From the IMG/VR virus record IMGVR_UViG_3300028794_000185, positions 1 to 40,108 of that record: DNA of 40,108 bases. The stretch is one strand, 5' to 3'. Source of the DNA: a virus. A model generated the notes under the pieces. That model did no database searches. It saw only the letters and a program-made list of their open reading frames with translations, and was not told the DNA's origin. Below are positions 1-40,108 of the stretch, piece by piece (the first letter of the stretch is position 1; each line of letters starts with the position of its first letter). A program made the translations under genes and the position numbers.

Positions 1-1356
1 ATGAAAAATATCTGTTTTATAGGGAACTATAAGAAAACTTTCTTTTTTGACGCAATAGCTCAGGAAATCAGAAAACATGGAGTAACTGTTTTTTGGATTG
101 TAATGAACCAAAAACAATACGATTTTTTGGTGCCGCTTTATGGTGCCTCAAACGTGTTAATGCTGAATAAAAATACAGGCAGTATTCCTTCAGAAAAGAT
201 AGGCGAGTATAAGATTAATGAATTGGTAGCGGTTGACCGTGCACTGAAGTGGTACGGTAGCTGGGGATATGATTTTTTACGAAACATACAAAAACCCGTA
301 TACAATTACATTAAGGCAAATAACATAAATTTTATATTTGGCGAAACAACTTATGGCCATGAGCTGGTTATTCATAGGATGCTGGCCGATAAAACGGAAT
401 TAAATTGTACCTACCTGCATCCTCAAACCATTCGGATACCAGGGTACCATTTTACGTTTTTAAAGGATGAGTTTCAATCAGAGATTTATGAGAATTTTAA
501 ACATGATGCTTATAACGAGGGTTTTGTAGTTAAGCTTGCTAAGCCTACCGAATTTGCCCGGGTAGAGGTAAGGGTAAAAAAATCATTAAGTGTTAAAAGT
601 AAGCTGAATCGTGTTGTGCGCTTCTTTACCTCGGAAAATGTGGATAAGGACGATCCGAGTATAGTACCCACAACTACGTCGGCTAAGTTTGCATGGGCCG
701 CAACGGAGGAATGGAATCGGGTATCTCACAATTTTGTAACTACCCAAGGTTACGATGCTATTGAAGGAAGAAAGTTTGTAGTATACACCTTGCATAAACA
801 GCCAGAGGCATCAATTGATGTTGTAGGCCGATATTACGACGATCAGTTTAAAAACATACAAAATATATGGCGTATATTGCCAGACGACTGGTATTTGGTT
901 GTTAAAGAGCACACCAACGCTATTGGCGATAGATCTTTCACGTTTTTTAAAAATGTAAGTTCGTTACGCAACGTTGTGTTATTGCATCCCACAATAAACT
1001 CTCATGATTTGATCAGGGATTGCCAGGCTATATTTAGCGTGTCTGGATCAATTGCTTATGAAGCTGCATTATTTGGTAAGCCTGCTTTTTTGTTTGTGCC
1101 TATATTTTTTGACAAACTTAGAAATTGCCACAGAATTACCCTGGATACATTTAGAAGGATAAAAAATATTGATGATTTACTAAAGGAGTGGGAGGAAGGG
1201 CGAAGCAGTAAAATGCCGGTAGAAGAGTTTTCCAGGTATCTGCTTGTGCATAGTTCAAAAGGACTAATAAGTGATCCTTTAACAGATCCTAAATGTATGG
1301 AAAAAGAAAATATAGATTTTGTGACAAAAGCATTTGTTAAGCTGGCAGGTAGTTAA
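1..1356 (+). CDS. Capsule polysaccharide synthesis-like protein
   Basis: A 451-residue protein whose ATG is the first base of the window, so its upstream context is not visible. The C-terminal half (about residues 255-370) has the layout of capsule-synthesis/CDP-glycerol-transferase-like proteins: a VVYTLHKQPE strand, a WYLVVKEH segment and a region reading SVSGSIAYEAALFGKPAFLF, which in this superfamily lines the nucleotide-sugar site. No signal peptide or membrane segment is evident, so it probably acts in the cytoplasm on a surface-glycan precursor. It is followed on the same strand by an acyltransferase and a Wzy-like polymerase, consistent with one polysaccharide cluster. The exact substrate cannot be read from sequence; it could equally be an atypical glycosyltransferase. 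Confidence 0.62.
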   Translation: MKNICFIGNYKKTFFFDAIAQEIRKHGVTVFWIVMNQKQYDFLVPLYGASNVLMLNKNTGSIPSEKIGEYKINELVAVDRALKWYGSWGYDFLRNIQKPVYNYIKANNINFIFGETTYGHELVIHRMLADKTELNCTYLHPQTIRIPGYHFTFLKDEFQSEIYENFKHDAYNEGFVVKLAKPTEFARVEVRVKKSLSVKSKLNRVVRFFTSENVDKDDPSIVPTTTSAKFAWAATEEWNRVSHNFVTTQGYDAIEGRKFVVYTLHKQPEASIDVVGRYYDDQFKNIQNIWRILPDDWYLVVKEHTNAIGDRSFTFFKNVSSLRNVVLLHPTINSHDLIRDCQAIFSVSGSIAYEAALFGKPAFLFVPIFFDKLRNCHRITLDTFRRIKNIDDLLKEWEEGRSSKMPVEEFSRYLLVHSSKGLISDPLTDPKCMEKENIDFVTKAFVKLAGS

Positions 1357-1391
1357 TAAACAAGTACATTAGTATTAGCAATGATTGGTTA

Positions 1392-2129
1392 ATGAAAACA
1401 AGTAAATTTAAAGTAATAATAGCATTTTGCATTGCTTTTACGCCATTTAATTTTTTGCGGATATTTTTATATCGGTCAGTATTAGGATACAAGATTACTA
1501 AAGGATCCAAAATAGGGCCTTTTAATTTTATCGTTGTTAAAAATTGCGATATAAGGAATGGACGGATTGGTAAATTTAACATAATTGAAACCAACAATTT
1601 ATTTGTTGATGAAAAATCCCTCATCGGGACATTTAACAGGTTTAAGGATATAATAGGGGTGAGCATCGGTAAATCAACTGTAATAAGATCAAATAACACT
1701 TTTTTTGGTACAGTTAAGGATACACCTTATAAGCAATTTGAAACCTTTAGCATTAAAGATAATTGTACTATTACAAATGCTCACGTGTTTGATTGTTCAG
1801 ATAGCATTATTATTGGTAGTACTGTTATAATAGGCGGTAAAGCCAGCCAGTTTTGGACTCACGGGTTTACTAATGATCGCGTGCGAATTCAAGGTCCCAT
1901 TATTTTAGAGGATAATATTTATGTTGGAACAAGGTGTTTATTTATGCCGGCGATACGTGTGTGCACTGATAATGTAATTGCAGGAGGAACAACAATTTCA
2001 AAAAGCATCAAAGAATCTGGAATTTATGCATCATCAAAATTGATGAAGATTACTGAGGTTAAGAAGTTATTTAACTCGGCTGATGTAATTGTACATAACA
2101 ATAGTCGTTATTTAAGAAAAGAGGTTTAA
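1392..2129 (+). CDS. Left-handed beta-helix (hexapeptide repeat) acyltransferase
   Basis: A 245-residue protein with an N-terminal hydrophobic stretch (residues about 5-25) and then short repeating turns of the hexapeptide type (for example SIIIGSTVIIGG and NIYVGTRCLF) covering residues about 40-220. This fold is typical of trimeric acetyltransferases that use acetyl-CoA to modify sugars. The FWTHGF segment near residue 155 supplies a histidine in the place expected for catalysis in this fold. It begins 35 bases after the preceding capsule gene and precedes the polymerase gene, so it probably O- or N-acetylates a surface-polysaccharide sugar. The specific acceptor is unknown. AT-rich composition matches its two neighbours and differs from the phage genes. 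Confidence 0.7.
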   Translation: MKTSKFKVIIAFCIAFTPFNFLRIFLYRSVLGYKITKGSKIGPFNFIVVKNCDIRNGRIGKFNIIETNNLFVDEKSLIGTFNRFKDIIGVSIGKSTVIRSNNTFFGTVKDTPYKQFETFSIKDNCTITNAHVFDCSDSIIIGSTVIIGGKASQFWTHGFTNDRVRIQGPIILEDNIYVGTRCLFMPAIRVCTDNVIAGGTTISKSIKESGIYASSKLMKITEVKKLFNSADVIVHNNSRYLRKEV

Positions 2130-2198
2130 TAGGTTTGAATTTATTTGTACTGACTAAATATAAAGGTTGATAGTTATTTACAGATTTGATTAAAGTAC

Positions 2199-3386
2199 AT
2201 GAAATACAGCACCGTTAAAATATATATCATACTTATATTCTTATTTGTAAATAATGTATTTCTGCCTTTTGGGCTACAGTATACTGCTTTGCTGAGCCCC
2301 TTTTTATTTTTTTACTCTTTTTTAAAATTTAGAAAGGCGTATATAATTTCGCTATTAGTGTATGCTATTTCTGTTGCAATGCATTTGTACGGCGGTATTG
2401 CTTCCATGCCGGATTACTTGCGTTCAAGTGCACTCCATATTGCGGTATTAATTCAATGTATAGCTTTTTTTAAACTTATAAGCCAAGATCCTAACATCGT
2501 TTATAGGGCTTTTGAAAAGGCAGTTCCTATAAATTTGGTGCTGGTAGTGATAGCTGGGCTATTAATATTAGGAGGCAACAAAGATATGTGGCAAACGTCA
2601 ATTCAATTTGGAGCCTTTGCAAATTTGCCAAGATTACGTTTATTAACATACGAACCGTCTTATTATTCAACTTTACTTGTGCCAATTTTTTTTTATTATT
2701 TTGTTAGGTGGACCAACCGCATAAAGAAAAATAATCTTTTTCCATTCTTGGTACTATCTGTTTCTTTTTGCCTCTCGTTGTCATTCGGAGTTATATTTAC
2801 TATCATTCTTTCTATCCTTATCAGCAGTTTAATGAAATTAAACAAGAAGGCGTTTTTAATATTGGGCATTTCTACCTTGGTTGTTTTGTTTGGGGTGGTG
2901 GCTTTGTTTATTTACAACCCTAATAACGCGATTTTTGCCAGGTTAATTAATGTCATATCGGGTAATGATGTATCCGGTAATGCCCGCTTATTTGATAGTT
3001 GGACCCTTGCTTATGAGATATTACAGAAGCACCACAGTTTTCTTACGGGTGTTGGGTGGGGGCAAATTAAAGTTGTAGGACATGATATCATCCAATCTTT
3101 TTACGGTTATTCTGATGACGACACGGCGTTAGGTTATTCCTTACCAAACTTCATTTGTGTGATTCTAACAATGCTGGGTATATATGGTGTTGCATTTTAT
3201 TTCTTAATATTACTGTACTTTTATAAAGCTACCAATGTTAAGAATTCTATTTATAGAAAGTATATATTCTGGTTTGTGTTTATATATCAGTTTACCGGAG
3301 GATTTAGTTCAAGTGTGATACATTATGTTTTGTTGATTATAGCATTTTACAAACCAATGGATAATTATTTCATTAAGATCAAGTAA
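2199..3386 (+). CDS. Wzy-like O-antigen/polysaccharide polymerase, integral membrane
   Basis: A 395-residue protein made almost wholly of hydrophobic helices (about ten or more), with one larger hydrophilic loop around residues 245-305 holding GNARLFDSW, the usual layout of Wzy polymerases and O-antigen ligases. It would sit in the inner membrane and polymerise or ligate lipid-linked glycan repeats. Wzy proteins are poorly conserved in sequence, so the call rests on topology and on the adjoining capsule-type gene and acetyltransferase. The stop codon at 3384-3386 is directly followed by the putative phage end; no terminator for the host operon is seen before the prophage, which suggests that the insertion cut the operon off from its downstream part. 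Confidence 0.7.
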   Translation: MKYSTVKIYIILIFLFVNNVFLPFGLQYTALLSPFLFFYSFLKFRKAYIISLLVYAISVAMHLYGGIASMPDYLRSSALHIAVLIQCIAFFKLISQDPNIVYRAFEKAVPINLVLVVIAGLLILGGNKDMWQTSIQFGAFANLPRLRLLTYEPSYYSTLLVPIFFYYFVRWTNRIKKNNLFPFLVLSVSFCLSLSFGVIFTIILSILISSLMKLNKKAFLILGISTLVVLFGVVALFIYNPNNAIFARLINVISGNDVSGNARLFDSWTLAYEILQKHHSFLTGVGWGQIKVVGHDIIQSFYGYSDDDTALGYSLPNFICVILTMLGIYGVAFYFLILLYFYKATNVKNSIYRKYIFWFVFIYQFTGGFSSSVIHYVLLIIAFYKPMDNYFIKIK

Positions 3387-3445
3387 AATCGAAAATTCCA
3401 AATGTCACAAAATCGGAAACGAAATGTCCGAAAAACACGCACCGG
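3387..3445. other. Host-prophage junction and probable phage right end with repeated motif
   Basis: Between the polymerase stop codon and the first phage gene lie two related motifs: one at 3387-3406 and one at 3411-3428, both starting AATCG and ending AAATGTC, followed by CCGAAAAAC. Mu-family phages carry repeated transposase-binding sites just inside each end and begin with 5'-TG. The TG at 3403 (TGTCACAAAATCGG) is the best candidate terminus, but TG at 3425 is also possible. The matching inverted end and the short target duplication would lie outside the window. Confidence 0.35.
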
Positions 3446-3688
3446 CTATTGGCTAAAAGATTTAGCATATGTCTTAAGTTCGTCTAAGCTGAGGCTAGCA
3501 GGCTTATCATGTAATGACATACTTACCTCCCCATCACTGTGAAAAAACACGGCTAAAGCACCTAAACGATACCCTTCGGTTATATTGGGTCTCACGGTAT
3601 GTGGTGCCAAATGCGAGGCGATACCGGTATGCTTAAAGCCCAACGCTTCTACTGTTGTATGGTTTATGGTGGTTAGTACATCGTTCAT
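3446..3688 (-). CDS. Small hypothetical protein at the phage right end
   Basis: An 80-residue protein starting at an ATG at 3688; family not recognised. It has no membrane segment and a mixed composition with several histidines in the N-terminal half. It is the outermost gene of the prophage and is separated from the next minus-strand gene by a strong hairpin terminator (3717-3759), so it is probably transcribed on its own. A TATATTTG box (on the minus strand, 3693-3700) lies only 4 bases before the ATG, which would give a transcript with little or no leader. Position and isolation fit an accessory (moron-type) gene expressed in the lysogen; that role is an inference. Confidence 0.5.
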   Translation of the reverse strand: MNDVLTTINHTTVEALGFKHTGIASHLAPHTVRPNITEGYRLGALAVFFHSDGEVSMSLHDKPASLSLDELKTYAKSFSQ

Positions 3689-3692
3689 GCAC

Positions 3693-3700
3693 CAAATATA
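3693..3700 (-). promoter_or_regulatory. Bacteroidota-type -7 box (TATATTTG)
   Basis: Exact match to TAnnTTTG on the minus strand, just upstream of the 80-residue gene and just after the terminator hairpin. A well-spaced TTTG -33 element is not evident (an ATTG lies only about 15 bases upstream), so the call is tentative. Confidence 0.35.
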
Positions 3701-3716
3701 AGCGTTAATAAATCAC

Positions 3717-3759
3717 AATAAAAACACCGTTTAAATAGCTTTTAAACGGTGTTTTTATT
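3717..3759. terminator. Bidirectional intrinsic terminator
   Basis: A perfect 19-bp inverted repeat (3717-3735 and 3741-3759) around a 5-base TAGCT loop, with A-runs on one side and T-runs on the other, so it can work in both directions. It separates the 80-residue terminal gene from the 63-residue gene upstream on the minus strand. Confidence 0.85.
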
Positions 3760-3809
3760 TGCAAATTCAAGGACAATTAGGTATCTTTAAGCAAGTATTC
3801 AAAGGTATT

Positions 3810-4001
3810 TTACTTACGCTTTTTACTTCCGAATGGCTTGCCCTTTGGCACGGGTTCTACCTGTATGTCATAAATCGGACCCATGCGGCACCATACTTTT
3901 CTGCCTTTACTGTCTTCCCCTGCCCAAATGCACATCCATTCGCCATTTTCCTGTTGCTCCACAGTTCCTGTGTTTTCTAAGTTTAATTTAATATTTCCCA
4001 T
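3810..4001 (-). CDS. Small hypothetical protein, basic C-terminus
   Basis: Read from the ATG at 4001 this is a 63-residue protein (MGNIKLNLEN...) with a very basic, proline-containing tail ending SKKRK. A longer form could start at a TTG at 4016, but the ATG is preferred. The middle holds two cysteines (MCIWAG and VWCRMG) 15-20 residues apart. Not recognised as a family member. It lies between a terminator and the downstream end of the Dam-type methylase gene on the same strand. A TAAGTTTG box (4005-4012) sits 3 bases before the ATG, mirroring the arrangement of the neighbouring 80-residue gene. Confidence 0.5.
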   Translation of the reverse strand: MGNIKLNLENTGTVEQQENGEWMCIWAGEDSKGRKVWCRMGPIYDIQVEPVPKGKPFGSKKRK

Positions 4002-4032
4002 GCTCAAACTTACCAAGCCTACATTATATGTT

Positions 4033-4068
4033 TTTACGGTTTCCCGTAAAGCGATTTAGACCGCTTTA
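4033..4068 (-). other. Two overlapping hairpins after the methylase gene
   Basis: TTTACGG/CCGTAAA (4033-4039 with 4044-4050) and TAAAGCG/CGCTTTA (4047-4053 with 4062-4068) share bases and so exclude one another. They lie directly downstream of the minus-strand methylase gene. No clear U-run follows on the minus strand, so termination is only a possibility. Confidence 0.3.
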
Positions 4069-4077
4069 AGCCCTCTT

Positions 4078-4881
4078 TTAATCTATCGGGTAGTTAGCCG
4101 TCAAAACTTCAACTTTACGCTTTAAATAGCCGCTCCTGCTGTTTATAGACACCCCTTGCTCTACTGACCACATGTGCCAACCGTGCGCCTTTGCATACTT
4201 CAATAAAATATCGGACGGGTAAGACGATAAAAGAAACTTTCCTTTGATCTGGCTTAACCTGGTTAACAGGTTTTCAAAATCCTGTTCCGAATAGCCATCG
4301 TAGTGGCCACAATCGCTGTTAAAGTATGGCGGATCGCAATAAAAGAAGCTATCCTCTGTGTCTCTACTCCCAATTAGGTACAAGGCGTCAGCACTTTCTA
4401 TTTGAACGTTCTGCAACCGGATAGCATAATCCTCTGTAAACCTTTCCCGGTTATTGATAATTTTTTTGGTGGTGGTATTTTTGGTTTTATCAAACCCAAA
4501 CGTGCCGTCCATTTGCGCGCAAAAGCTTTGACTGCTTAACACCCATACCGCCCAAGCCCTTTTTATCTCGCTGAACATATCCGGATGATTGTAAATAACC
4601 GAGGCCTTGCGGTGCAAATCGCGGCTATGTAGGGTAATCCTAATCTCCTTTTCCAATCCAACAAAATCATTTTGAACTACCCTATAAAAGTTCATTAACT
4701 CCTTATTAGTATCATTTATAACCTCAATTTCAGAGGGTGGCTTTGCAAAAAAAATTGCCGCGCCACCTGTGAAAGCCTCGCAGTACAGTACATGCTTAGG
4801 TATCAACGATATAATCTTATCTGCTAACTTTTGTTTACCGCCGTAGTAGCTAATCGGCGTTTTCATCCTCACTTTACTCAT
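4078..4881 (-). CDS. Dam-type (D12 class) DNA adenine methyltransferase
   Basis: A 267-residue N6-adenine methyltransferase. The AdoMet-binding motif is in two parts, SYYGGKQKLA (residues 11-20) and EAFTGGAAIFF (35-45), and the catalytic DPPY lies at 183-186 in FFYCDPPYFNSD. Order and length fit the D12/Dam family, so it methylates adenine in duplex DNA; the target sequence cannot be told. No restriction endonuclease is nearby, so it is an orphan phage methylase, probably protecting phage DNA from host restriction or marking it. A second, only distantly similar Dam-type enzyme is at 30537-31298 in the early operon. Between this gene and the upstream esterase lies a long inverted repeat (4900-4993), which may separate its transcription from the tail operon. 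Confidence 0.88.
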   Translation of the reverse strand: MSKVRMKTPISYYGGKQKLADKIISLIPKHVLYCEAFTGGAAIFFAKPPSEIEVINDTNKELMNFYRVVQNDFVGLEKEIRITLHSRDLHRKASVIYNHPDMFSEIKRAWAVWVLSSQSFCAQMDGTFGFDKTKNTTTKKIINNRERFTEDYAIRLQNVQIESADALYLIGSRDTEDSFFYCDPPYFNSDCGHYDGYSEQDFENLLTRLSQIKGKFLLSSYPSDILLKYAKAHGWHMWSVEQGVSINSRSGYLKRKVEVLTANYPID

Positions 4882-4899
4882 ATATATTTATTAATTTTG

Positions 4900-4993
4900 A
4901 ATTCTCACAAAACAAAAAATGCACGATTATCCAACCACTGGCTTACGCCCCGGCAGGATGCTCGTGCATTACTTTTTTTGTTTTGTGAGAATT
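4900..4993. repeat. Long interrupted inverted repeat with structured loop
   Basis: The left arm 4900-4926 and right arm 4962-4993 are complementary apart from a few extra bases in the right arm: AATTCTCACAAAAC pairs with GTTTTGTGAGAATT, and ATGCACGA with TCGTGCAT. The loop (4927-4961) is GC-rich and can form a further small stem (ATCC with GGAT). On the minus strand the inner ATGCACGA/TCGTGCAT stem is followed by TTTTTTG, so it may act as a terminator between the tail-esterase gene and the Dam gene. The symmetrical A-run/T-run flanks could also make it work in both directions. A half-copy of the arm (AATTCTCACAAAA) occurs at 33928-33942, directly before another small phage gene. Confidence 0.75.
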
Positions 4994-5024
4994 ACAGGAA
5001 AGGTGCCGGGGTGTTTTATTTACC

Positions 5025-5726
5025 CTATGAGGCCTTACTATCAGGTACAAGTAGCATAATCTGTTCAGCTACCGCTTTTCCAAGTATAGATGCACCACGA
5101 TCAGTTAAATGCACCCCACTAAGGTTATCATTGTCTTTTCTATTGAAGTAATTTTCGTTGTTTGGGGCAGTACTTGAATATATTTCGCTTGCCGTATTAA
5201 CATCAACGATTCCACTCGTAAAGCTTCTGAAATTAGCCCTTAGCCTTTTATTTAATTCTAACCTCCTTTTGTCGAAATCTGGCTGTATCGCGTATTTATC
5301 GACCCTGTTCATTACTGGTACAACTATAGATTTGACGCCCCGGTTTCTTAAAAACTGATGGATTTTAACAATATCGTTATATACCTGATCTGTTGGAAAC
5401 TCCGTGAGATCGTTGGCTCCAAAAAAAACCACCGCTATAGTGTCGCGCTTTGAATCTATAATAAGGTTCTGTATGTATTGGCTATAATATTCAGATGCGG
5501 AAAGGCCTGGATAGCCAAAAACCTCAAAATCTATATTTTTTAGTAAACCCACGGCTTGGTATGGAAATGAAAATTCCTTACTACTTGTACCGACACCTTT
5601 TGTCAAGCTATCTCCTATAAAGTATATCAGCGGGCGACCGAATATGCTACATCGTTTAAAAAAAGCTAATGAACTCAAGGCAATAACTTTTAATAAGAAG
5701 TCCCCCCTGGAAATATTTGAAACCAT
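5025..5726 (-). CDS. SGNH/GDSL-family hydrolase (esterase), second tail-end copy
   Basis: From the ATG at 5726 this is a 233-residue protein; a TTG at 5762 would add 12 residues. Block I is FIGDSLTKG (catalytic Ser in GDS), block III is FFGANDL (Gly/Asn oxyanion residues) and block V is GVHLTDRG (catalytic His). Such enzymes deacetylate or de-esterify sugars. A hydrophobic stretch FLLKVIALSSLAFF precedes the catalytic domain, which is unusual for a tail protein and could anchor or export it. The protein is clearly a paralogue of the SGNH domain of the next gene upstream (shared VPVxNRxD, YFN-D-D-LS-VH). It lies last in the tail-fibre gene group, so a virion-associated depolymerase or deacetylase is the likeliest role; a secreted lysogen product is the alternative. 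Confidence 0.8.
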   Translation of the reverse strand: MVSNISRGDFLLKVIALSSLAFFKRCSIFGRPLIYFIGDSLTKGVGTSSKEFSFPYQAVGLLKNIDFEVFGYPGLSASEYYSQYIQNLIIDSKRDTIAVVFFGANDLTEFPTDQVYNDIVKIHQFLRNRGVKSIVVPVMNRVDKYAIQPDFDKRRLELNKRLRANFRSFTSGIVDVNTASEIYSSTAPNNENYFNRKDNDNLSGVHLTDRGASILGKAVAEQIMLLVPDSKAS

Positions 5727-5765
5727 GTGATAGTTTTTTGTAAAAATAATACTTAAACTCAATTA

Positions 5766-7424
5766 TTAAACGTTTCGACCCAAAGCCGTTTGAAAGGCTT
5801 GTACTATGGTATAATGCGCAGCCTCTTCGCTGTCTGTTAAGCCGTAGCCAATGGCGGCGTAAGCGCAATTACGGGCTGATGGATAACTATCGCCAACGCC
5901 TGCTAAATTCTGATTTCCTATTATAGTGCTGGTCTGTTGTTCATTTCCAGTAGTGGATGTTGCGGTACTTATGATTGCGCCATTTTTATACAAAGTCCTA
6001 TGTGTTGTAGTATCGGCCCGGCACACGCTAAACAAGCCGGTTGCTGTATATGAAGCAGATTCCGGCGAGGGGCCATTGTCGTTTAACTCGCAATAAACCT
6101 GCCCGCCCAATCTAATGGCAAACCTGGCTATCGAGCCAGCGTTACCACCTCCAATATCGACACCCTCCGGTACGGGGTTGGCTGTTCGTGAATAATAGTG
6201 CAACGACATTTTACCCTTGCTGAATGCCGAGCGTTCGTTTTGAGTAAATTTAGTGTCGGCCACAGCGCCGCCAACCCAAGTTACCCCGTTGGCATCATGC
6301 GTTGCCGCGCCGTGGTATACCAACCTGTAACAGGCGTCTAAATCCCTGGCATCTTTGAGGTTGAATTTGTGCGCATCTGCATTACCGCCCACAAAAGGGT
6401 ATATAGCCCTCAACTTCCACCAAATACCGGCTGCTTTAAGGTCGGTAACCATTGCATTTATAGCATCTATTTGAGTGCTGTCCGTGATGCCTGTGGCCGC
6501 TATGAAGTCGGCCGCTTCGTCAGGCGGCGAAACAACAAGCGACGATGTTAATGCAAGCGCTGATATTGTTGTAGCTAAACAATTAGCAATTACTAAGGCC
6601 CCAGCGTCTGTTGGATGAACCTTGCTTAATCCATCTGTATCCGGATCATTAAAGTAGGTGGCATTATCCGGCGCATCATCCCCCCACATTTCGGGATGCC
6701 CGCTAATATCAACAACCGCATCTGCTATGGTTGCATAATTGGCAGCAATCCATGTGTTAAAAGCATTTCGGCGCGGATTGAAGTTAATATTTGAAAAGCT
6801 GTCTTTCCTGTTTAAAACAGGAACAATTATAACCTTTGCGCCCGCTGCCTGTAGTGCGTTACAGCTTGCTGTTAGATTTGTGATAAAATCAGTGTCAGTC
6901 ATATCCAACATGTCATTCGCGCCAAAAAACAATACGCTATAAATATCTGTGTAGTTGATGTAATCAAACAGCTTTATCCCATCGTTTAAGGCGTTGGTAT
7001 TAAACCATGCGGATGTTTGACCGGGAAACGGCATTACACCCATAGTAATCGACAATCCGCTTGTTGTAAGGGCATCTACTGTTTTAGTAGGATAGTCATT
7101 GCCTTTATTAAAGTCGCCCGTTTCGCTTGTGCCAGTGCCTGTTGTACCAATACCACCAGTGATACTATCGCCAAAGAAAACCAACTGAATGTTTTTTTCC
7201 GGGGCCACTGCATTAAAGGCAACAGTATTCGTAAGTTCAGCACTCACCGGGTTTATCCCCAACGCCTTTACACGGACTTTTAAACCGCCGATGGGTATGT
7301 CAACATCTAAGCCCACGTTAATGGTATACGAGCCGTCTAAATTATCTGTGGTGTTTAGTGCCGTGCAGCCAATCCATGCACCTCCGTTCACCTGGTATTC
7401 GTGGTCTGTTAGTGGTCGTTTCAT
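5766..7424 (-). CDS. Tail spike-like protein: SGNH hydrolase plus C-terminal lectin-like domain
   Basis: A 552-residue, apparently three-part protein. Residues about 1-75 form a beta-rich, fibronectin-like segment (EYQVNGGAWIGC, YTINVGLD). Residues about 78-290 are an SGNH hydrolase with FFGDSITGGIG (nucleophile Ser), FFGANDMLD and KVHPTDAGA (His). Residues about 310-552 resemble a concanavalin/LamG-like binding domain seen at the ends of phage tail proteins (LYKNGAIIST, FAIRLGGQVY). It starts at an ATG overlapping the stop codon of the upstream fibre gene (TAATG), indicating translational coupling. The role inferred is receptor binding with esterase trimming of the host surface polysaccharide. 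The downstream gene carries a diverged copy of the hydrolase domain. Confidence 0.8.
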   Translation of the reverse strand: MKRPLTDHEYQVNGGAWIGCTALNTTDNLDGSYTINVGLDVDIPIGGLKVRVKALGINPVSAELTNTVAFNAVAPEKNIQLVFFGDSITGGIGTTGTGTSETGDFNKGNDYPTKTVDALTTSGLSITMGVMPFPGQTSAWFNTNALNDGIKLFDYINYTDIYSVLFFGANDMLDMTDTDFITNLTASCNALQAAGAKVIIVPVLNRKDSFSNINFNPRRNAFNTWIAANYATIADAVVDISGHPEMWGDDAPDNATYFNDPDTDGLSKVHPTDAGALVIANCLATTISALALTSSLVVSPPDEAADFIAATGITDSTQIDAINAMVTDLKAAGIWWKLRAIYPFVGGNADAHKFNLKDARDLDACYRLVYHGAATHDANGVTWVGGAVADTKFTQNERSAFSKGKMSLHYYSRTANPVPEGVDIGGGNAGSIARFAIRLGGQVYCELNDNGPSPESASYTATGLFSVCRADTTTHRTLYKNGAIISTATSTTGNEQQTSTIIGNQNLAGVGDSYPSARNCAYAAIGYGLTDSEEAAHYTIVQAFQTALGRNV

Positions 7425-7996
7425 TATGCTTCGCCTCCTGTATAAGTAAATGTGTCCTCCTCATCGTCAACAACGCCATCTGTTGGCGGGTCTGGGGTTT
7501 CGGGGTTTGGTAGTTTGTATCTCAATTCGCCGGTAGATGTTTTATAGAGGTGGTAAGGAACCACAGCCCCGGCGATGGCTGCGGCCTCATCATCGTAAAT
7601 TGGAGCGGCTTCGATAGCGGCGACCAAGTCGAAATCACCGCCGCCGCTTGCGCTTATTGTTCCATCCTCGGCAATAGTTACGCCGCTTCCTTGCTTTACG
7701 CCACCTAAAACTGTTGCTGTCGCAACCGGCAATGTATAGCCAAGCCCCGCCAACTCATCAATTTGCATCTGCAAATCTTCATCGCCGGTTATTCTCGACT
7801 GTGTCTCGGCCTCAATAGCATCGTTGGTAGCCTGCTCATCAGCTTTGCTACCAAGTACCTCTGACAAACCGGTTACCTTACTGATTGCCAATTCGTCCTC
7901 ATCGCGGTGAAACAAGCTATCAATGAGTGACGCAAATTGCCCTTGCGTAGGTTTTAGCCCGGTTTTAAAGAAATTCTTAAGCTGTGTTCTGGTCAT
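7424..7996 (-). CDS. Putative tail fibre protein
   Basis: A 190-residue protein. The N-terminus (LKNFFKTGLKPTQGQFASL) is a helical attachment-type segment, followed by a likely coiled coil (residues about 35-80) and a short LGGVKQGSGVTI-type motif typical of phage fibre shafts (about 97-115). The C-terminus is acidic and proline-rich. It lies between the collar-domain protein and the SGNH spike, coupled to the latter by a TAATG overlap, so it may link the spike to the baseplate. No enzymatic motif is visible. Confidence 0.65.
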   Translation of the reverse strand: MTRTQLKNFFKTGLKPTQGQFASLIDSLFHRDEDELAISKVTGLSEVLGSKADEQATNDAIEAETQSRITGDEDLQMQIDELAGLGYTLPVATATVLGGVKQGSGVTIAEDGTISASGGGDFDLVAAIEAAPIYDDEAAAIAGAVVPYHLYKTSTGELRYKLPNPETPDPPTDGVVDDEEDTFTYTGGEA

Positions 7997-8015
7997 ATCA
8001 ATTGGTTAAAAATCG

Positions 8016-8807
8016 TTAATCAAAATATCCGGGTACCGGCTCAATCCAACAACCCATCATTACCGGGTTTACTATACTATGCTCCTGGCCACCGCCTATT
8101 GGTTTTGAATGCATTAACCCGGCCGCTACTAATTCATTATCAGACCATGCCAATTTCACCTGGCTACCGTTGCTTGTACCATTTTCTGATGCCTCTATAT
8201 CAATGATAATTTCCGGAAGTTCATCGATAGTCAGCGTGTGTGTTTTCGATCCAGCAACACCGCCAATGGTTGCAAAGTCGGCATCGTCGGGATCATAGTG
8301 CATCGGCAAGCGCCCCCGCCACCCCTCAACCTCACGCCATCCGGCAGGTATATCTTCAATAGCGCCCTTCCACCATGTCATTGCGCCGCCTGCCTTAAAC
8401 GGCCGCAAAAAACCCTCTACCCGGTCGATACGCGATAGCAGGCCCTCGTTTGAATTGCGTTTAAAATCTGCCCACAAAAGCGTTGTTACACCGTCATCGC
8501 CGAATTGAACATATCGCTCAACTTGGCTCGGGCGTACCGATCCGTCTTCGTAATTCATATCGGTTAGCGTTTCCCGAATGCGTAGCTTCGTTTGCTTTGC
8601 ACCTGCAACCAGTGGCAATACTTCACCATCAATAACCAGGTAACCGGCCGTTACATTCAGGCCAACCTCAACGCAACCTGTTATAATGGCGCGTGGACCG
8701 CAGAGCGCGGCCATTTGTTGCAGCATAAAAGTATTAAGCTGTTGAAACCCGAAAACGTCCTGATCAAGCGGGAAGCCGCCCGGCTGTGTAAAATCAATTC
8801 TGTTCAT
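8016..8807 (-). CDS. Tail fibre protein with phage tail-collar domain
   Basis: A 263-residue protein. The C-terminal part (from about 145) has the collar-domain signature: WWKGAIEDIPAGWREVEGW followed by GRLPMHYDP, a glycine-rich turn GGVAGSKTHTL and a final NPVMMGCWIEP strand. Such domains form the trimeric knob of short or long fibres. The N-terminal part (MNRIDFTQPGGFPL) matches baseplate-attached proteins. It overlaps the preceding baseplate gene by 4 bases (ATGA). No reverse transcriptase or template repeat of a diversity-generating retroelement is found in the window, so there is no sign that this gene is diversified in the way some Bacteroidetes Mu-like phages do. Confidence 0.7.
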   Translation of the reverse strand: MNRIDFTQPGGFPLDQDVFGFQQLNTFMLQQMAALCGPRAIITGCVEVGLNVTAGYLVIDGEVLPLVAGAKQTKLRIRETLTDMNYEDGSVRPSQVERYVQFGDDGVTTLLWADFKRNSNEGLLSRIDRVEGFLRPFKAGGAMTWWKGAIEDIPAGWREVEGWRGRLPMHYDPDDADFATIGGVAGSKTHTLTIDELPEIIIDIEASENGTSNGSQVKLAWSDNELVAAGLMHSKPIGGGQEHSIVNPVMMGCWIEPVPGYFD

Positions 8808-9271
8808 ATCCTGTAAATTCTATACCGCTTACCGGCAAGTTTATACTTGTTAATTAAAGAGGTCAGCTCTATCCTGTCCTGTGGGCTTAGCATAACGGCC
8901 ACCGGTACCCACACAATAAAATCAATGCCTGTGTCGGCATAATCAGCCCTGTTATATAAGTATTGCGTGCCTAAATAAATGGGCTTATTTTCGAGCCGGG
9001 TGTAAGCATAAAGCCTGCGTTTACCAAAACCATCGGTTATGTAAATACGCCGGGCATCATTATCAAAGCGGTCGTTAAAAACATTCTCCATGCTATACAC
9101 CTGGCTATTGTGGCTAACGGTGTATAGGTTTGCCGCCCTGAAGGTTAAAAAGCTGTTGTATATCTGCGTAAGCGGGTAGCAATAGCACTGCATCAGCGCT
9201 TGCAGCTTCGCGTTACGCAAAAACGTAATGGTGAGCAAAAGATAAAGCCTGTTATAATTGATATTAAACAT
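8804..9271 (-). CDS. Hypothetical baseplate-region protein
   Basis: A 155-residue protein with an ATG at 9271, overlapping the end of the putative baseplate J-like gene by 8 bases and the start of the collar-domain gene by 4. It is rich in Tyr and Asn/Arg and predicted to be mainly beta-strand in its second half; no motif is recognised. Its position, after the gp47-like gene and before the fibres, is where Mu has gp48, so it may be the protein that joins the fibres to the baseplate. This is a positional inference only. Confidence 0.5.
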   Translation of the reverse strand: MFNINYNRLYLLLTITFLRNAKLQALMQCYCYPLTQIYNSFLTFRAANLYTVSHNSQVYSMENVFNDRFDNDARRIYITDGFGKRRLYAYTRLENKPIYLGTQYLYNRADYADTGIDFIVWVPVAVMLSPQDRIELTSLINKYKLAGKRYRIYRI

Positions 9272-10103
9272 ATGGCCTCCACTGTATATTTAAGTCTGCA
9301 TCTGCTAACCTGATATAGCCCGCATCAGGTATGTATCGCTCGTCAATTATCGAAAAAGTAAACAGCCCATACTTAGCCCATGCCGTTTTTACAACAGGCA
9401 GCACAATACCGTCCACGGCCTGCAGCTTGTCGGTTAAGCGGTTGTTTGCGTATTCGCCGTTAAACTCAAGGTTTTTTAAATACTCGTTAATCGCATCCTT
9501 TACCGGCGCGGTTGCGTTTCCGTCGATGCGCTGTCCCGAATCATTTAAAACAAGGGGATCATAAAAGATATCAAGGTCTAATTTTAGCGAGTCGGCGGGC
9601 AGGCTTTTAATTATGGCATTAACGCCGCCATCCTTCCGCTTAGCAATGTACGCGTTCATGGCCTCATGCTGATCATCATCAATTGGGGCAAAGTCGCCGC
9701 CAACTAAGCGTACAACTTTTATCGTAACTTCTACACTTCCATTGATTACAACCTCGTTAACAGCTGCCTGCACTATAATCTTTTGCGCCTCTACCTGTTC
9801 ATCCGTAAGGCCTATATTTTCGTACTTTCCTAAATCCCGGTTAAATGTTTGCCCGTATTGAAACTCTCTGGCCATGGTTCGGTACCAGGTTACAATATGC
9901 GCCCTGTCTTTTGCCAATAGCGCAATAATTTCGGCCTTATGTTCATCAAACATGGTTTCAACAAGCCATGCCATAAATGCAAATACGTAGGCAATCGCGC
10001 CAAATATCGACAGGCGGCTTGTCGTGGTAATTCCACTTAAAGCCGGTTGCCTGTCCTTTTCGGCAAATATCTGATCGTACCAATATTGTATCGTGTGTGC
10101 CAT
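9264..10103 (-). CDS. Putative baseplate protein (gp47/baseplate J-like position)
   Basis: The ATG at 10103, 2 bases after the stop of the upstream gene, gives 279 residues (MAHTIQYWYD...); a longer non-ATG start would overlap the upstream gene and is not preferred. The N-terminal half is helical with a hydrophobic patch (FGAIAYVFAFMAWLVE), and the C-terminal half has repeated beta segments (VEVTIKVVR, LDLDIFYDP, FTFSIIDERY). The order gp46-like, holin, LysM-like, this gene, fibres matches the place of Mu gp47 (baseplate J), and the AVNEVVINGSVEVTIKV segment fits baseplate-wedge proteins. Sequence alone does not prove the family. Confidence 0.55.
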   Translation of the reverse strand: MAHTIQYWYDQIFAEKDRQPALSGITTTSRLSIFGAIAYVFAFMAWLVETMFDEHKAEIIALLAKDRAHIVTWYRTMAREFQYGQTFNRDLGKYENIGLTDEQVEAQKIIVQAAVNEVVINGSVEVTIKVVRLVGGDFAPIDDDQHEAMNAYIAKRKDGGVNAIIKSLPADSLKLDLDIFYDPLVLNDSGQRIDGNATAPVKDAINEYLKNLEFNGEYANNRLTDKLQAVDGIVLPVVKTAWAKYGLFTFSIIDERYIPDAGYIRLADADLNIQWRPYV

Positions 10104-10105
10104 TT

Positions 10106-10402
10106 TTAACTTATTATAAAATCTACGCCTATTGCCCAATAACTTATGCCCTCGGCACCAATGCCTGTCGGCGCTCCGGTCATGCCGGTAGCGGGGTGCA
10201 GGTTATTCCCCTTGTAATAACCGTTTATGTCGTCACTAACGGCCCCATCGCTTAACGTTACTGTGTCGCCTGGTGCAAGCTGCGCGGTTACCTCTAACCC
10301 GTTTTGCTTCATCAAGTCGACCACGGCTTCAATTGCGCCGTTTTCCTGAAAAGCCAAATCAAACAAGCTTTGGTTATTCCGTACCGTTATCTTTTGTGCC
10401 AT
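10106..10402 (-). CDS. Small LysM-like tail protein
   Basis: The ATG at 10402 gives 98 residues (MAQKITVRNN...); this start overlaps the holin gene by 29 bases, whereas an alternative TTG lies at 10438. The first 55 residues have a LysM-like pattern: ITVRNNQSLFDLA, then a helix, then LAPGDTVTLSD. Similar short proteins (tail protein X type) bind peptidoglycan or cap the tail hub. The remaining 45 residues are Gly-rich and unassigned. It lies between the holin and the gp47-like baseplate gene in a tightly packed operon. Confidence 0.5.
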   Translation of the reverse strand: MAQKITVRNNQSLFDLAFQENGAIEAVVDLMKQNGLEVTAQLAPGDTVTLSDGAVSDDINGYYKGNNLHPATGMTGAPTGIGAEGISYWAIGVDFIIS

Positions 10403-10916
10403 CGAATTCAAACCATTTGTTAAACTTCCTAAGTACAAAACCCGCTATGGTTTTGGTTTCCTTGTAACCTAAGCACCCTAAATTTTCCATCCAGCTAATG
10501 AATAATTGAAAAACTATGGCCATGAACACGGTATAGTAAAGCCACTGGAAAGGGTTAACATCAAATCCCAGTACTGACGGTGTCTTTATGTTACTTGAAA
10601 AACTATGTAGCAAAACGATGATCATGATATAAATGCCTATCTTCAAAATCATACGGCCAAACTTTCGGCTTTTAAACCTTTCGCCTTTAACCTGCATGGA
10701 TACTTTTATACCGGTTTGAAATTCGGCACCAATCAGCGCTACAAAGGCCAGAAACACAACCGCATCAAGCCCGGTGCAATTAGTTATCGTTAACCTTATT
10801 GCCGCAAGCAGTGCGCTCAGGCTAAGGCCGGGAAGATCAATCTTGAAAAGTGATCCGCTTAAGTCTTGTGTGTTTTTGAAACCAAACCCGTTTAACAGGT
10901 ATTTTAACTTATTCAT
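10374..10916 (-). CDS. Phage holin
   Basis: A 180-residue membrane protein with about four hydrophobic helices (near residues 28-44, 48-66, 88-105 and 122-142) and a charged C-terminus. The GLDAVVFLAFVALIGAEF segment resembles the phage-holin family found in Gram-positive and Bacteroidetes phages. Holins oligomerise in the inner membrane and release or activate the endolysin. It lies inside the baseplate operon, about 8 kb away from the endolysin and putative spanin genes, so the lysis genes are split. Its start overlaps the gp46-like gene by 4 bases (ATGA). Confidence 0.72.
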   Translation of the reverse strand: MNKLKYLLNGFGFKNTQDLSGSLFKIDLPGLSLSALLAAIRLTITNCTGLDAVVFLAFVALIGAEFQTGIKVSMQVKGERFKSRKFGRMILKIGIYIMIIVLLHSFSSNIKTPSVLGFDVNPFQWLYYTVFMAIVFQLFISWMENLGCLGYKETKTIAGFVLRKFNKWFEFDGTKDNGTE

Positions 10917-11200
10917 AATGCTGTGTTATTAATGCTGATGATGCTTTTTACATCCTCGTAATCTTTTCCGTCCCTTGCTAAATGCAGCTTAACGGCGGTG
11001 CGGGCTTCCGTTTTACTTTCTTTACCGTTTATCATCCTAACCAGGTTAGGCCCCAATAACGGATCGCTTTTTAAGTCGCCCTGGCTTAACCTTAAAAGGA
11101 TACCTATTTCTTGTGTTACGCTATCCCCAATAGTTAAGTCGCCGTTGGTTATCAAAAGGTCATCGTTTGCATCAAGTAAAATATCATTGCCATGTATCAT
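10913..11200 (-). CDS. Baseplate protein, gp46/gp25-like
   Basis: A 95-residue protein. The pattern DLLITNGDLTIGDSVTQEI followed by GILLRLSQGDLKSDPLLG matches Mu gp46-like/gp25-like baseplate wedge proteins, in which a short beta-hairpin leads to an RL-GD-DP-G region. Length is typical for this family. It overlaps the upstream 61-residue gene and the downstream holin gene by 4 bases each, so translation is coupled. Confidence 0.7.
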   Translation of the reverse strand: MIHGNDILLDANDDLLITNGDLTIGDSVTQEIGILLRLSQGDLKSDPLLGPNLVRMINGKESKTEARTAVKLHLARDGKDYEDVKSIISINNTAL

Positions 11201-11382
11201 ATTATTGCCCCCGTTACCGCTTTACCATCGGAGGTTACACCCTCAACGGTTCCGCTTTTTACAAACTCATCTATTGCATCTGCGAATGCTTCTAATGCCT
11301 CGTCAGTGTTCGATACGCCATCCGTTGAAAGCTGCTTTATGGCTTTCAAGGCTATTAGCAACTGTGCTTTATTAAGTGCCAT
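11197..11382 (-). CDS. Small hypothetical tail-operon protein
   Basis: A 61-residue protein, mainly helical (NKAQLLIALKAIKQL...), with no recognised domain. It is linked by a TAATG overlap to the gp45-like spike gene upstream and by a 4-base overlap to the gp46-like gene downstream. Tight coupling in the baseplate operon argues that it is a real gene rather than noise. Function unknown; perhaps a small baseplate or chaperone component. Confidence 0.55.
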   Translation of the reverse strand: MALNKAQLLIALKAIKQLSTDGVSNTDEALEAFADAIDEFVKSGTVEGVTSDGKAVTGAII

Positions 11383-11909
11383 TATGCTATGAATATGCTG
11401 TTAAACCTGTTTTTAATAGTTACATCAACCATTGTCTTAATCGCCGCTATCGCCGCCAGATCGGGGCCGGTGCCAATCAATACAACCACCTTTGCCAGTT
11501 CCTCACAAAGCTTCCCTACCTCGGTTTGAAAGTCATTTAAAACCGCTTTAAAACTTTCGTCACCCTGTTTAATAATAAAGCCGTCAAGCTTTATGGTTAG
11601 TTCACTTTCGCCGCTTTTATATATAGCCTCCTCAATTTCGTCCGCATCGATTAAGTAAGCTGCGGCGTCTTGATTTTCAATAAGGCCAATCAGACACATT
11701 GTCCCTATTTTGGGCTTGCGGTATAGTGAGCCTACGCCCAACTGTATATCATAAAAAGGCAGTTCATCAGTTACACCGATGGCGGTCATGGTCTTTTCTT
11801 CCCAGTCCACACTTTCGGCTTTAGCCCAACATGTCTGTAATTTTACATGGCTTTTCGCCATGGAATTCATGTTGAGTACAAGTTCATGTATGTTACTTCC
11901 TGCTGCCAT
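11382..11909 (-). CDS. Baseplate assembly/spike protein, gp45-like
   Basis: A 175-residue protein. Residues about 25-95 look like the OB-fold of phage baseplate spike proteins (gpV/Mu gp45): ESVDWEEKTMTAIGV, IQLGVGSLYRKPKIGTMCLI and NQDAAAYLIDADEI. The segment ESELTIKLDGFIIKQG is followed by a C-terminal helix. It lies directly after the gp44-like hub gene, as in Mu, and is joined to it by a TAATG overlap. It is expected to form the trimeric membrane-piercing tip under the tail tube. Confidence 0.7.
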   Translation of the reverse strand: MAAGSNIHELVLNMNSMAKSHVKLQTCWAKAESVDWEEKTMTAIGVTDELPFYDIQLGVGSLYRKPKIGTMCLIGLIENQDAAAYLIDADEIEEAIYKSGESELTIKLDGFIIKQGDESFKAVLNDFQTEVGKLCEELAKVVVLIGTGPDLAAIAAIKTMVDVTIKNRFNSIFIA

Positions 11910-12880
11910 TATGCTGCTTTATCACCGAGTTTAATAATCTGCCTGTATGTTGCATCGTCCGAAAAATCCTTTGTCACACCTTCCACATAGTAAATGCCCT
12001 CCCTGTCCGGATATAATGAACTCGTTAGCTTTACCTTTTGCCCGTGCCGTATGGTAGGGGAACCAAAAGCGGTAAAACTGCCATCAAAGCCATCCGCAAT
12101 GCGCTTGTCGTAATCCTGTTTAACAAGATGTTCTAATTCGGCCTTAAGCTTGATGTTATAGTAAGTAAGGTCTAATTTATCGCCGCCCTCAATTCCAAAC
12201 TCGCAGGTTATCTTCTGGCCGTTTGCTAAAATGCTTGTGCCTTTAATTTGTATGATCACGCTGTCTTTAGTGCGGTAATTAAGCGCATTACTTACGGCGG
12301 TTTTTTCAAGGTCAAAGTCTATCGGTGTCACCTGGGCATCATCGGCATAGTACTTGCCGCATACCAGTGTTTTACCACGCATAAAACTATGCAGTGCAAA
12401 ATCCTGTTCCAGTTTCTCCAGCGCCTTTGCCACTGTTGTTTTAGCCAGGCGTATGCTGCCAAGCTTCACATTTTCCAACGCGTTTACGGTATAGCCGGGG
12501 CATATGCTTTTTAAAAAGCCGTCAAGCGTTGTACCTTTGGTTACGTAGTTTACCGGTATCCTTTTAAGCTTATACATTTCGTCTTCGCACTGGATAACGA
12601 TAGGGATATCAGCCGCCACCTTTGATACATAACCAACAAACTCCTGATAATACTCACCATCATAGCCAAGTTCAATCTGTACCGGATCACCGCCCTGAAA
12701 TACCTCTTTAACATTGTATTTATCAAAATAGGCCACATTACGGGCAAGGGTAATAGTAGCCTTGCCGGTTAGTTCCTTCCACGTACTTTCTATATGGATG
12801 CGGGTTATTTTTTTAATAACTATCTGCGGCCGGTTACGTATGGCCGCAAATGTTACTTTGGCACACATGATTAACTGCAT
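11909..12880 (-). CDS. Baseplate hub protein, gp44/late control D-like
   Basis: A 323-residue protein. It contains an N-terminal hub-type beta domain (KKITRIHIESTWKELTGKA), a LGYDGEYYQEFVGYVSKV segment, a middle domain with GTTLDGFLKSICPGY, and a C-terminal VKLTSSLYPDREGIYYVEGV strand pair typical of gpD/gp27/gp44 tail-hub proteins. The start at 12880 overlaps the upstream stop (TAATG); a second ATG lies four codons later. It would form the central hub at the distal end of the tube, between the tube and the spike made by the next gene. Confidence 0.75.
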   Translation of the reverse strand: MQLIMCAKVTFAAIRNRPQIVIKKITRIHIESTWKELTGKATITLARNVAYFDKYNVKEVFQGGDPVQIELGYDGEYYQEFVGYVSKVAADIPIVIQCEDEMYKLKRIPVNYVTKGTTLDGFLKSICPGYTVNALENVKLGSIRLAKTTVAKALEKLEQDFALHSFMRGKTLVCGKYYADDAQVTPIDFDLEKTAVSNALNYRTKDSVIIQIKGTSILANGQKITCEFGIEGGDKLDLTYYNIKLKAELEHLVKQDYDKRIADGFDGSFTAFGSPTIRHGQKVKLTSSLYPDREGIYYVEGVTKDFSDDATYRQIIKLGDKAA

Positions 12881-13554
12881 TATAAAATAAGTTCTAAACG
12901 GTCATCAGAATAGGCAGTAAACTCAAATGGTATTACATCGGGCTTCCCCTCCAATTGGGTAAAATTTATTTTACCTATGGATATCGCCATAATGTCTTTT
13001 TCAAAGAACAAGTCGCCAACTACCGAAATAGCGCTGCAAAGGTTTTCCCATTTTAAAAGCTGTAACTTTTGCTCCTGTGCTGTTTTGGCACTCCGGCGAT
13101 TTTTATCAGTAAGGCAAAGGCCCCGAACCTGTATTTCCCAGTCATCAAAACCGTACATCTCTTTAACAGTGCCTTTACTGCCGCGTACCTTAGTGCGGGT
13201 AATAATTTTCTCCCTGCTAAAGTTTACCAACGTTGCGGCCGGCATTTCAAAGTCGGCCATTGATGTTTGTACGATATCGGCTTTGGTATCAAAAACTTTA
13301 TAGGTGCCGCCCTTAAGTGTCCAGGGGAAAACTATTGGCGTTCCCATCCAACTCCAACGCTCTATTTCGTCATCCGCTTTTAGCTGCATGTTTGAAAATG
13401 AAACATCAGCCGGGCTACTTGCAGCGTCAGGGATAGTATAACCCGCCCCGTTATCAACTCGCTTTATTTGCAGGGGGTACGGTATAAAAACCGGGCTTTT
13501 AACGCCGAAGGCTAATTCAAATAACTTAGCAACCCCAAATGTTACATCTGCCAT
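12880..13554 (-). CDS. Tail protein, DUF6046-like
   Basis: A 224-residue protein. The central segment REKIITRTKVRGSKGTVKE followed by FDDWEIQVRG and a C-terminal DVIPFEFTAYSDD strand match proteins of Bacteroidetes phages placed between the tape measure and hub genes (DUF6046 type). It occupies the place of Mu gp43, the protein linking the tape measure with the hub. Coupled both ways by TAATG overlaps. A tail-tip/hub accessory role is inferred from place; the family assignment is from memory of motif style, not a search. Confidence 0.55.
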   Translation of the reverse strand: MADVTFGVAKLFELAFGVKSPVFIPYPLQIKRVDNGAGYTIPDAASSPADVSFSNMQLKADDEIERWSWMGTPIVFPWTLKGGTYKVFDTKADIVQTSMADFEMPAATLVNFSREKIITRTKVRGSKGTVKEMYGFDDWEIQVRGLCLTDKNRRSAKTAQEQKLQLLKWENLCSAISVVGDLFFEKDIMAISIGKINFTQLEGKPDVIPFEFTAYSDDRLELIL

Positions 13555-15533
13555 TATTGTATGCTTACGGCTGCATCCCTCAACCTGTCGTTAATTAATC
13601 CCGCTACCTCATCGGCCACCTTACGGATATCAAGGCCGTTGCTTATTTTTTCAAAGTGGTTATGGATGGTCAATTGCATGGTGATGGATTTACCACCGCC
13701 ACCGCCGCTTGCACCATTAATTTCCAAGCCGCTGCCGCCCATTGTGCCGGTTTTGTTATTGAATAGTTTGCCGTCAAGTGTTATCTTTTCAGTTTTACCA
13801 AGCTTATCCGTGTACTGGCTTTTATTAGGTGCGGCTTCAGGCTTATCGCTTTCCTGATCTTTTTTAAACGACTCAGCGCCCGCCTTTTTACCTCTGTCGT
13901 ATGCATCGCCAACGCCTTTGGTTAAGCCGCCACCACCTATGTACCTGGCTGCATTTGCAACCATACCCATGGGCGATAACATAGCAGCTGCCTTTGCGGC
14001 GTCCATATACCTGCCGTCCTTAATAGCGGCTATGGCGTCACCAATCGGCCCGAAAATGGCTTTAAACAAACCGGCGATATTGTTGAACACCTGTTTAAAA
14101 ACCTCCCACAGGCCTAACACAACCTCCCTAAACCCCTGAAAATGTTTCCAGGCATAAAGCACACCGGCTGTAACGGCTGCTAAAGCGGCAATGACTATCC
14201 CAATAGGGTTAGCCTCCATAGCGGCATTTAGCAGCCATTGCCCTACCGCTGCTGCTTTATTGGCTATGGCGATGGCAATAGTGCTTTCTTTTATGGCGGC
14301 GTAAATTGGCAGGAAACCGGATATCATTGCGCCTATACTTCCAAGCGTACCAACGTTTCCGGCAATACCGCTAAATGTTGTGGCAAACCAACTTTGCATA
14401 TCGGCCAAATACCCCTTTGTACTTTCGCCCGATTGCTTAACCGATGCAATTTTATTGATATCAAGATCGATAGAACTCAGCCCCTCAATGAACTTTAAAC
14501 CGGCGTCCTCACCGGCACCTTTAAAGATGTCGGTAAGCGCCATTTGTTTAGCTTGCTGCGGGGCTGTCTGCATCGCCTTCGTAATCATTTGCACCATCTC
14601 AAAGGTGGTTTTCCCGGCCACATCTTTAACCTTTAAGCCTATTGCATGCAGGGCGTCTATTTGTGGCTGTCCCATTTCGCGCAAGGCTAACCCGGCCTCT
14701 TTGATGGAATCGACGGCTTTATCAGAAAATACGCCCTCCTTACCGGCATGTGCCATTAACGCAATGGCCTGTGATCCGGTAAGCCCCATTTGTTTTATTT
14801 GCGGGCCGTACTCCTTAAGCTGCTCGATAAAATCCTTATTCAGGTTTGCACCCTTTTCAAACCCTTGTTGAATCAACACCAGGTTATCTTCAAAACTTCC
14901 GCCTATTTGCTTAGTCATGCTATTGGCCGCGCTCACAATTTCGTCAGCCTCGGTACCAAACACTTTTGATAAGCGCCAGGCCTTGCGGGTAAGTTCGTCC
15001 AAATGCTCACCGGTTAGGCCAGTCATTTTCTCAATCTGGATTTGCAGGTTATTTATTTCACCTGCAAAATCAAGGGCCTCCACAACTTTCTCGGCAATTT
15101 CCATTGTTTGGTTTGCAGCTAAAGCGATATCCCCCCACTTCTTTTTTGACTCTTCAACGTTGGGCAGCTCCTCAACTTCCTTAAGCTTTTTTTCAAGCTG
15201 CTCAACCGCCGTCTGATATTTTTTAATTTCTTCAGGGTCGGTTTCCACCTCCAGCTTTGACTTATTTTTGCTTAGTTCGTCCTTGATAGCATCTATGATC
15301 TTTTTGAATTTGCCGGTTTTAGCACTGGTTTCTTCGATAGAATCGCCCAGTCCATCGGCGGCAGTGGCCGCAACGGTTAAGGGCTTGGCTATGTCCGTAA
15401 CCGCGTCAGTAGCGGCACCGGCATTTTCGGACACTTCACTTACCGACTCAGCAACGCCGTCAGATGCCTCGTGTATGCTACGAAGCGGCGCGGTGATCTG
15501 GTTGACAAGTTTTAAAATCCATTTAGTTTCCAT
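13554..15533 (-). CDS. Tail tape measure protein
   Basis: The largest tail gene, 659 residues, with the classic layout: N-terminal helices with low-complexity acidic/Ala stretches (residues about 20-70), a coiled coil rich in Glu/Lys (about 90-150), a TP901-type core ([19 protein letters not shown]... to about 330) and hydrophobic helices (about 395-460, [17 protein letters not shown]). The Gly-rich tail precedes a short C-terminal helix. It sets tail length and may enter the host membrane. At 659 residues it suggests a relatively short contractile tail. It follows the frameshifted chaperone gene by 2 bases, the usual arrangement. Confidence 0.88.
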
Positions 15534-15535
15534 CG

Positions 15536-16098
15536 TTAACTCTTTGCCTTAAAAATTATGTTTAGCAATTCAATTGCTTTTTGCTGGATCGCGTTACTCA
15601 GGTTCTCGTTTTCGGTTCGCTGTATAAAGCGGTACTCCTCATAAAGCTTTGCCCACTCATCGTCTGATAGCTTTGTTGGGTCAACCTGGTAACGGAGCCT
15701 AAGTATTGCGTTAATTTTATTGATCCATTGCGGGTCTTCTCCCTCATCCGGCGACTCATGCAGGCGGTAGCGGGCTAAAGCTTTTTTATAGCAGAGGTAG
15801 CGCCTTTCATGAAAACGCCCAATTGCTTCATTACCTCACCAAAAACATCACAGTCATTCTCAAAGGCTTCGTCATCGCCTGCCAGTACGCAATTCGCGAT
15901 AAGTATTTTATTGGTTTCTGTAACATTGTCCTTAGTGCGGGTAACCGCCTCAATTACGTTCCTGTTCGGCTTACGAAGCAAAAACTGGTAAACGTCACCA
16001 TCGCCCGATTTAACTTCAATAAGGCGTATCCTCTTTTCGCTATACTTAGCCTTGCTATCCTGTATAAGCTCCGGGGTAACCGGTACTAATGCTGCCAT
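15536..16098 (-). CDS. Tail assembly chaperone, short form plus -1 frameshift long form
   Basis: The zero-frame product (15775-16098) has 107 residues: [10 protein letters not shown]..., an all-helical second half and the end AIKKL. Just before its stop TAG the sequence A AAA AAG (15781-15787) allows -1 slippage, after which the reading frame stays open for 81 more residues ([10 protein letters not shown]... to KAKS, stop at 15536-15538), giving a 187-residue long form. The extension ends 2 bases before the tape measure ATG and has no start codon of its own near its beginning. Such a pair of products just upstream of the tape measure gene, in a fixed ratio, is the rule in tailed phages; they wrap the tape measure during tail assembly. 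Joining by frameshift is inferred from the signal and frame. Confidence 0.82.
15781..15787 (-). promoter_or_regulatory. -1 programmed frameshift heptamer (A AAA AAG)
   Basis: On the minus strand the chaperone gene reads ATA AAA AAG CTT TAG; slipping back one base on A AAA AAG continues as GCT TTA GCC and stays open for 81 codons. No strong downstream stem was found by eye, so efficiency may depend on the heptamer itself. Confidence 0.75.
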
Positions 16099-16099
16099 A

Positions 16100-16537
16100 T
16101 TAAATTACGTTCCAGTCAATGTGTGAAATGATCAGTTTAAAAACGGTAACAATGCTGCCATCGCCCTGCTTAACGTCAACCCCAACATTCGTAAACTCGC
16201 AATTGCGGATAACGTCAATCTGGATTACACCGTTACCAAGTTCATAGGCTACAGTAATATCAAATGGTTCGATATCCTGAATCCTTTTGCCTGGCGGCAA
16301 CGATTTTTGCAGGCCGGTAAACTCCTCCTTATAAAGGCCTATTTCGCAATTGGCTTCGTAGTTACCTTCAGTACGGCCAATAGCATATTTACCGGCACCC
16401 TTTACATTTTGCTTATCTACGTTATCATCGTATTTAAGCGAGTTGTAGCCCTCAAGATCACGACCGAGTAAGTTGGTCGTGATCTTATTCCAACCGGTCA
16501 TCCGGCCGAATTTGTTAATTATAGATACTTCTCCCAT
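16100..16537 (-). CDS. Tail tube protein
   Basis: A 145-residue protein directly downstream of the sheath gene and upstream of the chaperone gene, where the Mu tail tube gene (gp40/M) lies. It is mainly beta-stranded with a core reading KYAIGRTEGNYEANCEIGL and FDITVAYELGNGVIQIDVI. Length is typical of tube subunits that stack into the hexameric inner tube of contractile tails. Recognition rests on size, place and beta pattern rather than on a catalytic motif. Confidence 0.75.
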   Translation of the reverse strand: MGEVSIINKFGRMTGWNKITTNLLGRDLEGYNSLKYDDNVDKQNVKGAGKYAIGRTEGNYEANCEIGLYKEEFTGLQKSLPPGKRIQDIEPFDITVAYELGNGVIQIDVIRNCEFTNVGVDVKQGDGSIVTVFKLIISHIDWNVI

Positions 16538-16539
16538 CG

Positions 16540-17766
16540 TTAAATTTTGTTAGCAAGCCCTAAGTCAACATCAAACTCGTGCGATATGCCATCGGAAACA
16601 ACCGTAGCCTTAACCTTAATAGGCGTGGTATCGCTCAATACTTGTTTAGGGTTGATGTAAATACTGTAACCACTGATGTCATCGTCGGCCTTTAAGGTTT
16701 CTAAAGCCTTATTAGCAGCATTTCGCCATGATACAATGGTTGTTATTTTGATATACCCGGTTGATGGGTCTTTTTTAACCTTGCCGTTTACATAAGGCAT
16801 AAGCGCCGTTCTAATTAGCCTGGCTGCTTTGTTCCATACACAATTTCTTTCGATAAAGGCGTAGTCACTGGCATGTTCAACGGCTGTTGGCGATGAGTTA
16901 AAAAATATGCCACCGTAGGAATCATAGCCACCGGCGTACATGTATCCTTTATCGGTCAAGCTTTTCAAATCCACGTGGCTTAAACTGCCCACATCAACGC
17001 CGCTGCTTAAATTGGCCGATAGCCATTGCGTGGTGCCGGTTAAAGGGTAATCCTTATCACCTTTGCGGGCAGATGGCTTATTAATGATATCAACCGAACC
17101 GGCGTTTTCGCTAATTTTCCTGACGGCAAGCATACCCAGCGCCGAACCCCAATCAGCATATTTTGCAAAGGCAGCGTCCACACTTGCGGCGGCGGGGTCT
17201 TGTGCAATGCAGGGCGTTACGTTCGGGGCGTTCTTTGTTCTAAAATCCGGATAGTCCGCTATCGTTCCCAATATCGCGTTGCCCCTTGCCGGTAATATCA
17301 CGAAGTCGATTAAACGTGACTCTAAAGCGAAGGCGTTAACCATTGCCTGAACCGCCTCAGCATGGGCGAATGTGGCGGTAACATCTGCCGGTATAGCGAT
17401 TGACAACCCTTTAACATCTTTAGCCAGGCGTATAGCCCCTAAAAATGCTTCAGTGGCCACCAACTGGGTTACCGTTAACGTAGATGGAACGGCAATCAGG
17501 TAAACTACCGCATCAGGGCAAAGCCTGAACAGTTCCGAAAACTGCTGATTAAACATCACATCATTGTTGCCATCAAAAGAAGCGGTTAAGCCCTGATCCT
17601 CCGCATCGCTTACCTGCAAAATCCTGTGCGGTACATAATGCACAAGGCCGGTCGGCAGGTCGGCGGTAGGTATGGGGATGGCAACGGCAAAAACGCGGTC
17701 GGTATTGGCGTTTTCACCTTCAAGGCCACCGTTAAGCTTATTTATATTTACTCCTATAAATCCCAT
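16540..17766 (-). CDS. Contractile tail sheath protein (DUF2586-like)
   Basis: A 408-residue protein, shorter than T4 sheath but near the size of Bacteroidetes Mu-like phage sheaths. N-terminal MGFIGVNINKLNGGL, a Rossmann-like centre (PDAVVYLIAVPSTLT; LSIAIPADV) and a C-terminal domain with ERNCVWNKAARLIRTALMPY and DPSTGYIKITTIVSWRNAA, the terminal arm pattern of sheath proteins. Followed by the tube gene 2 bases later. Its presence shows that the virion is a myovirus with a contractile tail, as in Mu. Confidence 0.8.
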   Translation of the reverse strand: MGFIGVNINKLNGGLEGENANTDRVFAVAIPIPTADLPTGLVHYVPHRILQVSDAEDQGLTASFDGNNDVMFNQQFSELFRLCPDAVVYLIAVPSTLTVTQLVATEAFLGAIRLAKDVKGLSIAIPADVTATFAHAEAVQAMVNAFALESRLIDFVILPARGNAILGTIADYPDFRTKNAPNVTPCIAQDPAAASVDAAFAKYADWGSALGMLAVRKISENAGSVDIINKPSARKGDKDYPLTGTTQWLSANLSSGVDVGSLSHVDLKSLTDKGYMYAGGYDSYGGIFFNSSPTAVEHASDYAFIERNCVWNKAARLIRTALMPYVNGKVKKDPSTGYIKITTIVSWRNAANKALETLKADDDISGYSIYINPKQVLSDTTPIKVKATVVSDGISHEFDVDLGLANKI

Positions 17767-18113
17767 TATTCTGAAAGTTTAGCGAGACGATCCTCGATTG
17801 CCTTAACTGCTGTTACCCTTTTGGCACCTGCATTTTCGGCGTTTAACATTTCGGTTAATACCGCTTTGTCCTCGAGCGTTGCAACAAGCTCAATCAAGCC
17901 TTTTACCGGCATTGGCTTTGGTGCCTCATCCACGGGCGCGGTTTCCTTTGTAAAGGTGTACACGGTGCCTTTCTCACCGGCATGCTGTGTGGCAAAATGC
18001 TTCTTAATAAATATTTGGCCGTCAGTAGTGGCATGCAGCTCACTTACTTTGTTTTTTTTAAATTCAGGCTCGGCCATCGCCTGTAATTCGTCTTTACTGT
18101 ATTTTTTCATCAC
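17766..18113 (-). CDS. Hypothetical protein before the tail sheath
   Basis: A 115-residue protein. The N-terminus is charged (KKYSKDELQAMAEPE); the middle is a beta-rich segment around FIKKHFATQHAGEKGTVYTF; and the end is a helical bundle (LIELVATLEDKAVLTEML...). It sits between the spanin candidate and the sheath gene, with a 4-base overlap upstream and a TAATG overlap downstream. Similar small proteins in Mu (gp35/gp38 area) lack known functions. Probably a head-tail joining or tail accessory protein, by place only. Confidence 0.5.
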   Translation of the reverse strand: MMKKYSKDELQAMAEPEFKKNKVSELHATTDGQIFIKKHFATQHAGEKGTVYTFTKETAPVDEAPKPMPVKGLIELVATLEDKAVLTEMLNAENAGAKRVTAVKAIEDRLAKLSE

Positions 18114-18700
18114 GAAAAGAATTTCTTTTTAATACCTGTATAAGCCAGTACCGCCAGAGCGGCCAAACCTGCGCCCCCGATCCATGCTAATGATTTTACA
18201 TACCATGGAATAAAACTTACCTCCTTTGGGGGCTGAATTATAGTGCGGGTGTGCTCAGTTTTTTTATACCTATCAAGCAGCTTTGCGGCAATACCTATAC
18301 TATCGCACTTACAATCAATCACTAACTGGCCATTAAGTATGGAGGCAGTTGCCTGCGATTGCTTATTTTGTGAAGTACCCAACGGAACCGGCGTCTTACT
18401 CGGTTCAGGTGTGGTTAGCCTTTTGCCCGGTGCGCCTGGTATAGGCTCCGGGTGCGAGTTTGCATAGTCAAGCTTAAAGGCCCCAAACAGCCTATCCATA
18501 GATATATTCAGGGACGTACTTGCACCAGGTGCCTTTATAATAGTGTCCCTTTGAACCGTTTGGGTTTCGGTTGAAGTACTGTCGATAACAGTGGGGACAA
18601 GCGGCTTTGTAGTCCCGCAGGATGCAAGCGCCGTGACGGTTGCAATTAACACTATCAGCATAATGCTGAAGCGATTTTGAACATCTTTTAAACGATACAT
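18110..18700 (-). CDS. Candidate unimolecular spanin (lipoprotein with C-terminal TM helix)
   Basis: A 196-residue protein with an N-terminal lipoprotein signal (hydrophobic residues about 11-24 and lipobox LASC with Cys28) and a C-terminal hydrophobic helix at about 168-190 followed by basic KKKFFS. The middle is hydrophilic and proline-rich. A lipid anchor for the outer membrane combined with a transmembrane anchor for the inner membrane is the hallmark of unimolecular spanins, which fuse the two membranes at the last step of lysis. It begins 24 bases downstream of the endolysin gene, fitting a lysis role. Alternative: a prophage-encoded surface lipoprotein. The cysteine pair C130/C132 in IDCKCDS could form a disulphide. 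Confidence 0.62.
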   Translation of the reverse strand: MYRLKDVQNRFSIMLIVLIATVTALASCGTTKPLVPTVIDSTSTETQTVQRDTIIKAPGASTSLNISMDRLFGAFKLDYANSHPEPIPGAPGKRLTTPEPSKTPVPLGTSQNKQSQATASILNGQLVIDCKCDSIGIAAKLLDRYKKTEHTRTIIQPPKEVSFIPWYVKSLAWIGGAGLAALAVLAYTGIKKKFFS

Positions 18701-18724
18701 AAATTGTATTTAAATGGTGATTAA

Positions 18725-19237
18725 TTATGCTTCTATCGGGTGAATGAACCCGACCAGGTTAAGGCCAATGGCTTTAAAATCGCGACTTACTGTGCGCAGC
18801 TTCTGCGCTACACAGTCGCCCTCACGGCTACCCGAAGCGTTAGTGTTACCCTCAATGGTTCTTAATGTATTGCCGTCAATACCAATCACTATCCCGGCAT
18901 GGCCTTGCGGGCCTTTGCCATGTTTCCAGATTACTATGGCTCCAATTACCGGCGTCATGTTTACCACAAACCGGCCGTTGTTTTTCATGTTGTTAAGTGT
19001 CATCAGCGCACCGCCGTTACACATGCGATTAACCACACTAAGCAAATCGGCATTATTTGCATAGGCTTGTTTCCAAACCATTTTTACAAAGTATGCGCAC
19101 CATGATTGGCCCACAAGCCAACCGGCAGCTACTAACAACTTTTGAAAAACAACATCAACAAAACCGCTGTTACCTGGCTTTTCTTTTTGGCCGGTATACT
19201 GTTTAGCTATGCTTACGATTAATTGCGCTCTGGTCAT
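18725..19237 (-). CDS. Endolysin, CHAP/NlpC-P60-type cysteine peptidase
   Basis: A 170-residue protein. The catalytic triad is visible as Cys47 in GQSWCAYFVKM, His113 in GHAGIVIGID and an acidic/polar residue in TIEGNTN (E129 or N131), as in CHAP-type amidase/endopeptidase domains. No signal peptide, so export depends on the holin encoded at 10374. It is the first gene of the run after the capsid gene, separated from it by two hairpins, and is followed by the candidate spanin. The role is cleavage of peptidoglycan cross-bridges during lysis. Confidence 0.82.
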   Translation of the reverse strand: MTRAQLIVSIAKQYTGQKEKPGNSGFVDVVFQKLLVAAGWLVGQSWCAYFVKMVWKQAYANNADLLSVVNRMCNGGALMTLNNMKNNGRFVVNMTPVIGAIVIWKHGKGPQGHAGIVIGIDGNTLRTIEGNTNASGSREGDCVAQKLRTVSRDFKAIGLNLVGFIHPIEA

Positions 19238-19249
19238 TTTGATGGTTTT

Positions 19250-19285
19250 AAAAAAAGCCGCCGCGTTTCGGTGGGCGGCTTTTTT
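19250..19285. terminator. Bidirectional intrinsic terminator between capsid and endolysin genes
   Basis: A perfect 12-bp stem, AAAAAAGCCGCC (19251-19262) with GGCGGCTTTTTT (19274-19285), around an 11-base loop. It has T-runs on both strands. It stands only 13 bases before the endolysin ATG, so tail genes downstream must rely on read-through or another start. Confidence 0.85.
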
Positions 19286-19301
19286 GGTTATTGATGGTTT
19301 A

Positions 19302-19329
19302 AGGCTTACCCTCTCCGGGTGTTAAGCCT
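19302..19329 (-). other. Second hairpin after the capsid gene
   Basis: AGGCTTA (19302-19308) pairs with TAAGCCT (19323-19329), extended by CCC/GGG inside. It lies 12 bases after the capsid stop codon and just before the stronger terminator hairpin; it could protect the capsid mRNA 3' end or help termination. Confidence 0.5.
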
Positions 19330-19341
19330 CTTGATTATTAA

Positions 19342-20262
19342 TTAGCCATTATCGCTAACCAGGCTACCGAAGCCGTACTCCTGTACTCTGTCGCATAGGG
19401 CAAAAGATTGCAACCTGAATTTGCTGGTAGGCGAAGCGCTGTCTGTGTCAGTTAATTCAGGGCTGTAAAGAATTTTTACCGACTTTACATATTGAATTGT
19501 ATTTGGCCCATAAAAGAATGTTGAGGCTGCCTGATCGCCTTCGGCTGCTATTGCGCCTGGGGCTTTCTTAACACCGGCGTCCGTATAAATTGGAGCCGCG
19601 TTATTTTCAAAAATCTTCAACCTGTAAAAACGGGTTATCGCGCCTGTAGTTGGATCGATTGTAATAGCGTCCCGGTTGTTTGCTGTTCCGGCCTTGTCTG
19701 CTTTTAAATCGTTTGAATGCTCGGCGCAAAGGTTAAAAAACAGTTGATCCTTATTCGGCAATAGCAATGCATTTACCGCCGATTCGAAATCGATCAGGTC
19801 ATTAAACGTTAAGCGTTTCCTACCATTAGCAAGAGTTTCGCCGGTAGTGCGCAGAAATACAAAGCCCGCACCGGCTCCGGATATTGCTAACTTGTTTAAG
19901 ATATAGTCGCGGTAGCCAATTTTCCAGGCCTCGCCATGCTTAAGCCTTACCTCTGCCCGCTTGTCATAGGGCAATGCCTGAATTTCCGCATCTGTTACCT
20001 TAGTTGGGGTAGTGTCCAAGGTATCCCACCCTATCAGGCCTTTTTTACCTGCCATTGCAGTTGCAGTGAAATCCTCACTGTTGTTTACCAAAAACTGAAC
20101 ATTATTGATCAGTTTATTAAATCTGATACCATCCGCGGATACGGCCGCTTCAGGTGCACGCGGGATTACAGCAACAAACTCGTCGTTGTAATTTCTGAAC
20201 TCCTGTAGCAACTGCGGTGCTACGTAGGTGTTTAAGTAATTTCCGTCTGTTAATGCGGGCAT
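19342..20262 (-). CDS. Major capsid protein
   Basis: A 306-residue protein, right after the protease/scaffold gene, as in Mu-like phages. It has the N-terminal helical arm (LNTYVAPQLLQEFRNYNDEF), an extended E-loop-like region, then DIDF-type helices (NDLIDFESAVNALLLPNKDQ) and a beta-rich end, fitting an HK97-type fold. Size agrees with Mu gpT (about 305 residues). The hairpins after it may give it higher mRNA level than downstream tail genes. Function: main shell subunit, many copies per virion. Confidence 0.8.
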   Translation of the reverse strand: MPALTDGNYLNTYVAPQLLQEFRNYNDEFVAVIPRAPEAAVSADGIRFNKLINNVQFLVNNSEDFTATAMAGKKGLIGWDTLDTTPTKVTDAEIQALPYDKRAEVRLKHGEAWKIGYRDYILNKLAISGAGAGFVFLRTTGETLANGRKRLTFNDLIDFESAVNALLLPNKDQLFFNLCAEHSNDLKADKAGTANNRDAITIDPTTGAITRFYRLKIFENNAAPIYTDAGVKKAPGAIAAEGDQAASTFFYGPNTIQYVKSVKILYSPELTDTDSASPTSKFRLQSFALCDRVQEYGFGSLVSDNG

Positions 20263-20263
20263 A

Positions 20264-21358
20264 TTATTTGTTATATTGAGCGTTAAACAATTTGTTAAAT
20301 TCGTCTGGGTCGGAATCGGCTAAAGCTTGCAAGCCTTTCGGGTCTTCATCCTGCCATTTTTCAAAATCCCATTTGGTTCTTGCTTCGAGAACTGAAGCAT
20401 CCGGGCCTTTTATCTCAGCGGATAACTTTGGAATAGGTGTCATTGCCTCGAGGGCCTTCTTACAGCCGTCCGGATCAACTTTTGCCCAACTTTCGTAGGT
20501 CTCAACCATATCGGCTTTAATGACCTTTCTGCCAAAATGCTTTGCTACCAGTTTTTTCGCGGCCGCTTCAGCTTTGCTTTCAGTGTCATCTTCCTGCCCA
20601 TCCAGCTTATCAGCCTTGTCCTTGGCTGTTTTTAATGCCGCTTCGATTTGTGCATCGGTGGCATCCGCCGCAAGGCCAAGCGCGGCAATAATTAATTTTC
20701 TGTCCATATTTGTCTCTGTGTTTGTAGTAGTAATTTCCGGGATAATGGGCGCTCCACATGCTTCAAGTATGGTTCTGTCTTGCGCGGTGATCACTGCATC
20801 TTCGGAGGTTTCAATTTCATCTATAAGGCCCATATCAAGGGCTTGCTGTGCGGTCATCCACACATCGCCCTTTGCCCATATCTTTTCTATTTCATCCTCG
20901 GTTTTGCCGATTTTTAAAGCATAAGCACTGCGGTAATCGGCAGTCATATTGCGGAGTAAAACCAAATCGGCTTCTATACTTGCTATGTTTCCATAAGTAC
21001 CGAGGCTGGGCTGATGGATCATGAATTGGCTATTGGGGTTAGCCTTGGTTTTAAACTTTGCAACCAAATAAGTTAAAGCAGATGCGGCCAGGGCGCCAAC
21101 TTTTAAGCTAACGTTTTCGTTTCCAAAACGCTCGAGCTCGTTGGCAATTTCAGTCGCCTCAAAACAATCCCCGCCCCGGCCATTTGCATACACCTGTGCA
21201 GTTGTGACGCCTTGACTTAAAAAGGAATCTACCTGTAAACGGACTGCTGCACTACTGCTTTCGCCGTACTCACTTATGGCATCAACTAACCTTATATAGG
21301 CCACGCCCTGACGGACTTCGGCCGAAATAACAAGTCTTTTTTTCTTTACATCAGGCAT
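20264..21358 (-). CDS. Head maturation protease (ClpP-like) with C-terminal scaffold
   Basis: A 364-residue fusion. Residues 1-190 are ClpP-like (S14/S49-type fold): NGRGGD (59-64), catalytic Ser93 in GALAASALTYL, and His115 in FMIHQPSLG, followed by a TAQQALDMGLIDEI segment typical of ClpP-like phage proteases. The rest (about 225-364) is charged and helical, as in scaffolding proteins (combined Mu I/Z arrangement). Lies 1 base upstream of the capsid gene. It assembles the prohead and removes itself by cleavage. It is the first gene of the minus-strand late operon; promoter presumably in 21359-21564. Confidence 0.83.
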   Translation of the reverse strand: MPDVKKKRLVISAEVRQGVAYIRLVDAISEYGESSSAAVRLQVDSFLSQGVTTAQVYANGRGGDCFEATEIANELERFGNENVSLKVGALAASALTYLVAKFKTKANPNSQFMIHQPSLGTYGNIASIEADLVLLRNMTADYRSAYALKIGKTEDEIEKIWAKGDVWMTAQQALDMGLIDEIETSEDAVITAQDRTILEACGAPIIPEITTTNTETNMDRKLIIAALGLAADATDAQIEAALKTAKDKADKLDGQEDDTESKAEAAAKKLVAKHFGRKVIKADMVETYESWAKVDPDGCKKALEAMTPIPKLSAEIKGPDASVLEARTKWDFEKWQDEDPKGLQALADSDPDEFNKLFNAQYNK

Positions 21359-21564
21359 GCTGCATTTGCTTTTTTTAACTGTTTGATCGCGTTTAATTCG
21401 CTATTGAAAGCCCAAAACTGCCTTACTTCCGGTACTAAAAAAAATCGGCTTTTTGAATCAGTATAAATCAAATACTGAATTAGTTACACAGGGTTATTGA
21501 TATATAAAGCCGGTTTAGCGCTTCGGTTAAGGCTTTGCATTTTTGGCTATAATTAGTAGTCAAA
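21359..21564. promoter_or_regulatory. Divergent late-operon control region with dyad
   Basis: This 206-base gap separates the minus-strand protease/capsid/tail operon from the plus-strand terminase/portal operon. It holds a perfect 7-bp dyad TCAGTAT-N7-ATACTGA (21458-21478), a possible binding site for a late activator serving both directions. No open reading frame fits here. Near-exact -33/-7 boxes are not obvious, which would be expected if an activator is needed. Confidence 0.5.
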
Positions 21565-22062
21565 ATGGGTAAAGACAAGGAGCGCAGTACCGCACGGCAC
21601 ATGTATGTAGAGCAGGGGAAAACAGCTGTAGAAATAAGTAGTACCACCGGCATTACCGAAAAAACTATCGGTGTATGGATTAAAAAGTATGGTTGGAAGG
21701 AACAGCGAAACGCATTGCTTAATGGCAAGGAAACCCGTTTAGAAAACATACAACGCGTTATCGATGACCTTGTAGAGCAGCGGCTTGAACTTTCAAGGCT
21801 TACTAAAGACGCCCAGCGCGATAATGATAAAGTTTTGGTGTACGAATTAAACAAGCAGGCCGTAGCACTGAGCGACGAGTTAAGCAAGTACAATAAAGCC
21901 AAAAACGACATTCACAAAGGTGGCCGGTTAACGCTGGAGCAATACCTTGAAATGATGCAAATGCTTTTTGACGATATGCGTAAGCATGATGAAAAGCTTT
22001 ATAATGCAACCCTTGATTTTCAGGAAAACCATGTACAGTTAATTAGTAAACAACTGGGTTAA
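21565..22062 (+). CDS. Terminase small subunit-like protein (gp27-type)
   Basis: A 165-residue protein. The N-terminus has a helix-turn-helix (AVEISSTTGITEKTIGVWIKK, about residues 20-42) as in phage small terminases and Mu gp27-like proteins, followed by a helical, coiled-coil-like region (DLVEQRLELSRLTKDAQRDN). Joined to the large subunit gene by a TAATG overlap. It is the first gene of the plus-strand late operon and is expected to recognise packaging DNA and bring it to the motor. Confidence 0.75.
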   Translation: MGKDKERSTARHMYVEQGKTAVEISSTTGITEKTIGVWIKKYGWKEQRNALLNGKETRLENIQRVIDDLVEQRLELSRLTKDAQRDNDKVLVYELNKQAVALSDELSKYNKAKNDIHKGGRLTLEQYLEMMQMLFDDMRKHDEKLYNATLDFQENHVQLISKQLG

Positions 22063-23606
22063 TGAAAAGGCAGGATAAAGAAGCAAAAGACCGGTACCTC
22101 GCCAAAATAGAGTTAACGCGGGCATCGGCACAGGTAAGAGCATTTGAAACGGAGGCCGAGCAGTCCGCCGAAATCGAATACTGTAAAACCGATATTGTTA
22201 GGTGTAATAATAGGTATTTCCCGCATTATTGCACCTCACTACCCGCCGCGTTTCAAATAGAATTTGCCGGAAAGGTTTTGTCAGAACCAACCATTAAAGC
22301 ATTTGCCGAATGGTTTCGCGGCGGGGCAAAGTCTGTTTGGTGCGACATTTTAATACCGTTCCAACTTTGGCTAAATGACCAGGCGCATTACATGGTACTT
22401 ATCGGGCAAAATCACGATAAGGCGAAGCAGCTACTGGGCGATTTACAGGCAGAATTTGAGGCCAATCCGCAAATTATAAAAGATTTTGGCGAACAAAAAA
22501 GTGATGGTAACTGGGAAGCCGGTAAGTTTAAAACCATTGGCTGTAAAAAACGTAAGCTTAAGCCGTTCTTAGCAATTGCGCTCGGCATGGGGCAATCTGT
22601 CCGTGGTTTACGCATAGGCGCTCAAAGGCCGGACTTATGCGTAATTGATGACGTCGAAACCAAGGAATTTGTCAAAAATCCTAAAAGGCAGGACGAATAC
22701 CGTAAATGGGTAGAGGCCGATCTGATCCCTACCATGGATGGGCCTATCAGGCGTTTGCTGTATGCCAACAACAGGTTTGCCGTTCGGATGATACAAACCG
22801 AGTTGCAAAAGCTGCATCCTAACTGGTATGTAAGCCACGTTAAAGGTTACGATAAGAAGACCATGAAACCAACATGGCACCAAAAATACCCCGATAACTA
22901 TTACAAGGAACTTGAAAGCGAGATAGGCCTTATTGCATTAGAGGCAGAGTACTATCAAGACCCGAAAGCAGATGGTAAGTACTTTAAAAGCAAGATGATT
23001 AATTGGTCAAAATTGCCGCGCTTAAATCATTTTAAAATTATCGTCGGCCATTGGGACATTGCTTATACGGATAACGAAACCAGTGACTACAATGCCGTAC
23101 GTATTTGGGGTCTTGATAGCATTAACCTGTTTTGGTATATCCAAAGTTTCGTTAAACAAGCTTTAATGCGGGAGGCGCTTTTATACATGTCTGCGGTACA
23201 AAAGAGCCTTCCGCCTACTGTCATCATCCATTGGCAATACGAGTCACAATTTTGGAACGGCGAAGTGCAACGTACTATCGACGATGTACGGGAGGAAACT
23301 GGCGTCAACCTTAATTTGAGCCAGGTATTTGCCGTGGGCAGAAAGTACGATCGTATTATATCAACCTATGTCAGCTATCAGAATAACCGCGTCAGATATA
23401 ACGATAAAATGCAGACCGATAACGATACTACTGTCGGCTTGCAACAGCTTTACGATATAGAGCCGGGTTACAGCACGCACGACGATGCGCCCGATGCCGA
23501 CCACCAATGCCTAAGCTTTTTGCAAAGGCATATTCCACTTAGAAGCGATAATACCGAGTCGGATATGAGATGCGGCCGCATGGAACATAAGCACGAAAGA
23601 ATATGA
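22062..23606 (+). CDS. Terminase large subunit (gp28-type)
   Basis: A 514-residue protein with the two-part layout of TerL. The ATPase part has a degenerate Walker A FRGGAKSV (residues 85-92) and Walker B DLCVIDDVE (191-199). The nuclease part has IVGHWDIAYTD (about 325-335) and further acidic residues near the end (THDDAPDADHQ), as required for metal binding. Drives ATP-powered DNA packaging and cleaves the Mu-like DNA within flanking host DNA (headful). Start overlaps the small subunit stop; its end overlaps the gp36-like gene by 4 bases. Confidence 0.85.
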   Translation: MKRQDKEAKDRYLAKIELTRASAQVRAFETEAEQSAEIEYCKTDIVRCNNRYFPHYCTSLPAAFQIEFAGKVLSEPTIKAFAEWFRGGAKSVWCDILIPFQLWLNDQAHYMVLIGQNHDKAKQLLGDLQAEFEANPQIIKDFGEQKSDGNWEAGKFKTIGCKKRKLKPFLAIALGMGQSVRGLRIGAQRPDLCVIDDVETKEFVKNPKRQDEYRKWVEADLIPTMDGPIRRLLYANNRFAVRMIQTELQKLHPNWYVSHVKGYDKKTMKPTWHQKYPDNYYKELESEIGLIALEAEYYQDPKADGKYFKSKMINWSKLPRLNHFKIIVGHWDIAYTDNETSDYNAVRIWGLDSINLFWYIQSFVKQALMREALLYMSAVQKSLPPTVIIHWQYESQFWNGEVQRTIDDVREETGVNLNLSQVFAVGRKYDRIISTYVSYQNNRVRYNDKMQTDNDTTVGLQQLYDIEPGYSTHDDAPDADHQCLSFLQRHIPLRSDNTESDMRCGRMEHKHERI

Positions 23607-24037
23607 TTTACATAACCGAAAACGATTTAAAAGGTGATGCGCAGGAAAGGTTTATAACCGACAGCGCCGCCGATTTTGAGGAAAGCCCGGATGTTATTGA
23701 AAAGCGGGTTTTAGGCATAGTAACAACCTTGATTGGCGAACGCTACGACTGCGGGTTAATCTTTGATGAAGACGCGCCGGTCAGGAACGACTTGCTGATT
23801 GACATCATTGTAAAGATGACGTTATTCCGCCTTTTCAAAAGAAACGCCATGCGTAAAGTTTCGCCAGGTTCAAAAGAGGATAACACCTGGGCTTTGGAGC
23901 AGCTTGAAAAAATTAACAACGGCAGGATAAAACTGGCGGGGCTACCCAAACCCGCGCCCGATCCGGTTGAGGATAACGGGGAGCCGGGCGGCGAATCACT
24001 TTGGGGCAATATTTCAAACAGGGATTATTATATATAA
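23603..24037 (+). CDS. gp36-like head-completion protein (DUF1320 type)
   Basis: A 144-residue protein. The arrangement MIYITENDLKG near the start, helices with LFRLFKRNAMRKVS, a conserved EQLEKINNGRIKLAGLPKP segment and a Pro/Gly-rich end are typical of Mu gp36-like proteins (DUF1320), thought to act in head-tail joining. In Mu the gene lies after the capsid; here it lies between terminase and portal, an altered order. It is joined by an ATGA overlap to the terminase gene and is 3 bases before the portal gene. Confidence 0.65.
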   Translation: MIYITENDLKGDAQERFITDSAADFEESPDVIEKRVLGIVTTLIGERYDCGLIFDEDAPVRNDLLIDIIVKMTLFRLFKRNAMRKVSPGSKEDNTWALEQLEKINNGRIKLAGLPKPAPDPVEDNGEPGGESLWGNISNRDYYI

Positions 24038-24040
24038 GAT

Positions 24041-25303
24041 ATGAGTTTACTTGACAGGGTTTATGATTCGGTAGAAAACTGGGTTTTAGAACGCGTACCC
24101 AATAACAAATTTATAGTTGAGGCCGAGGCGCGCCGGGGCGGCGGTGATCCGCTGAGCCAACAAATGGTAACATCTGCAAAAGTGATGGCCGAAAAATCGC
24201 TGTTAGACTGGAAACGAGGTATAGCATCGGCTACCGACCCCGATAACCCGGATTGGAGCATACTGGCAGGCCTGCACGAAAATTTATTAATAGATGATCA
24301 CTTAGAAAGCGTGATTGAAAGCCGGATAGCTTACACCAAACGTAGTGCAATCAAGTTTGTAAATACCAAAAAGGTTGAGAACCCCGAAATTACTGAACTA
24401 TTCGAGCGCCCATGGTATGAGGAACTCGTTGAGATCGTAGTAGGCCACCGGTTTAAGGGCCGCAGGATGATCGAACTTTATGAGTTAAACGACGATAACG
24501 AATTAGAAACCGTTACCGAAATTTTTCAGCCTTACTTCAATACCAAAAAGCGCATCATCTTAAAAAATCCCGGCGATACTACAGGTTGGAGTTACGCCAA
24601 AGGGAGCGTTTTTGAGGATAATTATGTACAGGTTGGTAAGGATAACGATTTGGGGATGCTTACCAAAATGGCCCCGATTGTACTTGCCAAAAAACTGGGC
24701 ATGGGCAGTTGGTTAGATTATATTGATAAGTACGGGATCCCGCCGCTTTTTATTACTACCGACCGCGAAGACAAAGAGCGCCTTAACCAGTTGTGGGCAG
24801 CGGCAAGCAAGTTTAAAAGCAACAACTTCATGGTAGGCCGTGGGCAGGAAAAGTTTGAGGTAGGCAACATTGGCGGCGCTGGTATTGCCCCGTTTGAAGC
24901 GCTGCTAAACAGGGCCGATAGCATGTTGAGTAAACGGGTACTGGGTGGCACAAGCATGACAGATGAAAAGTCTTTTGTGGGATCGGCCGAAATACAATTC
25001 AAAATGGCCATTGATCGTTTCGAAAGTGACCGGCTCTTTTTTAAATATTTCTTCAATACCAAGATAAGGCCGAGGCTAATCAAGTTAAGCCCGGTATATG
25101 CGCCGCTGAAAGATTACAAGCTTGAATATGACGATACCGAAAGGCTAACGATCATGCAGCGTATTGATATCATCCTGAAACTTGCTGCCCTTTTCCAAAT
25201 AGACCCGGCACAAATTACCGAGTTAACAGGTATTAATATACTTGGATTGGTACAGCAAGCCAATAATCCAGCGCCTGCGGGGGAAGCGCCTGCAAAAAAG
25301 TAA
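24041..25303 (+). CDS. Portal protein (Mu gp29-like, DUF935)
   Basis: A 420-residue protein matching the Mu gp29/DUF935 portal type: an early LLDWKRGIASATDPDNPDW region, HLESVIESRIAYTKRSAI (about residues 85-105), a central FEDNYVQVGKDNDLG region, and helices with FFKYFFNTKIRPRLIKL towards the end. It forms the dodecameric ring through which DNA passes. The gene ends GCA AAA AAG TAA, where A AAA AAG (25294-25300) is a classical slippery heptamer; a -1 slip would read past the stop and fuse the portal to the following MuF protein (see that entry). The last 12 residues (Ala/Pro-rich) look like a linker. Confidence 0.85.
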   Translation: MSLLDRVYDSVENWVLERVPNNKFIVEAEARRGGGDPLSQQMVTSAKVMAEKSLLDWKRGIASATDPDNPDWSILAGLHENLLIDDHLESVIESRIAYTKRSAIKFVNTKKVENPEITELFERPWYEELVEIVVGHRFKGRRMIELYELNDDNELETVTEIFQPYFNTKKRIILKNPGDTTGWSYAKGSVFEDNYVQVGKDNDLGMLTKMAPIVLAKKLGMGSWLDYIDKYGIPPLFITTDREDKERLNQLWAAASKFKSNNFMVGRGQEKFEVGNIGGAGIAPFEALLNRADSMLSKRVLGGTSMTDEKSFVGSAEIQFKMAIDRFESDRLFFKYFFNTKIRPRLIKLSPVYAPLKDYKLEYDDTERLTIMQRIDIILKLAALFQIDPAQITELTGINILGLVQQANNPAPAGEAPAKK

Positions 25304-25334
25304 TCAGCGCCTACCTGTTTAAACGGGTTGAGGC
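25294..25334 (+). promoter_or_regulatory. Putative -1 frameshift signal at the portal stop codon
   Basis: Heptamer A AAA AAG (25294-25300) directly before the stop TAA (25301-25303); 8-base spacer (25301-25308); then a stem GCCT+ACCTG pairing with CGGGT+AGGC (25309-25317 with 25324-25334, one 2-base bulge, loop of 6). A purine-rich GGGGGAAG lies 7 bases upstream (25279-25286). Heptamer, spacer and stem all fall within known -1 frameshift ranges. The stem is followed by TTTTTA, so a partial terminator is an alternative reading. Confidence 0.6.
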
Positions 25335-26661
25335 TTTTTATACTGATGATTGTTGCCACCATGAACCGGCCATTACTGCAATTGATTTGAGCGGCTGGGC
25401 GGCTACCATTGAGCAGATTGCAAAAGAAATGCACGATGGTAACCTTAAGCCGGGCCAGTTGGATGAAAAGCTTGTTACCAAAACCTATAACGACCTGAAC
25501 GAAGCTGCGGCCAGTGGCTATGGTAAAGGATGGACAAAGTTTGGTTCCGATGCTGTAAATGATAAGCAGGTTTTACTCCTTCAGCAGAATATTTTCCGCT
25601 TTTCGGGTGCAAAAACCTACACCCAACTAATGGAACTTAACAGCCTTTTGGTTAAAGATGGTAAGCAACAGTCGTGGCCGGATTTTAAAGCGGATGCGCT
25701 AAAGGTAAACGAGAAGTATAATGTTGATCATTTACAGGCCGAGCATCAAACGGCCACGCGGGCCACTCAAAGCGTTAAGGAGTTTAACCAGTTTAAGGCC
25801 GATGTAAAGATTTTCCCTAACGTAATATTCCGTACTGCCGGTGATAAGCGGGTAAGGGAGTCACATCGAAAGCTTGAAGGTACAATAGTGCCGGTTAACA
25901 GTGCTTTTTTAGACAGGTACATGACGCCGCTTGGTTACCGGTGCCGGTGCCGATGGGTACAAACTGCCCAAAAGGCTACAAGGGATATACCCGATACAGT
26001 TGAGGGTGTAAGCGATGAGTTTAAGTTTAACCCGGCTAAAACTAACCAGGTGTTTAACGAGGGTACGGCAAATGGCGCGAAGCCTATGCCGCAATTTATA
26101 GTGGCTAAGGAGGGCGGCAAGCAGCTTGAGGCACAAATAGAGGCGGCTAAGCTATACGCGCCTTATACGCCCGCCTATAAAGCTGATAACGGTAGTAAGG
26201 TAGAGGTGAGTCCGTTTGCAGATTTGCAGGATTTTGAACCAAACTTAAAAACGGCAAAAGTAATTGCCGATGCTTTAGGCATAGACGTTAAAATACGGCC
26301 ACATTTAAACCGAACGCTTGTGCCTGGCAAGAACCCGGAATATGAAATTAAAGGCCGCTTAGCCGACCGCAAGGGCATTAAAAGTGTAAAGGGCGTGGCA
26401 GATGCAATTGATAACTCAAAATCCCAAATGATGGATAAGGATACAAACCCCGATCAAAAACCTTACATCATCGTTTTTGATTTGAGCGATATCCAGAACC
26501 TTAACCTGGTAGAACTTAAAACCATGTTAAATCGCAAAATAACCGATACAAGGGGCAAGAACATACACGGCCTTATAATGGTAAATGGCAAAAACTCGGT
26601 TGAATTATTAAGGGATGAGATTGTAAAGAGGGATTACGCGAAGCTTGATAAAATACAATAA
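25300..26661 (+). CDS. MuF-type minor head protein with CdiA-like C-terminal domain, probably expressed as portal fusion
   Basis: This frame is open from 25267 to the stop at 26659-26661. It has no ATG, GTG or TTG before a TTG at 25387 (424 residues from there), yet the upstream 29 codons look coding (a Cys/His cluster, DDCCHHEP). A -1 slip at 25294-25300 joins it to the portal (873 residues in total). The MuF (SPP1 gp7) core is visible as FRTAGDKRVRESHRKLEG and MTPLGYRCRCRW. The last 150 residues (PEYEIKGRLADRK, YIIVFDLSD, IHGLIMVNGK) resemble the CdiA-type C-terminal nuclease toxin domain, as in MuF polymorphic toxins. MuF proteins sit in the head and some are injected with DNA. Whether this one is made only as a fusion, and whether it is toxic, is inference; no immunity gene is recognised next to it. 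Confidence 0.7.
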   Translation, partial: VISAYLFKRVEAFYTDDCCHHEPAITAIDLSGWAATIEQIAKEMHDGNLKPGQLDEKLVTKTYNDLNEAAASGYGKGWTKFGSDAVNDKQVLLLQQNIFRFSGAKTYTQLMELNSLLVKDGKQQSWPDFKADALKVNEKYNVDHLQAEHQTATRATQSVKEFNQFKADVKIFPNVIFRTAGDKRVRESHRKLEGTIVPVNSAFLDRYMTPLGYRCRCRWVQTAQKATRDIPDTVEGVSDEFKFNPAKTNQVFNEGTANGAKPMPQFIVAKEGGKQLEAQIEAAKLYAPYTPAYKADNGSKVEVSPFADLQDFEPNLKTAKVIADALGIDVKIRPHLNRTLVPGKNPEYEIKGRLADRKGIKSVKGVADAIDNSKSQMMDKDTNPDQKPYIIVFDLSDIQNLNLVELKTMLNRKITDTRGKNIHGLIMVNGKNSVELLRDEIVKRDYAKLDKIQ

Positions 26662-26683
26662 GGCGGCGGTAAACCGTCGCCTT
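26660..26683 (+). other. Intergenic hairpin after MuF gene
   Basis: AAGGCGGCGG (26660-26669) pairs with CCGTCGCCTT (26674-26683), with one G-U pair and a 4-base TAAA loop. No T-run follows, so it is more likely an mRNA-stabilising or processing hairpin than a terminator. The rest of the gap to 26749 holds no gene. Confidence 0.55.
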
Positions 26684-26748
26684 AAGGAGGCCGGCTTGAT
26701 GTAATCGCGCCCGCAATACAAATGTAGATAAATTAATATTTAAAAACA

Positions 26749-27273
26749 ATGGCTAAAAATCTGCAAGGGCCTGACTTTGATGGCATAGCAAAGGGCTTGT
26801 TAGAGGACATAGTAACCTATGCTTCAGTTACCGGCCTTAACCACATCAAAGAATGTTTTGATAAGGGCGGTTTTACCGACGAAGCTTTCGAAGCCTGGCC
26901 AAAACGCAAGGATGGCGACGAGACGCGGGCCTTATTGGTACATACTACAAACCTGCGCGATAGCAACGTAATTCAGGAGCGGAGCATAAGCCAAATAGTT
27001 TTTACCAACGCGGCCCCATACGCCTCTATTCACAACTACGGGGGAAGTATAACGATCCGGGTTACTAAAAAGTCGCGGAAGTTCTTTTGGTATATGTACA
27101 AGTTAACCGATAAAGAGAAGTGGAAGTACATGGCCATGACCAAAAAGGACAGGATAGTAATTACCATGCCTGCCCGGCCTTTTATGAAAGAAAGCAAGGC
27201 ATTAACAAATAATATTAATAGTTGGGTTGCAGGTGAAATAACAACCCGTTTTAATAACGCAAACAGGGAATAA
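26749..27273 (+). CDS. Phage virion morphogenesis protein (gpG-like)
   Basis: A 174-residue protein with the pattern of Mu gpG/P2 gpS-type tail completion proteins: an N-terminal helix, FEAWPKRKDGDETRALLVHTT, a LRDSNVIQ segment, then FTNAAPYASIHNYGGS and a late MPARPFMKES motif (ARPF/GRPF-type). These proteins join or complete the head-tail interface. It follows MuF by 87 bases, as F is followed by G in Mu. Confidence 0.75.
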   Translation: MAKNLQGPDFDGIAKGLLEDIVTYASVTGLNHIKECFDKGGFTDEAFEAWPKRKDGDETRALLVHTTNLRDSNVIQERSISQIVFTNAAPYASIHNYGGSITIRVTKKSRKFFWYMYKLTDKEKWKYMAMTKKDRIVITMPARPFMKESKALTNNINSWVAGEITTRFNNANRE

Positions 27274-27274
27274 A

Positions 27275-27811
27275 ATGCAGGACTTTACAGATTTATACAT
27301 CGAACTGGGCGAAAAGGCCCTTACCATCGACGGCATTAATTGGGTCGACCTTTGGAATAACCAGGTTAACTTTTTAGAAGATGAGTTTCCGTTTACCGCG
27401 CCTGCCGTGTTTTTTCAGTTTACACTTTTGTCGGCGCGTGATATTGGCAAAAACGCGCAGGAGGTAGAATGGCAAATTGATATGTGGCTATTTTACGAAA
27501 CGATGGCCGATACAAGCCACGGAAGCATGAACATGGATACAGCGGTAGGCTTTCTTAAGCTGCTGAATGAATTGTTTAAAAAGTTTCATGGCACATCAGG
27601 CGTTAATTATTCGAGCATGCGCAGGATAGGTTTACGTTTACAGGAAAGCGGCGGCACCGGTAACTTATACATGCAAACTTTTACCTGTATTTCAATCGAT
27701 GAAAGCGCGGTTAAAGAGTATGATGAGGCCGATATGCCGGAAGTGGTTATTGTAAACGAAGAAGGCCCGGAAACCGAGCCTGACGAACCAATGTTTATGA
27801 TACGGGGTTAA
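27275..27811 (+). CDS. gp37-like head-tail joining protein
   Basis: A 178-residue protein. It has helix-rich N-terminal LYIELGEKALTIDGINW, a strand segment FPFTAPAVFFQFTLLSARDI and VEWQIDMWLFYETMADT, and an acidic, proline-rich tail. The gene order (gpG-like, then this) and the pattern of a beta-sandwich tail terminator suggest a Mu gp37/DUF1834-type or tail-terminator protein. Its stop overlaps the end of the convergent minus-strand HTH gene by 4 bases. The family call is uncertain. Confidence 0.5.
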   Translation: MQDFTDLYIELGEKALTIDGINWVDLWNNQVNFLEDEFPFTAPAVFFQFTLLSARDIGKNAQEVEWQIDMWLFYETMADTSHGSMNMDTAVGFLKLLNELFKKFHGTSGVNYSSMRRIGLRLQESGGTGNLYMQTFTCISIDESAVKEYDEADMPEVVIVNEEGPETEPDEPMFMIRG

Positions 27812-28071
27812 CTTGCTACGGCCATTTCGCCGTTTATTTCGATGGTTTCGGGGCGCTTCTTTTTAACGCTTACCCGGTAATAAACAATATTTTCGATAGT
27901 TTTAGGCGACCTGAAAAACATGTCGCCTAAAACCTCGAATATATAATCCTCGTCAAAAACCCGCTTCCCCGACTTGCTTTTAACACCAATTCTTTTCGCG
28001 TACTCCTCGCGCACTTTCGCATAAAAAAGCTCTGTGTTGCTTTTAAATTTGTTCTCTGAAGTTTGATCCAT
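27808..28071 (-). CDS. Small helix-turn-helix regulator, candidate late activator
   Basis: From the ATG at 28071 an 87-residue protein (longer forms are possible but would run through the promoter). Residues about 42-66 (DYIFEVLGDMFFRSPKTIENIVYYR) fit a helix-turn-helix. It is the last gene before the convergent plus-strand late operon and has its own promoter (28107-28139), so it lies where Mu-like phages may keep a middle/late regulator (Mor or C analogue). It could control the dyad at 21458-21478. All of this is inference; the family is not recognised. The C-terminus is acidic and short. Confidence 0.55.
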   Translation of the reverse strand: MDQTSENKFKSNTELFYAKVREEYAKRIGVKSKSGKRVFDEDYIFEVLGDMFFRSPKTIENIVYYRVSVKKKRPETIEINGEMAVAS

Positions 28072-28106
28072 GTGTATATTAAACTGTGATATCAGCTTAT
28101 TAGGCA

Positions 28107-28139
28107 TAAATATACTAAGAAAAATAGCATTTTTGCAAG
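28107..28139 (-). promoter_or_regulatory. Promoter of the small HTH gene
   Basis: On the minus strand CTTG (28136-28139), a 21-base spacer and TATATTTA (28107-28114) closely match the Bacteroidota consensus TTTG-N19-21-TAnnTTTG. A 5' leader of about 30 bases to the ATG at 28071 would follow. Confidence 0.55.
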
Positions 28140-28168
28140 CGAATATTTTTAACAAATATTCCGGGTGG

Positions 28169-29260
28169 CTAATTCGCCTTAATAAGTTTTCTGCCCAATT
28201 GTTGCATAGGCCATTCAATCGTGTAATACAACACTGAAGATAATATTACGCTTATTCCTAAAACCATCAAATAGTTTAGCAGGTAATTAGCTATTACCAG
28301 TGGCTCACGGGTACCGGAAATTAAATTAAAGGCTGACAGTTTATGTAAAATGTAGATTGCCGCCGCATGTGTTAAGTAAATTGTATAGCTAATTTTTCCG
28401 ATGTAATATATAGCACGGTTAAAAAAAAGCTTTGGATGATATTTTTCAAACGCCAGAACTAACAACAAAAAAGCTAATCCAAAATAAAATATTTGTGAGA
28501 ATATAAGGTTTTGTTGAATGCAAAAACTAAAAACAGCTATGACAAATCCGAAAAATAAATGCTTAGGCGATAATGTAAGCCTGTCTTTATCCCGAATAAT
28601 AAAGTACAACAATATGCCTAACGCAAATACTGGCAACTGATTTGGAAAGTATAAGAATAGATACTCCTGCCACAAGTCACCGGCCGAAATCAGGGAGTGC
28701 GATTGCAATACGTATAAAAGCGCTGCCTTAAAAACAAGTGTAATTATCGTGAATGTAAAAGCGTCCCCTATGCTTTTTATTTTGGCAAAGAGGAACGGCA
28801 AAAGAAAATAAAACATTACTTCCACGGCAATAGACCAACCACCCGGAACTATGCTTGTAATCCAATATGGATTAAATCCATGCAAAAAGGAAAAGTTTGA
28901 TACGATATTAGCTGCTGAAATAAACTTTGCATCGCCCAGCCAGTGCCTCGGGCCAAATCCATCCTGCCACAAATAATAAACTATAGCCAGGTAGTACAAA
29001 GGCGCTATCCGGAAAAAACGCCGTATGAAATAATTTTTTATTGGTGTTCTTTCGTAAGCGCTCCTATAAGAAAATGAAAGCATTAAAGTAAATGCGCTTA
29101 ACATATAAAACAACTGAACCCCTCTCGATCCGTTATCTATAATGGCCACGATATATGGATGGATGTGGTCGATGTTATTCGACTGCTGACGTACGTGAAC
29201 CATTAAAACGGCTAAAATTGCTAATGCTCTTAATACATCTATATACCGCTGTTTTTCCAT
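28169..29260 (-). CDS. Acyltransferase family 3 (OafA/YrhL-like) membrane protein
   Basis: From the ATG at 29260, 363 residues (a TTG at 29278 would add six). It has about ten hydrophobic helices and the marks of family 3 acyltransferases: RYIDVLRALAILAVLMVH (residues 5-22, with His22) near the start and the RRFFRIAPLYYL segment (about 85-96). These enzymes transfer acetyl or other acyl groups to surface polysaccharides from the inner membrane. It is placed between the early and late regions, follows a terminator (29291-29316) and is AT-rich, unlike its neighbours, suggesting acquisition. A lysogenic-conversion (serotype change, exclusion of superinfecting phage) role is likely and fits the insertion beside a polysaccharide locus. 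Confidence 0.8.
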   Translation of the reverse strand: MEKQRYIDVLRALAILAVLMVHVRQQSNNIDHIHPYIVAIIDNGSRGVQLFYMLSAFTLMLSFSYRSAYERTPIKNYFIRRFFRIAPLYYLAIVYYLWQDGFGPRHWLGDAKFISAANIVSNFSFLHGFNPYWITSIVPGGWSIAVEVMFYFLLPFLFAKIKSIGDAFTFTIITLVFKAALLYVLQSHSLISAGDLWQEYLFLYFPNQLPVFALGILLYFIIRDKDRLTLSPKHLFFGFVIAVFSFCIQQNLIFSQIFYFGLAFLLLVLAFEKYHPKLFFNRAIYYIGKISYTIYLTHAAAIYILHKLSAFNLISGTREPLVIANYLLNYLMVLGISVILSSVLYYTIEWPMQQLGRKLIKAN

Positions 29261-29290
29261 CTGTTCAAAAGTGCTCAAAATTCTTCGAAC

Positions 29291-29316
29291 AAAAAAAGCC
29301 CCGCGATTGCGGGGCT
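29291..29316 (-). terminator. Intrinsic terminator at the end of the early operon
   Basis: On the minus strand AGCCCCGC (29309-29316) pairs with GCGGGGCT (29297-29304) around a 4-base loop, followed by TTTTTT. It ends transcripts of the long early operon after the GemA-like gene and isolates the acyltransferase gene. The T-run is on the minus-strand side only. Confidence 0.85.
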
Positions 29317-29338
29317 GTAAGATGAATTTAAATACTGT

Positions 29339-29755
29339 TTAAAGGCCAGTTAAAAAGCTTTGATAAACGAACTCAAATTGTGTAACCAGTGTGGGCAATT
29401 CGGCCACGGTAAAGTGGTTTAGTTTTTTGTTTTTGCCGGAGTACTGCAAACACCAATTATTTACCCGTTCCATATCTACCTTTCCGTTTGATAACTTCCA
29501 GTGCATTTCGTGCGCCCGGCTTATGATCTTGCGGCGCATGTCATCGCCTGGCTTTTCTTTTGGCCTATCCACAGCCTTTTGGCCGGTAACCCCTTGCAGA
29601 TATGTTACAATATCCTGCGTTTCGTTATAACTCATATCCTTTAAGCTGCTTGTGCGGTCGCGGGTGATATGCTTCACAATTTTTACCTTTTCTGCCTCAT
29701 CAACTCCCGCCTTGGAGAGCAATGTTCTAACCATTGTTACTTGTGCGGGTGTCAT
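29339..29755 (-). CDS. GemA/gp16-like regulatory protein
   Basis: The ATG at 29755 directly follows the stop of the upstream gene by 1 base and gives 138 residues; a longer non-ATG start is not favoured. The pattern MTPAQVTMVRTLLSKAG near the start, SYNETQDIVTYLQG in the middle and RRKIISRAHEMHWKL near residues 70-90 are typical of the Mu gp16 (GemA, DUF1018) family, which modulates host gene expression and DNA gyrase-related effects. It is the last gene of the early operon before the terminator. Confidence 0.72.
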   Translation of the reverse strand: MTPAQVTMVRTLLSKAGVDEAEKVKIVKHITRDRTSSLKDMSYNETQDIVTYLQGVTGQKAVDRPKEKPGDDMRRKIISRAHEMHWKLSNGKVDMERVNNWCLQYSGKNKKLNHFTVAELPTLVTQFEFVYQSFLTGL

Positions 29756-29756
29756 G

Positions 29757-30194
29757 TTACTTCTCCTTTTTCCAATCGTTTTTAAAATATTCCTTTTTAA
29801 GATAGTTTTCCGGGTCAACTATGCCCCGGCTGTTTTTGTTACAGTACACGGTGTAAGGGACGTATTGGGCAATTGCATCTATCCTGTCCTTATCTTTTAA
29901 TTTGTTATAGATAGGTATGCAACGCAGCTTGTTTATTTTTTTTAATTGAATTTCCCAAAAACGGTCAAAGCTTAAGTCTATCGGCACCTTTACCACCGTA
30001 ACAGTTGGTATGTTCGTTATTTTATAAAACTCCTCCTCAACGCGGGGAAGTAGCGCCAGAAAGTTCCTTAGTTGCATTTCGGATTGATCGCTTTCGTTTA
30101 AGTAATAGACCAGGTATCCCTCGTCATTATACCCGAATGTTATTTGCCCCTCGAAATTGATCGAGGTAAGCAAGAATTTCTTTTTAATTTGCAT
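29757..30194 (-). CDS. Hypothetical early protein
   Basis: A 145-residue protein with a charged, mainly helical second half (LKKINKLRCIPIYNKLKDKDRID) and a beta-type N-terminus (KKKFLLTSINFEG, ITFGYNDEGYLVYYL). No family recognised, no membrane segment. It lies between the deoxyribosyltransferase-like gene and GemA on the minus strand with 1-base gaps, so it is part of the early operon. Possibly a regulator or anti-host factor; the sequence does not tell. Confidence 0.5.
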   Translation of the reverse strand: MQIKKKFLLTSINFEGQITFGYNDEGYLVYYLNESDQSEMQLRNFLALLPRVEEEFYKITNIPTVTVVKVPIDLSFDRFWEIQLKKINKLRCIPIYNKLKDKDRIDAIAQYVPYTVYCNKNSRGIVDPENYLKKEYFKNDWKKEK

Positions 30195-30195
30195 A

Positions 30196-30534
30196 TTAAT
30201 TGTCGATTGAGGGAATGTTTAATTTAAGCGCTACTGAGCGTTCCATTTTTGCGCCCTCGCTTTCGTGCCAATCGTGCAGCAGGCAAATAAAGTCGGCGGT
30301 TAAAAGCAGTCCAAGCGCAATCCTCATTGCCCTATCCCACGGCGCATCCTGCCTGATTACTAAGCAGGGATTAAGAACCTTAAAGCCCATGGCTTCCAAT
30401 TCCAGTTGCTTCGCCATGAATTTGGAATACACTTCGTTGTAAGGCAGGTCGGTTACTTTACCTGCTAAATAAACCGTTGGTTGCTTTTCGCCAGATGGGA
30501 AGTCGATGGCGGTATCTATTGAATTATTGTCCAT
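30196..30534 (-). CDS. DUF4406-like (nucleoside 2-deoxyribosyltransferase fold) protein
   Basis: A 112-residue protein. VYLAGKVTDLPYNEVY (residues 21-36) is the nucleotide-binding start typical of the DUF4406/nucleoside deoxyribosyltransferase-like group, with SEGAKMERSVA (92-102) matching the later S-x-GA-x-x-E active-site segment. These proteins bind or transfer nucleoside sugars. Common in phage early regions; the real substrate is unknown. It directly follows the second Dam-type methylase, so a link to nucleotide or DNA modification is possible. Confidence 0.68.
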   Translation of the reverse strand: MDNNSIDTAIDFPSGEKQPTVYLAGKVTDLPYNEVYSKFMAKQLELEAMGFKVLNPCLVIRQDAPWDRAMRIALGLLLTADFICLLHDWHESEGAKMERSVALKLNIPSIDN

Positions 30535-30536
30535 GA

Positions 30537-31298
30537 TTAAAATATTTGAATTTGTGATTGTCTGTAATTAGTGATCAGTATCTCAACTGATCGTTTTTTT
30601 AGGGATTGGCGTTCGCCGATGTTAATTGTAAGCAGGCCGCGTTTCTTTGCCTGGTCTAAAATAAAGGGGTGCGCTTCCTCGCTTATGGCAAACTTGATAT
30701 CGGAGTTTTGAAGCAACTCGAAAAGGTCAAAGGAATCAACCTCATTAAAGCCACATTGAAAGTTATTTTCGGTTCCTAAATAGGGCGGATCAGCGTAGAT
30801 AAAGGTTGTTGCCTTTTCCTCGGGCTTGATAGCCATTTTTTTAATAACCTTTCTAAAATCGCAGTTCATAAACTGGCAGTCGCTAAGCAGCCGGTTAGTT
30901 GTTTCGATGTTTTTTAAAATCACCGACTTGCCATCGTAAACCCCGAACCTTAAAGTATGCGGCTTACCCATGTAGCCAAAATTTGAAAGGAATAAAAACC
31001 GAAGCGCCTTTTGTACCGGGTCAACCTCTTTGTTTTTCTGCCAGTAACGCAAAAGTTCCTCATGCACGGGCATGTTAAAAACAGATTTTTCGAGTTGCTT
31101 TTTATGCTTTTTAACTACCATAAACAGGTTAAACACGTCCGAATCGATATCGTTAAGAATGTTATACTTTGCTTTAGGCTTATTAAAAAACACGCCTCCA
31201 GCCCCAAAAAATGGTTCTACATAAGTAGTATGAGGCGGGAAGTATTGCGTTATGCTTGCCGCTATCTTTCTTTTGTTTCCTAATCGGGTTAAAATCAT
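30537..31298 (-). CDS. Dam-type (D12 class) DNA adenine methyltransferase, early operon copy
   Basis: A 253-residue adenine methyltransferase. It has the AdoMet motif RLGNKRKIAASI then VEPFFGAGGVFF (residues 27-38), LNDIDSDVFNLF and the catalytic DPPY (170-173) in FIYADPPYLGT. Its sequence is clearly different from the enzyme at 4078-4881, so they probably have different targets or timing. It sits after the C5-methyltransferase gene, separated by a 99-base structured gap (31299-31397). Orphan enzyme with no restriction partner; it presumably protects the phage genome. Confidence 0.87.
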   Translation of the reverse strand: MILTRLGNKRKIAASITQYFPPHTTYVEPFFGAGGVFFNKPKAKYNILNDIDSDVFNLFMVVKKHKKQLEKSVFNMPVHEELLRYWQKNKEVDPVQKALRFLFLSNFGYMGKPHTLRFGVYDGKSVILKNIETTNRLLSDCQFMNCDFRKVIKKMAIKPEEKATTFIYADPPYLGTENNFQCGFNEVDSFDLFELLQNSDIKFAISEEAHPFILDQAKKRGLLTINIGERQSLKKRSVEILITNYRQSQIQIF

Positions 31299-31317
31299 GT
31301 TGGGTAATTGGTTTAAA

Positions 31318-31393
31318 CTAACCGGCTGGGGACGGATACATGTGCTCTACCAAAATGCGAGGTACTAATGTATATGTGTGCCATGCCGGTTAG
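31318..31393 (-). repeat. Nested inverted repeat between two methyltransferase genes
   Basis: Three nested complementary pairs: CTAACCGGC/GCCGGTTAG (31318-31326 with 31385-31393), ATACAT/ATGTAT (31336-31341 with 31368-31373) and TACC/GGTA (31348-31351 with 31361-31364). They span the gap between the C5 and Dam-type genes, so a folded mRNA leader or regulatory element is plausible. A GGTAGAGCA string on the minus strand recalls a tRNA D-arm, but no complete tRNA can be folded. Confidence 0.6.
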
Positions 31394-31397
31394 ATTG

Positions 31398-32882
31398 TTA
31401 TGCTGACATTTTAGCCAACTTGTATTGATGTATGGAATTTACGTTTGGCCCTAACAACACTTTAGCCCAGGCAGGCGGAACCGCATTGCCGATTAATTTT
31501 ACTGCATCCTTATGCGATAACTTTAACTCGGGATGACTGAAGTAATCTCTCGGAAAAGTTGAGCATGACGCCAGTTCATCGGGCCGTAAAAACCGGGCTT
31601 TAATATCAAAGTCATCAAGTAGGGTAATTAACTGATGCTTGTTGGTTCCTAACACGGCCGATAAAGGATCATCAAGGCTTTGGATACTATATTCCGGGTT
31701 GCCGCCACTATTGAAGTACCTGGCTATAAACTGTACTTTCTCCAACCTAATTAACTGATGCCTGTCGGTTCCGGTACATGTATTTATTGGAGCCTCCAAC
31801 GTTTGCGTCTGGTCGCTGCCCCCATAGAATTGGCAAATGAAGTTTTCATACACGGTAGCTATCTGTTTCGTTTGCCGGGTTAATTGAGGTTTTAAAGGTT
31901 CGTTGAGCTTGTTGTAGTTGTCAGACCTGACGTAATCCATTATAAATTGAAGCTTCTCAATAGTAACAAGCTGATGCCGGTTGTTGGTCGATATTGTGTT
32001 TATCGGTGCCAACAAGCTTTGGAACCGGTTGGGATCGCCTCCGTAAAAGTGGGTTAAAAACTGGCACAGCTCAGGGTAATATTTTTTTACTCCGCCTGCT
32101 ATCCTGCGTAAGGTATTTGGCGAGTACGGCTTTCTATGATGCTTTTTTAATGCCTCGTTAAACTTCCGGTCAAAAATGCTGTGTCCTAAATCTTGCGTAT
32201 CTATATGCGGTTTACAGGACTTCCATATTTTTTTACCATTTAGGCCGGTTTTTGAGTGTGTGAAGGCCGGAAAAGATATATCGATGCCCGGCCGGTAAAA
32301 GAAGCAAAAGAACCTGACACGCCTTGTTGGCAAACCATCGTCGGCCGCGTTTCTGATAGACTCGGTATATTCATAGCCTAAATCAATGATCGATTTTTTC
32401 CATTTTTCAAATTCCTCGCCCTCCTGCGACTTAATAGGGTTATTATTTTCGTCAACCGGCCCCCACTTTTTGAACTCAGGTACATTTTCAATGCTGATAA
32501 CCAAGGGCTGTAAATACTTCAGATACCTGTATAACTCCCATCCCATGGTATACGATCCTATTTTCTTTTCGCGGCCACCGTTGGCGTTGCTATGCTGCGT
32601 ACATTCGATTGATGCATGTATATAGTCGACGTAATCAAGTTCGTGCTCATCTTGCACGTATACATCACTCCAAAATACTTTTGTTTTTTTGTGATGGAAA
32701 GCATTGGTTTTTAAGGCAACCTTATCGTGGTTAAGTATCCACAATGTTTCAATTTCTTCCATTGCCTCGGTTCCTTCAGTCCAACCGCCGCCGCCTGCAA
32801 AAAACTCTCCTGCTTTAATTTTATCTGTTTCAATCGGGCTGCTTTTAAAGTCGATGTTAAACTGTTTGCGGTTTATTCGCAT
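31398..32882 (-). CDS. DNA (cytosine-5) methyltransferase
   Basis: A 494-residue protein. It has FFAGGGGWTEG (AdoMet motif I, residues 27-37), a nucleophile region HASIECTQHS (Cys94; the usual PCQ is replaced by ECTQ, as in a phage subgroup), and ISIENVPEFKKW (motif VI ENV, 130-140). The RNAADDGLPTRRVRFF segment resembles motif VIII, and DAVKLIGNAVPP near the C-terminus is motif X. Residues about 290-420 hold three related segments (RHQLVTIEKLQFI, RHQLIRLEKVQFI, KHQLITLL) in the target-recognition region. Orphan phage C5-methylase that probably masks restriction sites. It is overlapped by 10 bases by the zinc-ribbon-like gene upstream. Confidence 0.82.
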   Translation of the reverse strand: MRINRKQFNIDFKSSPIETDKIKAGEFFAGGGGWTEGTEAMEEIETLWILNHDKVALKTNAFHHKKTKVFWSDVYVQDEHELDYVDYIHASIECTQHSNANGGREKKIGSYTMGWELYRYLKYLQPLVISIENVPEFKKWGPVDENNNPIKSQEGEEFEKWKKSIIDLGYEYTESIRNAADDGLPTRRVRFFCFFYRPGIDISFPAFTHSKTGLNGKKIWKSCKPHIDTQDLGHSIFDRKFNEALKKHHRKPYSPNTLRRIAGGVKKYYPELCQFLTHFYGGDPNRFQSLLAPINTISTNNRHQLVTIEKLQFIMDYVRSDNYNKLNEPLKPQLTRQTKQIATVYENFICQFYGGSDQTQTLEAPINTCTGTDRHQLIRLEKVQFIARYFNSGGNPEYSIQSLDDPLSAVLGTNKHQLITLLDDFDIKARFLRPDELASCSTFPRDYFSHPELKLSHKDAVKLIGNAVPPAWAKVLLGPNVNSIHQYKLAKMSA

Positions 32883-33169
32883 GGCTTTACCTCCTCGTTA
32901 TCAACTATCGAATCAAATTTTGGCGGCACGCAAGTATCGTTGCAAAATGATGTCCAGTTATCCAGGTCAACAGAGTAATTACTATCCTCGAAAAGAGGCT
33001 TTCCGCAATTGTCGCAGGTGTCAATAGTTGATGAACTTCCGTCTTCATCAAGTATAAAATCTGCTTTATGATGGGGGTGTGCTTTCTCGGCCAGCCTTAC
33101 CGCCTCTTCGCGGCTTTCTGCATCAACTTCAAATGCTATGTGGTAAACTAAATCTAACGCGTATTTCAT
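32873..33169 (-). CDS. Small protein with Cys4 zinc-binding motif
   Basis: A 98-residue protein. The N-terminus (LVYHIAFEVDAESREEAVRL) looks like a DpdG-free alpha/beta segment of unknown family; the second half has TCDNCGKPLF (Cys52, Cys55) and SFCNDTC (Cys76, Cys80), a probable zinc ribbon. It overlaps the following C5-methylase start by 10 bases and the upstream gene by 4, so all are co-translated. Function unknown; a DNA- or protein-binding helper of the methylase is possible. Confidence 0.55.
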   Translation of the reverse strand: MKYALDLVYHIAFEVDAESREEAVRLAEKAHPHHKADFILDEDGSSSTIDTCDNCGKPLFEDSNYSVDLDNWTSFCNDTCVPPKFDSIVDNEEVKPCE

Positions 33170-33441
33170 GGGGTTAAATCATTAAGGTTAATAATGGTGT
33201 GTGGTAGTACTGTTTCGAGCAATACGGTTTCCTTGTGGTGCAATGCTGCGGGTATACTTCCGTTTTGGCCGGTAAACCCTTTCGCCTTTGCTTCAATAAA
33301 GCTGCCTTGCTGAATAATGAGGATTGCACTTTCGAGGGCCTGAATTGCTTCAACCACTTTCAGGCCGTCCGAGTAGCCAATAGCGTAGGCTTTGAGGTCG
33401 CTATCAGGTAACGGTATTATTTCAATGTCGATGGTTTGCAT
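33166..33441 (-). CDS. Hypothetical early protein
   Basis: A 91-residue acidic protein without recognised domain or membrane segment; a helical centre (GLKVVEAIQALESAILIIQQG) is flanked by beta-like ends. It overlaps its upstream neighbour by 25 bases and the downstream zinc-ribbon-like gene by 4 bases (ATGA), which supports it being translated as part of the early operon. Confidence 0.5.
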   Translation of the reverse strand: MQTIDIEIIPLPDSDLKAYAIGYSDGLKVVEAIQALESAILIIQQGSFIEAKAKGFTGQNGSIPAALHHKETVLLETVLPHTIINLNDLTP

Positions 33442-33692
33442 GTTGGCTCATAATTTTCGTCAATGGAATCGACCAGGTACCTGAATGTGATAAGCGGTTG
33501 ATGCAGGCGGGTTATTTGGGTGTCGCTGTAGTGTACCTCGTCGCCAACGGCTATAAAACTGGGGCAAAAGATGTATTTGCCTTCGTATATATCATTGTGG
33601 AAAGGGCCTGCCTCTACCACTTGCTCGGTGTCGGTATCAACTACCAACCATAGTAAATCCTGTCCCTGATCTTCAAAATGTATCTTTAACAT
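33417..33692 (-). CDS. Hypothetical early protein
   Basis: A 91-residue, mostly beta-stranded acidic protein (LLWLVVDTDTEQVVEAGPF; FIAVGDEVHYSDT). No family recognised. It overlaps the next gene downstream by 25 bases, the longest overlap of the early operon, so both reading frames are constrained. The gap upstream (33693-33737) carries nothing recognised. Confidence 0.48.
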   Translation of the reverse strand: MLKIHFEDQGQDLLWLVVDTDTEQVVEAGPFHNDIYEGKYIFCPSFIAVGDEVHYSDTQITRLHQPLITFRYLVDSIDENYEPTCKPSTLK

Positions 33693-33737
33693 AAAATTGA
33701 GTTTGAAAGCCCGGCCCTCGTGTGCCAGGCTTGGTGA

Positions 33738-33926
33738 TTATCTAATCCTTTTACCGGTTACCATTTCCAATATTGCCGCCCTCATGATGGCCAGAATACC
33801 TATAACTACAATTGCTATAGCTATAATTTCGAGACAGGCGCATGCGGTCTGTACGCTGAAAACTAATGAGGTGGACAGGAACAGCGCGATTACTATAATT
33901 GCGCATACGGTTAATCTTTTTTCCAT
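33738..33926 (-). CDS. Small membrane protein with two predicted helices
   Basis: A 62-residue protein with two hydrophobic helices (residues about 6-24 and 33-52) and a basic RIR end. Its leader AATTCTCACAAAAAAATG (33924-33941, minus strand) repeats the arm of the inverted repeat at 4900-4993. No family recognised. Membrane location in the early operon suggests a role such as superinfection exclusion, but nothing else supports it. Confidence 0.48.
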   Translation of the reverse strand: MEKRLTVCAIIVIALFLSTSLVFSVQTACACLEIIAIAIVVIGILAIMRAAILEMVTGKRIR

Positions 33927-33965
33927 TTTTTTGTGAGAATTAAGGTTGTATAAAGTGGTTTGAAA

Positions 33966-34616
33966 TTATGCGGTGATACTGAATGTGATTTTTACGTCTG
34001 GCTGTCCCTCGGTAATGATGCGCTGCCAGCCGCGAACAAATGTTGAAGTGCGGGTTTTGAATTGAGCGCCTACGATGGTATCAATGCCGGCAGTAAATAC
34101 TTCGTCGTTTATTTCGGCTTTTTTGTTCACCAGTTCGGCAATGCGGGTAGGGTTTAAGTTTCCCTTTTTGTCCGGCTTCATAAAAGTGTTAAGCAGGTCG
34201 CCAAGGGTTTTACGCTTGTCATCATCGGCGCTCATGGTAGCTATATATTGCTTTACCAACTGTATGCCCGCTGCCTCGGTACCGTCAAAACCAATAATAG
34301 TATTATGGCCAATGGTTATTGATCCCATACCGTCGCGGCTTGTAAAGGTGTGGCTGTCTTGTTTATCCTTAGCGCTAAAAAGTTCCTGTTTGATTTTTAC
34401 CAGTGTGCCGAAATCTGCAAAGGTTTGTTCAACTATGTTCTTTTGTTCTACCGAGAATGTAACCAGGCGCGGCAGTAATGATGTAATGGTATCGTCCTGC
34501 ATACCCTTATAGGCTTCAATGTCATCTTCCCGTTTTTTCTTTTCTGCTTTTTGTTGGTTTTCCAATTCTTTTAAAAGCGCTGCTTTGTCTTCTGATGTTA
34601 AGTCTTGTAGTGTCAT
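33966..34616 (-). CDS. DUF3164-like early protein
   Basis: A 216-residue protein. The N-terminal part is a charged coiled coil (LLKELENQQKAEKKKRED), the middle has FTSRDGMGSITIGHNTII, and the C-terminus reads NPTRIAELVNKKAEINDEVF followed by an aromatic FVRGW. This matches the general DUF3164 pattern found beside MuB-like genes in Mu-like phages, but the assignment is by eye. Function unknown, presumed linked to early transposition-replication. Start 4 bases after the preceding 56-residue gene. Confidence 0.5.
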   Translation of the reverse strand: MTLQDLTSEDKAALLKELENQQKAEKKKREDDIEAYKGMQDDTITSLLPRLVTFSVEQKNIVEQTFADFGTLVKIKQELFSAKDKQDSHTFTSRDGMGSITIGHNTIIGFDGTEAAGIQLVKQYIATMSADDDKRKTLGDLLNTFMKPDKKGNLNPTRIAELVNKKAEINDEVFTAGIDTIVGAQFKTRTSTFVRGWQRIITEGQPDVKITFSITA

Positions 34617-34619
34617 ATC

Positions 34620-34790
34620 TTAATTTGTTATTGATGATTGTAGTAGTCCTAATTTTACCCGCTGTATGATGATGTTCATTCTGTATTGGATGCGGTCGTG
34701 TGGGTGCGGGAAGCTGCCCGTTTTAAACTCCTTTTCCATGGCCTCAACCTTGTTTTTTTGGTTAAGGGCTTCGATCTCTCTCTTATCCAT
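34620..34790 (-). CDS. Small early protein, 56 residues
   Basis: This open frame (MDKREIEALNQKNKV..., ending LLQSSITN) runs from an ATG at 34790 to a stop at 34620-34622. It fills the gap between two certain genes, overlaps the upstream gene by 8 bases and ends 3 bases before the next start. It is charged and mostly helical, with a central FPHPHDRIQYRMN segment. No family is recognised, but the tight fit suggests that it is real. Confidence 0.5.
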   Translation of the reverse strand: MDKREIEALNQKNKVEAMEKEFKTGSFPHPHDRIQYRMNIIIQRVKLGLLQSSITN

Positions 34791-35091
34791 AAGTTTTATT
34801 TATAAGTTTTAAGTGTCTGTCAATCGTTAATTGCTCGTAAACCCATTTATCGCCCAGGTATCGCCCTTCGAATGTGGTATAGTAGGCCTTGGCCTGCATT
34901 TCTGTAAGGCTGAGGTTCCAGCCTCGTTTACCACTTACTTTGGCATTTACACGGGTATTAAGTTTCTTTTGAATTGGCTTTAAAAGGCTATGCGCAAGGC
35001 TCTTTTTAATATCGGTTGGCGTGTTGGCCATGATGTAGTTAAAGAGATTGTTAAGGGCCTCAAATTGCTCTCTGTTGCATGGCAAAATCAT
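34783..35091 (-). CDS. Hypothetical early protein
   Basis: A 102-residue basic protein, mainly helical (LNNLFNYIMANTPTDIKKSL; SLLKPIQKKLNTRVN), with no membrane segment and no motif recognised. It overlaps its upstream neighbour by 4 bases (ATGA) and its downstream neighbour by 8, so it belongs to the MuB-to-methylase early block. Basic charge could fit nucleic-acid binding, but this is not shown by any motif. Confidence 0.48.
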   Translation of the reverse strand: MILPCNREQFEALNNLFNYIMANTPTDIKKSLAHSLLKPIQKKLNTRVNAKVSGKRGWNLSLTEMQAKAYYTTFEGRYLGDKWVYEQLTIDRHLKLINKTYG

Positions 35092-35507
35092 TCAACCTCC
35101 TTTTTTAATTTGGCTTCCCCGGCCTTTTTGAACTCGGTTACGTGGCCCCAAAATTTGGTGCGGGTGTCGCCGCATGATGCCACATCATTCGTGTTTAAAT
35201 ACTCGTATTCATCGGCGGTCAGGGTTTTGTATTTGTAAAATGATTGATCGCGCACGTACCACTCGTTACGCCACCAACCCCAAAACAGCGGGCTACAAGC
35301 AATGGCATGCTTATCCTTGTGGCTATCGCCCATCATCATGGTTAAAAACTCAAAGCCCGCTTCCATCTGGAAGACATTATATTGTTCGTCGCTCCATTCC
35401 AGGCGTTGAAGTATAAAAGCCTTCAGGGCATCCATGTGTAAACTAACCTGCCTTACGTGAGGCACCTGGTTTAATTGTTCGGTGTTGTTAATGTTATGCT
35501 GCTCCAT
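35088..35507 (-). CDS. Hypothetical early protein
   Basis: The ATG at 35507 gives 139 residues (a GTG at 35522 would add five). Rich in aromatic residues in the middle (SPLFWGWWRNEWYVRD), with helical ends. It overlaps the Walker-ATPase gene by 14 bases and the next gene by 4. No family recognised. Likely co-expressed with the transposition proteins; function unknown. Confidence 0.48.
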   Translation of the reverse strand: MEQHNINNTEQLNQVPHVRQVSLHMDALKAFILQRLEWSDEQYNVFQMEAGFEFLTMMMGDSHKDKHAIACSPLFWGWWRNEWYVRDQSFYKYKTLTADEYEYLNTNDVASCGDTRTKFWGHVTEFKKAGEAKLKKEVE

Positions 35508-36132
35508 GATATTCTGCGGCACCTTTATGCCATATTGTGTAAATCCCTCCGTTGGGGCCGAAGTACCTGCCCTTGCTAAATGCTTTGAATCCTTCGACCC
35601 AAATTTTTAAGGCCGCGTGGCCCATTACTTTCCGGGCCGTTCGCCCATCCGGCATTTTTCCGTCTGCCTGGCTGATAACTATGAAAAGCTTATCGGGATG
35701 TTTTCTAAGAAAAGCCAGAAACCGCTCGAACGTGATAAAGAGATACTGCCAACTATCTATGATGATTATTTTGGGACTTTTAGGCCTGCTTAGCCTTGCA
35801 TCTAACTCATCTAATGTTTCCTGTACAAGCAGCATTTTTTTCTTTTCTGTCGCCATGCCAACCTTTATGTATAATTCCTGCATTGTGTCGGAGTTTCCCT
35901 CCTCGAGGGAGTCATAAAGCACTTGGCCAAAGCGGCACATCTCTTTACATAATTGGGTTACTAAACTTGATTTTCCGTTTCCTGAATTCCCCCAGATAAA
36001 CCATAGCCCTGTTGTTTTTGGCTCGCCGTAGGCGGCTTTCCATTCGGGCGATAGATCAAACTTTTCATGTTTAGTCGTCATCACATCTTCAACCGACCAG
36101 GCACGTTTTAAATCTGATTTTTTCCGCCCCAT
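35494..36132 (-). CDS. RecA-like (P-loop) ATPase in the transposition operon
   Basis: A 212-residue P-loop protein. Walker A is GNSGNGKSS (residues 48-56) and Walker B is KIIIIDSWQY (121-130), followed by a FIVISQADGKMPDGRTA segment, arranged as in RecA/RAD55-like ATPases. It starts immediately (TAATG overlap) after the MuB-like gene. Since the MuB-like protein has an incomplete Walker A, this second ATPase may supply or share the ATP-driven step of transposition target capture or replication. That is inference; a DNA-repair or recombination role is the alternative. Confidence 0.7.
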   Translation of the reverse strand: MGRKKSDLKRAWSVEDVMTTKHEKFDLSPEWKAAYGEPKTTGLWFIWGNSGNGKSSLVTQLCKEMCRFGQVLYDSLEEGNSDTMQELYIKVGMATEKKKMLLVQETLDELDARLSRPKSPKIIIIDSWQYLFITFERFLAFLRKHPDKLFIVISQADGKMPDGRTARKVMGHAALKIWVEGFKAFSKGRYFGPNGGIYTIWHKGAAEYHGAA

Positions 36133-37007
36133 TATGCGCTAAGCCTTCTCCTTTCTTCTTTCAGGTTTCGCAGTGTGAAACCTGCCGCTGCTATAGTTTT
36201 TGTTACGTTGGTATTTGCCGGGAAATTTGCTTGGATGATCATGGCTGAATGCACCATCTTAAATTCTTTCGCTTCGTGCTCACCGTCCGGGCTTGCTTTT
36301 TGATATGAATTACCGAAGCGGCTGTTTAATTCTGTATAACCAACTTTTTTAGAAGTGATACGGCGCTCAAATTTTTTCTTAAGGCCATCGGCACCGAATT
36401 TATACCATGCGCACAGGCCCTCAACAGCGTTCCACAATGCTTTTACTTCTAAATCTGCCTCGTAGGTAAGGTCGCCAGCCTCATCAAGTATAATAAGGAG
36501 CGTTTCGGGCATCTGCCTGATGTAATACACTAAATCTTCGTATACATCAGAGTATTTTCCGGTATTGTTAACACCCAAACTTTTAGCTATAAACCGGATA
36601 AGTTTTTGTTTGGATTTTACTTGTGAGCAGTCTACATATACTACATTTGCGTGGGTTGCAGCGTACTCCTTAGCGGCGTGTGTTTTACCTATATCGGGCA
36701 TATCACACATTTGCCTGCTTGCCGCATTTTTTTGACAAAATTCAAGTTCCTTTGTAATAAAATTAAAGGTTGGCGTCTTAGCGGTAACCCAAACTAAAGA
36801 GTTACCTATTTGAACATTGCAGAGTCTTGCGAGGGTGATCCATGTTGCGTCACTGATCACCTTTTCCGTCTCGCCATTTTTTATCCTGCTATATTGAGCG
36901 CCATTAATGCCGATTGACAATGAAAATTTTGAGTCTGAACCGCCGAAATACTGGCGCTTTTCGGCCAATGCCGAGATTACTTTGTGTTTTAATTCTGTAG
37001 TTATCAT
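36132..37007 (-). CDS. MuB-like transposition protein (HTH plus AAA ATPase)
   Basis: A 291-residue protein. It combines an N-terminal helix-turn-helix region (about 28-66, INGAQYSRIKNGETEKV) with an AAA-type ATPase core, as in Mu B. Walker B is LLIILDEAG (170-178). The Walker A place reads CDMPDIGKTH (101-110): the GKT is kept but the first glycines are changed. MuB binds target DNA in an ATP-dependent way and stimulates MuA. Gene order A-B (this one follows MuA by 13 bases) supports the call. The altered P-loop is notable. Confidence 0.78.
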   Translation of the reverse strand: MITTELKHKVISALAEKRQYFGGSDSKFSLSIGINGAQYSRIKNGETEKVISDATWITLARLCNVQIGNSLVWVTAKTPTFNFITKELEFCQKNAASRQMCDMPDIGKTHAAKEYAATHANVVYVDCSQVKSKQKLIRFIAKSLGVNNTGKYSDVYEDLVYYIRQMPETLLIILDEAGDLTYEADLEVKALWNAVEGLCAWYKFGADGLKKKFERRITSKKVGYTELNSRFGNSYQKASPDGEHEAKEFKMVHSAMIIQANFPANTNVTKTIAAAGFTLRNLKEERRRLSA

Positions 37008-37020
37008 CTTAATTTAGGGA

Positions 37021-39063
37021 TTAAAGGTTATCTATAGGGCGTTCGGTCATCCACTCTCCACCCCATTTTAGCATGGCGGTTTCAAGGTTAAAATCTTCTG
37101 TTTGTCGGGTAACCGGTGCGGTGGTTTCAGCGGTTGCTTCGGTTATGGCTTGCATGGTACTGGCGGTGATGATCTCGGGTTTAATGATCTTCACCTCGCG
37201 GCCGTCCCTAACCATTTTATCGTATTTGGCGGTGTATGATGCCTGGCCGGTGAAAATTTCGGCGTCAGTATCTGTCCATTCAGATTTAGCGGTGTTAAAC
37301 GTATCTGATAAGACGCATTTGCATAAGTACTCGCCCATCTGGTAAAGGAATACTTCTGTTATTTCGCCGTGTTCGTTGGGAAGCCAGTAAGCATCTACCG
37401 TATAATTGTTAGGTTTTAAGCGAGCGATAACAGCCGGTGATGGCAGCTCGTATTCTTTGTATTGTACGGTCACAAACTTGCTCCGCTTGATACTTGATAC
37501 CGTGTGTTCGCCAATTGAGCGCATCCAAACGGCTTTATTTGGTTTGGCTACATCAGGGTTAATATTGTAGCACAGCACTTGCCAACGGCTCATGCCCGGA
37601 TATTTCTTTTGCTTAGGGTGTAACTGGTTATTGTAATCGGCAACTGCTTTTAAATCATCGGCTACAAGCGTTTCGTAGCTATAAAGTTTCTCCACGTACT
37701 CGTTGCTAACCTTATTGCTTTTTGTGCGGTATGCTTCGCTGCGTGCCCACCAACGGCCGATGCCGGTTTGCGCGTCCTTTTCAACGCCGTATTTTTTTGC
37801 CTTGTTAAAATGCTCGGCGTGTTTTTCCTGTGAGTTACCTGGCGCACAAATACGCAGGATGGGGAACATTACGCTCAGGTCATCAAAGAATTTGTTAACC
37901 AGGTGATTTTCTACCTCAACCTCCATTGGTACGCCCCAACCTTGTTTATCCATCAGGCGGAACATATCGCGCAAACAGTCAATAAATAAAGCTTCGTCCT
38001 TATTGCGGCTGTAAGCCTTACCAACTACGGCACCGCTTGCCACATCATAAGCATAGTAGGCTTTAACACGGTCGCCACCTATAATTTTGCGCGGTAAATC
38101 CCTGTCATCCATTGATACCTTACTGAACGAAAATTTAGGGGCATGCCTGCGGGCGTGTGGCCGGTGTGTGTTATTGTAATCAAGTGCATCCATACGGCTC
38201 TTGTCAACTAAGGCTCGGTTAAGCGGGTTATTAATGTAGTTCCAAACTGTTTGTTCGCTTATTTCGATAGGCTCACCGTTACGCATAAAGTCGGCACGGT
38301 TGAAAAATTCGCCCGTTTGCCTGTCTACTACGTCTATGCGACCGGATAGGAAGCTGAGGTACAACTGATGTACTGATGAGGAGAAAGGTTTGTTAGGCAT
38401 GGCATAAAGGCTCAGCAACATGCTTTCTACAAGGGCAGTAACCTTGCGGCTGTTATCGTTTCCAAAACGGCCACTGATTAATGATTGGTAGCCCTCCAAT
38501 TTGTACTCGCGGAATATGCGGCGTAAGCTTGGAATCTTTAATGTGTGGCCTACCTTGTCACGAAGCGCTTCGATATCATCTACCAAAATATCCCATACCG
38601 GCAGTGTGCTGCCGCCCATCGCCCGGCGCTTCGCTTTTGAATGCGCTTCGGCTTTTTTAAGGGCGTTAAGTACCGAGGCATTGGTGATGTACTCTTTAAT
38701 GTGCTTTGCGTCGAGCATCTTATCATCCGGGCGGATGTAGTTGGCGTAGAAGTCAGCGGCTTCGGGATCGCGGCTGTAAAATTGTTCCACCACATTCGGG
38801 CGGGCTTCCTTAGTTGGGTCGCCAAATTTTTCGATTAGCTGTTGTTGCCAGTCTTGAGGTAAGTTAACCCAGCTTAGTAGCACATCATTGCCACTACCAC
38901 CACCGGCACGTAAGCGGAAACCTTCAGATCGGTTGGCGCGTTTCTTATAACCATCGTAACTAATTAAGCTGAGGCTGCCGGGTGCGCTTTTCTCCATATC
39001 CGAAACGATATAGCAGAGGCGAACACCAATTTGATTGTTAAAATTATCGTAAGCTGATAGCAT
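37021..39063 (-). CDS. MuA-type DDE transposase
   Basis: A 680-residue transposase, close to Mu A (663). The N-terminal part carries helical DNA-binding regions, including a helix-rich PVWDILVDDIEALRDK. The catalytic domain spans about 310-520: SKVSMDDRDLP (first carboxylate D319), KAYYAYDVASG strand, EVEVENHLVNKF (place of the second carboxylate, E385 rather than D), and NSQEKHAEHFNKAKK (E413/E417) as third. The RWWARSEAYRTKS segment after it is typical of Bacteroidetes MuA-like proteins. It cuts the phage ends and joins them to target DNA, driving integration and lytic replication. Lies between the Ner-like gene and MuB. Confidence 0.85.
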   Translation of the reverse strand: MLSAYDNFNNQIGVRLCYIVSDMEKSAPGSLSLISYDGYKKRANRSEGFRLRAGGGSGNDVLLSWVNLPQDWQQQLIEKFGDPTKEARPNVVEQFYSRDPEAADFYANYIRPDDKMLDAKHIKEYITNASVLNALKKAEAHSKAKRRAMGGSTLPVWDILVDDIEALRDKVGHTLKIPSLRRIFREYKLEGYQSLISGRFGNDNSRKVTALVESMLLSLYAMPNKPFSSSVHQLYLSFLSGRIDVVDRQTGEFFNRADFMRNGEPIEISEQTVWNYINNPLNRALVDKSRMDALDYNNTHRPHARRHAPKFSFSKVSMDDRDLPRKIIGGDRVKAYYAYDVASGAVVGKAYSRNKDEALFIDCLRDMFRLMDKQGWGVPMEVEVENHLVNKFFDDLSVMFPILRICAPGNSQEKHAEHFNKAKKYGVEKDAQTGIGRWWARSEAYRTKSNKVSNEYVEKLYSYETLVADDLKAVADYNNQLHPKQKKYPGMSRWQVLCYNINPDVAKPNKAVWMRSIGEHTVSSIKRSKFVTVQYKEYELPSPAVIARLKPNNYTVDAYWLPNEHGEITEVFLYQMGEYLCKCVLSDTFNTAKSEWTDTDAEIFTGQASYTAKYDKMVRDGREVKIIKPEIITASTMQAITEATAETTAPVTRQTEDFNLETAMLKWGGEWMTERPIDNL

Positions 39064-39084
39064 AAAATTATTGCTTAGGAGTTG

Positions 39085-39318
39085 TTATTGCTTAGGGATC
39101 AGTTCTTTGTATTTGGACAGAAAGTCCTCGCCCAATTCTTCCAATATTTTCGGCACAATGTTGTCGCCCTTGTAGTGGCCATTGATTGTAAGGCTTACCA
39201 CCCTACGACTTACACCCAGTTTGTCGGCCAGGCTTGTAACCGATTCGGTCGACACCGCTATCAATCCTCTCAGATAAATATTTTGCGGGTATGACACATT
39301 TTTTTCTTCGTTGAGCAT
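39085..39318 (-). CDS. Ner/Cro-like small DNA-binding protein
   Basis: From the ATG at 39318, 77 residues; a longer frame would start inside the operator and is not favoured. Residues 25-50 (SVTSLADKLGVSRRVVSLTINGHY) form a helix-turn-helix, followed by KILEELGEDF. It is the first gene of the early operon, upstream of MuA, just as ner is in Mu, and faces the repressor gene across the TTCGAA operator array. Expected to repress the repressor promoter and damp early transcription. Recognised by place and HTH only. Confidence 0.65.
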   Translation of the reverse strand: MLNEEKNVSYPQNIYLRGLIAVSTESVTSLADKLGVSRRVVSLTINGHYKGDNIVPKILEELGEDFLSKYKELIPKQ

Positions 39319-39352
39319 GTGAATAATTACATTTGTGAATAATAACACAATG

Positions 39353-39403
39353 TTCGAAATAAGTTTCGAATAAAACAAAACTTATTTCGAAATAATTTTC
39401 GAC
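39353..39403. promoter_or_regulatory. Repressor operator array (four TTCGAA-type sites)
   Basis: TTCGAA occurs at 39353-39358, 39365-39370 and 39386-39391, with TTCGAC at 39398-39403; spacings are 12, 21 and 12 bases. The left pair and right pair also form an inverted repeat with 14-bp arms (39353-39366 and 39378-39391). It lies between the divergent repressor and Ner-like genes, as expected for operators that govern both promoters. Confidence 0.75.
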
Positions 39404-39412
39404 CACCTACCG

Positions 39413-40108
39413 ATGGAAATAAAACACAAGATCGATCAGATCGCAATGAAGTATTTTGAAGGCAATAATGTCATGTTTGCTAACAGGCTAAAAACCAGTG
39501 AGACTAACATCAGAAATTACCGAACAGGCAAGTCACAGCCAAAGCTTGATTTTGTTGCGGGGCTTTCAAAAGAACTCGGTATTAGTTTCGATTGGATTTT
39601 TGCAGATGGCGAGGAGATGGTAAGGGATCAGTCCGGTAATACAACCGACCAGGTAAATACTTTCCTTTTAAAAGGCGACAGAAAGTTGGAAAATCAAAGG
39701 GTGGCTTTGTACAATACCAATGCCGCTGCCGGTTTAACTCAAACATTTAGCGATGCCCCAAACGTCATCGACTATATATCAATACCTAACTTACCTAAAT
39801 GTGATGGCGCTATTTATATAACCGGCGATAGTATGTACCCGCTTTTAAAGTCGGGCGATATCGTTGCTTATAAGCGCATTAAGGATATCATAAACGGCAT
39901 TTTATGGGGTGAGATGTATATAGTTTCATTTCTTATTGATGATGAGGAGTACACTTTGGTCAAGTACATTCAAAAATCTGATCTGGGCGAGGACTTTGTA
40001 AAATTGGTTAGTCAAAATCAGCATCATCAGTCGAAAGATATCCCTTTAAAGAATGTGCGGGCCATTGCCATTGTTAAAGCATCTATTCGCTTTAATTCCA
40101 TGAATTAA
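39413..40108 (+). CDS. LexA/CI-type (S24) phage repressor
   Basis: A 231-residue protein ending at the last base of the window. The N-terminal domain (1-65) is an XRE-like helix-turn-helix (FANRLKTSETNIRNYRTG). The C-terminal S24 peptidase part has the catalytic serine in ITGDSMYPLLKSGD (Ser140) and lysine in TLVKYIQK (Lys184). The linker reads NTNAAAGLTQ, where Ala106-Gly107 is the likely self-cleavage site. Such repressors are cut when RecA is activated, so this prophage is likely SOS-inducible, unlike Mu, whose repressor lacks this domain. It lies divergently from the early operon, with four operator sites between. Confidence 0.85.
   Translation: MEIKHKIDQIAMKYFEGNNVMFANRLKTSETNIRNYRTGKSQPKLDFVAGLSKELGISFDWIFADGEEMVRDQSGNTTDQVNTFLLKGDRKLENQRVALYNTNAAAGLTQTFSDAPNVIDYISIPNLPKCDGAIYITGDSMYPLLKSGDIVAYKRIKDIINGILWGEMYIVSFLIDDEEYTLVKYIQKSDLGEDFVKLVSQNQHHQSKDIPLKNVRAIAIVKASIRFNSMN

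What the first reader, a model, noticed from the sequence alone, without database searches (positions are those of the whole stretch)
24041..26661. Portal gene ends in a -1 frameshift signal that would fuse portal to the MuF toxin-type protein
The portal gene ends GCA AAA AAG TAA. The heptamer A AAA AAG is a strong -1 slippery site; an 8-base spacer and a 9-bp stem with a 6-base loop follow (25309-25334), and a purine-rich stretch precedes. The MuF frame is open without ATG, GTG or TTG from 25267 to 25387, and the peptide in that stretch (Cys/His-rich) looks coding. A -1 slip gives an 873-residue portal-MuF protein and a portal-only form, in a ratio fixed by slippage. This would place a few MuF copies in the portal ring. 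Frameshifting at tail chaperone genes is known; a portal-MuF frameshift fusion is, to my knowledge, not commonly described. The stem also has a following T-run, so partial termination is an alternative.
Basis: partly seen in the sequence, partly recalled or inferred. Interest (0 to 1): 0.82.

Follow-up and report, generated by a model that had tools for sequence, protein, structure and literature searches.

The report
Frameshift joins phage portal to MuF
In this Mu-like phage of Bacteroidota-type bacteria, the portal gene appears to end in a signal that makes some ribosomes slip back one base and add the MuF capsid protein to the portal; about a hundred related phages keep a slippage signal at the same spot, either this ribosome type or a run of ten A's, so phages seem to use it to set how many portal subunits carry MuF.

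Summary
The portal ORF ends GCA AAA AAG TAA. MuF lies in the -1 frame, with no ATG/GTG/TTG before 25387. A hairpin begins 8 nt after the heptamer. In 114 distinct related portal-MuF junctions, 73 put MuF in the -1 frame and 30 are single fused ORFs. 42 of 43 distinct -1 junctions in the first set had an in-phase slippery heptamer near the portal stop (83 of 471 other gene ends). The start-less extension evolves as coding sequence (third-position excess, P=7e-9).

The relatives show two signals. 83 junctions carry an A9-A11 tract, 75 of them exactly A10; A>=9 runs occur only 20 times elsewhere in 806 kb. These lack downstream hairpins, and the tract sits at -1, fused and +1 junctions alike, which points to RNA polymerase slippage. 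Junctions without the tract, including the window, mostly have A_AAA_AAG, G_GGA_AAG or U_UUU_UUC plus a hairpin 4-8 nt downstream: the classic ribosomal -1 signal.

Best reading: programmed -1 ribosomal frameshifting yields a portal and an 873-residue portal-MuF protein. Straight portal-MuF fusions are published; a recoded one was not found in the open library. No protein or efficiency data exist here.

The parts
24041..25303 (+). Portal gene (Portal_Mu PF06074, residues 79-398), 420 aa, 0-frame product
   Evidence: E 3.8e-45
25294..25300 (+). Slippery heptamer A_AAA_AAG in the portal frame, directly before the TAA stop
   Evidence: equivalent in-phase heptamers in 42/43 distinct -1 relatives
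25301..25308 (+). 8-nt spacer, including the portal stop TAA 25301-25303
25309..25334 (+). Downstream stimulatory hairpin (4 bp + 6 bp, 2-nt bulge, 4-nt loop)
   Evidence: z about -2.3; comparable hairpins in most other loci with a short heptamer
25267..26661 (+). MuF open frame (-1 relative to portal); 25300-26661 would be read after the slip
   Evidence: no ATG/GTG/TTG before 25387
25300..25386 (+). Start-less MuF N-terminal extension with a Cys/His motif (CCHH), conserved in relatives
   Evidence: third-position excess P=7e-9; Cys/His motif in 55/67 -1 loci
25738..25953 (+). MuF domain (PF04233 / TIGR01641 SPP1 gp7-like)
26329..26583 (+). C-terminal domain weakly like CdiA_C (CDI nuclease-type)
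   Evidence: window E 0.07-0.18; 23/32 relatives match; profile hits PDB 4g6v E 5e-6
15781..15787 (-). Second A_AAA_AAG at the end of the tail-chaperone (gpG-like) gene of the same phage, followed by a start-less -1 ORF: internal positive control

Best explanation
The portal/MuF junction is a programmed -1 ribosomal frameshift site. Most ribosomes stop at TAA 25301 and make the 420-aa portal protein. A fraction, held up by the hairpin 8 nt downstream, slip from A_AAA_AAG to the -1 frame and make an 873-aa portal-MuF protein. MuF appears to have no start codon of its own, so it would enter the capsid only as an extension of some of the portal subunits, at a ratio set by slippage. Shown here: sequence, frame, missing start codons, hairpin, conservation and coding signature. 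Inferred: the slip itself, its efficiency, mixed portal rings, and MuF facing the capsid interior and being delivered with the DNA (by analogy with SPP1 gp7).
For: (1) Exact anatomy. (2) Conservation: L001 and L002 A_AAA_AAG, L003 and L133 G_GGA_AAG, all with MuF in -1; 42/43 distinct -1 junctions have an in-phase heptamer within 36 nt of the stop vs 83/471 other gene ends, Fisher P 1e-27, though rows are related. (3) The start-less extension is coding: differences by codon position 43/26/87 over 12 independent pairs, P 7e-9; 28/16/60 in -1 pairs only, P 3e-7; 39/43 lack any in-frame ATG through +75 nt. (4) Junctions without the A10 tract have downstream hairpins: mean z -2.84 (7 loci) and -2.20 (8 held-out loci) vs -0.38 in 83 tract loci; held-out P 0.005, all P 3e-5. 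A downstream hairpin can act on a ribosome but not on a polymerase that has not yet transcribed it. (5) Natural single-ORF portal-MuF fusions, 30 distinct loci, one at 53% portal identity; PHROG 35074 also joins both. (6) The same phage uses A_AAA_AAG at its tail-chaperone gene. (7) SPP1 gp7 binds the portal and is present in 1-2 copies per capsid (PMC5576092), so a low MuF dose is the expected need.
Against: No protein, RNA or reporter data. The window hairpin is modest and loses significance in a longer fold. Two short-heptamer relatives (L155, L162) and L034 have no convincing hairpin. Some relatives have a separate MuF with its own ATG (L025, L028, L010, most of L164-L175), so MuF need not be fused. 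Initiation at TTG 25387 or at a non-standard codon is not excluded. Slippage on A6 by RNA polymerase is unlikely but not excluded.
Confidence: 0.86

Rival explanations
1. RNA polymerase slippage (programmed transcriptional realignment) makes the fusion: mRNAs with one extra A read portal and MuF in one frame.
For: In relatives an A9-A11 tract lies at the junction in 83/114 distinct loci, exactly A10 in 75, in every phase, in -1, fused and +1 arrangements, with both non-fusion frames closed within 30 nt in 92-93% (null 32%, fused class) and no hairpin. Thermus dnaX uses A9 this way (PMC5009743, PMC3711429).
Against: The window has only A6, and the nearest relatives A6 or GGGAAAG; efficient polymerase slippage is documented at runs of 9 (PMC5009743). 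The hairpin is downstream, where it cannot act on polymerase at the tract.
Confidence: 0.06
2. MuF is a separate protein started by translational coupling or re-initiation at a non-standard codon near 25300 or at TTG 25387.
For: Some relatives have a clear MuF ATG overlapping or next to the portal stop (L025, L028, most of L164-L175). TTG is present at 25387. L001-L003 have TTG/GTG codons in the extension.
Against: TTG 25387 lies inside the conserved AIDLSGW block and would drop the conserved Cys/His segment, which is under coding constraint. Most -1 relatives have no start codon at all. It does not explain the heptamers, the A10 tracts or the straight fusions.
Confidence: 0.06
3. Sequencing error or decayed gene: portal and MuF are really one ORF and the frameshift is an artefact.
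For: Straight fusions exist in close relatives (L011); an indel in a homopolymer is a common error.
Against: 73 distinct -1 junctions from independent assemblies and isolate phages (Peternella_1, TCUEAP3) with different slippery sequences. The A6 run is too short for a typical error. Both frames are otherwise intact.
Confidence: 0.01
4. The hairpin plus T-run is a partial terminator and the heptamer is incidental.
For: TTTTT follows the stem at 25335-25339.
Against: Not detected by the terminator scan; no T-run after the equivalent hairpins of L001, L002, L003; termination would remove MuF, which has no other start.
Confidence: 0.01

Closest known systems
dnaX recoding (E. coli A_AAA_AAG ribosomal -1; Thermus A9 polymerase slippage; Chlorobi two-ORF A10)
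   Same: Same heptamer, downstream hairpin, A9-A10 alternatives, stops in the non-coding frames, and both single-ORF and two-ORF layouts (PMC5009743, PMC3711429)
   Different: Here it is a phage portal/minor capsid pair, and both mechanisms and both layouts occur within one phage gene family, with several swaps on the portal tree
Phage tail-assembly chaperone G/GT frameshift (lambda; SPP1 17.5/17.5*)
   Same: -1 slip near the end of a structural-module gene adds a C-terminal domain at a low ratio; the window's own tail chaperone uses the same heptamer
   Different: Those proteins are assembly chaperones; here the extended protein is the portal, expected to be a virion component
Straight portal-MuF fusions (Microbacterium phages EA3/EA5/EA8, EB)
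   Same: Portal and MuF in one polypeptide (PMC7302621)
   Different: One ORF, all portal subunits fused; no recoding reported in that paper. Our fused relatives carry an A10 tract or A6G + hairpin (L013) that would yield a portal-only form
SPP1 gp6 portal + gp7 MuF
   Same: MuF-family minor capsid protein that binds the portal, 1-2 copies per capsid (PMC5576092, PMC6316719)
   Different: Separate genes; attachment is non-covalent
Frameshift-extended head proteins of Lactobacillus phage A2
   Same: -1 frameshift extends a virion head protein (cited in PMC5009743)
   Different: Major head protein, not portal; no MuF domain (own knowledge)

Membership tests
Programmed -1 ribosomal frameshift signal | X_XXY_YYZ heptamer in the 0 frame, inside the overlap of the two ORFs | tested here: met
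   25294-25300 A_AAA_AAG; overlap 25267-25303
Programmed -1 ribosomal frameshift signal | Downstream structure about 5-9 nt after the heptamer | tested here: met
   8 nt, z about -2.3 in the 42-nt window, not significant in a 91-nt fold; modest for the window alone, strong across the class
Programmed -1 ribosomal frameshift signal | Downstream frame lacks its own start and is under coding selection up to the slip site | tested here: met
Programmed -1 ribosomal frameshift signal | Conserved across relatives despite sequence change | tested here: met
   with alternative heptamers
Programmed -1 ribosomal frameshift signal | Measured frameshift product | not testable with these tools
   needs a reporter or proteomics
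Programmed transcriptional realignment (polymerase slippage) | Homopolymer run of about 9 or more | tested here: not met
   Window has A6; met in 83/114 related loci
Programmed transcriptional realignment (polymerase slippage) | mRNAs with added or missing bases | not testable with these tools
   needs cDNA sequencing
MuF / SPP1 gp7 minor capsid family | MuF domain, gene directly downstream of portal | tested here: met
   PF04233 E 1.3e-9, TIGR01641 40.8 bits vs 39.65 cut-off
MuF polymorphic toxin | C-terminal toxin domain with adjacent immunity gene | tested here: inconclusive
   CdiA_C weak in window (E 0.07), matched in 23/32 relatives; in the window the next gene is neck-like, no immunity gene recognised
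Mu-type portal (PF06074) | Portal_Mu domain | tested here: met
   E 3.8e-45

The most novel reading that the evidence does not exclude
The portal/MuF junction of Bacteroidota Mu-like phages is a general recoding locus. Ribosomal slippage (heptamer + hairpin) and RNA polymerase slippage (exact A10 tract) replace each other repeatedly, in genomes where portal-MuF is encoded in the -1 frame, the +1 frame or as one ORF. All of them yield a mix of portal and portal-MuF, so that only some subunits of the portal ring carry the MuF (often CdiA_C-like) domain.
Probability: 0.7. Interest if true: 0.82.

Novelty: new variant of a known kind. Interest (0 to 1): 0.75.

Why it matters
It would explain how a phage puts a few copies of MuF on the portal: by genetically fixed fusion stoichiometry rather than by binding. 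It makes portal-ring asymmetry and MuF or toxin dose directly testable by proteomics and cryo-EM in phages that can be grown (Peternella_1, TCUEAP3). It adds a clean case of ribosomal and polymerase slippage swapping at one gene junction, comparable to dnaX. It also shows that annotations truncate MuF: in Peternella_1 the annotated MuF begins about 100 nt after the portal stop and the fusion is missed.

Tried and rejected
Terminator reading: no terminator hit and no conserved T-run. Sequencing error: excluded by independent relatives. Heptamer as a by-product of Lys-rich tails: KK pairs near the portal end are slippery 50/70 vs 120/579 elsewhere, and KKK elsewhere in the same genes has A-runs of 5-8, not 10. 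Single-sequence search of viral contigs with the window portal found no relatives; the profile search did. Search of relatives by 'family' was not possible because the window is a virus record. Literature: no paper on a recoded portal-MuF pair in ten searches of the open library; subscription journals are mostly not covered.

Full report
WHAT IS THERE. The portal ORF 24041-25303 (Portal_Mu, E 3.8e-45) ends GCA AAA AAG TAA, so A_AAA_AAG is in frame right before the stop. The MuF frame (PF04233; TIGR01641) lies at -1, is open from 25267 to 26661, and has no ATG/GTG/TTG before TTG 25387. A hairpin starts 8 nt after the heptamer (25309-25334). A -1 slip gives 420 + 453 = 873 residues.

RELATIVES. 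Two Sphingobacteriales MAG loci at 61-63% portal identity (L001, L002) keep A_AAA_AAG directly before the stop. L003 (54%) has G_GGA_AAG instead. In all three MuF is at -1. Across 80 IMG/VR loci, later 114 distinct junctions, 73 are -1, 30 fused, 6 +1 and 5 same-frame. In the first set 42 of 43 distinct -1 junctions have an in-phase X_XXY_YYZ within 36 nt of the stop, against 83 of 471 other gene ends. The start-less extension carries a Cys/His motif in 55 of 67 -1 loci and shows third-position excess (43/26/87 over 12 independent pairs, P 7e-9). It therefore evolves as translated sequence.

TWO SIGNALS. Most relatives do not use the window's heptamer but an A tract: 83 of 114 have A9-A11, 75 exactly A10, and 81 are followed by G. 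Only 20 other A>=9 runs occur in 806 kb. The tract sits in all three phases. It is found in -1, +1 and fused junctions, and both frames that do not lead to MuF close within 30 nt in 93% of fused and 92% of -1 loci (null 32%, computed on the fused class). This is the layout of Thermus dnaX, where polymerase slippage on A9 makes both products (PMC5009743, PMC3711429). The loci without the tract, the window among them, carry A_AAA_AAG, A_AAA_AAA, G_GGA_AAG or U_UUU_UUC. Most have a downstream hairpin at 4-8 nt: mean z -2.84 for the 7 loci in which the pattern was seen, -2.20 for 8 held-out loci, -0.38 for 83 tract loci. L013 is a fused ORF with A6G plus a hairpin and an early -1 stop, like E. coli dnaX. 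On the portal tree the tract/heptamer state changes at least 7 times and the frame state at least 9 times (quick tree, some long branches). L076 (A9, -1) and L078 (A10, fused) are close relatives that differ by one A in the tract.

WITHIN-PHAGE CONTROL. The window's tail-chaperone gene ends ATA AAA AAG CTT TAG with a start-less -1 ORF behind it, the known G/GT type. Peternella_1 also uses A_AAA_AAG there, yet has A10 at its portal/MuF junction. The A10 tract is thus a choice at this junction and not a sign that ribosomal slippage fails in that host (inference).

MECHANISM. Shown: anatomy, conservation, coding signature, hairpin association. Inferred: a fraction of ribosomes slip, and the 873-aa protein enters the portal ring. 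The portal C-terminus is generally on the capsid-interior side (own knowledge), and SPP1 gp7 goes to the procapsid interior through the portal in a few copies (PMC6316719; 1-2 per capsid in PMC5576092). A slip ratio would fix such a dose. The C-terminal domain resembles CdiA_C in 23 of 32 relatives (PDB 4g6v by profile), weakly in the window, with no immunity gene recognised next to it. 'Toxin' is therefore a lead only.

LIMITS. Rows are related, so P values overstate independence. The hairpin pattern was noticed before it was tested on new loci; the held-out set is small and includes two loci (L091, L161) that also have an ATG for MuF, and two (L155, L162) without a hairpin. Several relatives make MuF from its own ATG, so fusion is not universal. 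No expression data exist.

NOVELTY. Portal-MuF single-ORF fusions are published (PMC7302621), as are frameshifts in tail chaperones and in a head protein of phage A2 (PMC5009743). A recoded portal-MuF pair was not found in ten full-text searches of the open library, which does not cover most subscription journals. I rate it a new variant of a known kind.

Noticed in passing
window 15537-16098, minus strand: Tail-chaperone gene with A_AAA_AAG at 15787-15781 and a start-less -1 ORF before the tape measure gene: a G/GT-type frameshift that plain ORF calling misses.
   Followed up: yes
L076 and L078, portal/MuF junction: Close relatives in which one A (A9 vs A10) switches the genome between two ORFs at -1 and one fused ORF; replication slippage (phase variation) is an alternative source of the difference.
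   Followed up: partly
L093 (Elizabethkingia phage TCUEAP3) about 4150-4220: U_UUU_UUC with a hairpin 6 nt downstream (z -5.4) at the portal/MuF junction; MuF is annotated as starting 276 nt after the portal stop.
   Followed up: partly
L091 (Hankyphage p00) about 4160-4215: U_UUU_UUC plus a hairpin inside the portal/MuF overlap although MuF also has an ATG; whether it is recoded is open.
   Followed up: no
window 26329-26583 and 23 of 32 MuF relatives: MuF C-terminus resembles CdiA_C, the toxin domain of contact-dependent inhibition; no neighbouring immunity gene recognised in the window.
   Followed up: partly
window 28169-29278, minus strand: Membrane acyltransferase-like gene next to the head genes (by eye), possibly a lysogenic-conversion (surface modification) gene.
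   Followed up: no
window 5025-7424, minus strand: Two neighbouring genes with SGNH/GDSL-hydrolase-like motifs (by eye) in the tail region, perhaps acting on surface polysaccharide.
   Followed up: no
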